Shown: positions 1 to 64,000 of the stretch, in pieces | Layout: each line of letters opens with the position of its first letter | Position numbering within the stretch: the first letter of the stretch is position 1 | Source: Lumbricus rubellus | Lineage: Eukaryota > Annelida > Clitellata > Crassiclitellata > Lumbricidae | Direction of reading: 5' to 3' | Length of the DNA: 64,000 nucleotides | Assembly (NCBI GenBank): GCA_945859605.1 | Contig: OX243819.1 | Location: forward strand, 1,990,861-2,054,860 | Notes under the pieces: generated by a model | What the model was told of the DNA's origin: nothing | The model's input: the letters and a program-made list of their open reading frames with translations, nothing else | The model's database searches: none | Made by a program: the position numbers and the translations under genes

Positions 1-465
1 TTAAAACGACTCATCGTATCTTCTAACGGTTAGGTCTAACAGTGGAGAAAGATTTTAAACAAATGTTTGCTACAAATCAAGTCTAAACTAGATTTTGAAA
101 AAATGGACATACGACAAGACAATTCTCAGGCCACACGATTATTCCCTCTGCCTCGCCCCTCCTGTGGTCAGCAGCTCCATTCTCAGGTTCATGGCTTCCC
201 CTTTCCGGAAAAAGATAAATTATTGTAACTTTATCTCTAATTCAAGAACATTTTTTAACCTATAGCAAACCCTACTACAAACACATTAGCATTAATTCAA
301 TTTTCTTTAATTTATGTTGCTTATAATTATAAGCTGAACTATTATAGGCTACTTAAGACCTTTATAAAATTAGTACCGTAATATATAACATGCTGCGTTC
401 TGCCAGCCTGAAGTGCTGATTAAACGAAAAGTGATTGATTGATTGAAATTTGATATCGCCCTCCT
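1..465. other. gene-free flank
   Basis: AT-rich sequence at the window edge. No coding frame with family resemblance, RNA gene or repeat structure was recognised. Confidence 0.5.
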
Positions 466-884
466 CAGTGGCGGATCCAGAACTGTTCCAAGGGGGGTGG
501 GCCAAAATCTTAGATCTTGGGATGGGACATGTGAATTTTTTTCGAAATTTGGTTCTTGGTCCCAAAAAAATCGGTCTTCGGCTGAGGAAAAAGTACTTTT
601 CATCCGCCGAAGAAGTTGATGACCTTTTTTTTAGTCATCGACCTTCGGCTGACGAAAAAAGTACCTTTTCATCCGCCGAAAAAAGTTGATGACCTTTTTT
701 TAGTCATCCAATTGAAAACCAAATGGGGGGCCACGTCCCCATTCGATTTTCAGAATAGGGGGGGGCAATATGCCATTAACCCATATTCGTATTGCTGATT
801 TCAGACCAAATGGGGGGAGCACGTCCCATGGCAGTTTTAAATAAGGGCCCATGGCCGGATTGGCCCCCCCTGGATCCGCCCCTG
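466..884. mobile_element. hAT-like MITE, CAGTGGCGGATCCAG ends
   Basis: The element opens with CAGTGGCGGATCCAG and closes with its reverse complement CTGGATCCGCCCCTG. The flanking octamers are GCCCTCCT (458-465) and GCCCACCT (885-892), seven of eight identical, as expected for an aged 8-bp target duplication. Inside is a diverged tandem duplication of about 80 bp (roughly 566-715) with the motifs CATCCGCCGAA and TTTAGTCATC. There is no transposase frame. Confidence 0.75.
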
Positions 885-1080
885 GCCCACCTTACAAAGA
901 CGGCGCAACTGCAATTATATTGCAGAGCAATTACTGCGAGTGAAGGACTTGCTCATTTTATGCTCAAGGTCCCTACACAGTAACCGCCTCGGACGGGGGA
1001 TCAAACCCATACTCTTCACGTTACAAGCCGATCGCTCTAACCACCTGTGCCTCACCGTGCTCTGTTACTCTGTATCTATT
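885..1080 (-). mobile_element. tRNA-derived SINE, partial
   Basis: Read on the minus strand, a box-A-like segment (GTGGTTAGAGCG) is followed by a box-B-like segment (GGTTTGATCCCC), then by AGGGACCTTGAGCA and AGCAAGTCCTTCACTCGC. The last two blocks recur in the SINEs near 18.8, 22.2, 22.5, 42.5 and 57.5 kb. It abuts the MITE to its left. Confidence 0.65.
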
Positions 1081-1744
1081 TGTATTGTAAGTGTTGGTAA
1101 AGCGCGTAGGTGGCCTACTAAGGGTGCCGAGAGGGCACAGGCCTACTGACAAAGAGAGAAAAAGTGTTTTTATTTGTGTTACTCCGTTTCCATCGTTGAT
1201 CAACCGTCCGATGATCATCAATCGTCCTAGAAATTATCATGTAGGCCTAAATGTAGTTGTAGTTACATTATATTTATACCAAGAGACCTGCAGGCCGTAG
1301 CTAGGGGTGTTTTGGGTGCTTGAACACCCCCGCCCCCCCCCCCCCCCCAATGAAAATTTAATAGTGCCATAATGAAAATTAATAATAGTGCATTTATTAA
1401 CACAATTATGATGTAAAAGCTAAGGGGATTTCATTTTTAAAGCTTTTATTTCTATGTGAAATTCTACAATAGATTAAATCATCCTGCAAACTCTTAGTCT
1501 GTTGTTTCGGCTTTTGTTGGCTTGAAGGTCGAGTAGGCTAACCCCCCCTCCCCAACTCCTCCAATAAAATCCTGGCAACAGATTTGTGATTAAATAATAG
1601 GCCAAAAGTAGTTATCGCTGTAGGAATAGTTCAGGGATTTTTTTTTACGAAACCTGGCTCAGGCAGACGAAACAGAAAGGACAATGATCGATGACGGTGG
1701 TGCAAAGACAGAAAGGGCAAAACAATTTAAATACGAACGAGAAA
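1081..1744. other. gene-free, contains C16 run
   Basis: No gene seen. A run of 16 C lies at 1333-1348, next to a block (GCCGTAGCTAGGGGTGTTT) that looks like a transposon end, but no partner end was found. Confidence 0.4.
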
Positions 1745-1944
1745 NNNNNNNNNNNNNNNNNNNNNNNNNNNNNNNNNNNNNNNNNNNNNNNNNNNNNNNN
1801 NNNNNNNNNNNNNNNNNNNNNNNNNNNNNNNNNNNNNNNNNNNNNNNNNNNNNNNNNNNNNNNNNNNNNNNNNNNNNNNNNNNNNNNNNNNNNNNNNNNN
1901 NNNNNNNNNNNNNNNNNNNNNNNNNNNNNNNNNNNNNNNNNNNN
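1745..1944. other. assembly gap, 200 N
   Basis: Exactly 200 N. The round size suggests a placeholder gap of unknown true length. It falls where the left end of the Gypsy element and more copies of the 129-bp repeat would be expected. Confidence 0.99.
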
Positions 1945-2150
1945 GACGGATTTCTCCTTGACCTGTGTATAGTCTGTCGACGTCTACCTTACAAGACGGA
2001 GCATAACAGAGCAGACCTTCCGGAACTAGCAAACAAAGGATTTACTATTCAGGGAAACATACCCAAGAAGCTAGTACGGATTTCTCCCTGACTTATGCAA
2101 AAGACTTTCTACGTCCACCTTACAGGACGGAATATAATAGAATAGACCCG
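1945..2150. repeat. 129-bp tandem repeat running into the gap
   Basis: Two diverged copies are visible, starting at about 1948 and 2077 with GACGGATTTCTCC or TACGGATTTCTCC and both containing CGTC(T/C)ACCTTACA(A/G)GACGG. The array is cut by the N gap, so its copy number is unknown. It may have caused the assembly break. 2151-2508 beyond it is AT-rich and holds nothing recognised. Confidence 0.7.
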
Positions 2151-2508
2151 TAACGCTGTCTGGACAATTACAACCCACTATTCTACATCTGAAGCTGCCT
2201 TCACTAACCATATAGAATTCAAAATAGCCAATAATCTCATCATAGATTATACAATTAATCATGATTATGCAATCACATCTTCTACACTACAAACAAGCAC
2301 AGCATCCTTGCCATTCTTCGTGGCAACAAAGAAAACAATGCAAATAGAACAACAAGTAAACAATTCTTACCTACCCCATGATCTAACCTAGATCAAGTCT
2401 AGAAACAAAAATTCATATGCATTTTCATCCAAAGGAACTCAAACCAGGCTTCTCGCCAAAGCCTAAACCGATCGCCATTACGCGATATTATCTTACACTA
2501 GCTATACG

Positions 2509-5500
2509 TTACCTATATCTTACGGGGCGAACAATGTTCCTGCGAGGTCTCGCATCGGACATTAATTCCTCAACTTCAGGATTATTCAATCCATTCAGGG
2601 TCTCCAAGTCTAAAGGACCTACCGGATCTGGATCTTCTATCTCGTTCCACTCTCCCGGAGGGTCTCCCACAAACAATTTAAGTTTATCAATGTAAACCAA
2701 TTTAGCTTGCGAGCGTGCGGATTTCTGGATCTTAAAAAGGACCGGGCTCAGCTGTTCAAGTACCTTATAGGGTCCAGTGTAGAGTTTATTCCACTTATCC
2801 TTAATTCCAGGGCGTCTCCGTGGATAAAAGTACCAAACCCATGACCCTATGGGAAACCTAGCGGGTTTCACTCTCATATCATACCGGAAATTTCTGTTAG
2901 TGACATGGCGCTGCATAAATCTTCGAGCAATTTCAAAGTTATTTTGCACATTCTCAATTTGATTCACAACAAAATCATCGGTACTAGACAAAGCATTTGC
3001 AACTTGGACATCTCCTAAAGCCAAATCAATCGGCATGCACAACTCTCTTGACAGGAACAGCCGGTTAGGTGTGAATCCGGTGCTTTCACTTTCACTTGCT
3101 CGATAGGCGGCGAGGACGTAGGGAAGATGCACATCCCAGTCGCGCTGGTTCTGGGCTACCACCTTCCCGAGTAGGGTGTTCAAGGTTCTGTGGAACCTCT
3201 CCACGGCTCCATTGGTACTTGGCTTGTACGGCGTGGTCCTCATCTTGTCGATCTGGAGGTGACGACACATCTCCTTGAACAGGTTCGCCTCGAAGCAGGG
3301 ACCTTGGTCTGTTAAGATTTGTCGCGGGCATCCGAACCGACAGAAGACTTCCTCGACTAGGACTCGTGCCACGGTCGTCGCCTCCTGGTTGCGGATCGGA
3401 TAGGCTTCCGCCCAGCGGGTGAAGTGGTCCACGGCAGTGAGGATATACCGGTATCCTTTACTGGAGGTGGGATGCGGTCCAGTGATGTCTACCCCCAAAC
3501 ACTCCATCGGGGCTCCCACGGACATCGGTTGGAGACGACCCTGTCTGGGCGTCTTTCCGCGGTGGTACTGGGCGCACGGGACACACCGCCGAAGTGCCAT
3601 TCGTACATCCTCTCTCCACCCCGGCCAGTAAGCTCTCTTTTGGAGTTGAGCGAGGGTACGTCTGATACCCATGTGCCCTCCAGTAATTCCTTCATGAGCG
3701 AGCCGTATTAACGAAGATCGTCGACTACGCGGGGGAATCAGTTGTCGGGTCGCAACTTGCCCATCATCTGCGTGGAGCCAGTTCCGGGTGAGCAATTCCC
3801 TGTGGAGTTCCAGCTGCGGCCATTGGGCTATCAAGTTCTTTACAGTTCCGCTCTGACTCCGCAGTTCGTCATAGGATGGAGGATCATCAGAGCTGAGCTT
3901 CTTTTGGATAACCCAGCCCAGCTCGCGGTCGGCTCGTTGTTCATCCCGAATGGTCGTTCGGTCCCAATCGATCGGTAGATCCACCGCTCCCCCACGGAGG
4001 CCCGTCGTTTCACGGATGACTTGAACTTGTTGCGGCATGCGCGACAGGGCGTCCGCGTTCTGGTGCGCAGTTCCGGCTCGATGCTGGATATCGAACTCGA
4101 ATTCTTCCGTTATGGCCAGCCATCTGGCCTGTTGTCCGATAGGAAGCGGCGTTCTCCTCAGCCATTGCAAGGCGGAGTGATCGGTGCGTAGTAAGAATCG
4201 ACGCCCCAGCAGATACTGTCGATAGGTCTTTAGAAAGTAGACGATGGCCAGAAGTTCTCGCTTCGTAACGTCGTAGTTCTGCTCCGCCGTGGAACAGAGT
4301 CGGCTACCGTAGCAAACTACGCGTTCATGCCCGCCTTGGATTTGTGAAAGGACTGCTCCTATGGCCTCGCCGGATGCGTCCGTATCAAGAATGTACAACC
4401 CATCATCATTGGGTAGGGCCAGGATGGGTGATTCAGTCAAGAGTCGTTTCAGGTGAGAGAAGGCAGCTTCGCATTCGGTGGACCATTGAAAACGAAACCC
4501 CTTTTTGGTCAACGCATGCAGCGGTTTAGCGATTTTGGCGAAGTTCGGCACAAATTTTCTGTAGTAAGAGCACAATCCAATGAAGGCGCGGACGTCTCGC
4601 AGCTTCCTAGGGGTTGGCCAATCTTTAACCGCTACGGTTTTCTCCGGATCAGTCATAATGCCATCCTCACTTACGACATGACCCAAGAATAACACTCGCC
4701 GTTGTAGCAGGTGACATTTCGAAGGCTTCAATTTCAACCCGACAGCTGCCAACCGTTCCAACACTTGCGTTAACCGTTCCAAATGAGTCTCAAGATCTTC
4801 GGCAAAGACAATGATGTCGTCTAGGTATATTAGACATACCTCAAAATTCAGTCCAGCCATGACCAGGTTCATCATTCTCGAAAACGTAGCCGGCGAGTTG
4901 CAGAGACCGAAGGGTAGAACCCTAAACTGAAAACTTCCTCTTCTAGTGATGAAAGCTGTCTTCGGGCGATCCTTCGGATGAACTGCAACCTGATGGTACC
5001 CTGCACGAAGATCAAAAGTGCTGAACCACTTGGCTCCGGCAAGGGTATCCAAACTCTTGCTAATCAGAGGTAGAGGGTAGGCGTCCTTCCGGGTTTTAGT
5101 GTTCACCGCTCGATAGTCCACACAAAATCTCGGGGTACCATCTCGTTTTTTCACCATCACCACATTACTTGCCCAGGCTGAGGCTGACGGTTCTATCAGT
5201 TTTTGTTGCAACATATTGTTCACTTGTTCATCAATGACGGGCAATAGCGTTAGCGGCTGGCGACGTAATGGTTGTCGAACAGGGCTTTCGTTCCCAGTTT
5301 CTATCTCGTGTTGGATTACATCGGTGAAACCCAAATCCCATTCATTCATTGAAAAGGCTTTCTGATTTGCGGTGATGATTTGCCGAAGTCGTTCCTGTAC
5401 TTCTTCCGGTACATCGGCGGCAATGTCCCTCCAAAGAGGAGAAAGGGTCGCCGCAATTTCAGCATCGGTTGATTTCGGTAACGTTTCGTTAACGGCTGCG

Positions 5501-8500
5501 CACCCGGCCGCAGATCTCAAGAGTTTTTCTTCCCCCATTACCGTAACCGGTTCGGCTGTACATTGAACTCCTTTCTTCAGCCAGAGTTGTTGGTCGGTGG
5601 GATTCATCACCCGAAGCGGCAGATCGAAGGTCCGGTTAGGGAGCAAGGTTCCGGCTAGAATGAGTCCGGAGTCTAATACTTTCGGATTTACAGCCCAGGA
5701 ATCGGTCATTGCTTTCAAGTTCGGAAGGAGCGCATGGCTTTCAACATCCATCTCACTTTTTGCCACTACGAGTGTGTCATGAGAAATCACTATCTTACGA
5801 CATAGCCCGGCACGAGGTTTGGAGTGTACTTCGAATCTATAGCCTCCCACCAGGATCCAGTTGCGACCGATATGCCAAAGTACATTTTCGTCTTTCATCC
5901 AGGAAAGTCCAAGGATCAGTTCAGAGACCTGTTCTGTGACTAGACAGGGAATCTTGAATTCGTGATCGCCGATTTGCAGTTTCAGTATTGTCTCTCCCAC
6001 AACGCGAATAGCAGACCCGTTAGCAGCTAACAAGGACTGTTCAGAATTCTGCACATCTTTAGGATCTACTAGCGAAGCAGGACATAATGTCATTTCGCAG
6101 CCAGAGTCAAGCAAGGCTAGAAGAGATTTGCCATTCAGTTTTACAGAGAGGTAGGCATCATTTCTACCTTGGACGTGTCTGACATTACCTTCTCGATTCC
6201 CGGTGGTTTCTTCGAATTCTTCATCTGCTGGCGCCCTCTGTGGACGTGCTGGACAACCGCGAGCCAAATGTCCCGGTTGATTGCATTCGTAGCAGCGACG
6301 ATTGTCCCGTTTCACCCGTGGAAAGTTATTGTCTCTATTTCGGTTCCACTGTTGATTGTTGGTTCCTGTTCCCCAGGGTGGTGACGAACGTTGCGGCTGC
6401 CATTGCCGAAACTGACCCTCAGTTGAAGTAGCACTCAACTGGTTCTGGAACATTTCTTTCATCTGTCGGGTCAGCGTCTCGTGCATCTGGTTGAATTTTT
6501 CGTCGAGGGTTGTTTCTACTTCTTTCACTGTCTTGATGCGACCCGGTCGACGGTCGTGGAACCCGGTGGTGTCTTCATCAGCGCGGCGGTAGCCTTCCAA
6601 CCGGAGAGCGATTTTGTAGGCGCTATCTAACGTGGTTGGTTCCCGCTCTCGTACCTTCAGCGCTAGGTCCTTGTCTAACAGAGCGTCAAGAAAAGCTCGA
6701 ATAGCTATTGTCTCACTGTGCGCGGACGACGGTCCTGGGAAAGCTAAAATCATAAGCTTTCGGATGTCTTGTACGAGCTGACCGAGATCCTCACCCGGTT
6801 GCTGGCGGCGAGAATTCAGTTTGGTTTGGTACAAGGCTGCCTGGTCCGAGCTTCCGTATCGTAGTCGTAGACGGTCGACTAGATCGGTGCAGGTGGTGAT
6901 GGATTCCGAGTCGAATTCATGCAGAAGTTGGTCTACCGGTTCTACTAGCGCACACGTCAGTTGGGCCAGTTTCTCTTCTTCAGTCCAACGGTTACTTTTC
7001 GAACATACTTCGAACTTCTTAAGGAACACTTCTACTGAGGTCTTACCGTTGTATCGGTCCAGCTTCATTGACGATGTCATTCTTCTATCTGGGAAATTTG
7101 AATATTCAGTTTGTAGTTTCCCAGCAGGTTCTTTCCTTTCACGAGCAATTGGTTCAGATCGAGACGGTTCGACAGTGTCCTTTTTCGGCGACAACTCTCG
7201 AGCATAAGAGCTGACAATTGTGGGCGGTTTTTCAGAGGCAACACCGCTCCCGAGTATGAACGGATTAGGCAGTTCATCTTCGAGACCACCCGCGACAATC
7301 GGTTTCACTGTTGGCCACTGCATTAATTGTTTCGCCAGGGCAACCTGTTCATTGTACGAGACTGGACCGTAGTAAGGGACGAAGATGGGCTGTACTGTCT
7401 CACGAGGTAAGTATTCGTAGCTCTGGGTAACCTGAGTTTTTAGCGACAAAGACATCGTTGACATTATCGGCCGACTCGAAGATGTCGTCAGGGTGGGCAT
7501 ACGAGGAATCGAAGCAGAAGCGAACGCGATCTTTTCTGATTCAGGTTTCATTTCACGTACCTGGACGTCGTGCATACCCACATTCTTCGAAGAGATGATT
7601 CGCGGAGGAATTTCGGTTGACCGTCGAAGATCTTCAGTTTCAGTATTCATGAATTGGTACGACGAGTATGGGAAGGTGGCAGCCCGTGGAGTTGCAGTTG
7701 ACATGGGACGACGAGGATGTGCATCTCGTGGACCCCAGTCGTACTCTCGTGTGAACGACAAAACCCCATTTGATTTATCTACAACTAACATTCCAGAGTT
7801 AGTACATGTTTTCAAACAGTCTTGCCCTATAGCTATCGCATTTGAATCGAGCACAAATCGATGTAAAGGCCGCATATCAGTTACTTCTGAGTCTTCACTA
7901 TTGCATTTCAATTGTTCGGTTATATCATTATTTAACCGGTTTTGTTTCTTGCGCATATACGACTCATAGTCAAAATTTTCATAAAACGTATTTAAATCTC
8001 TATGATAGACAGTTTCATTCCTAACCATTCCGGGTTCTTTTCTGGCCCTTGTATCTTGACTAAGTTGGACCCGAGCGTTAGCTGTATTTGAACCTAGTTC
8101 CAAAACCTCACTTAGTCTAGGACCAAGTGTACCTGAGCTTACTTTTACCCCACTTCTGGTACCAATTGTAACGGCCTGCTGCCCCCTCGTAAGAAAACCA
8201 CGTGACCGGGGGTCCCACCCTTGGTATTGCTCTTCAGCCTCCCAAGTGGTAGGTGCCCGCCCTGGGATTTCAATCGAGGCGCCGCACTGTTGAAGGGGTG
8301 CTCTATTGTCAGGTAAGACTACAGATCCATCTAAGTAAGTAAGATCTACGGGATCCATTGATTTCCCTCTGGTAAAGTCGTAGTTTAGGGTTGGGTCTTC
8401 CACCTCAGGACGGGGATGTCTCTCATCGGTACCAGGAATGGCTTCGGTCGAGTGGCGACATATGTCTGCGGTTCCCGGTCTGGGAACGACGGCTTCCTCT

Positions 8501-8862
8501 AATTGAAGACCGTCTGGGTTCAAATCCCCTTCAACAGATTGTGTAAATCCCCGATCCCTAGATGTGGTCCACCCTTCCCTTCTCTTTTCCTGCATTACCT
8601 CACCTTCTTCTCGGGAAAGACTACCCCGATGGTGTTGCTCTTGTAAGTGGCTTATCTCTTGACTAAGGCTCTTGAATTGGGACTCCTGTTGTTCCATGAG
8701 CATCCCCAAGGTTTCTGAAACGGTTAGTAAGAGTTCCCCAACTTGTTTACCCTTTACTTCTAATTGGTCAAGACGGTCAGGGGTTCCTCCCTTCTCCCCT
8801 TCAGTTATGCATTCCTCTAATTCCTCATCAGAGTGATCCTCAGACCTATTAGGGATTTCCAT
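2509..8862 (-). CDS. Ty3/Gypsy Gag-Pol polyprotein, single unbroken frame
   Basis: A 2117-residue fused Gag-Pol without stop or frameshift. Visible order: an N-terminal extension of about 590 residues with no recognised domain; a retrotransposon Gag capsid-like region (about 597-760); a CCHC zinc knuckle (C857, C860, H865, C870); an aspartic protease with Asp-Ser-Gly at 919-921; a reverse transcriptase (about 1190-1400) with Tyr-Leu-Asp-Asp at 1346-1349; RNase H (about 1490-1608; candidate acidic residues D1495, E1536 and D1561, with a further Asp at 1604); and an integrase with H1723, H1730, C1760, C1763 and a D1792, D1852, E1888 triad, the last pair separated by 35 residues. A GPY/F-like module sits at 2030-2032. 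The order protease, RT, RNase H, integrase is the Ty3/Gypsy order. No chromodomain or envelope frame follows. The ATG at 8862 opens the frame; an internal Met near residue 595 would give a more usual Gag start. The product would copy the element's RNA in cytoplasmic particles and integrate it. The open frame suggests a recent insertion. Confidence 0.95.
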   Translation of the reverse strand: MEIPNRSEDHSDEELEECITEGEKGGTPDRLDQLEVKGKQVGELLLTVSETLGMLMEQQESQFKSLSQEISHLQEQHHRGSLSREEGEVMQEKRREGWTTSRDRGFTQSVEGDLNPDGLQLEEAVVPRPGTADICRHSTEAIPGTDERHPRPEVEDPTLNYDFTRGKSMDPVDLTYLDGSVVLPDNRAPLQQCGASIEIPGRAPTTWEAEEQYQGWDPRSRGFLTRGQQAVTIGTRSGVKVSSGTLGPRLSEVLELGSNTANARVQLSQDTRARKEPGMVRNETVYHRDLNTFYENFDYESYMRKKQNRLNNDITEQLKCNSEDSEVTDMRPLHRFVLDSNAIAIGQDCLKTCTNSGMLVVDKSNGVLSFTREYDWGPRDAHPRRPMSTATPRAATFPYSSYQFMNTETEDLRRSTEIPPRIISSKNVGMHDVQVREMKPESEKIAFASASIPRMPTLTTSSSRPIMSTMSLSLKTQVTQSYEYLPRETVQPIFVPYYGPVSYNEQVALAKQLMQWPTVKPIVAGGLEDELPNPFILGSGVASEKPPTIVSSYARELSPKKDTVEPSRSEPIARERKEPAGKLQTEYSNFPDRRMTSSMKLDRYNGKTSVEVFLKKFEVCSKSNRWTEEEKLAQLTCALVEPVDQLLHEFDSESITTCTDLVDRLRLRYGSSDQAALYQTKLNSRRQQPGEDLGQLVQDIRKLMILAFPGPSSAHSETIAIRAFLDALLDKDLALKVREREPTTLDSAYKIALRLEGYRRADEDTTGFHDRRPGRIKTVKEVETTLDEKFNQMHETLTRQMKEMFQNQLSATSTEGQFRQWQPQRSSPPWGTGTNNQQWNRNRDNNFPRVKRDNRRCYECNQPGHLARGCPARPQRAPADEEFEETTGNREGNVRHVQGRNDAYLSVKLNGKSLLALLDSGCEMTLCPASLVDPKDVQNSEQSLLAANGSAIRVVGETILKLQIGDHEFKIPCLVTEQVSELILGLSWMKDENVLWHIGRNWILVGGYRFEVHSKPRAGLCRKIVISHDTLVVAKSEMDVESHALLPNLKAMTDSWAVNPKVLDSGLILAGTLLPNRTFDLPLRVMNPTDQQLWLKKGVQCTAEPVTVMGEEKLLRSAAGCAAVNETLPKSTDAEIAATLSPLWRDIAADVPEEVQERLRQIITANQKAFSMNEWDLGFTDVIQHEIETGNESPVRQPLRRQPLTLLPVIDEQVNNMLQQKLIEPSASAWASNVVMVKKRDGTPRFCVDYRAVNTKTRKDAYPLPLISKSLDTLAGAKWFSTFDLRAGYHQVAVHPKDRPKTAFITRRGSFQFRVLPFGLCNSPATFSRMMNLVMAGLNFEVCLIYLDDIIVFAEDLETHLERLTQVLERLAAVGLKLKPSKCHLLQRRVLFLGHVVSEDGIMTDPEKTVAVKDWPTPRKLRDVRAFIGLCSYYRKFVPNFAKIAKPLHALTKKGFRFQWSTECEAAFSHLKRLLTESPILALPNDDGLYILDTDASGEAIGAVLSQIQGGHERVVCYGSRLCSTAEQNYDVTKRELLAIVYFLKTYRQYLLGRRFLLRTDHSALQWLRRTPLPIGQQARWLAITEEFEFDIQHRAGTAHQNADALSRMPQQVQVIRETTGLRGGAVDLPIDWDRTTIRDEQRADRELGWVIQKKLSSDDPPSYDELRSQSGTVKNLIAQWPQLELHRELLTRNWLHADDGQVATRQLIPPRSRRSSLIRLAHEGITGGHMGIRRTLAQLQKRAYWPGWREDVRMALRRCVPCAQYHRGKTPRQGRLQPMSVGAPMECLGVDITGPHPTSSKGYRYILTAVDHFTRWAEAYPIRNQEATTVARVLVEEVFCRFGCPRQILTDQGPCFEANLFKEMCRHLQIDKMRTTPYKPSTNGAVERFHRTLNTLLGKVVAQNQRDWDVHLPYVLAAYRASESESTGFTPNRLFLSRELCMPIDLALGDVQVANALSSTDDFVVNQIENVQNNFEIARRFMQRHVTNRNFRYDMRVKPARFPIGSWVWYFYPRRRPGIKDKWNKLYTGPYKVLEQLSPVLFKIQKSARSQAKLVYIDKLKLFVGDPPGEWNEIEDPDPVGPLDLETLNGLNNPEVEELMSDARPRRNIVRPVRYR

Positions 8863-9768
8863 TATTCAGTTATTTACTAACATCAGATTTAATTTATTTT
8901 AATTAAACAATTCAACTGAGTATAATGTACAAGCGTTGCTGACAATTAACATCTGTGATCGGGCCTAGATATTGTCCTTCAATAACTATGCAATATGTCT
9001 TCAAAGTCAGCAGAATCTCCGTAAATAATCAACAGGCGCGCACAACCTTAATTCTAGTAATCGCGTTTTGTAATTAACAGTCAGGTATAATGACTCACAA
9101 TTCAGACGGTAGTTTTCAACCGTTATTCAATATCGACTTAGGTTTCAATTCTTATTATCAGTGAACATTTATTTCTATTTATTTAACTACACTTGGTTTC
9201 GGATTCTGTTATGGAGCAATTAGATTAGTTAATACTTTCCTGGAGATTTCCGTGCAATTTGGCCAACACTCGCATTCAAATATGAAAAGAAGATCGGAAG
9301 ATTTTTTGTCCGAATATTGGAATATATGACAATAAAGATTCACACAGAATCAGCTGCAAACTGTCCCAAAACCAGTCGCTTAGTCAACGGTATATTCATA
9401 TTCATGAAATCAGGCAATCAGCCACACATTCAGCATTTTTAGACCCAGAATATACAGAATTTCTGATCTTCCCGAGCCGAGCTCTCACTCCGATGAAAAC
9501 TTCCAGTCGACTGCGCATTTCGGCGTTGGAAGCGGTCACGTGATCCGGATCAACCAATCAGCGACTTACACGTTGGCCGAATCTAAAAATAGAGTGTCGC
9601 ATTGCGACACTTTCTGTTGCAGCGAAGTACTGCACCGAAGGTCGGATCTAAAAGCGGCTAAAACCGAAGGCCGGTCGCAAATTTAGCAAGGCCGCAAATT
9701 AATAAGTGAGTACGCCGAGCGGCCTAAAAGGAGGTTAAATTGTAGCGGCCTCATAGGACGTTACACAA
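8863..9768 (-). promoter_or_regulatory. putative 5' LTR and leader of the Gypsy element
   Basis: The 0.9 kb before the Gag-Pol ATG is non-coding. 9470-9770 is richer in G+C than its surroundings and holds CACGTG (E-box), CCAATCAG (CCAAT box) and CTAAAAATAG (a perfect MEF2-type palindrome, near 9583). The boundary between LTR and leader cannot be set without the second LTR. The assignment as LTR is inference from position and from the TGTGTAAC border. Confidence 0.45.
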
Positions 9769-10019
9769 TAATTAGGCTGCCATGGTTACGAAGATCGTCT
9801 GCAATCATCGTGAAGTCTTCTTAGTCTTAGACTAGATGATCAGACCTCTCCTTCGCTGAGAGTCATTATGGCTGAGTTAGTTATAGCTAGGGCGCAGGTG
9901 AAGCATGCAGCAATCTAGAAGAAAATTTCGTTATAGATCACTGCCATGGCGGACAGGACCGTCGAGAGGGGTTTGGTGACTTAGGGCAAATGCCCAAAGA
10001 CCCGGCGAATTTTAGGAAC
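9769..10019. other. no feature recognised
   Basis: Unique-looking sequence between the Gypsy border and a dispersed repeat. No gene seen. Confidence 0.4.
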
Positions 10020-10116
10020 TTGATTTGATATAGCGCCGGTGAATAAGCTGGTCTCCCTGACGTGGCTTTTGTGGGCGCTGAGAAATTCTCGAAGATTTAC
10101 ATTACATTACATATTA
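10020..10116 (+). repeat. dispersed SINE-type 3' module with ATTAC tail
   Basis: It contains TAGCGCCGGTGAATAAGCTG and GTGGGCGCTGAGAAATTCTC and ends in a short (ATTAC)n run. An inverted copy lies at 15220-15312 and a diverged one at 17395-17475. The closing simple-repeat tail suggests the 3' end of a SINE. Confidence 0.6.
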
Positions 10117-10281
10117 GGCCTACATTCGGCACCCAGGCTAGGTAGTTATTTGTATATATTTTTTATTATAATATTATACATGTATAAAGCTTAGGATTTA
10201 GCCTATGCCTTTTAAATATAATAGGCTAATTATTGCAGACAAAATTGACAAAATGAACTACAATCAGTTTAAACTTCAAGT

Positions 10282-10477
10282 CAGAGCTTTTTTAACATGC
10301 AGTTGTACACAAAATGTGCAGTTCTAAATGGATTTGTGCAGTTGTAGAAGCACTTCTGCACAGTTAAAACTAGCAAAAAAGGTCACTGTCCTTCGATCTA
10401 TTGGAAGTAATTTACAATGGAGGATGGGAAAGAAAAGAAGGGTTGTGCAGTTCAAAAAATTCCCTAAAACAGCCCTG
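10282..10477. mobile_element. 196-bp hAT-like MITE, copy 1
   Basis: Flanked by a perfect 8-bp direct repeat CTTCAAGT (10274-10281 and 10478-10485). The ends are CAGAGCTTTTTTAAC and the complement of CAGGGCTGTTTTAGG. Its interior repeats the motif TGCAGTTGTA/GTGCAGTTCTAAA. An inverted copy of identical length is at 13896-14091, and a partial copy is near 49960-50015. Confidence 0.88.
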
Positions 10478-10485
10478 CTTCAAGT

Positions 10486-11189
10486 TAACAACAGAGTTAG
10501 GCCTAAACTCACAATTGAGATACAAACATAAAATTGTTGGTTGTATGCCTATTATAGTACCTGCATTATTATCATTTCAATTTTTACCAACTTTTTTCTC
10601 ATTAAGCCTTAAGATACCGGCATAGTCTATTATTATGGGTCAAAGACTGCTCTGCCTATAATATTACATGTATGGCCCGGAATTTCTCTCGTCATCCTGA
10701 TGAATCTGAACCAGGAAAATTCTATCATTCTGAGCGAGCACGTTCGTGCCTCGCCCACTCGATCAGGCAACACAACAGTTGCATGGGCCACGAAACGAAA
10801 CCTTATTGTTATCTATCCTAATGCTAGTTGCTAATAAATGCTGTATATCTATATAGCGCCATTTACATGTACATGACATTGTAAAGGCAGATATGCACCA
10901 GTGGCTTTAATTTCCATAAAGGTAAAGTTGTCCATTTGATATTTTTGTAGTTATAGAGTTGCAATAAAGGATATATAAGCTATCTCCCAGATCGTTCAAT
11001 AGGCAGAAGAGAAAGCCGATGACAACCAGTGACTATCGACATAATAGGCTATATTCGACAGGTAAATTAGCCATTATGCTTCATCTGACATCTTAGACTG
11101 TACCGTACATGTATGTATACAGACAGACATTTCATCCTTCTTAGCCCACATTTTGCACCGGATATCTCGTTTTGCACGAAGGCAGCAGG
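10486..11189. other. gene-free stretch
   Basis: No coding or RNA gene recognised. Composition is ordinary and AT-rich. Confidence 0.4.
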
Positions 11190-12440
11190 CACAGCAGCAG
11201 ACGCAAATATCGGAGATGGATAGGGGCGGATAGAAGGAGGGAGACAGAAAGGGAAGGTAGACAGTGACCGAGGCAGACGTCAAGGAAGCATATGCAATGA
11301 CGGAGGAAGACAGTGTGTGGGAGGCAGACAGTAGCATGTATGATGTGTAGAGGCAGACAACAACGGAGGAGGGCAGAGGGAGCATGGGCGGAGTTTATCA
11401 GGGGCTAGGGGGAAGCTAAGCACCCCCAAGAAGGCCCAGATTCAGCTTTTTTACCATGAAAATGACATCTTTTTCCGGGCTTAGCCCCCTTAAGAAGGCA
11501 TTAGCCCCTCCAAGAACAGAAACCAAACTCCGCCCATGAGAGGGAGGAAGGCAGTGGCGGAGGCGGACAAAGACAGATGGAGACAAAGGCAGGCGGAGAT
11601 AAAGGCTGACAGTAAATGAGGCAGACAGCGAAGAATGCAGACAGTGTAGGAGGAAAACAGTGACCGAGGCAGACAGAAACAAAGCTAGACAGAAAACAAG
11701 GCAGACAGTGACGAAAACGGAAAGCCAAGGAGAAAGACAGTGGTGGAAACAGACAGTGACAAGATCAGACTCAAGATCAGACTGAGGCAAAGACAGACAG
11801 AGACAATGACAGACAGAGACAAAGAGTTACAGAGAGACAAAGGTAGACAGAGACCAAGGCAGACAGAGACAATGGCAGATAGAAACAAAGAGTTACAGAG
11901 AGGCAAAGAAAGACAGAGACAATGGCAGACAGAGACAATGGCAGACAGAAACAAAGAGTTACAGATCGAGAGACAAAGGTAGACAGAGACCAAGGCAGAC
12001 AGAGACAAAGAGTTACAGAGAGGCAAAGACAGACAGAGACAATGGCAGACAGAGACAATGGCAGACAGAAACAAAGAGTTACAGATCGAGAGACAAAGGT
12101 AGACAGATACCAAGGCAGACAGAGACAAAGAGTTACAGAGAGGCAAAGACAGACAGAGACAATGGCAGACAGAGACAATGGCAGACAGAAACAAAGAGTT
12201 ACAGATCGAGAGACAAAGGTAGACAGAGACCAAGGCAGACAGAGACAAAGAGTTACAGAGAGGCAAAGACAGACAGAGACAATGGCAGACAGAGACAATG
12301 GCAGACAGAAACAAAGAGTTACAGATCGAGAGACAAAGGTAGACAGAGACCAAGGCAGACAGATACAAAGCAGACATAGATAATGACAGACAGTAAATGA
12401 GGCAGACAAAGAAAAGGACAGACAGTGACAAGGGAAGACC
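11190..12440. repeat. GACAG minisatellite with 120-bp higher-order unit
   Basis: From 11190 the plus strand is made of imperfect units around GGCAGACAGTGACG. From about 11900 to 12380 these are organised into a 120-bp higher-order unit: 12001-12120, 12121-12240 and 12241-12360 are almost identical, with an earlier, slightly diverged copy. Long open frames here on both strands are by-products of the periodicity. A MITE interrupts the array at 11383-11538. Confidence 0.9.
11383..11538. mobile_element. 156-bp hAT-like MITE, CATGGGCGGAGTTT ends
   Basis: Ends are CATGGGCGGAGTTT and its complement AAACTCCGCCCATG, flanked by the perfect octamer AGAGGGAG (11375-11382, 11539-11546). The interior carries two TTAGCCCC-type blocks. 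It inserted into the minisatellite. A related end, CATGGGCGGAGACTTTGGGG, occurs near 59183. Confidence 0.88.
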
Positions 12441-12564
12441 GTGCCTAAGTGCAAAGCACGAAAAGTCAGACAGAACGAATCATTGCATTAGGAAAGTGAG
12501 AGAGTTACAAGTTACAACGGTGGAATATAGCAGGAAGGAAGGAAATATAAGAAGAGAGACAGTA

Positions 12565-12680
12565 TCATACTCTCTCTCTGTCTGTCTGTCTTTGTCTCTC
12601 TCTCTATCTCTGTCTCTCTATCTATCTCTCTCTATCTCTCTGTGTCTGTCTGTCTCTGTCTCTCTCTCCCTCCCTATAGC
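12565..12680. repeat. (TCTC/TCTG)n microsatellite
   Basis: A pyrimidine-only tract of mixed TCTC, TCTG and TCTA tetramers. 12681-12889 beyond it holds no gene. Confidence 0.9.
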
Positions 12681-12889
12681 CTATTTCCTATAATAGTAGT
12701 ACATAAGATTCTGAGACAACTGTTCAGATCTCAGTTGCAGACTGTAATCGATCAACGAAACGAAGCAGACGACGGTTGTTGGTGGAGGTCCAGGGAGTCT
12801 TGACAGACGATCCATCAGAGGATGACTTTAGCGATTACAATGCGACATGACTCCTAACACCTGTATATAAATGTATGTATCATCTCATA

Positions 12890-13116
12890 TAATATATATA
12901 TATATATGTGTGTGTGTAATACTGTATATATATATATATTACATCAAAGTACTGATCAAATATAAGCTGAATATATATTTGTATACACAAATCTCGACAT
13001 ATTATGTCGAGATTTGTGTATACAAATATATATTCAGCTTATATTTGATCAGTACTTTGATGTAATATATATATATATATATAAAGTATTACACACACAC
13101 ACATATATATATATAT
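12890..13116. repeat. 227-bp near-perfect palindrome
   Basis: Arms of about 111-113 bp (12890-13000 and 13004-13116) are nearly perfect reverse complements with a 3-bp centre. They include TATA/TGTG dinucleotide tracts and a unique core with ACTGATCAAATATAAGC. No target duplication was recognised. It could be a foldback MITE or a sequence-derived hairpin. Confidence 0.9.
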
Positions 13117-13895
13117 ATTATATCGATATATTATATCGATATAATAAATATTATATGCAAATTGTCCTACTACATTTGTATCGTGTTATTTATATTTAGA
13201 CCTGTCTGCAGCAAACCATCGTAGGTCAAAATATTACACACATAATATGCAGAGTGCAGAGGTTTTTTCTTTGGAATCTTGAAAACTCTTTGCTTGACCG
13301 GAGCTTCTTGTGCATCAAGAAATGCTGATTGCAAGGAGCAGAAACCGGTTTCAGTGGCTTAACTGGACTCGGTTTCAATGAATATATTATTACAAACGAA
13401 AAGGAATGTCATAATATTATACAACTGATAACTTCAATCAAGAATGAGCTATAGAAAAGAATTCATTTACATTTGCATGTGAACGAGCATCCATGCAAGT
13501 ACATTGTAGGGGTGAGTGAGTGTAGAGAAAACAGAATCGTTCATACATGGAGCATTGGAGCAGGATAAATAATAACATCCATTGTAGGCCCTGTAATATG
13601 GAACCATTGATTCGTATCAATCAAGACATTCATCAACGGTGATAAACTGATCCAAATGCTATTAAGTATATAGTTAATTATTATTCGAGTCTTTGTCTTT
13701 GAGAAACCCTTTGCACCTTGCAAAAGTGCATGACAAAACACAACACATAAAGACACTGTCTAGTATTTGCTTCTCTAAATAGAATCTTTAAATGCATTTC
13801 AAATTGCTGGATTTATACCGAAACAATGAAGAAAAATTAGGCCTATCAGTTATCACCAAAACCTGCCAAGTATTGAGCTAAATGAAAATGCTGTG
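13117..13895. other. gene-free stretch
   Basis: Begins with (TA)n and TATCGATA tracts, then ordinary AT-rich sequence. No coding region recognised. Confidence 0.4.
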
Positions 13896-14091
13896 CATGG
13901 CTGTTTTTAAGGAATTTTTAGAACTGCACAACTCCTTCTTTTCCTTCCCGTCCTCCATGGTAAATTAATTCCAATCGGAGGACAATGACCAGTTTTTGCT
14001 AGTTTTAACTGTACAGAAGTGCTTCTACAACTGCACAAATCCATTTAGAACTGCACATTTTGTGTACAACTGCGCGTTAAAAACAGCCCTG
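13896..14091. mobile_element. 196-bp hAT-like MITE, copy 2 (inverted)
   Basis: Reverse-orientation copy of 10282-10477 with the same length. The flanking octamers ATGCTGTG (13888-13895) and AAGCTGTG (14092-14099) agree at seven of eight positions. Its ends, CATGGCTGTTTTTAA and the complement of CAGGGCTGTTTTTAA, define the family better than copy 1. Confidence 0.85.
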
Positions 14092-14099
14092 AAGCTGTG

Positions 14100-15219
14100 T
14101 AATTTTCCAATATAAATGCACATTTTAAATCACAAACGACACACACACACACACACATATATATACACGAATGTGTAGACATGCACACATAGTCATAGAC
14201 ACACACATCTATACACAGTGAATATATATATATATATATATAGGTTATCAGATGCTTCTAAGATTTTCTTAGTTTTTGCTGGCTAAATTTATTCTTCCTA
14301 GAATTTTGCCGATTACCGATCGGATATATAACGGTGGAATTGTCCACAGACTTAGACCCAAAATGCCACCATGTATTAAGTAAGACATTCTAAATGATCT
14401 GTCTGTATGTTCTCATGCATTTCTTTTGCATATTGAAGAAATTGAAGAAAGAAGACACTGGAAACAGAGACAAGTGGAGGAGAAGGATCCGAGTGGCTGA
14501 CCCCTCGCCAGAGGGAATAATTCTAGCCTGAAGGGAAAGAAGATATCTCTTGCATATTATGTAATAGTAATATTATCAACTAAGTACATATGGTGCAACA
14601 ATACCAAGTTGTGGTGAGGTCAATAGGCCTATCCAAAGGATCAATCTGCTAATGTTCACAGAGATGCAGCCTGTCAGCAATAACTGCAAAGCCTTCTCAT
14701 GTATTAATGTATTGTACATGTGCATATTTACATTTCAATGTTTGCTTGGCAGTGCCTTTCTTGCAATGTATGTACACCAAAATGCGGATAGCAATATTTT
14801 TGGTCTATTAAAGAATATTATTATCTTATCTCAATAATTATAGAAAGATCCATGTGCATACATTCTGGAAACACTCAGTTTATTGGTAGAAGTTGAAGGA
14901 TTTTATGCTATGCAACGCAAGCAACAGAAGGAAGTTTTAGAGTCTGGCATAGGCCTAACACGTCAGCATGAAGCATAAACAATGAGCCAGACTTTTTGCT
15001 CACGATGACATCAAATAAATATATGAGCCTTAGATATCAAATGCACATATTACATGATGTCTGCTGTGCATTGACACTGAACACAGGCACAAATATTTCT
15101 TGAGCCACCTGATATCGTAATAGATATCATTTCACACCGTCATTTTTCTTCATCAAAATTCACAGAGACTTTCGTTCATTTCTGGTGATATAGGTCTTTG
15201 CTCTTTTCCATGTCTGAAA
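14100..15219. other. gene-free stretch with (CA)n and (TA)n
   Basis: (AC)n at about 14138-14156 and (TA)n at about 14223-14242. No gene or transposon end recognised in the remainder. Confidence 0.45.
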
Positions 15220-15312
15220 ATGTAATGTAAATCTTCGAGAATTTCTCAGCGCCCACAAAAGCCACGTCAGGGAGACCAGCTTATTCACCGGCGCTATATA
15301 TAATCAAGTCCG
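15220..15312 (-). repeat. dispersed SINE-type 3' module, inverted copy
   Basis: Inverted copy of 10020-10116, with GAGAATTTCTCAGCGCCCAC and CAGCTTATTCACCGGCGCTA. 15313-16690 beyond it is AT-rich and shows no gene. Confidence 0.6.
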
Positions 15313-16689
15313 CAATAGCCAGAGCTGCTGTTTTCGTTCCGGTGCCAGGTCAAAATCCGGGGAGGTCAAGCCGAGGAAACAGTGTGGTGCTATACGGTGG
15401 GTGTCGGTGATGGTGGTAGTTGGGTGATGGAACCTGATTGGAATCTGGGTAGGACAGCTTGAAGAGTTCGGTTTTCAGTCGCTAATGGAAAGAATTTAAT
15501 GAAAGCCATTCATTTTGATTGTGGTTTGATGCTGTCAAGTCAAGAGCACCTCTAAGGAGTTTCTCTTGAAGTGGCGTTATATAAATTCACGATTTACGAG
15601 AGGAAACACTGAAGCATGTGTGTAACAATAATTATTATCAGTTAACACTTTAACAATCAGCTCTGCATTCAGTTCCCAGTCAATATTAATACACAGTACA
15701 CACTCATCAGTAAAGTGTTAAATGGCCTACAATTCACAATATATTTAGTTCGATTCAATTTAGCCGCATAAGAATCAATAATTTTTTTAAAGAAAAGTAC
15801 AGACAAGATCAATTGTAAACCAAACTACACATTTTTACTAACATCAAGTTTAATCTAAAAAAATAGGTAGGTAATATTTTAATTGTACAATTTCATTATC
15901 AAACACAAATTATAAAAAAACCATTGCAATAAAAATCAGATCTGAATCATCTGATGTACAAAAACCTTTTAAGGCTGATTTATTTTTATTTTTTAAACAG
16001 TTCATTTCATGTTACTGTACAAAATCGAATCAGAATGTATATGAAATATGAGCAAAAATCTCCTTGCCTATAAGTAAAAAATCAGCAAGCATTTCAAGAA
16101 AGTCCTATGAACTAGGGTCATGTCAGATAGGTCACACGATGTATATGATAAATGTCAAATTATTCAGACATTTTGCATTTATGCCACCAAACCAAATCTT
16201 CTAACGTCTTAAAGATCTGATAATAGATACTTTAAATAAATGTACAAAAACGTGACATTAATACTTTCCAATTACGTGCTATTAATACTTTCCAGTTACG
16301 AAGAAAAATGCGACAAACCTAAATTGATTCAATCTCACGTTCAGACCCCTAAAACAGAGCAATAAAGCGATCACAGGAACTGAATAGCACGGCAAGAATT
16401 CTATGAAATTCACAACAACGTAAATAAATAATTTGACGATAAAGGTGCAACAATGTCTGTACGCAACTCTGTGAAAGAGAGCGTAAGGCCGGTATATAAA
16501 ATCAGAATACATTTTTACATTTATAACAATCTGCAGCAAAACAAACGTAGCCGAGTGCAAGGCCTGAAATGCAGGCGCCGAGTGTTTGCGCTTTCATTCA
16601 AGCAGTCACTATTTAAGAACCATGAGCAAGGTCTATAAAAAAAATTGCTCAGAGATGTCGATGTTACACTGTGTGGGTGATGTGTGCAC

Positions 16690-17360
16690 TTCTGAACTCT
16701 GTAAACTTTGTAAAGGAAGGTTGGGGGAATATCAAATGCAGGCACCAGTATATTGCATTGTACAGTAAGGCGGATATTCTATTTGACCGTAAAAAATCAA
16801 ATACCTTTACCTGAAAGAGTTCAGCACCAAAAATCTCATCTTTCAGTGGAAAACCTAAATAACAACGACAATTTATATGGCGCCGTAACGCGGCCATACC
16901 GCTACAAGGGTGCCTTACAAACAGCCAACTGTAGGATAAGCCTTTAAATAGCAAATAGATAAGTTTTAAGCTTTGATTTAAAAGAGTCCACTGAGGCATC
17001 CAATCTAATGTCCGGTGGAAGACTGTTAAAGCTTTCCCTTCTGTGGTAACTTGGTTTTGTCCCTCCCCAGCCCTTGATCTCCCTGTACTACTCCACAGTG
17101 GAGCCCTGCCCTTAGCGAGTGACCGTGCCTCTCATTCAACTGATGACGTCTGGCACATTATCATATAACATAATTCATCCACAGTCAGTGATCTCATCTT
17201 TTCAGTAAATATATTGCTTAACCAATTTCTAACAGTAGAAACAATTATTTGTTGTAAAAAAATCTGAGTCTAAAGAAACTGGCGATATTGTAATGAACAT
17301 TTTTAACCTCAATGTCACTTGTATATAAATAATGCAAAAGACATCAACCACTAGTGTACT
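16690..17360 (-). repeat. downstream half of PLCXD duplication unit A
   Basis: Several blocks match 24490-25090 in order and orientation: TATTGCATTGTA / TATTGTATTGTG, AATCTCATCTTTCAG / AATCTTATCTTTCAG, CCTCTCATTCAA, and GTAATGAACATTTTT. The similarity lies 3' of each PLCXD coding region, so the duplication covered more than the exons. It may include 3' UTR sequence. Confidence 0.6.
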
Positions 17361-17394
17361 GTAAACCATGATCAGCCATAACTGGTAAGCATGA

Positions 17395-17475
17395 ACTCGG
17401 CTATCGTAATCTCGAGATTTCTAAAGCGCCCCCAAAAGCGAAGTCACGAGTACCAGCTTATTCACAGGCGCTACT
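17395..17475 (-). repeat. dispersed SINE-type 3' module, diverged copy
   Basis: Same orientation as 15220-15312, with CGAGATTTCTAAAGCGCCCC and CAGCTTATTCACAGGCGCTA. More diverged than the other two copies. Confidence 0.5.
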
Positions 17476-17733
17476 TAAGGTGAGGGTTCAGTTGGGTGTC
17501 TGATAAAGCACGATGGCTGAATTTGCCCTGTGGTTGAGAAGGCCTGGGTAGCAAAGTTCAGCATTAATTGAACAAGCAACAGGAATTAGCAACAATAACC
17601 ACAACAGTCTGCCAGGCACCGGGCTAAATCATTATTAAAGTTGTTGACCCGATCAACGAAATTAAAATCAATTTGTAGCTGATTTTCATTCTCTGCTAAT
17701 TTGAATGTGATGCTCACAGAATAAAAAATACAT

Positions 17734-19509
17734 TCACTCAACAAGTGAGTAATTCAACTGGATGACATTGGCAACATAGTTCTCGAGTTCAACGCAATCC
17801 ATGATGCAGATGTTAATCCCATCTCGGCCAGCGATCTTTGTCTTCAGCCACTCCACAAACGGTTTCGCCGCTGAGCGCACCAGTGTCCGCTTCAGTGTCG
17901 TGTACGCATGACATACGACATACCCCACGGTTGGTGTCAACAATCCTTGCGTGACGTAGAACGACGAATTGTCTCTACCCCCTTCGTAATTCACTTCAAG
18001 CTTCTCCAACAAGTCTGAAACCTGGAGACTGTTTGGCCACGGGGATTTGATGCGGCACCCTGGCCAGAGCGGTGGAAAATTCCTTGCGGTGCAATTGTGG
18101 TAAAAGACGATCACTTGAAAACCATGCTTTGACATGAACTTTAGCGTCACCTCATTCAGGTGCATCAGAGGACAGAGTTTCGGTCCAAATAGTTCAAGAA
18201 TCTTTCCGATTAACCTCAGATGAGATTCCTCGCATACGTTGTAGAAGTGGTTGAAATCCAGAAGGACCACCTCTGATGTGTGGCTGTCCAGGAACAAAGC
18301 AATCTCCTCCAGACATGTTTCTATGATAGGTCCAAACAGACCATGGACACCATACAGCTCACTGCAGTTGCGGTTAGGGTTAGACTTTGCCCCGACTCGA
18401 ATATCAAAGTAGCGAATTCCTGCATTTAGCTGATCGCATACGGACAGTGACTGAACTGTTGACCAGTTGTAGACGATATTTCTGGCGCACTGTCCCATGT
18501 TTCCTAATCTTTGTATCAGCGGAGGTTCGTCAGGAGAGATGGGACCTGATTTGTCGAGGTAGAACGTTAAAGAATCATGCGAACCTGGAAAGAAAACTAA
18601 ATTTACAGTTCAAGTTTAAAACTTCCAAATTTGCAGCTCTAACTTGCTACGAAAGCCCTTGTATGACTTTTGGGAAATTTATTTATTTATTTCTCCATTT
18701 CTATGGCACCCCTTCAAGCTAACTACTCAGAACACTGCATCGGAATTTCACGCCGAAGCACCCGAGAAATTGCAAGTGAAGGACTTGCTCAAGGTCTCAA
18801 CACGACGGCTTGAGGTGAATTCAAACCTGCAAACTATTCGGCTCCAAAGCAACAATGACACCACTACACCACAGTGCCCCACATTGGTTAGAGTGTGGAC
18901 TCAATTCTTCTGTACCAAAAATTTATACTTGCCATTAGAAAGTGGTACTTCAAGCATTTTGAGTAGCCATTTCTGGAGTAGACAATGTGGTGAACAGTAA
19001 TGACCTTTAAGTAGAAAAAAGGTTGGTCCTAAATGCTGATGGAAAATCCAAGATGGCAATAAAATATTTAATCGTGATAAATAGCTTGATTGACTTTTGT
19101 ACAAAGAAAGCAGTAACCGCATTGTTTATTCTGAAAATGATCCCTTGACACCATGACGTAAGTTCAACAAAATAATAGATTAAAAGTTTCAATGATTAAT
19201 CTACGAATTAATAATTGATGTTATTATTATTATGGTATTTGAAAAGGCTAAAATTATATTAATAGCTACTCTCAAGAAAGAAAATAAATTTAAATTAAGT
19301 AAACATGCAGGACCTTTGAAAGGAAATACGTTAATAAAGTAAGAACAGGAATTGCAATTCTGTGATTTCAAGCAAAACAAATTCTTCCCACCTGGAATGG
19401 CCAACTGGTTAAGTGGAATCTTGTGAAGGTGATGAGGCAGTTTCTCCATCCATTGGGATTGATCCGATACGATGCTCGACTCCCAATCACAGACTGTAAA
19501 CGTTGCCAT
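17734..19509 (-). CDS. PLCXD: PI-PLC X domain-containing protein A (PLCXD family), two exons
   Basis: Two coding exons on the minus strand: 19509-19392 and 18584-17734, with an 807-bp intron (donor GTGGGA, acceptor TTTCTTTCCAG). Spliced length is 969 nt, giving 322 residues, usual for PLCXD proteins. The junction falls inside the Gly codon of the signature Ile-Pro-Gly-Ser-His-Asp. Visible catalytic features are His42 (Gly-Ser-His-Asp), Asp100 and Arg102 in a Gly-Ile-Arg-Tyr-Phe-Asp-Ile-Arg segment, and His120 in Val-His-Gly, matching the two-histidine X-domain active site. There is no signal peptide, PH, EF-hand, Y or C2 domain, so this is the stand-alone X-domain type, not a classical PLC. 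Family members are linked to phosphoinositide hydrolysis in the cytoplasm; activity here is inference. The ATG at 19509 has A at -3 and G at +4 and lines up with the start of paralogue B. The intron contains a SINE. Terminal exons without coding sequence were not sought. Confidence 0.92.
18700..18890 (-). mobile_element. SINE fragment in PLCXD A intron
   Basis: On the minus strand it has box-B-like GGTTTGAATTCACC, then CGTGTTGAGACCTTGAGC, AGCAAGTCCTTCACTTGC and GGCGTGAAATTCCGATGCAG, the same body as the SINEs at 22452 and 42430. It is intronic and diverged. Confidence 0.65.
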
Positions 19510-19599
19510 TTTCTGCAACCAGACACCGACAGAAATTGAACGGTTGAGAAATAGAACCTGGATGATGGACATAATAAGTTAAATAGAAGATGGATTAAT

Positions 19600-19760
19600 T
19601 AAAACGCTTGCAAAATATATGCTGGATGAAGGGTTCTTATAGGTGAAATAGAAACTGGATTGACGAAAATGAAACTTGAGAAATGGAAACTGGATTGAGC
19701 GCCTCTGAGTAGTTTTTTACTTGAAGGAGCGCTATTTAAATGTCTGAATGAATGAATGAA
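19600..19760. repeat. GAAATAGAAGCTGGAT-type repeats and a SINE tail
   Basis: 19610-19697 carries three diverged copies of the reverse complement of ATCCAGCTTCTATTTC. From 19697, GAGCGCCTCTGAGTAG, CTTGAAGGAGCGCTATTTAAA and a (TGAA)n run resemble a SINE 3' end. 19761-20390 beyond holds more weak copies of the motif and no gene. Confidence 0.5.
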
Positions 19761-20402
19761 TGAGTGGATTGTTGATTTCAGTGATGTATTTCAGCATGCA
19801 TCCAACTTCCATTTCAGCTGGAATGCCGTTTATCCAGCTTACTTTTATCAAGCGTCCATCAATCAAACGGTTTTCACAATCCACCTTCTATTTCACCACA
19901 CATCATGTTTAAAGCCTTCTCAGGAGATAGCCTATCTGTTTCTTTAATTTCATAATTTGGGACCTCCGTTCCCATTTTTGCCAAAAAATCATGATAATTA
20001 GAAATTGAATCGATAATCAAACTATGTGCTACAGCAGGCGATTAATTTGTACTCTAGATAACGACTAATCTAACAACAGCTGTTACCCTAGCACCGCAAA
20101 TAAATGTTTTATTCAAAATGTACGGCCGACAACAACTATCATTTTTAATATTTATTTACCTAAATACGGAAGCTCCAAGCATTTAATACACTCTGAGAAT
20201 ACGTTTCTTGAGTTCCTACCAATTTCAGAAGCAATGTCTTTGGATTAACAGAACACTCATTTAATGTTTAAAGCCTAAAATTAACGGCCACGTTGTTTTT
20301 ATCCACATTCAACAAATTATTATTGACATATTATTGCGCGAAGTCAGCTTAAACAGCGGCCCCAAGACTGAATAAAGGAGGTTACGCTAATCAGTCATCT
20401 TT

Positions 20403-20644
20403 TAATTAGAGATACCGAGTGGCCGAGTGGGTTGGTAGCCCGCTGGCCACGCCGGCGGCCCGGCCGGGTTCGATTTCCGGTCGGTAGGTTTATCAGAGAT
20501 TAATTTCTTGGATTTTTAGGCCTACTGCGGGTGGCTCGGTCGCAATATAAACGAGGAGTGAGAGGTTGTACCCTGCCTCCGACACCAGGCCTAATCATCT
20601 TCGATATGAAAAAGTGTCGTTAAGCCCGATATCGAAGTACACAC
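20403..20644 (+). mobile_element. tRNA-derived SINE with 12-bp target duplication
   Basis: A complete insertion: the direct repeat TCAGTCATCTTT is present at 20391-20402 and 20645-20656. The head has a clear RNA polymerase III box A (TGGCCGAGTGGG, 20420-20431) and box B (GGTTCGATTTCC, 20467-20478), so it derives from a tRNA. The body is about 160 bp, with GGTGGCTCGGTCGC and TTCGATATGAAAAAGTGTCG. The body differs from the other SINEs in this window, so it is a separate family. It is not a functional tRNA gene. Confidence 0.88.
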
Positions 20645-20656
20645 TCAGTCATCTTT

Positions 20657-21690
20657 ATTGGCAAGGTGGATGATCAGGTGAGTCAGGGTAAAAGTTCTTG
20701 TACAGGTAGGCCTAGCCTAAGACTTTGAATTCGTATGGAAAGACGAAGGGTTATGGACAATGGACATATAGGCTAACTGTCTGCGTGAAAAAGGTAAACC
20801 TAACATTATTGATGGGTGATTTGACAATTATGGTTCGGGAACCAACATTTAGGCATAGGCCTACGTTCGAAATTTTGACCGATCGTTCCAGAGACGTGCT
20901 TTATGCGACTTGGTTGGAGAACATGCGATGAGCAGTGATTGATGTTGAGAAAAAGTAGCCTAAGAACGTTTCATGACATTAGGCCATTTGGATAATAGCT
21001 TAATAGTGGATGAATGAATAATTAGGCGAATTTACATTGCTATAGTTCCTCATTTTTTTAACACTGGTTCTATTTGTTTTCTAGCTCGCCATTTCATTGC
21101 TGTTGACAAAAGGATCACTGTAAAAAAATCGGCCAGATTTATGCAAGCGCTAAACTAGAAACACACATTTTGAGTAATGACAAGGCACCATATTTCAACT
21201 TTCATTCGGAGGGCACCAGTCTAAAAGCTTCCGATGACTGACTTCCTGTTGGATCTTCCTTTCATACTTTAATGCGGCGTGGGTTGCTTTACTTTTGCAG
21301 AATATTTTCTATTTTACTTATTACACGATCATTTAAAGTTGCTGAAATCTTTTGACAGTAACATGTTAAGCGATCAGATTTTGCTTAAGTTGTTTTTAAT
21401 ATTATATGCTAAAATATAGTACACTAATCAGGGTAATCTATCACTTTGTCGTCTTAAATTGTTCGCCATTGCAATGATTGCTAGACTATTACCTCTAGTC
21501 CCACGCAAACTCGATTGACGAAAATACTTCTTTCTGTATAGAAGTGAGATTGATGAGAATACCTTTAAGCAGAAGTGGGATCAATGAAAATATTCTAGCA
21601 GAAAAATTGGAGCTGGATTACCATGATTGTTATTAAATAGTACATTTTGAATTGCTGTGTTTAAATTAATATTTGCTTTCAAGATTTGTT
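20657..21690. other. gene-free stretch
   Basis: No gene recognised. Weak copies of the GAAGTGGGAT/GGAGCTGGAT motif occur near 21535-21625. Confidence 0.4.
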
Positions 21691-21693
21691 TCC

Positions 21694-21940
21694 AGAATAC
21701 AGTGCACCTTAATCTATGCAGGCATATTTATATTATTTAATATAGATCAGTTTGACATGTGCAATACGATTATGGAGTGGTGATAAATGAAATCTGGAAT
21801 AATATGTTTTGGGCAATGATGACAAAATATTATCATTTTTGAAAATTATAATGAAATTACATATTCTGCTTCTCTGAGCCCATCATCCAGATTGTATTTT
21901 AGGCAACAGTGGGTCACCATATCTAAGTGAATGTAAACCC
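21694..21940. repeat. local duplicated non-coding unit, copy 1
   Basis: Closely matches 22841-23084 and, less well, 23646-23877. Shared blocks include GGGCAATGATGACAAAATAT, ATTCTGCTTCTCTGAGCCCA, TCATCCAGATTGTA and CTAAGTGAATGTAAA. It has no shared open frame. Confidence 0.75.
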
Positions 21941-22134
21941 ATATATTTAGCGGGGGCGGTATCGCATTGGTTAACACGCTAGCATGGAGAGCGAGAGGTA
22001 ACGAGATTGTGCCTCGTAGGGCGGATGTGCTATGTAGGCTGCTACTAGTGCCATGTATTGTGCTGTTAGTAGTTACGATTGATGTTAATTAAGGTTGTTG
22101 CATAACTTGTTTGTTTGTATGTGCACTTGTTATA

Positions 22135-22325
22135 GCGCTACTCACAGGTTTCTACTCAGAAGCGCTTTCGACTACAGTGCGGACACTGAATCGGAGTTTC
22201 ACGTCGAAGCACTGAGCAATTGTGAGTGAAGGACCTGCCCAAGGTCCCTACGAGGCGACTTGAGGTGGATTTGAACCTGTAACCCTCTGGCTACAAGGCA
22301 GCGAATGTACAAGTACAGCGCTGTG
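22135..22325 (-). mobile_element. tRNA-derived SINE
   Basis: Minus-strand copy: box-B-like GGTTCAAATCCACC, then AGGGACCTTGGGCAGGTCC, TTCACTCACAATTGCTCAG and CGTGAAACTCCGATTCAGTG, ending in GCGCTATAACAAGTGCACAT. Same family as 22452-22660. Confidence 0.75.
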
Positions 22326-22451
22326 CATTTGCAAGCGTTTCATTATAGTAATTTAATATTATGTTACTATATTCATTTATTGGCACTTAAGACATACCAC
22401 AACGGTTTAAAACATAAAAGAATAACAAAGAGAGAACACAGCTTATATTTA

Positions 22452-22660
22452 TGGGGCGCAGTGGTTTAGTGGTGGCATCGTTGTCTTAGACCCGGAAGGT
22501 TCGAATCCACCTCACCGCATATTTACCTTGGCCAAGTCCTTCACTCACAATTGCTCAGCGCTTCGGCTTGAAAGTCCGATGCAGTGTCTGCTCTGCATTC
22601 GGGAGCGCCCCTGAGTAAAGAGAACTTGAAGGGGCACTATAGATAACAAGTGCACATGCA
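22452..22660 (+). mobile_element. tRNA-derived SINE
   Basis: Box A-like GTGGTTTAGTGGTGGCATCG and box B GGTTCGAATCC precede a body with CAAGTCCTTCACTCACAATT and GGGAGCGCCCCTGAGTA. It ends GGGGCACTATAGATAACAAG. It lies head-away from the copy at 22135-22325. Confidence 0.8.
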
Positions 22661-22840
22661 AATAATATATAACTATTGTTCATGATATGGAACCATTTTA
22701 AATATTTGTCTAAGACTTGGATGATTTAGGCGTTAATTTCTGGTATAGAACATGAAGGATAATTGGATATCATGTCTGTACAAGTCCTTAATGAGTAGTA
22801 CATAATATTGTGAGGTTGAAGGAAATATTGATATGTTAAA

Positions 22841-23084
22841 GAATACAGTACCCTGTGTGATGTGTATTTATATTGCTTAATTATAGATCAATTTGACATG
22901 CGCAACAAGATCTTGGCATGGTAAGAAACTAAATCTGGAATGTGTTTTGGGCAATGATGACAAAATATTATAATTTTTGAAAATTATAATGAAATGACAC
23001 ATTCTGCTTCTCTGAGCCCATCATCCAGATTGTAATTTCTAAACCAGTGCTCAGCGAGTCCTGAGATCTAAGTGAATGTAAATA
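22841..23084. repeat. local duplicated non-coding unit, copy 2
   Basis: Second copy of the 21694-21940 unit, 1147 bp downstream in the same orientation. It is AT-rich at the start, with the same conserved block ATTCTGCTTCTCTGAGCCCA. Confidence 0.75.
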
Positions 23085-23180
23085 CAGTACTACTATATTA
23101 ATGTTATTGACACATAAGACAGTAGCAGACACACGGTGTGACTCACACACCTACAAAACAGAGGCTATTTGCGCGACAAA

Positions 23181-23272
23181 GGGGGGGGGAATTGTCCAGG
23201 GGTGTTCGTGTCCTAGGCTAAATCAGGGGGAAATTGTCCCGGATGGTTTTGTCCAGGGGGGATGTGGGGTCA
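23181..23272. repeat. solo array of GGACAATTTCCCCC-type units
   Basis: On the minus strand, three to four units of GGACAATT(T/C)CCCCC and relatives. The unit closely resembles the terminal unit GGACATTATCCCCC of the element at 26240-27768. No inverted partner was found nearby, so it may be a remnant end. Confidence 0.5.
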
Positions 23273-23645
23273 CTTAAGTTTGCTTAGAAGTGTTCATAAT
23301 TATTTTTTAAAGGTCGGTGATGCGTGTTGCTAAGGTTTGTCTGTGTAACTCGCAAATGCCGGGTGGGTATTCCTTGCCATGATGAATTGAATTATTGGTA
23401 TGAAAAATTATTTAAAGCTCTGATGCTTTAAATAAACACATGAGAAACAATTATTTCTGTGTCTGTGAGGTTTCACACTTGTAAGCACTAATTTTAATGA
23501 GACTTAATTTCCTGCACAATCCATTCAAAATGGCTCCATCATTTCTTAATAATCTGATCACATGTGTCACTAGTTGCTTCTTAGTAAGGCCATGATCTGT
23601 AATCAATTCTGTAGATACAGCCATGTATGACTGAAAACTTTGGCT

Positions 23646-23877
23646 GGCAATGATGAAAACACTTCTGGTATTTGAAATAAAACATTCATGAAACAGATAA
23701 TTCTGCTTCTCTGAGCCGGCTTGATACGATCACTTGTTTTGCTTTTGTAAACCCTGTTTAGTTATTTGCTGAAATGCATGAAAGTCAATGAGATTGCCAT
23801 CTCTTTTATTAATTTCAAATGACAACAGTGGCTGGCAGCAGTGTTAATCTAACACATCTAAAGGGATGTAAACCCTT
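23646..23877. repeat. local duplicated non-coding unit, copy 3 (diverged)
   Basis: Third, poorer copy of the 21694-21940 unit, retaining GGCAATGATGA, ATTCTGCTTCTCTGAGCC and GGGATGTAAACCC. 23878-24266 downstream is gene-free AT-rich sequence. Confidence 0.55.
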
Positions 23878-24266
23878 GGGGGCGGGGGGGGAATAGAATA
23901 TTTTATAAAATAAATGGTTTTTAATTGCCATTTATGTTGAAATGTTTCAACTGTTATAATTATACTGTGTTATTACTTACCATTATATGATATGGTATTA
24001 TTGACTATTTTATATGTTACTGTTCTTTTATGATGAGTATCATTTTATCGTTAGTATAATGCTTATAAAAATATCATATTTGTACAATTAAATGGTGTCT
24101 CTCCAGTGTTACCTATAAAATGTAAAATTTAAAAATGGTTGGTTCTTTGAACAATTAGTAAACCGGCATCATTACTACATGGTTTTCCAATTTGGTAGTT
24201 GAGTCCCACTTGCTTGGTTTGTGCACCAATTGTAAAAATTTGGTCAGCAATTCAAAGACACTAAGC

Positions 24267-24399
24267 CATGGTGAGAGTTGCCAAGGGTTTGGGGGTTTCA
24301 ACCCTCCAGTCTTATAACTCGATAGGAAAGTGTTTTCAGATCACAATTCCAAGTGCATCATAGTCCACCCCAAGTTATTTTTCCACAATTCTCACACTG
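24267..24399 (-). mobile_element. MITE of the CAGTGTGAGAATTGTGG family, old copy
   Basis: Reverse-orientation copy of the 41299-41455 element, ending CCACAATTCTCACACTG. The other end, CATGGTGAGAGTTGCC, has drifted. No clean target duplication remains. Confidence 0.65.
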
Positions 24400-24484
24400 G
24401 CATAAGCTGATCCAAATGCAACAAAATATATAATTATATTCGCATCTGATGTTCGTTATTAGTCCATTTGACCTCATACCCACA

Positions 24485-25090
24485 CCATATTAGCCAAATG
24501 GAAAGAGCGCTCTGCTTGTAATGCAGAGAAGACGGTTCAAGTCTCCAATCTGCTGGCAGGGTGCTCACCATTTAACGACCTTAAGCAAGGCCTTCACAAA
24601 CAATGCTTCGCGCCATTAATCTTCTGTTGTGTGGTCACATGCGCACTTAAAGGCAGAGACTAGACCAAATGCAGGCGTATTGTATTGTGTAATACTTAGG
24701 CGGGATATTTTACTCCACTGAAGCATGGTTTGAAGTAAGAAGTTAAATACATAATTACGCAAGGTCAGTTCCAACAATCTTATCTTTCAGGAGAAACCTT
24801 AAAGGTTTCCGTCATCTGAATCAACTGGTCCCTTAGCCTCCAGCCCTCCACCCTTGGCTTGTCCGTCTCCACCACTCATTCTCCTTAGCGTCTGACTCCC
24901 CGCACCTCTCATTCAAGTGTTAACGAATGGCACATAATCTCGTGTTACAAATCACGATTCAGTCATCAATCTCGTCTTCGCTGCACATTTAAGTAGACAT
25001 GACTAAGTTAACAATTGACTTTATAAAGTGCCGTAAAAGGTCACAGAAACTGGTTATATGGTAATGAACATTTTTTTGTCTCAAGTCTAC
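24485..25090 (-). repeat. downstream half of PLCXD duplication unit B, with SINE head
   Basis: 24485-24625 has a plus-strand tRNA-like head (AGCCAAATGGAAAGAGCG, GGTTCAAGTCTCC) and GCAAGGCCTTCACAAACAAT. The rest matches the sequence 3' of PLCXD A (16690-17360) in the same order, which supports a segmental tandem duplication. Confidence 0.55.
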
Positions 25091-25297
25091 GGCACAAGAC
25101 ACAAAAAGCTGCCACGTATCCGGGCTGAATCAGTTTTGGAACGCTCAATTTATAACAAAGTAGGCCTACTGTTGAGTGTTGATCCGTTTTGCGGAAATAA
25201 AATTCAATTGATGGCGGATTTTCAGTCTACTCTATGCATTTGTCTGATTTAACCATCAGTTGGTTAGAAAATCAAATTTAATAGCATAAAATGATAT

Positions 25298-28200
25298 TCA
25301 TTTAAGAAGTAAGTGATTCAGCTGGATGACCTCTCCAACATAGTTCTCGAGTTCTACGCAATCCATGATGCAGATGTTAATCCCCTCTTGGCCAGCGGTC
25401 TTTGTCTTCAGCCACTCCACAAAGGGTCTGGCCGCATCTCGCGCCAGAGTCACCTTCAGGGTCGAACATAAGTGACATACGACATATCCCGTGTCTGGTG
25501 TCAGCACACCTTGAGTGACGTAGAACGACGACATCTTTCTAGGCTGTTTGTAGTTAGCCTCAAGCTTCTTCAACAAGTCTGTGACCTGGACACTATTTGG
25601 CCATGGTGAATCGATGCTACACCCTGGCCAAAGCTGCGGAACATCCTTTCCGATGCAGTCGTGGTAGAAGACGATCAGCTGGAAAGCATGGTCTGACATA
25701 AACTTCAACGTAACTTCTTTCACATCCGTCAGAGGACAGAGTTTCGATCCAAACCGTTCAAGAACTTTACTGATTAAGCTCCGATGTGCTTCCAACGTGA
25801 CGGCATAGAAATGGTTGAAATCCAGAAGGACCACCTCTGACGTGTGACTGTCCAGAAATGAAGCAATCTCTTCCAGACAGCTTTCTATGCTAGGTCCATA
25901 CAGACCATGGACAGCATACAGCTCACTGCAGTTCGGCTTTGCCCCAACTCGAATATCAAAGTAGCGGATTCCTGCCTTGAGCTGATCGCATACGGACAGT
26001 GACTGAACTGTTGACCAGTTGTAGACGATGTTTTTGACACACGGTCCCATCTTTCCTAATGTCTGTATCACCGGCGGTTGATCAGGAGAGATGGGACCTG
26101 ATTTGTCGAGGTAGAACGTGAAAGTCTCGTGCGAACCTGGAAAGAAAATGTACAATTTAACATTAAAAATAAAAAAATTAGGCTACCATACGTTATGGTC
26201 CAGAGCCAGACTTCTCTATTTGTCTACAATGACATACACGGTGAACGGACATTATCCTCCCTGGACATTATCCCCCGGACATTACCCCCCCTCCGGACAT
26301 TATCCCCCCGGTTTTTCGTAGGACATTATCCTCCCGGACATTATCCTCCCTTCATGTACAAATCCTAGAATAGTGCCGTAACCCAGGGGTTTTCAAACTG
26401 GTCCGCGGACCCCTGGGGTCCGCGGCTTGTTGCCAAGGGGTCCGCGAAGCAGGTCCAGAAAACCATAAAAAAAGTAGTACATTTGCAATGTTTTCATTAT
26501 CATCTAAAATTATATATAAAAAATAACAGCTATAAAACAACTGAGTTATAAAAACATCTGAGCTATCTATATGGTTATTACTTACTGAAGTCTAGTAACA
26601 ACCTGTTTTTGCTCATTAAAAAAATATAATTTTTATAGGCTAATTTTACATAACATTAGTTCCTTCTGGTGCTATTTTAGTACACGTTAGTGTAATTGTG
26701 ACGTGCCAACAGAGACGCCATTGCTGCTAGACGGAATTGCTGCTATATTAAAAAAATATAATATTAATATTTTCAACGTTCTTCATAACCATGGATAAAT
26801 TTCTAGAGAGAAAAACTGATCAGAACTCCAAAGATTCTGACGACAAAGACAAATGTGAGAAAAAGGAAAAATTCTGCAAGTAGGCATATGATCCTCACTT
26901 CCCAGAGTAGGCGTACATTTCATTATGGTTTCATTGCAAACGGAACAAATTATGATTAGGCTAACCTCTTTTGTGTTATTTCATGAGTGTGCAAACTCTG
27001 TCTAATCAGGATTCAATGAAACACGTGAAATTAAAGCGACATTTAAGGACAATGCATGCAATTGCAGATGTTGCTAAAGGAATATCTCGAGCGACAAACG
27101 GAGCTGTAGGCCTAGGCTACTTAAAGCAGAAAGGTAAAATAACAGCTTTCGCCATGTGCAGTACACGAGAAAGCTCTATGTAAATCGCATTAGGCTAGTA
27201 GCATTGCGAATAGCACGAACGAGAAAGCCTCACACAATTGCGATTGGCCAAATTTATTGCATAGGCCCATGGGGGTCCGCGACCAAGCCACCACATGCTA
27301 CGGGGGTCCCCAGCTTAAAAAAGTTTGAGAACCCCTGCCGTAACCGATAAGACTTCGAAAGTTCTTAATGCCATTTAACTAGGCCCTAACTACATCTGAC
27401 CTTTCCATTCAAAATTAAATTCAATACAGTAGAGAAATGAACGAATGGGAGTCGTCTACAGTAGGTAGCCCTACGAAGGTTTGCTAACGTCATTGACGTA
27501 GGTCCAATTAGTGTCAGTAGGCAAATATTTCCTGACGTGAGGGTAGGTTAGGGCTCAGGTTCTAAAGGCGTAGTGAGGGTCGGTTAAGGTTAGTTTTAGG
27601 GTTAGTGCAGTCATTCTGCTGAAATTGAAGCTGGATTGATGAACAATAAGTGTTGTAGACTGGGGGGGGGTAATGTCCTACCCCGGGGGGGGATAATGTC
27701 CGAGGGGATAATGTCCGGGGGGGATAATGTCCGGGGGATAATGTCCAGGGGGATAATGTCCTACACCCGACATACACATGCATGCAGGCCTATCATTATT
27801 AGGCTTATAGAATATCAGTCAGTGATGGATTTGAGTTCAGCTAAGCTGAGTCCGAGTCCAAAGGAGTTCGAGTCCGTGTCACTAAGGATCGAGATCAAGT
27901 CCGAGGAAATAAATGGATTATGTAAGCAGTGAGGTATAGGCCTAAATAAGTTAGGCCTAATAAAGCATTAACTGGATTGCAATTTTTTGAAGCTGTGGCT
28001 ATTTATTCTGCCGTGCTAAGCAAAAAGACAGTAACTCAAGTTTTTCAGTTTTTGAGTTAGCACTTGTTTTCACATCCTGACAACATGTTCTATCATAAGT
28101 GGAAGCAAGGAAACGGTATCGGTCCGGGAACATGGAACAAAACGGAAACGAAATTAACAGTATCTCAAAATTGGGTCGTCGTGCTAAGCAAAAACGCAGT

Positions 28201-29806
28201 AACTTGAGTTACTGTCTTCTTGCTTAGTATTCCATGTATATTCAAGGCCGGCCGATTTACAGATATTTCAATATATCGGCTTTCAAATCACCTAGAATCG
28301 TCATCTTGGTGTCAAAACATACACATTAAAGGTCAAGGATTCCAATGGGGCCATTACAAAGTTCCTCATGACCTCAATGACGGCCATTTTGGAAAATGGC
28401 CGCCGTTGACGACCCAAAAAGAGGGATTTTTCAATATCTCGGCTTTTAGTTCACTTGGAATCGTCATTTTGGTGTCAAAACATACACATTTCGGGTCAAG
28501 GATCACAATAGGGCCATCACAAAGTCCTCTTTGACCTCAATGGCGGCCATTTTCTAAAATGGCTGACCCAACAAGAAGGATTTGTCAATATCACGGCCTT
28601 CAATTAACTTAGAATCGTCATCTTGGTGTCAAAACATACACATATCAGGTCAAGGATCCCAATAGGGCCATCACAAAGTTCCCCATGGCCTCAATGGCGG
28701 CCATTTTCCAAAATGGCGGACCCAAAAAGAGGGATTTGTTAATATCTCGGCTTTCAATTCACTTGGAATTGTCATCTTGGTGTCAAAACATGCACATTTC
28801 AGTCAGGGATCTCAATACTGCCATCACATAGTTCCCAGTGACCTCAATGACCACCATTTTTCTAAATGGCCGACCCAAAAAGAGAGATTTGCAAAATTCA
28901 CATTTTGGACGGCCATTTTGAAAATGACCGCCATTGAGGCCAGATGAAGTTTTGGGAGGCCCCATTGGAATCCTTGTCCCTAAATATGTATATTTAGGCA
29001 CCAAGATGACGATTCTAAGTGGATTTAATGCTGAGATATTAAAAAATCACGATTTTGGTCGGCCATTTTGAAAAATGGCCGCCGTTGAAGCCAGAGTTGA
29101 TTTTAGATGGCACTATTGGAATCATCGTCTCTAAATATGTATGATTAGACACTAAGACGACACTTCTAAGTTAAATAGAAGCCGAGATATTTAAAAATAT
29201 GTATATCTGCCGGCCATTTTGGAAAATGGTTGCCATTGGGGCCAGAGAGCTAATCTGCAATGACCCTATAGCCAAATATTTTTCTTAGGACATGTTCGTA
29301 GTATATACCAAATTTCATTCTTGTATCGCAAAGAGAACATTTGCTTTTCACCAGCCCTCTCTAACAAACGATGAGTTACTGCTTTCTTGCTTAGCATCGA
29401 ACCGATGTTCAATTCTTCGATACTAAGCAAAAAAGCAGTATCTCATTTTTATACTATTTTTTACACAAATTTAACGAAAAACGAGTTTAGTTCCAAAATT
29501 CAGTAGTTTATATATAACTGTTTGCAAAAATTCAGAAAGATTCTAGCTTTATTTCTGGTTGAATTAAACCGATTTCTTCTTTATCGTTTTACGCAAAATC
29601 GTCTTTTTTGAGTTACTGTCTTTTTGCTTAGCACGGCAGATTAGGCCTATAAGAAACAAATTTTCTCCACCTGGAATGGCCAACTGGTTAAGTGGAATCT
29701 CACGAAGCTGTTGAGGTAGTTTCTCTATCCATCTGGACTGATCCAAGTCATCCAACACAATCTGACTCAACTCTCCATCAAACACCGTCTCGCCAAATGC
29801 TGCCAT
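25298..29806 (-). CDS. PLCXD: PI-PLC X domain-containing protein B (PLCXD family), two exons
   Basis: Paralogue of the gene at 17734-19509. Coding exons are 29806-29671 and 26136-25298, with a 3534-bp intron (donor GTGGAG, acceptor TTTCTTTCCAG) at the same codon position and phase as in A. Spliced length is 975 nt, giving 324 residues. His48 sits in Gly-Ser-His-Glu (A has Gly-Ser-His-Asp), Asp106 and Arg108 in Gly-Ile-Arg-Tyr-Phe-Asp-Ile-Arg, and His122 in Val-His-Gly, so the X-domain active-site set is kept. The start at 29806 has A at -3 and G at +4. Like A it is a lone X domain with no signal peptide. The first 25 residues differ most between the copies; the Ile-Pro-Leu-Asn-Gln-Leu-Ala-Ile-Pro-Gly stretch is identical. 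Both frames are open and share most residues, so both are probably functional. The intron is swollen by at least three transposons and would be about 360 bp without them. Confidence 0.92.
26384..27337 (+). mobile_element. hAT element, internally degraded
   Basis: Ends CAGGGGTTTTCAAAC and GTTTGAGAACCCCTG are classical hAT termini. The perfect 8-bp target duplication CCGTAACC is at 26376-26383 and 27338-27345. Sub-terminal GGTCCGCGG/GGGGTCCGCG blocks occur on both sides. It is 954 bp long and non-autonomous, nested in element a. Confidence 0.92.
26791..27183 (+). pseudogene. remnant of a BED-finger hAT transposase
   Basis: An ATG at 26791 opens 30 codons beginning Met-Asp-Lys-Phe-Leu, as many ZBED-type hAT transposases do, ending at a stop at 26881-26883. 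Downstream (about 26990-27060) another frame reads Thr-Leu-Ser-Asn-Gln, then Lys-Leu-Lys-Arg-His-Leu, then Met-His, resembling the end of a BED zinc finger. Stops and frame changes separate the parts and the catalytic region is absent. Only the N-terminal DNA-binding portion is represented. Confidence 0.65.
28008..29639. mobile_element. 1.63-kb palindromic element, copy 1
   Basis: Ends are CTGCCGTGCTAAGCAAAAAG and its exact complement. The left part holds four to five direct units of about 135-160 bp (motifs GGTGTCAAAACATACACAT and CAATGGCGGCCATTTT); the right part holds inverted versions (for example ATTTAGGCACCAAGATGACG). The terminal motif recurs internally as two palindromic pairs (about 28170-28235 and 29365-29450). 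The flanks are ATT on both sides, so target duplication length is unresolved. No transposase. It lies in the intron of PLCXD B. Confidence 0.85.
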
Positions 29807-30152
29807 TTTCCGCGATAGCTTCAGACACCAACGGAACGTCCTTTGCACAGATGTAAAGACCTTGAAAAGATATAGTAGGATTTTCTCAAGTTATATAGTC
29901 TATCAAGTCTGTAATAGCTAGAACGCCTGCATGCAGCTGTTCTCAATTCTGCCTGTAAAGCAATAAAGACAATTACACCAAACGCAACTTTCAAAGTTCT
30001 TGAGTTGGAACCGGAGCATTGCATTATTTCCAGTTTGTGCTGCTGCTCTTCTGCTTAACCTATAGGGTGTCTCGATAGGTCGTGAACGATTTTGAATGCA
30101 GACAAATATAATATGTTACACGCATTATATTGTGGAAAGTTTTATACTGGCG

Positions 30153-30775
30153 CAGAGCCATGCGCCGACTTGAGAGTGTCGGCGGCGGCGCGCCGGTCAT
30201 TTTTGGTCGGCGGCGGCGGCGCGCCGACCAACACAAATCGGCGGCGGCGGCGCCCTCGAAATGTCGGCGGCGCGGCGCGGCGTCGAGGGATTAGTGTTCA
30301 AGCATCGCGTACTTATTTCAAAAGTTGCTACACAAGCAACCTACAATAAACAACTTTTGAGCCTTCAGTCATTGTTTTGGCAGTTATCTGGTCTTTAATC
30401 AAAATCCGTGAGAAACAATTATTCTCAGAACAGACATTCATATAGAAAAATTAAAGGCCTACAAAGACGGATTAAAAACAACTTGACAACTTTTCAAATT
30501 CAGGCCTCCAGCTTACATAACCTACTAATAGAAGTTAAAGAACTGCTTGCGCAGTGGCGGTGCTACCCGCCTATTTTACTTTTGGCCTGCCTAATAATCC
30601 TCCAAAAATACTTTGGGATTTTCAATAACTTCTTTACACTTAATTTCTTTGATCTGCTGAAGAGGCCCATTTTCTTGACGCGATCTGCTGAAATTGTGTA
30701 AAGGTACGCGTGCAGATTAATTGACTGCTGCATACAAGTACGCATACGTACATACACTCATACATGCATACATAT

Positions 30776-30807
<32 letters not shown>

Positions 30808-31293
30808 CTTACATGCATACATACATGCCTACATACATACATACATACATACATACATACATACATACATACATACATACATACATACATACATACATAC
30901 ATACATACATACAGTACTTTTTACCTTTGATGCTGCGCAAGTCAAATCAAATCACAAGATGAACAAAGTTTAAACGTTAAGCGCATTGTTCGAAAAGTCA
31001 AAAAGAGGAGGTAACATCAAATGCTTCAAAGCATTGACGCAAAATCGCCAGGAAAAATCGAAGTACGCAAGAAAAGGAATCTCATTCGCACTGACGCTAC
31101 AATTTATTTAGCGAAATCATGCAAGAGTTGAAAATTCAAGAAAAAGAAATGGACGAATCAACGTGGATCGGCGGCGCGCCGACAAATTTTCGGCGGCGGC
31201 GGCGACGCCGGCGCGCCGACCCAAAAAAGTCGGCGGCGGCGGCGCCCACGAATTGTCGGCGGCGGCGGCGCGGCGCGGCCGTCGCAGAGCTCT
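30153..31293. mobile_element. unclassified element with CGG-rich hairpin arrays
   Basis: Inserted in the mariner left repeat, with a perfect 16-bp direct repeat AAGTTTTATACTGGCG at 30137-30152 and 31294-31309. Both ends carry arrays of TCGGCGGCGGCGGCG blocks separated by short spacers, many forming hairpins with GCGCCGAC. The extreme ends (AGAGCCATGCGCCGAC and AGAGCTCTGCGACGGC, read inward) are imperfectly inverted. The middle is AT-rich with a (CATA)n run. No coding sequence recognised, and the superfamily is unknown. Confidence 0.75.
30729..30913. repeat. (CATA)n microsatellite
   Basis: About 180 bp of CATA tetramers with a few CATG variants, inside the CGG-ended element. Confidence 0.95.
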
Positions 31294-31819
31294 AAGTTTT
31301 ATACTGGCGGATAGGTTATTCAAATGAAAATGTTAATATGAAAAAATTAGATCACTACCTCACTTATTCAAATTTTAGCGCCAATTTCCGTGACGTCATC
31401 AAATTCGTGCCAAGTAAACGTCCAGTTTTGCCGCAAACAATATTGTACGACCATCATTGTTAAACCACACATAATTAATTAATACAAATTATCATTTAGT
31501 ATTTAGTAATGTTTTCTATACTCTTTATTACAGCCTCAAGTCGATTAGCCATCGAGCCAAACATATTTTTCAGAGTTGTCAGAGGTAGGCTAGGCCTATC
31601 GATGTCCATGCCTTACGAAGCCGACGTTTTAAGGTGTTCAGTGTCTGGGGTTCGGGTTCGACATAAACAGTTGGATTAACAAAACTTCATATCATTTCAA
31701 ATAAATCTTCAGTCACTTCGACTTATTACATCAACGTGATACAGGAGAAAGAGGTCAAACCGCATTCCAGCGAAGTACAGTCTGCGCTCAGTTCACAGCC
31801 ACAAAAATGTTTCATAATA

Positions 31820-32066
31820 ACGGCGAAGGATTATTTCAACAAGACGGTGCACGTGCAAACACATCAAAGGCCTCAGTCGAATGGTTGAACAAGAATATCA
31901 ATGGATAGCCTACATCTCACCGAGGGACTGGCCGCCTAATTCGCCGGATTTGTCACCAATGGAAAATGTTTGGAGTATTATGGCGGCAACTGTTTATGCC
32001 GATACCGAACCCCAAACGACCTTAAAACGTCGGCTTTGTAAGGCATGGACAATTGGACATCAATAG
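31820..32066 (+). pseudogene. Tc1/mariner transposase C-terminal fragment
   Basis: Frames with Gln-Gln-Asp-Gly-Ala-Arg-Ala and Asp-Trp-Pro-Pro-Asn-Ser-Pro-Asp-Leu-Ser-Pro-Met-Glu-Asn correspond to the second aspartate region and the last catalytic region of Tc1/mariner-type transposases. At least one frame break lies between them (near 31890-31905). The N-terminal DNA-binding part and first catalytic region are missing. It is non-functional as it stands. Confidence 0.85.
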
Positions 32067-32475
32067 GCCTACCTCTGACAACTGAGAAAAATCTATTTGG
32101 CTCGATGACTAATCGACTTGAGGCTGTAATAAAGAGTAAAGGAAGCATTATTAAATACGAAGTGATAATTTGTATTATATAATTATGTGTGGATTAACAA
32201 TGATGGTCGTAGGCCTACAATATTGTTTGCGGCAAAACTGGACGTTTCATTGGCACGAATTTGATGACGTCACGGAAATTGGCGCTATAATTTGATTAAA
32301 TGAGCTAGTGATCTAATTTTTTTATATTAACATTTTCATTTGAATAACCTATCCGCCAGTATAAAACTTTTCACATTATATTGTGTATAACATATATTTG
32401 TCTGCATTCAAAATCGTTCACGACCTATCGAGACACCCTAGCCTATATAATTAAGCTCGGAATTTTTATTGGTGT

Positions 32476-32621
32476 CCCATGGACGCATCGTTAATTTATT
32501 TGTGCGTCCATCCATAGGCCTAACAGCCCTAACTAGGCTACGGGCGTCCATGGACGCATTACCTTCATTATTGTGCGTCCGGCGTCAAAATTTGTGCATC
32601 CCGAACGCACGGACGCACACT
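32476..32621. repeat. TGCGTCC/GGACGCA repeats
   Basis: Several direct and inverted copies of TGCGTCC, including the palindrome GCGTCCATGGACGC. It abuts element c on its left and may be another short terminal array, but no boundary was found. Confidence 0.4.
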
Positions 32622-33232
32622 GGTTTACTGTCAATACCGCGCATACAATACCGCGCACACAACACCGCGCACACAATACCGCGATTTTCAATACCGTGCA
32701 CGATCGTTACCGCGCACGATCGATACCGCGAATTTGTTCAATCCAGGTTATATTTCACACCTATAAATACCTCCATCCAGCTTCTATTTCTCGCTCGTTA
32801 TTTTCGTCAATCCAGCTTCTATTTCATATATAAAAGTACCCTCATCCAGCTTCCATTTCTCATGCTTTATTTTCGTCAATCCAGCATCTATTTCAGACAT
32901 AGAAGTACATTAATCCAGCTCTTATTCCCATGCTTTATTTTCGTTAATCCAGCTTCTGTTTTATATATATAAAAATACCCTCATCCAGCTTCCGTTTCTC
33001 ATGCTATATTTTTGTCAACCCAGCTTCTATTTGACACATAGAAATACCATCATCCAGCTCGTATTTATATGTATTTATAAGTCTGAAATAGAAGCTGGAT
33101 TGACGAAAATAAAGCATGAGAAATAAGAGCTGGATGAAGGTTTTTCTATGTCTGATAAAAAAGCTGGATTGAACAAATTCGCTGTATCGATGTGTGCGCG
33201 GTGTTGTGTGCGCGGTATTGTGTGCGCGCTAT
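32622..33232. mobile_element. foldback-type element c, ACCGCGCACACAAT terminal arrays
   Basis: The left array (32633-32730) of AATACCGCGCACACAAC-type units is inverted at 33177-33230. Between them are alternating ATCCAGCTTCTATTTC and ATCCAGCTTCCATTTC repeats (32740-33070), then two in reverse. The left edge reads GGTTTACTG, matching the GG start of its relatives. The right edge has no clear CC, and no target duplication was found, so that end may be truncated. Confidence 0.65.
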
Positions 33233-33236
33233 CTAG

Positions 33237-33808
33237 GATCGAGTCACATTATAGGCCTTAGAGGCCCAGTTGAGAAGAAATCCACGACCCAGCGAAAACC
33301 GTGGCCTTTAGTAACATAGGTCTAATTATGCATTAACCCATATGAAAGCCTTGCAATCAACTCACGCAGTTTCTTATTTTTAAATATTAAAATATTCAGA
33401 CGAGACAGGTGTAGCGCAGCTGCGCAGGTCTAAGTCTAAGACCTAACAGGCTACTTGGCAAAGTTGTTGAAATTTGCTCGTCCAAATGTGGAAATTAGGC
33501 CTATGTTGGCTACAAGTGTGCGCATAGGCTAGTCCAAAACTGTAACAGTTGCGCTGAACGCTAATTTTTATAAGATGAGATCATTGAGAACTGGCTTCAC
33601 CCAAGTAGGCCTATGACACACGCGAGACTGTCTTGATGATCATGCACTGTGAGCGTAGAGTGATATTCTATGCCAATTAGATTTCAATCAGTTAAGTGAT
33701 GAATGCCAATGGAAGGTGCGCGAAGTCTGTAGGCCTATAATGCCGCCTATTGGTCTATTCAAATTTGGGCATGACTGTTAGGCCTAGGCCTAAATATTTT
33801 TGTATATG
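33237..33808. other. gene-free stretch
   Basis: No gene or element end recognised. Several TAGGCCTA palindromes. Confidence 0.4.
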
Positions 33809-33944
33809 GTAGCGGTAGCTTCTATTTCATCAATATTTCAACTCTGTAGACGAGTTGTCGTTAGACCAATAATAATTATTGTCCGTAGACGAGTTGTCGG
33901 TAGACGAGTTAATTAATTGTCGGTAGACCAATTGTCGTGCAACC
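33809..33944. mobile_element. remnant of element b family
   Basis: 33846-33944 is a degenerate right-hand array of TAGACGAGTTGTCG units ending GTCGTGCAACC, the same terminus as element b. A reverse-strand ATCCAGCTTC-type motif precedes it. No left array or target duplication, so it is a truncated or solo end. Confidence 0.55.
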
Positions 33945-34737
33945 TCTGTTGGTTGTTCTGCAATGAAGACAATTAATTTTGCCGCCAACTTCTAATTTGC
34001 CATCCTTTATTGCAGAAAATTATTGCTGTTCAGTTTTTCATTTTAACGTTTAAAAAATTAAAAATATGAAAACTGAAACCTCTCCTGCTGCGCAGAAACT
34101 CTTCGCAAGCGTCAAGTTCACGAAAAGTGATGAATCAATTGAGACAGTCACGAAGTAACTCGGTTGGTGACTGAATTTCTCTGAAAGACACGACACAGTC
34201 GTAGGCCCTATAGCTGCAACTGGGGATTTGGCTCAGCTCTTATATAGTAGAGCCAGCTTATAAGGGATTCGTCAAGCAGAATTACATTAGGTCACACATA
34301 GACCTGTCATACCTTGCAGAGAACTCATGAAGCATGCAGAACTCCTTTTCAGCAAGAGTCCATTTAGTACGTTTTGTTAAATCCCCCAAAGTCTTGCATT
34401 GTGCATTGTGCAAGGACGACTATTTTAAAATGTACCTGTGCTCTGAGTAAGTGAACTATCTGCAAGTTTTTATTTGATTTCGAGAAAGCAGATTATTTAG
34501 TCCTACAATCACAAAGTTTGTTATGTTAATTTGACCTATTTGTTGGGCTAATTCGCAGAATTGAATAGCCTACGTTCAATGCTGTTTTTATTAAATTTCC
34601 GACATTGCTGAAGTTGAAAATGTTGTGCCATAATTCCATAACCACACTTTATTTTGAAACCAAAAGTAGCCTAAAAGAGTTGAACAGAATGCAGTAGGTT
34701 ATAAAGAATTTTATAGCCTATTTCCTTGAAGGGGTCA
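33945..34737. other. gene-free stretch
   Basis: Unique-looking AT-rich sequence. No coding, RNA or repeat feature recognised. Confidence 0.4.
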
Positions 34738-34745
34738 TTTGAAGG

Positions 34746-35011
34746 CAGTGGCGTAGCCAGGAATTTACTATAGATTTTATGGCCTGGGGATTATGGCTTG
34801 GCCGGATGCCCTTCCTGACACCAACCCAACAGTATTAGGCCTACAGTAAATAAAAAGAGAATAAAGTAGATAAGGGAATAAAATAAGAAAGACAATTTAT
34901 TGTTATTGCAAATAAATGTTTTTTTCTTCTTAGTTAAGTGGATAACCTTTTAAAAGACTTTTTCCTAAGAATTGTTTAACCCCCCCATAGCCACCCTTGT
35001 CTACGCCACTG
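34746..35011. mobile_element. 266-bp hAT-like MITE, CAGTGGCGTAGCCAGG ends
   Basis: Starts CAGTGGCGTAGCCAGG, ends CTACGCCACTG, and is flanked by the perfect octamer TTTGAAGG (34738-34745, 35012-35019). No coding capacity. 35020-35394 beyond it is gene-free. Confidence 0.9.
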
Positions 35012-35394
35012 TTTGAAGGAAATGTATTAGCCTCCCTATGTTCTGAGTAACTAAACTGGATATCTGTCCAATTTTTATTGATTTAGAGAAAAGGAATTTT
35101 GATCTTACATTGACAAAGCTTAGCCTACATGTTGGCCTATGCCTATATTACTTCGGGCTTTTGTTGGGCTAATTCCCAAAAATGAGAGCCACTTTTTGGA
35201 AACGTCCGGATAATAATTTCTGCCATTGTTGATATTGAGAGCGTTACCCCATAACCATAACCACGCAATATCGAAAAGAGAGGTAAAAGAGTAATAGGGG
35301 CCTACCTATAGGCCTATGCGATCTATCGGCTATTATGATCTATCGTTTAGTGGAATAATTTATAGTAAATTTTTGAACTGGCGCAGCATAATTA

Positions 35395-35640
35395 TTCTCA
35401 TCAATCTGGCTTCCATTTATGCAAGCATTCGTTTAATCAGTCCAGCTTCTATTTCAACACTAACTGCTTTTTATCAATCAAACTTTTATTTAAATAACAA
35501 TCATTTTCCCATCAATTTAGCTCCAATTTCAGCAATAAGAGGCCTATTTACTAAATTCCTGAAAAATTATTTTAGTCAATCCGAATTCTCATTAGCAAGA
35601 ATTCGTTTCGTCAATCCAACTTGTATGCCAACAGCACTAA
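35395..35640. repeat. diverged ATCCAGCTTCTATTTC repeats
   Basis: About six imperfect copies of the motif spaced 35-45 bp apart (for example CAGTCCAGCTTCTATTTCAA), without visible terminal arrays. An open frame across it is a by-product. Confidence 0.55.
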
Positions 35641-35770
35641 ATCCCATGCAATGCCAATGTCGAAAATTGTGTTCCGTCAAAACGATATATATTAGGCTAC
35701 CAACAAATATTATAGGTCACACCGAATTTTATATCTTCTTTAGTGGATTATTTGACGAAAATGCATAGGC

Positions 35771-36117
35771 CATGGCCGTGTTTAAGGTTCTTCGAGAATC
35801 GGTGCAAAATGTTGCAGCAGAGGCAAAAGTGCCGTTCGGCAGTCTTACAAAATTAGTCAGTTTACAAAAATCCGCTGTTCAATAGATTAGCCTACATGGT
35901 TTGTCGGCCGTGGCGAGTCAGTAAGCAAGCACGCAACGTCGGTGAACTTAGTGAAATTAATGTTTTCATACACTTATTGATTTAAAAATGGTTTATGTAG
36001 GCTAGGCCTAACACTGAGACTCGCAAAATTAAGACATTTGGCCAATGGCAACACAAATCTCGGCTCAGGGGCATTCGGTGCACCGCACCGAATGGACCTA
36101 TGTTAAACACGGCCCTG
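35771..36117. mobile_element. TIR element, CAGGGCCGTGTTTAA ends
   Basis: The left end CATGGCCGTGTTTAAGG is the inverse of the right end (complement of TTAAACACGGCCCTG). The interior has an inverted pair around CGGTGCA. No target duplication found. Probably a hAT-type MITE. Confidence 0.55.
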
Positions 36118-36940
36118 GTATATATGCCTAACCTATGTTCTGAGTAAGCGAACTGCATGGATAAAATTATCTTAATTTTTTTATTGTACCGAAAATCCTA
36201 ATTAAGCTTATTTTAGGCCTATATGTTTCGCGCTACTGCATCCACCATATAACTATTTTGCCCGGGTGCCCCCCCCCCCATCCCCACTTCACTATTATGA
36301 CTGACTATAGTAGCCTAAGTCATAGGTCGTGCGGAACGCTTTCGATTCTTATGTATTCTAAAGCTAATTTTATGTCAATGAAGTTAGTGAAGCATTACCG
36401 TACACAATAATGCTCTTCTCGGTAGCATTGATAACGGTTTTCAAATGCAAAAGTTCAACAGGTAGAGCCACCGATTCAGGTATTATTCACGCAATTGCTC
36501 AAGTAGCCTAACTCGTGTCACTTGAAATACAATTAAGCAACATTTAGCCTAGACCTATTAAATTTTATTGTCACATCGTGTGCGGCAATGTAGGTACACA
36601 GCTCCATAACCTCCATGGGTGTCACGAATCACGCTTGACGATGAGTCAGATGAAGGAGTCGCATGTTAGATCAGTACCCTGTCCAACATGTGGCACGCGC
36701 GCCGCATACCGATGCACATTTTAATTTTAAGAAATTAACCTGGAGACGAATTGTCCAAAGTGCAACCAACTCTCGTATCGAGGAAGGTTGAAGGCAAGGC
36801 AAGGCAAGGCAACCTGGCGAATATCTTAAAATTATATGGAGGCTGATTTCCTTGAAATCAGCGTCCATTGATACAATATTTAATTTTCAGATATTCGCTA
36901 GAGATCGCAAGAATAGCCTACTTGCTGGAAATACAGCGTC
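36118..36940. other. gene-free stretch
   Basis: Contains a C-run (near 36268-36280) and (GGCAA)n at about 36793-36812. No gene recognised. Confidence 0.4.
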
Positions 36941-37610
36941 CATTGCAAGGTGGATGACCCAGTAGGAGTATGAGGGGGAAGATGAGGGGAAGAAGGAGGA
37001 AGGCGAGGAGGTGAAAGGGAGGGAGAGGAGGGAGGAGAGGGGATGGGATGCGAGAGTAGGGATGGGAGGGGAGGAAATAAAGAAGAGAATATGGGGGACA
37101 GCCAGAGAGGGGGAGAAGGATGAGAAGTAAGATGAGTGAAGGATTTTCACATATTCGTCAGATAGCACCAGCATACTTTCTGGAACTCCAACTTCCATTG
37201 CAGGATATAGTCTTTCAGTAATAAATAATTATTTGACAGAGGAGAAGCAGGAAGAAGAAAGGAAGGAGAAGTAGGAGAGACATGAGGAGAAGGAGGAGGA
37301 GGAGCAAGAGAGTAGGAAGAGGAGGAATGGGTAGGAGGATAATAGTAAGAAGGAGAAGCAGAAGGAGGGTAAGGAGTGGGAAAATACAACTAGGAAGAGG
37401 GCGAAGCACAAGAGGGCGAAAGGAAAAGAAGAATAAAAAGAGCAGGAGGAGGGATGGAGAAGAGGAATGGAAGCAGGAGAAGTATGAGGAGGATGAAGAT
37501 ATTTTGAAGGAGAGGAGGAGAACGAGTGGGAGACGAGGAGAAATGGCAGGTGGGAGGGGAGGAGGTGGGATAGTAGGCGAAGAGGGAGGAGAAGAAGGAG
37601 TATCTAATCT
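36941..37610. repeat. purine-rich GGA/GAAG tracts
   Basis: Two long A/G-only tracts (36960-37125 and 37240-37600) on the plus strand. Flanking blocks TTTTCAGATATTCGC(T/C)AGAG occur at about 36892 and 37676, so the tract may be a larger tandem duplication. Open frames here are low complexity. Confidence 0.85.
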
Positions 37611-37713
37611 TTTTATTACAATATTGAAGGGCATCATAATCCCTCCAGCCCCTATAATAGGAGATCCAAGGTTTTTATTTTCAGATATTCGCCAGAGTTC
37701 GTAAGAATACTTC

Positions 37714-37915
37714 CTGTGTGTGTGTGTGTGTGTGTGCTTATGTACATAGACAGACACACAGACAGACAGACAGACAGTGACACAGATAAGACAGAGAGAG
37801 ACACAGGTAGAGAGTCAGAAACACAGACATACAGTGACAGACAGACAGACAGACAGATAGACAGAGAGAGGCACAGAGAGAGACAGCCAGACAGGGTAAA
37901 GACAGACAGGCAAAC
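37714..37915. repeat. (TG)n then (ACAG)n microsatellites
   Basis: GT dinucleotides at 37715-37736 followed by ACAG/ACAGAGAG tetramers to about 37915. 37916-38151 is gene-free. Confidence 0.9.
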
Positions 37916-38159
37916 ATACAGCAGGACATTGGCATCCAGGTGTGGTCCAAGATTCTGTGTTCATCATGATTAGGCAGAAATAATCCAGTGCCTCTCCATA
38001 GGCCGAAATAATATTATTATGCTCCATTTCTATACAGAAAATAATTTCCTCCCATCTCCTTAAACTCTTCTATAGTGTTACATGTAGCCTACTTTATAAA
38101 AACAGGTCAAAGATATAATTATATATAGGGTCAAGCTTCATACTCCGTAATGTTATACA

Positions 38160-38338
38160 CAGTGCTAAAAGTGTTAAAAAAATAAGGGCCTGGATGCCCC
38201 TAACCTTTCGAAAAGAAGTGCCAGGACGCCCCTTACATTTTCAGGTGTGCTGGTCAAATAAGTGGCAGGGTGGCATGGAGATTTGAAAATAAGTGCCAGG
38301 ACGCCGTCCATGACCGTCCTGCCACACTTTAAGCCCTG
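38160..38338. mobile_element. 179-bp hAT-like MITE
   Basis: Ends CAGTGCTAAAAGTG and the complement of CAGGGCTTAAAGTG, with a perfect octamer GTTATACA on both sides (38152-38159, 38339-38346). The interior repeats AAGTGCCAGGACGCC. No coding capacity. Confidence 0.9.
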
Positions 38339-38346
38339 GTTATACA

Positions 38347-39084
38347 TCCTGAAGCTACAAACAAACCTATCGTATATCAATACAGCACTGCACCAGCGCG
38401 ATGCAGACGTGATACAATGCAAGCCTTGCATTTAATTGCCGTCTTATTATTATGATTGTGTTAGTTTATTTTAGGGCAATCTTTCGATGCAACTTTTATG
38501 GAGTGACTCTCATGCCAGACGTTAACTGTTGCAAACACCTCTTTGGCTGGACCAGACCTTAATTTTTTTGGCAACATATTGTGACATTGCTTAATGAGTA
38601 TTCAGTGCTAGTCACAATTCAGGTATACACTATAACAGAAATGTAATTTTTATCCTTATACCATCTCCAGGCATTAATCAACAGCACCAGAGAAAATTAA
38701 TGTCATGAGCTTGTTGCTATATAAAGCCACTGTGTCATGTAAAGGATGATTAGAGTGACCCTCCTTCTAACCCCCAGCTTGGGACTGGCACTGCTAAAGT
38801 ACTAGCAGTGACGGAGTCTCAGAAACACCAAGACTCTTTGAGGGCTTTGGCAATCGATGTGACACTGGTTCTATATACGAGACTTAATTCTTTGAATAAA
38901 AGCATAAAACTTTGGTAGGCTAAACTGTGAGAAAGTGTGTCACCATCTGCTTTCCGGAAGAGATCGGTTTTTTGTTTTCTTTGAAACCGTCTTGATAAGT
39001 TGATTCTTATCTCATCAGAACCGGAAAGCAGCAAAATTAAGACGAAGCATTGATGGATGAAACTTCCAATGAACGCAAGGGAAT
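38347..39084. other. gene-free stretch
   Basis: No gene or element recognised. Confidence 0.4.
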
Positions 39085-39530
39085 CGAAGAGGAGAAGGAG
39101 AAAGAGGAGAAAGGTGGACAGAAGCAGGAGGAGGAGAAAGGTGGGCAGGAGGAGGAGGAGGAGGAGAAAGGCGGGCAGCAGGAGGAGGAGGAGGAGAAGG
39201 GTTGGCAGGAGCAGGAGGAGGAGAAAGGTGGGCAGGCGGAGGAGGAGGAGAAGGGTTGGCAGGAGCAGGAGGAGGAGAAAGGTGGGCAGGAGGAGGAGGA
39301 GGAGGAGGAGGAGAAGGGTTGGCGGGAGCAGGAGGAGGAGAAAGGTGGGCAGGCGGAGGAGGAGGAGAAGGGTTGGCAGGAGCAGGAGGAAGAGAAAGGT
39401 GGGCAGGAGGAGGAGGAGGAGAAAGGTGGGCAGGAGCAGGAGGAGGAGGAGGAGAGAGGTGGGCAGAAGCAGGAGAAGGAGAAAGGTGGGCAGGAGCAGA
39501 AGGAGAGGAAGAAAGATGAAGAGGAAGGAA
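39085..39530. repeat. GGAGGAGAAAGGTGGGCAGGA minisatellite
   Basis: A purine-rich minisatellite built from GAGGAGGAG and GGTGGGCAGGAGCAG blocks of variable length. Five overlapping long frames on both strands (for example Glu/Gly-rich and Pro/Ser-rich) follow from this composition and are not genes. Confidence 0.9.
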
Positions 39531-40390
39531 ACTAAGATGACAAAAAACAAGTCGGAGAGAAATGAGAAACTGCAAAACGAGTATCACGCGGTTAAGGTTA
39601 TCCATTAAGTTTGACCCCAGCAACCGAGGTGTAAAGACTTCTAAAAGACATAATTATATCGAAGTTGGAAGCCGTTGCCTGCGCTCTGCTCTTTCCTCCC
39701 TCGCCTTCGCAATGCGCTGATGATTCTGACACAATAAACAGATAATAATTATAAACAAACGATAATAAAACGACGAGCGACGGTCTACGGCGCCGTTCGC
39801 CCATCGCTCATCGGGAGGAGCCCCTCTCGCGGCCTGAACGGATCATCGACGACCAGTCCTTCTCCATCGACTGTGGGAAAGCGGCTCCCTCGCGGCCCAC
39901 TGCAGGACTCCTTCCTATCCCAGGCGATTCCCCCTTCCGACACGGTCTTCTGAACGCGTTGACGGCAGGCAGAGCTCGGCCAAGAGTCCCGAAGATGCAG
40001 ATGGACTGAATCGCGGCTCGAACGTCACACGCAAGAACCACAAGTCGCTGTCGGAAAGTGATTTGGCGTGCATGATTGATGGGTGGTTGGAGGGGCAGCA
40101 GGTGCCATACGGGAACCATATGGACGGACCCCCACTCCCCGCAATATGCTATATGCACCCCAACGCCGCTGCCGCCGGGGTTCGTGTTCTATATGGGTAT
40201 CGTCGGTCTGTGATGGCTGCCAGCCGAGAGGGTCGGTACTGCTGTTGTTGCTGCTGGTGCTCGGTCGGTGGATTTAAATGTCCCACGACTGACAGAAATG
40301 TCATTAATCTGTAAATGAGAAGGACGCATGTGCGCCCCGTTACATCTTCCATATGGCAAGCAGAAAATATAACCGAGGCGGACATCGTTT
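39531..40390. other. gene-free, CpG-richer patch at 39780-40280
   Basis: 39780-40280 is richer in G+C and CpG than its surroundings, with a (TTGC/TGC)n run near 40238. No protein family or promoter motif was recognised with confidence. Confidence 0.35.
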
Positions 40391-40394
40391 CTCT

Positions 40395-40466
40395 CCCCGT
40401 CTGTCTGTCTGTCTGTCTGTCTATCCTTCAGTCTGTCTGTCTGTCTGTCTGTATGTCTATCCTTCA

Positions 40467-40534
<68 letters not shown>

Positions 40535-40545
40535 TCCTCTCTAGT
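40395..40545. repeat. (GTCT)n microsatellite
   Basis: GTCT tetramers with two ATCCTTCA interruptions that repeat at the same spacing, implying a small internal duplication. 40546-41290 beyond it holds a (TA)n-rich block at 40690-40745 and no gene. Confidence 0.92.
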
Positions 40546-41298
40546 TGTCTCCCTCTTTGTCACTCTATCTTCTCTCTTATTATAAGCTTAATCGTGCGTT
40601 AGTTTCTCTTTGCAAACAAACACGAGCAAGTTCTTAACGCAGAAAATATTTGACTCCATTTATTTTTACGCTTTATAAATGTAGAACTAAATATATAATT
40701 ATATATATATTATATATATATTATATATAATTTTATACATAATTTATTTTGTTATGTGTCCCCATGATCATAATGAAATCCTGACTCCATCGGAGCGAAT
40801 ATTATGTGAACTTCAATCATTTAGGTCATTAATTTCACAGAGTAAAGCTTATAACAGTGTTTAATGTAAAATGTTGGCTAGGCCTGTAGGCTGTAGTGGG
40901 GCAAGTATAGTGCGAAATACATAATTAATTTGGTCCTGGTGTTCTAAAGGACGGTCCAACGTTTTTCATTTCAGCACGAGCTCCAAACGCTATAGCCGTT
41001 TCGTGGCGATCGGTACGAATATATTATCTCAATTTCTTCGGTTATAACTTGGATATGATCTTATGTTTAGTCAAGCCTTGTTGTGCCAAAACATCAGAGT
41101 AGGCTACATGTAGGCCTATATCCGCAAAACGAATTGTTTGAATATCTAAGAACGAAAACAAAACAAATTCGTTTAAATTTAAAATAACATAAGGCAGAAT
41201 GATTACAATTAAACGTACGACGAATGATCACAAGTTATTGCAGCAGTCGAATATTATTTAGCAGTAGGCAGCCAACAGGGCGTCCATTGCGTCCTACT

Positions 41299-41455
41299 CA
41301 GTGTGAGAATTGTGGAAAAATAACTGGGGGGGGGGGTTTGGCCTATGATAAACTTGGAATTGGGGTATGAAAAACATACTTTAACATGGGGCTCTAAGAA
41401 AGACTGGAGGGTTGAACCCCCCCCCCCAACCACCCCCCCCGCAATTCTCACCCTG
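41299..41455 (+). mobile_element. MITE of the CAGTGTGAGAATTGTGG family
   Basis: Ends CAGTGTGAGAATTGTGG and the complement of CAGGGTGAGAATTGCGG, with a perfect octamer GTCCTACT (41291-41298, 41456-41463). The interior holds G-runs and C-runs that can pair, plus AAACATACTTTAACATGGGG. Other copies are at 24267, 43485 and 45970. Confidence 0.9.
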
Positions 41456-41463
41456 GTCCTACT

Positions 41464-42425
41464 ACTCATTTCACCAACGCCATCTGCCGACTGTATGGTT
41501 GAGTATGACCATCAGGGAGGGTAACGGGAAGTGAACACGCATCCGTGCTCTCTTAGTGTCAGAGTGTTTACCATTACCCTGCATAATGATTATACCACCT
41601 CTGTGTCATCGTATCTTCTTCAGTCTTGCAATTCTTGTATTGGTCTATATCGAAATCACCTCTCAATTATTCTCCATAATAATTATTATATTAAGTCTAT
41701 AGCTAATTTTCTTTCGCTACATGTCTGTCCAGCAGCCTGCGACACGAACCGGGCGCCTGAAAGTTGACGAGGTAAAAGACATGCTATATGAGGTACCCTG
41801 ACGACGAATCTTTCACAATCCAAGTTTCTTTTAGGTACGGGCGACCCTTCGCTGACCCTTGACCCAAGATTAATCAGCATCAAAGCGCTGACAAGTAGCA
41901 AGTGCTCAACACGGCAGACCTGTTTAAGTCTTAATGGGAGGCGCGAGGAAGTTAATAATAATGATGTGGTCAATCGGTCAATCATGTGGGTCAGTCCGGG
42001 TTTAATTGCGGTCAGTCTTCAAAGGGTAGGTTAAATTTGACCCACGTCCAGTCATTTGCTATCTTTTACACTATCCCTCTATTCCCTCCTCCTACTTCTC
42101 TGTCTCCTCATCTTCCTCCTCGTCCTACTTCTTCTCCTCATCTCCTCTTCCTCTTCATGCTGCTCCTTTTCCTCTTCCTCATCCTTCTCTGCTTCGTCCT
42201 GCACTCGTCAGATTTTCTTTGAGGGTGACAGATCAAAGGACAACTCCCGGCAGTAATCATTTCACGCTTCTAATAACGATAACCTCCAACTTTATCATCT
42301 GCATGCATGCATGGAATTCCGACCTATAACCATGCATGTATATAGATTAGTACTGTAGAGTGGTACACGTTTGTCTCAACCTCATATACATGTATCGATA
42401 GTGCACTTACAAACACAGCGCTATA
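41464..42425. other. gene-free stretch
   Basis: A pyrimidine-rich CTCCTC tract at 42085-42190; otherwise no feature recognised. Confidence 0.4.
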
Positions 42426-42429
42426 GTTG

Positions 42430-42640
42430 GGACGCAGTATTGTAGTGGGCATGTTCGTTACCTTGCAGCCGGAGGGTTGCAGGTTCGAATCCACCTCAAG
42501 TCGCCGCTAGGGACCTTGAGCAAGTCCTGAACTCGCAATTGCTCGGGCTCTTAGGCGTGAAACTCCGACGCAGTGTCCGCGCTGTAGTCGGGAGCGCCTC
42601 CGAATAGATAGCTTGAAGGGGCACTATATAACAAGTCCAC
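42430..42640 (+). mobile_element. tRNA-derived SINE
   Basis: Box A-like TTGTAGTGGGCATG and box B GGTTCGAATCC head a body with AGGGACCTTGAGCAAGTCCT and CGTGAAACTCCGACGCAGTG, ending GGGGCACTATATAACAAGT. The best-preserved copy of this family. A tail-only fragment follows at about 42930-42985. Confidence 0.8.
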
Positions 42641-43476
42641 ATACGTACATTGATAAAATGCAATCAGGCCCTTATTAAGGTGGGTGCTAAGGGTGCTGCA
42701 GCACCAGGGCTCGCTGTTTTAAGGGGTCCGCATGGGTCAATTTAAACCAAATGTGGCGACACTGCGCCTATTAAAACCTTCGAAAAACTGTGTGGGTATT
42801 ATACACCCGTGCACGCACATCTGCTCACAACAAAAGGACACGTGAAACGTATTTTGTCATTGTGCTATGGACATTTAATTGTGACATACAAACAATTTTT
42901 CCACTTACAGACTGCATTATGTTGCCGTGGTTGGACTGGGAGCGCTTCTGAGTAGATACCCTTGAAGGTGCGCTAAATATAAAAACTCGTTAATAATAAT
43001 TAATAACTCGGCATATGAAGTTGAAAGATTTATATCTTTTTATGGGTTCAACTTTATCTCCTGAAATTTTGGAATCATATTCTTGGTCAAATTCTCTAAA
43101 TAGTTGGAAACTTTTAGCATGATACTTATGTTATCAGGCGTTGGAGATATCTGAAAAACAGCTTGGCTTACTTTTTGAAACACGGTGTATATTGGCCGTG
43201 AACCTTTATAAAATATAATGTTATATGCGTCCATAATAATACTCTATATATTGATATATAGCAAATTATGACAATTTATGCCCTAACAATTAACACAAGT
43301 CCATATAACAAAGCTATCGTCCTTAGCCCCCCCTATTTGTAGCGAGTCAGCAACATGCTAATGAATATATATATATATTTATATATATATATATGCCTAA
43401 AGCTAATGACGCAACTATAATGTTTGTTGAACAAAAAGTGGTCGTCATAATACGGAATTAGCCATTATTCTAAAAA
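42641..43476. other. gene-free stretch
   Basis: A SINE tail fragment (42930-42985) and (TA)n at 43366-43395. No gene recognised. Confidence 0.4.
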
Positions 43477-43484
43477 CGTCACAC

Positions 43485-43626
43485 CAGTGTAAGAATTGTG
43501 GAAAAATAACTGGGGGGTGGGGGGTTGGACCATTATCCACTTGGAATCGGGGTGTGAAAAACATACTTTAACATGGGGCTCTAAGAAAGACTGGGGGGTT
43601 GAAACCCCCCGGCAATTATCACCCTG
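43485..43626 (+). mobile_element. MITE of the CAGTGTGAGAATTGTGG family
   Basis: 142-bp copy with the perfect octamer CGTCACAC on both sides (43477-43484, 43627-43634). Interior as in 41299-41455. Confidence 0.9.
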
Positions 43627-43634
43627 CGTCACAC

Positions 43635-44795
43635 TACACACAGCCCCTATGACGTAACAATATATTGTTGTAGATCAACAAGCTGTCGTCATAATAGTAA
43701 CAGAGCTACTGTCGTAGTATAGCAACAGACCCATAACGAAGTTATAATGACGCAACAAAATTGCAAAACAAGGAGAAGCCGCCACATTAGACGAAGTCCA
43801 TTGAACAAATTGATAATACACCATCACCATGCACAAACCAAATTAGTGCTTTATGCCTAATAATAGATATATAGTCTGGAACATACAGCAGTCTGTAAGT
43901 GGAAATGGAACATGCCATAGTGGTGCGACCTCTAGGCACCAAGAGGGGCGCAACAGGGAGCCAATTCCAGGTAACATTAGTGAATATATTTAACTTAGTA
44001 ATATGGTAGCTTGCTGACAAATACGTAATTGGATTACACAGTATTGACAAATATGCATGTAAACAGTCTTTAAACCTCGTGCGATCTTACTTATCTACCG
44101 CGATCGACTTTCGAGAGACTGTTCGTCAGATGGGAGAGATTAGAGAAAAGCGCAGTCATTATTTTGTCATCGCCCCAGTCCTCTAACCCCCACAGCTTTC
44201 ACCCAAAAGTCATAAATCACCCACCGAAACCCTTTGGCGCTCCTCGACCCTGTATATACCATCGCTTCGCCCTCTACACGCGAGGGATGTGTTTCAGCAG
44301 CTGACACGGAGTGGAGGGTGCAGAAAGCGACCCCGAATCGCCTGCTCAAAGCAGGAACCGCAGATGCGACCCCAGTTTGGGTGAAGTGGGGGTGGTGTCG
44401 ATTACCCTAAACGGTGACAGAAGCCGAGCAGACTGAGGCGGCGGCGGTGGGGTGGGGTGAGGGGCGGAAAGAGACGAGAGGGTAACACGATCCAAGATAT
44501 GAAATTGTTAACGAGAAAAACATATCGAGTTTAAAGCCCCTGCACATGCGCACGCACATGCACGCACACCTACAAACATGTTGTCCATGTACACTGTAAT
44601 TACTCTCGGATATATATATATATATACACATATACATATATATATAATTATATATATATGTAATATAGATAAAGTTCCTTTGCGCTTCAGAAAAGGAGCT
44701 ATAGAAAAATTGCAAAGACGCGTATAGATATATACGCACACATGCAGACCAACACCAACACACATAAAATAAATACATGCAGACAGACATAGGCC
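43635..44795. other. gene-free stretch
   Basis: A (TA)n block near 44610-44665; otherwise no feature recognised. Confidence 0.4.
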
Positions 44796-44797
44796 TA

Positions 44798-44966
44798 CAT
44801 ACATACATACATACATACATACATACATACATACATACATACATACATGCATGCATACATACATACATACATACATACATACATACATACATACATACAT
44901 ACATACATACATACATACATACATACATACATACATACATACATACATACATACATACATACATAC
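44798..44966. repeat. (CATA)n microsatellite
   Basis: About 170 bp of CATA tetramers with a CATGCATG interruption near 44847. Confidence 0.95.
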
Positions 44967-45003
44967 TTGCCTACATAAATACATGGATGACGCATGCATT
45001 TGC

Positions 45004-45260
45004 ATTCATTCATTCGTTCGTTCATTCATTCCAGAATTTCTAAAGCGCTTCTTCAAGTTCAAGGGAGTACTCATGCAGAAGTGCTCCTGTCTCTAGAACG
45101 GCAAAAAGTGGGCCTACAGTTTTGAGTTGAATAAAAGATGCTTCAAGGGCTATACATGTAGGAGGCAGACGCAACTGTTTCTGTGTGAGCCCATTCCCGA
45201 CTACTGTAGATCCACCACGGAAATGGCTCGATTCTACGTACATGTAGTTGCTGTTCGTGC
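45004..45260 (-). mobile_element. SINE-like element with (GAAT/GAAC)n tail
   Basis: On the minus strand a body ends TTGAACTTGAAGAAGCGCTT and TAGAAATTCTGG, followed by GAATGAATGAACGAACGAAT. The tail resembles other SINE ends in this window; the head is not clear. Confidence 0.45.
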
Positions 45261-45269
45261 GAATGGAAC

Positions 45270-46630
45270 CAAGTTCAATTGAGTGGGGTGGGTAGATGGG
45301 AGGATGGATGAGTTAGTTGGTTGGGTGGATGGATGGTTGAATGGAGCAATTGGGTTTGGTGGATAGGTGGATGGACGGATGAATTGGGTGAGGTGGGAGG
45401 ATGGGTGGAGGGACGAATTGAGTGGTGTGTGTGTATATATAGATGAGTGTATGGAAGGATTGAGTGTTGGTGGGTGGATCAGTGGATGGATGAATTGAGT
45501 GTGGTGGGTGAATGGATGCATGGATGGTTTGATGAATCGGGTGCACGGTTGGTGGTTGCCAACTGGTTGGATGGATGAATTGGGTGGGCTAATGGGTAGA
45601 TAGATAAATTGAGTGGAGTGGGCTAATGGGTGGATGGATGAATTGTCAGAGGCGAGTTGATGGGTGGATCGATGAACTGAGTTGGTTTTGTGAACGGGTG
45701 GATGGATGAATTTTTTGGATGGGTGAATGGGGAAGGGATAAATTGAGTGGGGTGGGTAGTTGAGTGGATGGATGAATTGGGTGGGGTGAGTGAGTAGATG
45801 GATGGATGGATGAATTGTGTGGATGGGTGCACGGATAGATGGTTTAATTGCATGCGGTGAATGAATGGATGGATGAATTGGGTTTGGTTGATGGATGGAT
45901 GTATGGATGAATTGAGGCGGGTGAATGAATGGATGGATGAATTGGGTTTGGTTGGTGGATGGGTGTATGCAGGGTCTTTCTTAGAGCCTCATGTTAAAGT
46001 CTGTTTTTCACACCCCGATTCCAAGTGGATAATACTCCAAACCCCCAGTTATTTTTCCACAATTCTTTCACTGGGTGTATGGATGAATTGTGTGTGTGGG
46101 TGGATGAGTAAATGGAAGAATTGGGTGGTGGTGGTGGTGGTGGTGGTGGTGGTGGATGTGTGGATGGATGATTTGAGTTTGGTGAGTGGATGGGTGGAAT
46201 CCGGTGGATGGATGAATTGAGTGTGGTGGTTGGTTGGATAGATGAATTGGTTGGGACGGGCGGATGGATGAATAAATGGGTGGGGTTGTTGTATAAATTA
46301 ACTGGGTAGGTTGGGTGGTGGATAGGTGGATGAATTGGGTACGGGGGTGGGGGTGGATGGACTGGTAGGAGAATCATCTGAGTGGCGGTGGGTGAATGGT
46401 TTGGGTGTGGTGTGGTGGATGGATAGATTAAATGGAATGGAGGGTGGATGGATGGATGAATGAATGAATTGGGTAGGATGGTTGGTCACGTCGATAAATT
46501 GAGTGTGGATAGGTTAATGGATGAATTGGGTGGGTGTGGGTGTGTGGATGGGTGGAAGGATAAATGGATGATCTGGGTGGGGTGGGTGAATGATTTGGGG
46601 TGGAGGGATGGGTGGATGGATCCATTAGGA
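45270..46630. repeat. TGGATGGATGAATTGGGTGGG minisatellite
   Basis: About 1.35 kb of variable units (roughly 35-50 bp) built from TGGATGGATGAATTG and GGGTGGGTGG, with a (GGT)n stretch at 46123-46155. A MITE interrupts it at 45970-46073. The long frames on both strands are low-complexity by-products. Confidence 0.93.
45970..46073 (-). mobile_element. MITE of the CAGTGTGAGAATTGTGG family in the minisatellite
   Basis: A shortened 104-bp copy in reverse orientation, flanked by the perfect octamer GGTGTATG (45962-45969, 46074-46081), itself minisatellite sequence. Confidence 0.88.
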
Positions 46631-48125
46631 CGAACCGCCCTATAGGCCTGATGACTTCTCACGTACCACATGCATGCAACACACATAATTAGCACCGAAT
46701 GCCTCTTCTAAGCTCCGGTAAGAAACGTTTTCCATTTAGAACTTGGAGTGGAACAGGGACTATGTGTGGAGTATGTGGTAACCGTTCGAATGTACAACAT
46801 GCACCTCGACGTATACTGCCGACTAAACGTTCTGATACCTAATACACAATGTTTCGCCGAAGTGAATTGGAAGCGGGCTAAAGTGACCCTCAATTAATCA
46901 CCCACTACACTCTCGACACCACCACCACCACCAAACCACCGCCACTCCCCTCGACCCCATCAACTTTTATCATCAATCAATCACAGACATTCCCTCATCT
47001 CAGTGGATGCAAATCATTCCATAAGCCACACCCTTCGTCAAGAAGCACCACCCACATGTCGGTGAGTGACGTGACTCCACCCAATGCGTGTCTGTTGGCA
47101 TGCGGAATTACCTGGGTTGCTGCTGCAGCTGGTGCTGAGGTTTCAAGGTCTTTAGGTGATAGTTAAGTCTTGGATGAACTCATTCGTATGATGCGCAGGA
47201 TACGAATGCTGCTGCTGCTGCAATCTCGATGGCGAATACGTGGTGAGTACAACTTCCATCGATACGTCCATCCATCCATCCATCCATTATCCACACATTC
47301 ATCCATCCATTCATTCAGATATCCATCTATTCATAATTCATTCATATCTCCATGATGCATGGCTCCATCTATCCATTCAGAATCTGCGCAAAAAAGTGTA
47401 CTCATGACGTGCGATCAGTCCATAGTTATTCACATTTTTGTGCAGGTTAAGTAATTAGGATTTAGGAGGGGGTAATTTGAAACCTTTACACCGGGCATTG
47501 ACTGCATGCATGCATGGTATACGACGATGCGGATATGCATGCTTGCCATTGTTATCAGTCATAATTACTACAAGTATTTTTTTCTTGAACAAAAACGCTT
47601 GCAGATAGATGAACGCGGGCTATAGCAAAATGTTGAATCGATTAAATGCAAGGTGCACAATGCACATGCACCGTGGATTCAAGAGAGAAACTCTTTCTGA
47701 AATACAACTGCATGCAGGGATTAATGAAGAGAAAACTTGCTAATGGTAGTAGAGAATGATGGTAGGCTATATATCAAAATTGAATGTGGATTAAGAAAAT
47801 CAATTATTATTTCTTCGATGAAAAATGTATTGAAGTAGATAATTTCGTCTTATAGAATTAAGATAGATTGAGGAAGAGAATTATGGCTCAAATAGAGTTT
47901 GGAATGAGGCAATTGAGGCATGCATGCAATCTCTCCCAAACTGGAAGCTGATGTCTTGATGAATGAAGGGTGCACGGATTGTTGAAAAAACTGTTTCTGA
48001 AATTTAAGCTGAACCAATAAAGAAAATGCTTAAATCTCAAGTTAAAAGTATAAGCTTAAGCTAGATTTTTAAATAACGCTATGCCTACTTAAATGGATGA
48101 TATAATTATTAGTGAAGTCAATTCA
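46631..48125. other. gene-free stretch
   Basis: (CAC)n at 46917-46935, (CTG)n near 47205-47222 and (CATC)n at 47266-47287. From 47590, weak copies of the GAAGCTG..GATTAA motif. No gene recognised. Confidence 0.4.
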
Positions 48126-48131
48126 TTTTTA

Positions 48132-48372
<241 letters not shown>

Positions 48373-48375
48373 GCA

Positions 48376-48600
48376 ATTTATATAGCGCCCCCTAAAGGAA
48401 TATACTCAGAGGCGCTCCGACCCATGCAGGCCCGGTCAAAAAGAAAAGTCCTGAGCAATCTATATAATGTGCCAGAGATGTTCCGAGGTTGGGAACGCAG
48501 GTTAGAAGGAAGGTCATTCCAGATGGAAGGTCCACTGGTCCAGTGACCGAAAATGCTCTATTCTGCCTTGTGGCTGTGCGGGCATAGGGAACCAAATGGA
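48376..48600 (-). mobile_element. SINE-like element, tail joined to a microsatellite
   Basis: On the minus strand the body ends GGAGCGCCTCTGAGTATATT and GGGGCGCTATATAAATTGCA, matching other SINE ends, followed at once by the (GATA)n/(GATG)n tract. The body includes CCATCTGGAATGACCTTCC. The head is not clear. Confidence 0.55.
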
Positions 48601-49145
48601 ACTGGATTGGGAAAAACCAATTTCACCCTATGTAGATACTGGATTGATGAAGAGTTCTGCAAAAAATAGAAGTTGGATTGATAAGAACAATTTATTGATA
48701 AATATCAGTGACTTTGGTTTTTAAAAAAATTGTTGGATTAATGAAACTATAGGTCTATAATTATAGTGATGAAATGGAAGCTGGGCTGCAGAAAGGTATA
48801 GTTATATTATTTGATAAATAGAAATTGAAATAAACCACCTTCCATGTGCAATAATTATTTTAATCATTCCAACTTCCATTTGTCAAGCTTTCTCACAAGC
48901 ATGCATGCATGCAGGTTCTATATTTCAGCAGGAAATTTTCATCCATTTTACTGCATTTTAAGGAGGAATTATTCTCCTCAATCCAAAATCAAATTCGGCA
49001 AGACTTGCTTTCATCAATCCAAACTCTGTTTAAGACGAATTCGCTTTCTTTAATTTCAACATCAATTTAATAAGTATATAGCAATTTCTTTCATTAATCC
49101 ATCTTCCATATGCAAAGATCAGTTCCTTAAATATAACTTCCATAA
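48600..49145. repeat. diverged ATCCAGCTTC-motif repeats in both orientations
   Basis: Plus-strand GAAGTTGGATTGAT/GGAAGCTGGGCTG copies lie before 48800, and inverse copies (ATTCCAACTTCCATTTG, AATCCATCTTCCATATG) after 48860. This could be a decayed foldback element, but no terminal arrays are visible. Confidence 0.45.
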
Positions 49146-49149
49146 AATT

Positions 49150-49560
49150 TTACCCCGCACACGTTCGGCGCCATTGGTCCGTTGGTTGCCTGTGGCCAAT
49201 TGAAACGTTGCAACGCTTTCGTTCGAAGAGGGCGCACCTGCCTCCAACCTGTCATGCTTACAAACAGATAATTCAGTTGCTAGGCAACAGCGGGCGCTAA
49301 CTCCCCTCCCATCCTCTCCGCCAAGCCTCGTTATCCCTTCCTCTCACATCCTTATCCCATCCGTCAGATGGACGGGGGCACATGCCTTGGCTTTCCGACG
49401 CATCCAACGTTTCTCGCCCGTTTCATCAACAACGCCTCCGCGGTGCATGACGGGAACGGGCACCTGCTGATTTCAGTCAAGCGCAGTGCTGGCACCTAGC
49501 GAACGGGGAACAGCTCACCGAGCGCCTTCGAGTGTTCGATTAAATTCTGCATTTTTGTGT
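49150..49560. promoter_or_regulatory. promoter-like GC-rich patch with an RFX X-box
   Basis: Richer in G+C and CpG than its surroundings. It has CCATTGG (49172), GGCCAATTG, and a perfect palindromic X-box GTTGCTAGGCAAC at 49276-49288, the site bound by RFX factors at ciliary and other promoters. A small open frame of 43 codons starts at 49368 with G at +4; it matches nothing I recognise and may not be coding. No gene was identified downstream on either strand. Confidence 0.35.
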
Positions 49561-50385
49561 TGTGATGAACTTATGCACCATAGCTGTGACAATCGCTCCG
49601 CAAGGGTCATCTCAACTCAATGGATTGCGTGTATTATTTGCCACGTCTGTTAGACTGTTACAGTATTATACGCTACACCAATGCTGAGACCAATTGGCCC
49701 ATAAAAGATATCCTTCTTATCACATCTATTGCATGTCTCTTATCTTGACTCTTATCTTGTCTTATTTGGCTGACTTTCCATAGTCATACATAATAAAGCA
49801 AGAATCATTCTTGATGGAAACGAGTTTTTTCACAATGTTCCTGTTTCGTTTATCATGCAGCTGTGCAGCTGTAAACTATTTTCTTGCAGTCAAGATTACA
49901 TGTAGTTAAACTTGTTCATTGTCATCCGATTAGCAGTAATTTACCATGAATGAATGATGGAAAGCGAGAGAAGGGGTTGTGCAGATCTAAAAAATACCTC
50001 AAAGGAAGCCCTGGCTGGACCTATTAGAGTATACATGACATTGTATAATATTCAGAAAATAATATCAGCTTTGGACGAGACCGTGGCTAGGTTTGTGTAA
50101 TCAATAAATTTGCTAATGCAAAGTTTAATCTAGTCCCGGATGGATTCACGTTTGGAGGCGGGGGTGGGCTACTTTTCAGAGAAGGATGTTACCTAAATAA
50201 TTTATCTGGGGGAGGGATATTAGGTCAATTTATGTGCATCTATATTAACATGCAACAGCTCTAGATTTTTCTGGGGTTAAATGTCACTCTTGGGAAACTG
50301 CAGTCCTCCTGTTTTCTATTGAACTCTTATTGGTGAAGATCTCTGGTGTGTTTTCTTCAGATTGGAACCGTCATCAGATTGGAAA
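49561..50385. other. gene-free stretch
   Basis: A partial copy of the 196-bp MITE (about 49960-50015, ending AAGCCCTGG). Otherwise no feature. Confidence 0.45.
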
Positions 50386-50752
50386 GCGTCACTGACGACT
50401 ACCGCCGTCTGCGATATCAGATTAGAAGACGTCGTTGACAACGGTTACCGTCAGATTACACGACGTCAAAGACAACAATACACGACGTCAAAAACAATAA
50501 AGCGTCACTGACAATAAAGCGTCATTGACAACAATACAGGGCGTCAAAGACAATAAAGCGTCACTGACAATAAAGCGTCATTGACAACAATACAGGGCGT
50601 CAAAGACAATGAAGCGTCATTGACAATAAAGCGTCATTGACAACAATACACAGCGTCAAAAACAATATACCGTCAAAGACACTAAAGCGTCAAAAACAAT
50701 AAAACGTCAAAGACAATAAAACGTCAAAGACAATAAAGCGTCATTGATAACA
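50386..50752. repeat. CGTCA minisatellite upstream of the bHLH gene
   Basis: About 20 units of 17-18 bp, consensus GCGTCATTGACAATAAA with CGTCAAAGAC and CGTCACTGAC variants. About 19 CGTCA pentamers were counted by eye (TGACG on the other strand, a half CRE). It ends about 95 bp before the ATG of the bHLH frame. A TATATAA at 50807-50813 lies between. Confidence 0.9.
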
Positions 50753-50847
50753 AAATCCGGATATGTAAAGCGAACGATTTATTCCTAAGCTAATAATTAT
50801 CTGCGCTATATAATTTGTCTCATATTACACGAACGGCAGAATATACG

Positions 50848-51447
50848 ATGGATTACCACCAACACCAGACTTGTTTCGACGTCGACGACCTCTCCCTGAC
50901 CTACCCAGAACTCTTTGCACCCTCACTTCCGGAAAGCCGTCGGCGTCGGAAGGGCTGCAAAAGGAAGTCGGACGACTCACCACCGGATCCTGAAGTCTAC
51001 TACTCCTACCACGGCGGCGCATGCGCGGAACTGTCTGCGACGGTAGCGCCCTCGTGTGGTGGCGATTACCCGAGGCCGCCGGTACCCCAGCGGAAAGCAG
51101 CCAATGCGAGAGAGAGGGACCGAACCCACAGCGTTAATTCAGCATTCACTACACTTCGAACTCTTATTCCAACTGAGCCAGCGGACAGGAAACTGTCGAA
51201 GATTGAGACGATTCGATTGGCGACCAGTTACATCGCCCACCTTCAGACGGTCCTCGTGGCCGGGCTGGACTGCATGGAGCAACCGTGCATGAGGGTCAGG
51301 GAGGAGACGGAAGGCACCGCCGCTGGTGGTGGTGGTGGGAAGGGTGGAAGGAAGAGGGAGGAGGGACTCGTACCAATCTGCACGTTCTGCCTCAGCGCCT
51401 CCAAGGCGAAGACGAAAACACAGAATGTAGGTCATGATGTTAATTAG
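50848..51447 (+). CDS. SCX/TCF15-like: bHLH transcription factor, Scleraxis/TCF15 (Paraxis) type
   Basis: A 199-codon frame from ATG 50848 (A at -3, G at +4). Residues 1-30 are acidic and aromatic, 31-40 an Arg/Lys cluster likely to serve nuclear import. The bHLH is at 82-135: basic region Ala-Asn-Ala-Arg-Glu-Arg-Asp-Arg with the E-box-contacting Glu89, then the helix-loop-helix with [17 protein letters not shown], diagnostic of the Scleraxis/Paraxis subfamily rather than Twist, HAND or MyoD. After helix 2, a Gln-Pro-Cys and a late Ile-Cys-Thr-Phe-Cys-Leu-Ser (177-183) match conserved C-terminal spots of that subfamily. Known roles are E-box-dependent control of mesoderm, somite and tendon programmes as E-protein dimers. 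SCX and TCF15 cannot be separated here. After Gln191 the frame enters a 35-bp tandem repeat; a donor (AAT/GTAGGT or GTAG/GTCATG) probably ends the exon there, so the last eight residues may be intron. A second exon was not found. Confidence 0.92.
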
Positions 51448-51625
51448 ATTAAATACAGAATGTAGGTCATGATGTTAATTAAATCAATCACGGAATTTAG
51501 GTCATGATGTTAATCAAATCAAATACAGAATGTAGGTCATGATGTTAATCAAATCAAACACAGAATGTAGATCATGATGTTAATCAAATCAAACACAGAA
51601 TGTAGATCATGCTGATTATGCTAAG
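51420..51625 (+). repeat. 35-bp tandem repeat starting at the bHLH exon end
   Basis: Five and a half units beginning at 51420, 51455, 51490, 51525, 51560 and 51595, each containing CAGAATGTAG(G/A)TCATGATG. The first unit is the end of the open frame; each of the first four keeps a possible splice donor (GTAGGT or TAG/GTCATG). Confidence 0.93.
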
Positions 51626-51919
51626 TACATGCATGTGTTTGCAGACATGTCACGTCCTTCAGTTACATGACTTGTAGCAATCTTCAACGCATCCAACAAT
51701 TATTCTCTATACAAGCTCGCATCTTCATATTCAAATCCCATTAGATGTGTTTGATTTTATCAATAAAATAAAACACATCTAATGGGATTTGAATATGTAG
51801 ATGCGCGCAGCACAATGCGAGCTTGTATAGAGAATAATTGTTGGATGCGTTGAAGATTGCTACATATAACTGAAGGACGTGACATGTCTGCAAACACATG
51901 CATGTACATGTACTTAGCA
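51620..51919. repeat. 300-bp foldback sequence (inverted repeat)
   Basis: Arms 51620-51752 and 51771-51919 are near-perfect reverse complements around an 18-bp AT-rich centre. The right arm has about 14 extra bases (GCGCGCAGCACAAT). The ends are GCTAAGTACATGCATG and complement. Likely a foldback MITE. No target duplication recognised. Confidence 0.9.
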
Positions 51920-52079
51920 AGTCATATATAGCATAGGCTATAGTATATAATTAAGACAAGAGCAGACAAGAGAGTATAATATTATATATAGGCTACTGTA
52001 TACAGTCTATATAACATGTTTTTGTAATAGCAGATCGTGTGTGTCTGTCTGTGTGTTTGTCTGTATGTTCTGTCTGTCT

Positions 52080-52080
52080 T

Positions 52081-52127
<47 letters not shown>
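52080..52127. repeat. (TGCC)n microsatellite
   Basis: About 12 TGCC tetramers preceded by TGTCTG repeats. 52128-53150 beyond it is gene-free, with (TA)n at 52338-52372 and 52615-52760. Confidence 0.93.
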
Positions 52128-52336
52128 ATCCGAAATATCGTCACCCTGATCAGTGCTCTTAAGACAGTTACTGTAGCTATCTCAAGAGTAGGCCTACTGA
52201 CGCTGACGGAAGTTTCAGAAATGACTTTAAACGTCAAGTGTGACGTTACAGTGTACCTATAATATGGACCTTATTACTAAAGTCGACCTATTACATAAAT
52301 AGGTAAGATAACCACATGCATGCAATAATATATAGG

Positions 52337-52374
<38 letters not shown>

Positions 52375-53150
52375 GACTGAGCAGTGAGCATGTATACACT
52401 GTATAGTATAATGAATATGGTATTCTGTTCAGCATGTGGACGCCGCGTGTTTGTTTTTCCAACGCATCAGTTTACAACTATATGGGGGCGCTACAAAAAC
52501 CCAGACAGACAATTAAGGCAGTTTATACACACGCATTTGTATACACAGAGGTCTACAAATTAGCCTATCTATCTCCGATATAATAATGTTACTTCCTTGC
52601 TTTGTATATATGTATAGAAATTATATATAATAATATATAGAATTTTATACATTATATATGTTATATAATATGTATATATATAATATATATATATAATATA
52701 TGTCATATATAAAATATATGGAATTCATTAGGCCTATATAATTATATCATATATATATAGGTAGGCCCATACTGAATTTTATGTATTTATTGAAGGCCTA
52801 CATAATGTGTGTGCGTGCATGTTTGAGTGTCAACCATATATTTTTATTATGATTGTGTCAACTGCAATTAGACTTCGTCTTATCATAGATGACAAGCCAG
52901 ATAGGCTAATTGGCGATTGTTTTTCTTGGTTGGCGCTGGTTGGGGTGCCAGAAGTAACGGGAGAGGCGACAGAGAGTCAGCTGGGTGGATGGGGTATATA
53001 GGGTTTTAAAGTGGTGGCGCCAAGTGGTCACCCAGTAGGGGTCCCCCGATGAGCGTATAAGTTGGTGTCACCATTTGGTTGTTTCGATGGCATTGACCTC
53101 GTTAGCGAAACCTCCAACCGTATATGGTAGAGATCGAATCACCGATTATG

Positions 53151-53540
53151 GATAGACAGAGGAGGAGGGGTGGTAGGAGGAAGGTGGAGAGGAGAAGGTG
53201 GAAGAAGAGATAGGAGGATGCGGTAGAGGAGTATTTAGGAACAAGAACATGAAAAGACCGGGCGAGGGAAGGAGGAATACTACTGAGAAGACAAACAAGG
53301 GAATTATAGAAGGTGTTGTATAAGAAGGAACAGGAGAGTCAAGAGGACTAGCAAGGTCAGGAACACAAGGGAGGACGAGAAAAGAAGAGGAGGAGGGGGA
53401 GATGATGTTGAGGAAGAGGATGAGGATTGTTATCGCTTAAGTGGCTTCAATGTCGACAGGTTGTGAGTCTAAGACTATAAGAAGGAGGAAGTGGAGAAGG
53501 AGGAGGAAGTGGGAGTTTCATTACAAGCCACCAGATGGCC
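53151..53540. repeat. purine-rich GGAGGA tracts
   Basis: A/G-rich plus strand with GGAGGAG and GAAGGAGG runs. No gene. Confidence 0.7.
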
Positions 53541-53624
53541 AGCAGACATGATCGACTCAATGGTCTTCTGTGTCAGTCGTCTGTCACATAAGCTTATATT
53601 TGTATCTATAATTCTATATGTCTC

Positions 53625-53805
53625 TCTGTTTCTGCCGCTTTCTCTCTCTGCCCTTGTATGGCTCTGTCTGTCTGTCTCCGTAGGCCTAACTGTCTCTCTC
53701 TATCTGTCTCTCTATCTCTGTCTCTGTCTTTCTCTTTGTCTCTCTATATCTATCTCTCCCTCTGTCCGTCTTTGTCTGTATCTGCATGCCTGTTTCTGTC
53801 TCAAT
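53625..53805. repeat. (TCTG/TCTC)n microsatellite
   Basis: A pyrimidine-rich tract of mixed tetramers into which, or beside which, the second palindromic element has inserted. Confidence 0.85.
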
Positions 53806-53816
53806 ATACATGTATA

Positions 53817-55459
53817 CTGCCGTGCTAAGCAAAAAGACAGTAACTCAAGTTTTTCCGTTTTTGAGTTAGCACTTGTTTTCACATCTTGACAACATGTTCT
53901 ATCATATCTGGAAGCAAGGAAACGGTATCGGTCCTGGAACATGGAAAAAAACGGAAACGAAATTAACAGTATCTCAAAATTGGGTCGTCGTGCTAGGCAA
54001 AAACGCAGTAACTTGAGTTACTGTCTTCTTGCTTAGTATTCCATTTAGGCTATATTCAAGGCTGGCCGATTTACAGATATTTCAATATATCGGCTTTCAA
54101 ATAACCTATAGAATCGTCATCTTGGTGTCAAAACATACACATTAAAGGTCAAGGATTCCAATGGGGCCATTACAAAGTTCCCCATGACCTCAATGACGGC
54201 CATTTTGGAAAATGGCCGCCAATGATGACCCAAAAAGAAGGATTTTTCAATATCTCGGCTTTTAGTTCACTTGGAATCGTCATTTTGGTGTCAAAACATA
54301 CACATTTCGGGTCAAGGATCACAATAGGGCCATCACAAAGTTCTCTATGACCTCAATGGCGGCCATTTTTCAAAATGGCCGACCTAACAAGAAGGATTTG
54401 TCAATATCACGGCCTTCAATTAACTTAGAATCGTCATCTTGGTGTCAAAACATACATATCTCAGGTCAAGGATCCCAATAGGGCTATCACAAAGTTCCCC
54501 ATGGCCTCAATGGCGGCCATTTTTCAAAATGGCGGACCCAAAAAGAGGGATTTGTTAATATCTCGGCTTTCAGTTCACTTGGAATTGTCATCTTGGTGTC
54601 AAAACATGCACATTTCAGTCAGGGATCTCAATACTGCCATCACATAAATCCCAGTGACCTCAATGACCACCATTTTCCAAAATGGCCGACCCAAAAAGAG
54701 AGATTTGCAAAACTCACATTTTGGACGGCCATTTTGAAAATGACCGCCATTGAGGCCAGATGAAGTCTTGGGAGGCCCCATTGGAATCCTTGTCCCTAAA
54801 TATGTATATTTAGGCACCAAGATGACGATTCTAAGTGGATTTAATGCTGAGATATTAAAAAATCACGATTTTGGTCGGCCATTTTGAAAAATGGCCGCCG
54901 TTGAAGTCAGAGTTGGTTTTAGATGGCACTATTGGAATCATCGTCCCTAAATATGTATGATTAGACACTAAGATGACACCTCTAAGTTAAATAGAAGCCG
55001 AGATATTTAAGAATAAATTATGTATATCTGTCGGCCATTTTGGAAAATGGCTGCCATTGGGGCCAGAGGGCTAATCTGCAATGACCCTATAGCCAAATAT
55101 TTTTCTTAGGACACGTTCGTGGTATATACCAAATTTCATTCTTGTATCGCAAAGAGAACATTTGCTTTTCAGCAGCCCACTCTACCATACGATGAGTTAC
55201 TGCTTTCTTGCTTAGCATCAAACCGATGTTCAATTCTTCGATACTAAGCAAAAAAGCAGTATCTCATTTTTATACAATTTTTACACAAATTTAACGAAAA
55301 ACCAGTTTAGTTCCAAAATTCAGTAGTTTATATATAACTGTTTGCAAAAATTTAGAAAGATTCTAGCTTTATTTCTGGTTGAATTAAACCGATTTCTTCT
55401 TTATCGTTTCACGCAAAATCGTCTCTTTTGAGTTACTGTCTTTTTGCTTAGCACGGCAG
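53817..55459. mobile_element. 1.64-kb palindromic element, copy 2
   Basis: Nearly identical along its whole length to 28008-29639 and in the same orientation, with the same CTGCCGTGCTAAGC ends. It is flanked by TATA on both sides. The shared small open frame (near 54600-54820) lies in the repeat units and is not considered coding. The high similarity suggests recent mobility. Confidence 0.88.
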
Positions 55460-55985
55460 TATAGCCTATATACATGCATATATTTCTATGTGTGTCTCTC
55501 TCTGTATCTGTTTCTGTCTCTCTCTTGTTTGTCCGCCTCTGTGTCCATCCGCGTGTGTCTTCTTCTATACACAGATGCCTGATCTACGACTGTTTTCAGT
55601 TAACAAGGAATCTTGCGTAAACTTTTAAAAAAGTTCCAACCGCATTATGATAATTATACAAGTAGGCTAGGCCTACCTCGGAAAGACAGATATTCGCTGT
55701 TCTGTGTTAACGACCTGCAGAACCTTGCCTTCACCAGTGTGGCTCTTTCAGTCTATGATTATCATTATCCTATGATTTTATCTCAACTTATTGTTCAGTT
55801 CAGTCTAAACTGTAGGACACGTTTCTGACTGGTAGCGGGTTTTTGTGAAGCACCTGCAGCATTCCTATATATAATAGTTAATGAGCAGAGAAAACGGGTT
55901 CAATCAGTGGCGTATATATATATATATATAGGCCTACTGTCTATCAAATATGCCACCATTTGGAGAACGATATTAACCGATCTTC
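55460..55985. other. gene-free stretch
   Basis: A short TCTG/TCTC tract (55490-55530) that may be the continuation of the interrupted microsatellite, and (TA)n at 55914-55930. No gene. Confidence 0.45.
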
Positions 55986-55987
55986 AA

Positions 55988-55990
55988 TAG

Positions 55991-56048
<58 letters not shown>
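55988..56048. repeat. (GT)n microsatellite
   Basis: About 28 GT dinucleotides with one TTTG interruption. Confidence 0.96.
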
Positions 56049-56049
<1 letters not shown>

Positions 56050-56197
56050 AGGGGGTTCATGAACGTTTTGATTATACACTGTGCGGGAGGTTTGCTTATT
56101 TTCGATAATAAGTTAGACTGAGTTTGGGTTGGGGTTGTTGTCCCAATCAAGGTGCGGTAGGGAGGAGAGGGTTTAGAGTCGACGCAACAGGATTCAA

Positions 56198-56570
56198 GCC
56201 ACCGCCGCCTCCTCCTCGTCCTCCTCCACCACCACCACCATCACCACCACAAACCCACCACCACACCACCACGCACCATGCACCACGCACCATGCACCAC
56301 CACCACGCACCACCACACCACCACCACATCACCACCACACCACGCCACCAGCACCACCATAACCACCACTACACCACCACGCACCATGCACCACCATCAT
56401 GCACCACCACCACCACACCACCACCACCACACCACCACCACACCACACCACCACCACCACACCACCACGCACCATGCACCACCACCACGCACCACTACAC
56501 CACCACCACCACCACCACATCACCCCCACACCACCCCCACACCACCACCACCACACCACCAACAACAACA
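56198..56570. repeat. (CCA)n / CACCATGCACCA minisatellite
   Basis: ACC-based array with CACCACGCACCATG blocks, then (AAC)n and (TAA)n to 56603. The His/Thr/Pro-rich frames across it are by-products. 56604-57420 beyond is gene-free. Confidence 0.92.
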
Positions 56571-57420
56571 ACGACAGCAACAGTAATAATAATAATAATA
56601 ATTCATCTTGGTCGAGTTGAACTTACAATTGACATACCTCTGTTAATTTTTTTCTTTAGGGAGGTCGAAACGAAGGAATATCGAACAACCGAAGCTGCGT
56701 CTACGACTGCATCACGGCATAGCAGCTTGCTCACTTACTCGCTCACTCGCCCGATACGAACCGTTTTCCAGAAGAGAAACGATTTCAAGGAATCTGTGCA
56801 ATCCTAAAAGAGATGTCTGCAGGAACTGCATAAAGGAAAATCTGCACCCTTGATCCCAAAGCACTTTGAAGCAAATGAGCTAAAGTTCTCTCCATATTTA
56901 CTAACTTTATTTTACCTGGCAGGGAACTAGATTATTAAAATATAAATTCAAAATAATCTGTCACTGTGGAATTAATATTTTGAATTTACTACCAGGGTAG
57001 TTGCCTTCTCGATGATAGTAAGTAAGTAAGTAAGTAGGCCTACGTATAAAATCTCATTGGGTTCAAGACTAAAAGAATTGCGCATTAAGACATCTATTAC
57101 TTGCGACCGGCATGTAATCAGGCACTTATAGTTATAAAGATAGCACGACTTCACTGACAGACTTCCTACGCGGCGATTATCTGTGGATGAATTGAGGACA
57201 TGATCGAAGATTTATAACAGAAAGACAAGACGTTAGTCTCAACCGCCATCTCTAACACGAACAGACACAGGTGCTTTTGCCAACATTATATTAAATTGTT
57301 TTGGAATAACGTTTTATTGATTATAGTTCTTTAATCATGATACATGTATATATCTCACACAAAAATTATGTTATCTCACTAATGTTATCTCACCATTGCT
57401 ATCTCGCTAAAGCTGTCTTG

Positions 57421-57606
57421 TAGGGCGCGGTGGTGTAGTGGGTATGTTCGTTGTCTTGCAGCCGAATGGTTGCCGGTTCGAATCCACGTCAAGCCACCTC
57501 GTAAGGACCTTGCGCAAGTAGTTCACGAGCAATTGTTCAGAGCTTCGGCGTGAAACTCCAATTCAATGCCCGCGCTGTTACAGTAGTCGGGAGCGCTTCT
57601 GAGTAC
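57421..57606 (+). mobile_element. tRNA-derived SINE
   Basis: Box A-like GTGGTGTAGTGGGTATG and box B GGTTCGAATCC, then AAGGACCTTGCGCAAGTAG, CGTGAAACTCCAATTCAATG and GGGAGCGCTTCTGAGTA. Same family as 42430-42640, truncated before the tail. Confidence 0.8.
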
Positions 57607-57616
57607 AGTAATTTAG

Positions 57617-58856
57617 CCCTCGGGCTACCAGGGGGGGGGTGGTATCCACCCCCCCTAGGTTTTTCCCAAATCAAACTTGTTTCGTTTGGAATAAAATTTT
57701 GACGTTGCTGTAGAGGATTCATTTGCACACATTTTGAGCTAAAATGTGTGATGATATACCAGTGCTGTCCAACCTTTTTTACACAGCGGGCCACTGAAGA
57801 AGGTCTCTTGAAGCCGAGGGCCGCAACGTCGAATTTAAAAGCAACGAGCATAATATTCTAATGAAAACTGTTTAAGCTGTATTAAAATTACTATGGAATA
57901 AATCATAATGAATTCGTCGTGGAAACTGGATTTTGTGTTCACATTGTCAAATAATAAGCCACGTTATGAACTTATGGCTATGCAAGTTGACTTGCGATTT
58001 ATTTTTCTCCATTTTCTAAAAAATATAAAACAACTTCACTAGCTTAGGCGGGCCACTTGAAATCACCTCGCGGGCCGCATGCGGCCCGCGGGCCGCAGGT
58101 TGGACAGCACTGTGATATACCATACCATTCAAAAGTTATACCCGATATACCCGAGGCACCAGAGGGGGTGGATACCACCCCCTTAGATTATCGGCTGTAT
58201 CTTATCCGTCCTTTGACATGAAGAGACACAAATTACACCATTCTGTTTTATTTTTATAACATTTTCATGTTTTTTCTATTATAACTTATTTATAATTTAT
58301 TTTTCAAGAGAAATAAATTATGTCATTCTATAGAGGGCGTGTAGGGCTATTTTTTGATACCAATTAATGTGACATTTGATGACCGGAAGGGCTCAAAATA
58401 AGTTTAAATGTGTGAAAATGTTGGGTTTTTTTTACAACGCAAACCGATAAGTCTGCGTAAACGTTTTTCAGCAGCTGTTACATGTTTTTTTTCTTTTTAT
58501 TATAATTAAAACTAACTTATTACTAGTTTTTATAGTTGAACATTGTACTTTATTATATGTAAACTATTATTGTATAAATAAATTATGTTAAAACACACAG
58601 AATCTACTATTTTGCTTATGCGAAAGTATGCATTTTGTGAAATCGACGGGTGCCTACGGGAAGAAAATCATAATTCCGGGGTGCTTTTATAGCCTATATT
58701 TTAAACCTAAATATACCATTTTGTGCAGAAATGAATGCTGAATCCATTGATGTATTACAAGTTATGATATCTCAAACCAAACCCAAAATCCAGTGGGGGT
58801 GGTAACCACCCCCTCCTTGGTAGTCAGTGTTACAAAAAAGCTTGGTAGCCTGAGGG
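57617..58856. mobile_element. piggyBac-like non-autonomous element
   Basis: Ends CCCTCGGGCTACC and the complement of CCCTCAGGCTACC. TTAA follows on the right (58857-58860) and TTAG precedes on the left (57613-57616), consistent with a TTAA target with one change. Subterminal GGGGGTGGT(A/T)(T/A)CCACCCCC hairpins occur on both sides. No transposase frame. A hAT MITE is nested inside. Confidence 0.65.
57760..58112. mobile_element. 353-bp hAT MITE, CAGTGCTGTCCAACC ends
   Basis: Ends CAGTGCTGTCCAACC and GGTTGGACAGCACTG, a perfect octamer TGATATAC on both sides (57752-57759, 58113-58120), and a subterminal GCGGGCCGCATGCGGCCCGC palindrome. Nested in the piggyBac-like element. Confidence 0.92.
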
Positions 58857-59112
58857 TTAACCTTGAAAGTGCGCATGAAACATGGGCCCTGTATGGACTG
58901 CACATATGTGCCTAATTTGGCGCGTTTAGCCGTATATATAAGGTTTTTATTAATATATAGGCCTACAGTTGCCTCCGTAGCACTTACAAACAATTTGTTA
59001 TGGAGTTTTCCTGTCAGGAGCAAAATTAATGCTGAGTTATAGGCCTACACATGGTCCTACGACCAATGGAAAAGCTATTAAAGTGGACATGAGATCATTC
59101 TCAATGGAAGAC

Positions 59113-59133
59113 GGGGGGGGGGGGGGGGGGGGG
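59113..59133 (+). repeat. G21 homopolymer
   Basis: Twenty-one consecutive G. Exact length is prone to sequencing error. Confidence 0.85.
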
Positions 59134-59711
59134 CTAAGTTGAAAGCAGCTAGGTATATATAGTGGAAAATGGAATTATACCCATGGGCGGAGACTTTGGG
59201 GAACCATAACCATAACCACAGTTTTTATTGCTCAAAGTGACAGTTGAGAAAACATCTTTGTTACATATAGTGTATATAGAAACTAACAAAAAGCAAAAGG
59301 AAAGAACCCTTGAGGGACTACTGTCCCACTGTCAGGGTTTCCCAAATACAAGTGCAAGTAAACAGCAACAGGTTATAGGGCCTACAAATAATAGAGTATT
59401 AAAGTGAAATTTTATCTTAACTATAGTTAAGCTTAATTAAACAATAGTAAACATCCTGGGAAAAACGTCTAAAGGTGACGTTGAGTGTAAGTTTGTTGGG
59501 GGTCCCGGAGATGTTTTTATTTCAGACATAGGCTATTCATAAAATAATATGTTAATTTATGCATTGTTATCCTCTGTGTATCCACAATGTCTAACGCCTT
59601 TAATGACTGCAGATTAGCTGATTCATGGCGGACTGTCCGCTCTGCATAGGCCTAGCGCCCTAGCCTAGGCCTATAATTGCTGATGATGATGCTGTGTGCT
59701 GGCTTAGCGCG
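59134..59711. other. gene-free stretch
   Basis: A MITE-like left end (CATGGGCGGAGACTTTGGGG, about 59183). No gene. Confidence 0.4.
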
Positions 59712-59720
59712 AACTGCAAA

Positions 59721-61459
59721 TAGACCTGGGAGTCGACCCCAATAAGTCGACCCCAGTCGACTTGGTCATCCCAAGTCGGGTCGGGTCGTTTCTGCTCACC
59801 GCAACTGACCCCAAATCGAATTGTGTAAAGAGAAGTCACTTCATTAAAATGATGAAACAAAATGTTACTAAAATAACATTTAGCACGTGTACTTATGAAG
59901 ACATGAACATGATAATGAGCAAATCAATTAACTTCTATAGCCTAGACTAAGTGGTAGGCCTAGGCCTAAGTGAATTCGACGCTACTTTGGCAGGCCTACC
60001 GGTAACCTGCATCGGCAGTAACTTGTCTGCATATGGAAAAGCTATTTATACGGGCTAATTGGACAATGAAAGACTTTACTGTCAGTGAGTAGGCCTACTA
60101 ATAGTATCCTACTGTAGGATGATGCGCTTGCAATGTTTTTTGCTAAGTTGCGAAATGATGTTAGTGGCCGATCAATTATGACAACTAACTTACAAAATTA
60201 ATTAGCACTAGGCTCTATAGGACGTCATTCAGTGCAATCAGTCCGCGGTCCCCAATTTTATCTTCGTGCTTGCTCGCTTTACAAATTTATTCAATATTAA
60301 TAATATTAAAAAAATAATGAGTGTAATCTGAATAATCACAGACATTGGGCAAGCTAAAATTCATAGGCCTAATAATTTGCAGTCTAGGCTACTAGATGGC
60401 CCAAAGCATCACAAAACTATTCAAACTGAAGCACAAACAGCCTGAAATGGGCTTGAAAAACTTTAACAAATTCATGCATCAATAATGAGTGTTGATGCCT
60501 CATTACTCATTGGTAGGCCTATTCTAAAATAATGTTTCCCATGCAAAATTGGCTTGCCTTCTTGCATTGGTAGCCGTATCATATGTAGACCTATGCTAAG
60601 GCTATAATTACCGGTGTCACGACAACTGGTCTACAGACAACTCGTCTAACGACAAGTGGTCTCCAGACAATTCGTCTACGACAACTGGTCTACGACAACT
60701 CGTCTACGACAACTCGTCTACGACAACTCGTCTACAAACTACTCCAGCTTCTATTTCACCCATATAAAACCATCATCCAGCTTCCATTTCAAATAAAAAG
60801 ATACCTTCATCCAGCTTCCATTTCTCAAAAGTTTTATCATTAATCCAGCTTCTTTTTAGCCTATATAAACCTTAATCCAGCTTCCATTTCTTTATCGCTT
60901 TTTTGATAAATCCAACTTCTATTTCAGATCTATAAATTCCTTCATCCAGCCTCCATTTCTTTAGCGTTTTTCGGCAATCCAGCTCCTATTTCAGATCTAT
61001 AATTACCTTGATCCAGCTTCTATTTCTTAAGCGTTTTTTCGTCAATCCCGTTTCTATTTCACCTACATAGATATGAAATAGAAGCTGAATGAAGGTATCT
61101 TTATATTTGAAATGGAAGCTGGATGAAGGTTTTATATAGGTGAAATATAGGTGAAATAGAAGCTGGAGTAATTTGTAGACGAGTTGTCGTAGACGAGTTG
61201 TCGTAGACGAGTTGTCGTAGACCAGTTGTCGTAGACGAATTGTCTGGAGACCACTTGTCGTTAGACGAGTTGTCTGTAGACCAGTTGTCGTGGAACCATA
61301 ATTACCATGTCAGAAGTCGACTTCAAGTCAGAAGTCGGTTGGTTTTCTGCCAAGTCGGGTCAAGTCGTTTTAATTCCAAGAAGTCGACCTCAAGTCGACC
61401 TCAAGTCACTTTAGGGTCAAGAGGGGTCAGATTAGCTGACCAAAGTCACTCCCATGACT
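59721..61459. mobile_element. foldback-type element h, AAGTCGACC terminal arrays
   Basis: Flanked by a 9-bp direct repeat AACTGCAAA (59712-59720, 61460-61468). The left end starts TAGACCTGGGAGTCGACC with repeated AAGTCGACC(CC) and GTCGGGTC units; the right end (about 61308-61459) has inverted AAGTCGACC(TC) units and closes GGGTCA..ACTCCCATGACT. The outermost bases are less alike than in its relatives. Element b is nested inside. The remaining interior (59830-60600) lacks the ATCCAGCTTC motif. Confidence 0.65.
60613..61297. mobile_element. foldback-type element b, GACAACTCGTCTAC terminal arrays
   Basis: A perfect 9-bp direct repeat ATAATTACC at 60604-60612 and 61298-61306. It starts GGTGTCACGACAACTGG and ends with the complement of GGTTCCACGACAACTGG. 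Each end is an array of about nine 13-16 bp units, and the two arrays match unit by unit in inverse order, including variant units. The interior (60740-61160) is alternating ATCCAGCTTCTATTTC and ATCCAGCTTCCATTTC repeats, reversing near 61070. No coding sequence. Confidence 0.85.
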
Positions 61460-61468
61460 AACTGCAAA

Positions 61469-62147
61469 CGCTAAATAAATAGCCTAAATATTCAATTTTG
61501 TTAAGATGGGGGCCGTCCATAAAGTACTTCACGCTCCAGGAGGGGAGGAGGTGTAAGAAAATGACAGTTTGTGACAGGGGAGGGGGTCAGGCCATGTGTG
61601 ACGTCACACATTTATTTTTTAAATTTTATTTCTAATTTATTTGTTATTTTTTTAGTAGAATTTAATAGCTTTAAAAATAATTTTCAAAAATTTTGTGAAA
61701 CATTTGAATTAGTTTTGTGTCAAAATAGCATGAAATTAAACATAATTCACAGGCCCATAATAAATAGATTCAATACAGCACAAGAGTTTGTCTCATAATT
61801 TGTCAATCTAGTCTTTTTTTAGTCAAATAGTTTTGTTTCCTTTTTATTATTTAATCACTGGGTGAGGTCAAGTTTCGCTAATCTACTTCCCATCCTGTGT
61901 AAACAAGATGTATTTTTCGACAATTAATAGGATAATACAGAAATATAATTATATGCTTATTATGTCATTGTACCGTTCATTATAATTATTGTCATCGTCA
62001 AATTCCAGGTGTAATTTTTAAAATCTCAAATATTCACCAGATGGCGAAACAGTAGGTCTACGTCTTAAATCCGGCTTCTATTATGTACGAGCTCTGACAC
62101 GGACAGATTGAATCGTTCGCCATTTTGCACGGTCGGTAGGCAGAGTG
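61469..62147. other. gene-free stretch
   Basis: 61495-61620 has GGGGCCGTCCATAAAGTAC and GTGTGACGTCACACA, which look like part of a transposon, but no paired end was found. No gene. Confidence 0.4.
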
Positions 62148-62245
62148 CGATTTCCGGTAAAACTGTATTTTAGCGTATTTTATTCTCTCAAAATCGATAT
62201 CATGTATTTTAGCGTATTTTATTATTTAGCGTGTGTATTTGTGTA

Positions 62246-62322
62246 GGTTCCACGACAACTCGTCTACCGACAACTCGTCTCCGGACAATTGGTCTAACGA
62301 CAACTGGTCTACTGACGAATAG
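62246..62322 (+). mobile_element. b-type left terminal array inside element f
   Basis: Starts GGTTCCACGACAACTCGTC and has about four GACAACTCGTCTAC-type units, the same left end as element b. Its right partner is not seen in the window, so it is either a truncated nested copy or part of a compound terminus of f. Confidence 0.6.
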
Positions 62323-62330
62323 CATTGATG

Positions 62331-62733
62331 GGTAAAATTCTATAACGCCGCGGTAGCAATTCTATAACGACGCGGTAGCAAGTAAACATCATGTCGGCAA
62401 AAGATCCGCGCATAATAGAGCCCATAAATCCAACTTCTAGTTTGCCGAGAATTCTTTTAATCGATCCAGCTTCTGTTTAGGCAAGAATTTGTTCGATAAA
62501 TTTCGCTTCTATGTCGTCCGCAAATGTTTTTATTCAATTTGTCATTAAAAATTATTGTTCGTCAATCCAGCTTCAATTTCAGCAGAATGACTGCACTAAC
62601 CCTAAAACTAACCCTAACCGACCCTCACGTCGCCTAACCTGAGCCCTAACCGACCCTTATGCGTAAAATCCATGATGTTTACTTGCTACCGCGTCGTTAT
62701 AGAATTGCTACCGCGTGGTTATAGAATTTAACC
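62331..62733. mobile_element. foldback-type element e, TTCTATAACGACGCGGTAGC terminal arrays
   Basis: A perfect octamer CATTGATG at 62323-62330 and 62734-62741. It starts GGTAAAATTCTATAACG and ends with the complement of GGTTAAATTCTATAACC. Each end has two 22-24 bp units containing CGCGGTAGCAATTC, then GTAAACATCATG. The interior holds ATCCAGCTTC motifs and a module of about 100 bp (62555-62668) shared with element a. Nested in the b-type/f sequence. Confidence 0.85.
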
Positions 62734-63272
62734 CATTGATGAAATAGAAGCTGGATTTACGAAAATGTTTTTTTTTGCTTAAATGGAAGCTGGATTGATG
62801 ATTTTCATTCATGTATTCCAACATGCACCCATTTCTACTTTAAATCTAAAAACACGTTCATCCAGCTTCTATTTCTCGCCTGTTAGTTTCGTCAATCCAG
62901 CTTCTATTTCAGATATAAAAATACCCTCATCCAGCTTCCATTACTTAAGCGGTTTTCTTATCAATCCAGCTTCTATTTGAGGTCTAGAAATACCTTCATC
63001 CAGCTTTTATTTATCATGCGTTATTTTCGTCAATCCAGCTTCTATTTCACCTGTAAAAGAACCATCATTCAGATTCCATTTCTCTTGCGTTTTTTCATCA
63101 ATCCAACCTCCATTTCACTTCTAAAAACTATCATCCAGCTTCCATTTCTCAAGCTCTTGGCAATAAACCGAAATCACTGAACTTCTCCATCAGTTTTAAT
63201 TAAATACGCTATTTCTTTTGAGTTTACGCGTTTGGAATAAAATACGCTAAAATACAGTTTTACCCGATTTCC

Positions 63273-63485
63273 GTTTATTTGTTAATACAATAAATGGTTA
63301 GCTCTTGATTTATACGTTTACGCCAAATTTAATTATTTTGACCATTTGTTCGACATCGCGGTAAACGTGTATTTTAGCGTCGCAAATTATTCGCTCTTTT
63401 AATTTTTTTTATCAATTCAACTTCTGGTTTGGCAGGAATCCTTCTCTTTTGCATCTTTGGGTTTTAGCAACTGATACAAAATAGT
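63273..63485. other. gene-free spacer
   Basis: Carries another GGTAAACGTGTATTTTAGCG block (about 63360) resembling the end of element f. No gene. Confidence 0.4.
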
Positions 63486-64000
63486 GGTGGCCGGACAAAA
63501 TGGTAGCGGACAAAATGGTACGGACAAAATGGTACGGACAAAACGGTATGGATGAAATGAAAGCTGGATTAGTGAATTTTTATATATGAATTAGATGCTG
63601 GATTAATGAAAAGATGCATGTGAAATGGAAGCTGGATGAAGGCTCTGCATGGATATTTTTATATATGAATTGGAAGCTGGATTGATGAAAATAACGCTTT
63701 ATATATAGAAGCTGTATCAGGGTATTTTCATAGCTGAAATAGAAGCTGGATTAATGAAAGATGCATTACAAATGGAGAATGGTTTAAGGAATCTTATGAC
63801 TGAAATTGAAGCTGGATACATCATGAAACACATGAATGAGAGACATCAATCCAGCTTCCATTTCTCAAGCACTTTTTTTCGCCAATCGGGCTTTCTTTTC
63901 TCAGGTTTTTTTCTTCACTAGAGCTGTATTTCAGCCACAAAAAAGCCTTCCACACTCTACTTCAGCAAAAAATATCCTCATCCAGCTTCAAATTATCCAT
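63486..64000. mobile_element. foldback-type element d, GGACAAAATGGTAC array, cut by window end
   Basis: Starts GGTGGCCGGACAAAATGG, followed by four GGACAAAATGGTAC units (to about 63550), then reverse-strand ATCCAGCTTC-type repeats (GAAATGGAAGCTGGATGAAG and relatives) that change to plus-strand orientation near 63850. The right terminus must lie beyond the window. Confidence 0.65.

What the first reader, a model, noticed from the sequence alone, without database searches (positions are those of the whole stretch)
60613..63264. A group of transposons whose inverted ends are arrays of short tandem repeats
Seen: elements b (60613-61297), f (62156-63264), e (62331-62733), a (26240-27768) and h (59721-61459) each have inverted terminal arrays of a short unit and exact 8-9 bp flanking direct repeats (ATAATTACC, CGATTTCC, CATTGATG, GACATACAC, AACTGCAAA). 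Four of the five start GG and end CC. Known: Drosophila FB and sea urchin TU elements also have inverted termini made of tandem repeats. Inference: this is a TU/foldback-like group of non-autonomous DNA transposons with at least five, perhaps seven, terminal types in one 64-kb window. A common mobilising enzyme recognising GG..CC ends and making 8-9 bp duplications is plausible, but none is encoded here.
Basis: partly seen in the sequence, partly recalled or inferred. Interest (0 to 1): 0.88.

Follow-up and report, generated by a model that had tools for sequence, protein, structure and literature searches.

The report
Foldback transposons with two enzyme origins
Several mobile DNA elements here end in mirrored stacks of short repeats, and the same genome holds relatives that carry likely cutting enzymes, so these look like new members of known kinds of jumping gene, probably moved by two enzyme families rather than one.

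Summary
Four of the five claimed elements (a, b, e, f) are real insertions: GG...CC ends, inverted arms, exact 8-9 bp target duplications. The fifth, h, is not: its arms align in direct, not inverted, orientation.
In the window's own 787-Mb genome b, a and e are multicopy with fixed ends. Exact duplications: b 20 of 28 copies read (17 of 9 bp); e 9 of 10 (all 8 bp, two sharing flanks); a 8 of 10 (8-10 bp).
The group has two origins. b and a have inverted arrays of 14-15 bp units. Elements with the same architecture, GG...CC ends and 8-10 bp duplications encode MULE transposases, several with a FLYWCH finger: the Phantom/foldback kind of Mutator. The inner repeat of b is the inner arm repeat of one such element. 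f differs: its arms flank a Merlin transposase fragment elsewhere, and its interior holds part of a b-type element. e, strictly 8 bp, looks f-like; its enzyme is unproven.
So the foldback reading holds for b and a; a single enzyme is not supported. No coding copy with b's own arms was found. New members of known kinds.

The parts
60613..61297 (+). element b: foldback MULE-type non-autonomous element; TSD ATAATTACC at 60604-60612 and 61298-61306
   Evidence: 20 of 28 genome copies with exact 8-10 bp TSD
60613..60735 (+). b left outer array, 8.1 units of 14/15 bp
   Evidence: array 60619-60735
61175..61297 (-). b right outer array, inverted
   Evidence: array 61175-61291
60742..61168 (+). b inner core of ~34-bp repeats ATCCAGCTTCYATTTC (10 on +, then 3 on -)
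   Evidence: the same repeat is the inner arm domain of MULE element L079
26240..27768 (+). element a: inverted arrays of GGACATTATCCCCC (26246-26350; 27687-27761); TSD GACATACAC at 26231-26239 and 27769-27777
   Evidence: inverted a-type arrays in 22 of 40 genome clusters; TSDs
26384..27337 (+). hAT-like MITE nested in a (CAGGGG ends, TSD CCGTAACC)
62156..63264 (+). element f: Merlin-type arms; TSD CGATTTCC at 62148-62155 and 63265-63272
62156..62245 (+). f left arm; other genome copies match 85-90 of these bases and stop
63157..63264 (-). f right arm and subterminal stretch, matching Merlin locus L107 up to 63252
62246..62322 (+). piece of a b-type left array (GGTTCCACGACAAC..) lying inside f
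62742..63154 (+). core repeats inside f that continue the b-type piece
62331..62733 (+). element e: 403-bp MITE; TSD CATTGATG at 62323-62330 and 62734-62741; nested in the b-type piece inside f
   Evidence: paralogous empty site in L046
32632..33232 (+). type c: inverted arrays of CAATACCGCGCACA (32632-32730; 33191-33232) round the same core repeats; no GG..CC/TSD pair found in the scans
63492..64000 (+). type i: array of CGGACAAAATGGTA (63492-63559) followed by the same core; runs off the window
33846..33945 (-). solo b-type right end

Best explanation
b and a (and probably c and i) are non-autonomous foldback elements of the Mutator (MULE) superfamily. Their inverted arrays of 14-15 bp units are probably repeated binding sites for a FLYWCH-MULE (Phantom-type) transposase encoded by related elements elsewhere in the genome; the enzyme cuts at the GG..CC ends and inserts with an 8-10 bp staggered cut, mostly 9 for b. 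f is a non-autonomous Merlin element whose interior carries a fragment of a b-type element. e is a recently amplified 403-bp MITE, probably moved by a Merlin transposase too. Shown: boundaries, TSDs, copy families, MULE genes between the same kind of arms, a Merlin gene fragment between f arms. Inferred: that these enzymes move these copies, that the arrays are binding sites, and the assignment of e.
For: MULE search of the own genome: 126 matches, 150 of 166 candidates scored. Of the 30 MULE loci cut out at +/-1.5 kb, 10 have array arms, GG..CC ends and an exact 8-9 bp TSD round the MULE hit (L049, L052, L058, L059, L061, L073, L074, L075, L076, L078). Of eight longer stretches, L079 (10-bp TSD) and L081 (9-bp) do too, and L082 does with CGG..CCG ends. 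Pfam: FLYWCH and MULE in L077, L052, L058, L059; FLYWCH in an upstream exon of L079, whose MULE frame is that of L050. Of 14 frames aligned, 8 show all three DDE motifs looked for. Public relatives of the L077 protein: 230 at E<=1e-5, 117 of the 120 listed carry both domains. L079 has on both sides, between outer arrays and gene, the repeats that form b's core (75% over 316 nt to the core inside f). First 12 end bases of a, b and seven MULE elements: 11 of 36 pairs match >=9; 2000 shuffles mean 0.6, maximum 4; a to L049 11/12. L052 and L081 transposases are 62% identical and share GGTTCCCTATCA though their arrays differ. f: of 40 genome matches to the arm, four lie within 200 bp of Merlin hits (compared by eye); L107 holds f left arm, Merlin frame and f right subterminal stretch in order. 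e against f ends 10/12, against MULE ends at most 7; shuffled e reaches 10 in 0.8%.
Against: No coding element with b's own array was found; L083 has a b-like element beside, not round, its MULE gene. 7 of 28 b copies lack a TSD. e's enzyme is not shown, and several MULE families here also make 8-bp TSDs. f's first 12 bases match the common Merlin family no better (7) than the best MULE ends (7), and e matches it less (5). L107 lacks the last bases of the right end, has only part of a gene, and its duplication ((A)AAACGTTG, read by eye) overlaps the arm; at C1 the arm points away from the Merlin hit. Frames of L049, L050, L055, L065 lack FLYWCH. MULEs with plain terminal repeats exist too (L084-L086; L086 with a one-sided inner array, L084 with inner core repeats). 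The remaining 20 of the 30 loci are not all array-armed: some show one array only, some none. The scan (56 pairs against 2 in the control) used loci fetched because they match b, Merlin or MULE, and counts some elements twice, so it is no genome-wide rate. The end sequences were picked by hand, a's left end from genome copies.
Confidence: 0.8

Rival explanations
1. All of a, b, e and f belong to one TU/foldback group moved by one enzyme recognising GG..CC ends with an 8-9 bp stagger.
For: All four have GG..CC ends and 8-9 bp TSDs; several hold the same core repeats.
Against: f arms flank a Merlin gene fragment; e and f ends match each other (10/12) and not the MULE ends (<=7); e is 8 bp in all 9 readable copies, b 9 bp in 17 of 20. 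The core inside f continues a b-type piece.
Confidence: 0.1
2. All are Merlin-family elements (GG ends, 8-9 bp TSDs); the MULEs are unrelated.
For: Merlin is abundant here (145 matches), with GG ends and 8-bp TSDs in 11 of 20 loci examined.
Against: Those 11 have simple terminal repeats, no arrays; array arms enclose MULE genes in eight families; b's core repeat lies inside MULE element L079.
Confidence: 0.05
3. The arrays are ordinary minisatellites that happen to be inverted.
For: Many simple tandem arrays occur in the window.
Against: Fixed ends with TSDs in b, e and a copies; inverted a-type arrays in 22 of 40 clusters; empty site for e.
Confidence: 0.02

Closest known systems
Tm1, Mutator/Foldback family of root-knot nematodes (PMC3169594; abstract and passages seen)
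   Same: Composite TIRs with a variable number of 13-15 bp tandem units, 9-bp TSDs, different short motifs at the two ends, MITE-like copies, and a coding member with a Phantom-type FLYWCH-MULE transposase.
   Different: Other unit sequences; here many unit types in one genome, and one inner ~34-bp repeat shared by several outer types.
Phantom MULEs (PMC6446971; passages seen)
   Same: FLYWCH and MULE domains, 8-10 bp TSDs; a minisatellite is noted in aphid members.
   Different: Phylogenetic placement not tested here; no reference sequences at hand.
TU elements of sea urchin (named in PMC4079207 through its citation; structure otherwise recalled)
   Same: Inverted termini of short tandem repeats, modular build, about 8-bp TSDs (recalled).
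Tetris, Drosophila virilis foldback (PMC4079207; passages seen)
   Same: Tandem-repeat TIRs, 8-10 bp TSDs, assigned by its authors to Mutator.
   Different: Units of about 220 bp; its authors found no transposase.
Merlin elements (PF12762)
   Same: f arms found beside a Merlin gene fragment; GG..CC ends, 8-bp TSD in the window copy.
   Different: f's interior is a b-type piece plus e; no gene inside; its end bases are not close to the common Merlin family here.

Membership tests
Foldback/Phantom-type MULE (b and a) | inverted arms made of short tandem units | tested here: met
Foldback/Phantom-type MULE (b and a) | 8-10 bp target duplication | tested here: met
   b 20 of 28; a 8 of 10
Foldback/Phantom-type MULE (b and a) | coding relatives with FLYWCH + MULE between the same kind of arms | tested here: met
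   the relation is by architecture, end bases and core, not by identical arrays; a's nearest (L049) shows MULE only in its single frame
Foldback/Phantom-type MULE (b) | a coding copy with b's own ends and array | tested here: inconclusive
   30 of 126 MULE hits cut out and 8 longer stretches read (two of them on the same 30); none has it
Phantom clade | phylogenetic placement of the transposase | not tested
   no reference sequences at hand
TU elements | homology to sea urchin TU arms | not testable with these tools
   no TU sequence; paper searches gave no paper on them
Merlin (f) | arms flank a Merlin transposase in other copies | tested here: met
   partial gene only
Merlin (f) | 8-bp TSD and GG..CC ends | tested here: met
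   window copy; in L107 the length is ambiguous (8 or 9)
Merlin (e) | 8-bp TSD | tested here: met
   9 of 10; also made by some MULE families here
Merlin (e) | coding partner | tested here: inconclusive
   none found; end similarity to f only
Inverted-array element (h) | inverted arms | tested here: not met

The most novel reading that the evidence does not exclude
These MULEs swap or replace their outer arrays as modules: one inner ~34-bp repeat core sits with at least four outer types (b, c, i and the coding element L079), while end bases stay alike between coding families whose arrays differ (L052 and L081). The genome would then hold many parallel transposase/array pairings from a common ancestor, with specificity re-set by exchanging stacks of binding sites.
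Probability: 0.35. Interest if true: 0.65.

Novelty: new member of a known kind. Interest (0 to 1): 0.5.

Why it matters
Foldback elements with tandem-repeat ends often lack a known enzyme. Here one genome offers coding and non-coding members side by side, so the pairing of enzyme and array, and how arrays diverge, can be tested directly. It also shows that GG..CC ends with 8-9 bp duplications do not by themselves tell MULE from Merlin, and that nesting can make a Merlin-type element look like a foldback one.

Tried and rejected
h as an inverted-array element: rejected; a genome search for h did not complete. A Merlin origin for the whole group: considered, rejected for b and a once array-armed MULEs were found. 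Searching with whole a returned mainly its nested hAT-like MITE; repeated without it. Rfam over 59000-64000: nothing at gathering scores. IMG/VR scan for two b units: nothing. Likeness of array units between families: a small excess (mean 5.31; 20 shuffles mean 4.73, maximum 4.93; units picked by hand), not relied on. L080 (MULE with c-type units) has an array on one side only. L043-L046 (Merlin, 300-aa frames) gave no boundaries. A family related to e gave no coding partner. The species was not identified.

Full report
Observation. The five claimed elements were read in the sequence. a, b, e and f have the stated ends and exact flanking repeats. h does not hold: its ends align in direct orientation (27) and not inverted (14, equal to the best of 200 shuffles). 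b arms are 153 nt at 97%, with 8.1 units of 14/15 bp each; a has 7.1 and 5.0 units; e about two 22-bp units per arm; f an 85-90 bp arm. A blind window scan for TIR with TSD >=8 kept 6 pairs against 6 in total in 20 Markov-simulated windows; f is one of the 6, the others are CAG-ended; e and a were kept with shorter TSDs and b was filtered out as low complexity.

Genome copies. The window lies in a 787-Mb assembly of 368 contigs. b: 4604 loose candidates, 40 scored, full-length copies at 87-97%. Of 28 read with flanks (the window copy included), 20 have an exact TSD (17 of 9, 2 of 8, 1 of 10 bp), L006 one with a mismatch, 7 none; three of the seven (L025, L026, L028) share flanks, as parts of one larger repeated unit. 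e: 1954 candidates, 40 scored; 38 of the 41 leading rows cover all 403 bp at 98-100%, a recent burst; 9 of 10 sampled have exact 8-bp TSDs, two of them with the same flanks. A paralogue of e's insertion site without e is in L046, with a single CATTGCTG where the window has CATTGATG twice. a: the whole element mainly finds its nested hAT-like MITE; without it, 22 of 40 clusters show a-type arrays on both strands round the same inner stretch (100 of its 107 rows used). Of 10 of those 22 sampled, 8 have exact TSDs of 8-10 bp, 6 with GG and CC at both edges, one 7 bp, one none. f: of 40 genome matches to the arm besides the window, 28 match its bases 1-90 and 12 its bases 1-85 or 86, nearly all at 97-100%.

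Enzymes. Merlin (PF12762): 145 matches; 11 of the 20 loci examined have simple TIRs GGCACACCTGGG and 8-bp TSDs, no arrays; nine gave no boundaries. MULE (PF10551): 126 matches. Around the 30 MULE loci supplied, TRF shows arrays of about 14-15 bp units in a good part. Ten have both array arms, GG..CC ends and an exact 8-9 bp TSD inside the stretch; L077 has both arrays but a changed left end; others show one array or none. Eight longer stretches add L079 (10-bp TSD; the longer form of L050), L081 (9-bp), and L082 with CGG..CCG ends. L084-L086 have plain terminal repeats; L086 has a one-sided inner array and L084 inner core repeats. Families with arms and TSD: L049; L052/L058; L059; L061 (no long frame); L073-L078; L079; L081; L082. 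FLYWCH with MULE is found in L077, L052, L058 and L059, and FLYWCH in an upstream exon of L079; L049, L050, L055 and L065 show no FLYWCH in the frame tested. Eight of 14 aligned frames have all three DDE motifs looked for. The L077 protein has 230 public relatives at E<=1e-5; 117 of the 120 listed have both domains.

Links to the window. The ~34-bp repeat occurs 65 times in the window at <=3 mismatches (0-3 in shuffles), inside b, c, i and the interior of f; one or a few diverged copies lie in e and a. In L079 it lies between outer arrays and MULE gene on both sides, 75% over 316 nt to the core inside f. Ends of a (genome copies) and L049 match 11/12; over nine array families 11 of 36 pairs reach 9/12, shuffles at most 4 (ends picked by hand). 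f: in L107 the f left arm, a Merlin frame and the f right subterminal stretch follow one another; the last bases of the right end are missing, and the flanking repeat (A)AAACGTTG, read by eye, overlaps the arm. Three more arms lie beside Merlin hits, one pointing away. Inside f is the start of a b-type element (97% to L046 over 78 nt) with e nested in it. e's ends match f's 10/12 and the MULE ends at most 7; but f and e match the common Merlin family's ends only 7 and 5.

Conclusion. b and a are foldback MULE derivatives; f has Merlin-type arms; e is probably f-like; h is not of this group. The mechanism (cut and paste in trans by FLYWCH-MULE or Merlin transposases) is inferred from ends, TSDs and coding relatives. 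Array units as binding sites are inferred, with Tm1 (PMC3169594, passages) and Galileo's multiple binding sites (PMC3688188, title and listing only) as precedents. Paper searches for TU-type reports.

Noticed in passing
window 26384-27337: hAT-like MITE nested in a, 8-bp TSD CCGTAACC; of the 40 scored genome matches many run from its first to its last base.
   Followed up: partly
window 31294-32369: Element with two-part inverted arms (154 and 145 nt) and a stretch that reads like a Tc1-type transposase fragment (by eye).
   Followed up: no
window 57760-58112, 34746-35011: Two further CAG-ended, hAT-like repeats with 8-bp TSDs.
   Followed up: no
L055 and L065: MULE frames ending in a C3HC4 RING finger (the MULE match of L055 is just below Pfam's cut-off). 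A RING frame is reported in Ghost MULEs (PMC6446971, passage).
   Followed up: no
L040:519-1122: Nearly complete palindrome of 604 bp, TSD ACATGCAG, multicopy with fixed ends (930 candidates, 40 scored); its arms resemble those of e.
   Followed up: partly
window 28268-29247 and 54082-55069: Two copies of a similar 154/151-bp tandem array pair.
   Followed up: no
G000 C8 35.3-39.5 Mb and C18 27.9-32.5 Mb: 16 of the 40 scored b copies lie in these two chromosome stretches.
   Followed up: no
L083:1043-1565: A b-like element with CGTCCACGACAACT units and a 9-bp TSD AGCACAAAC beside a MULE gene.
   Followed up: no
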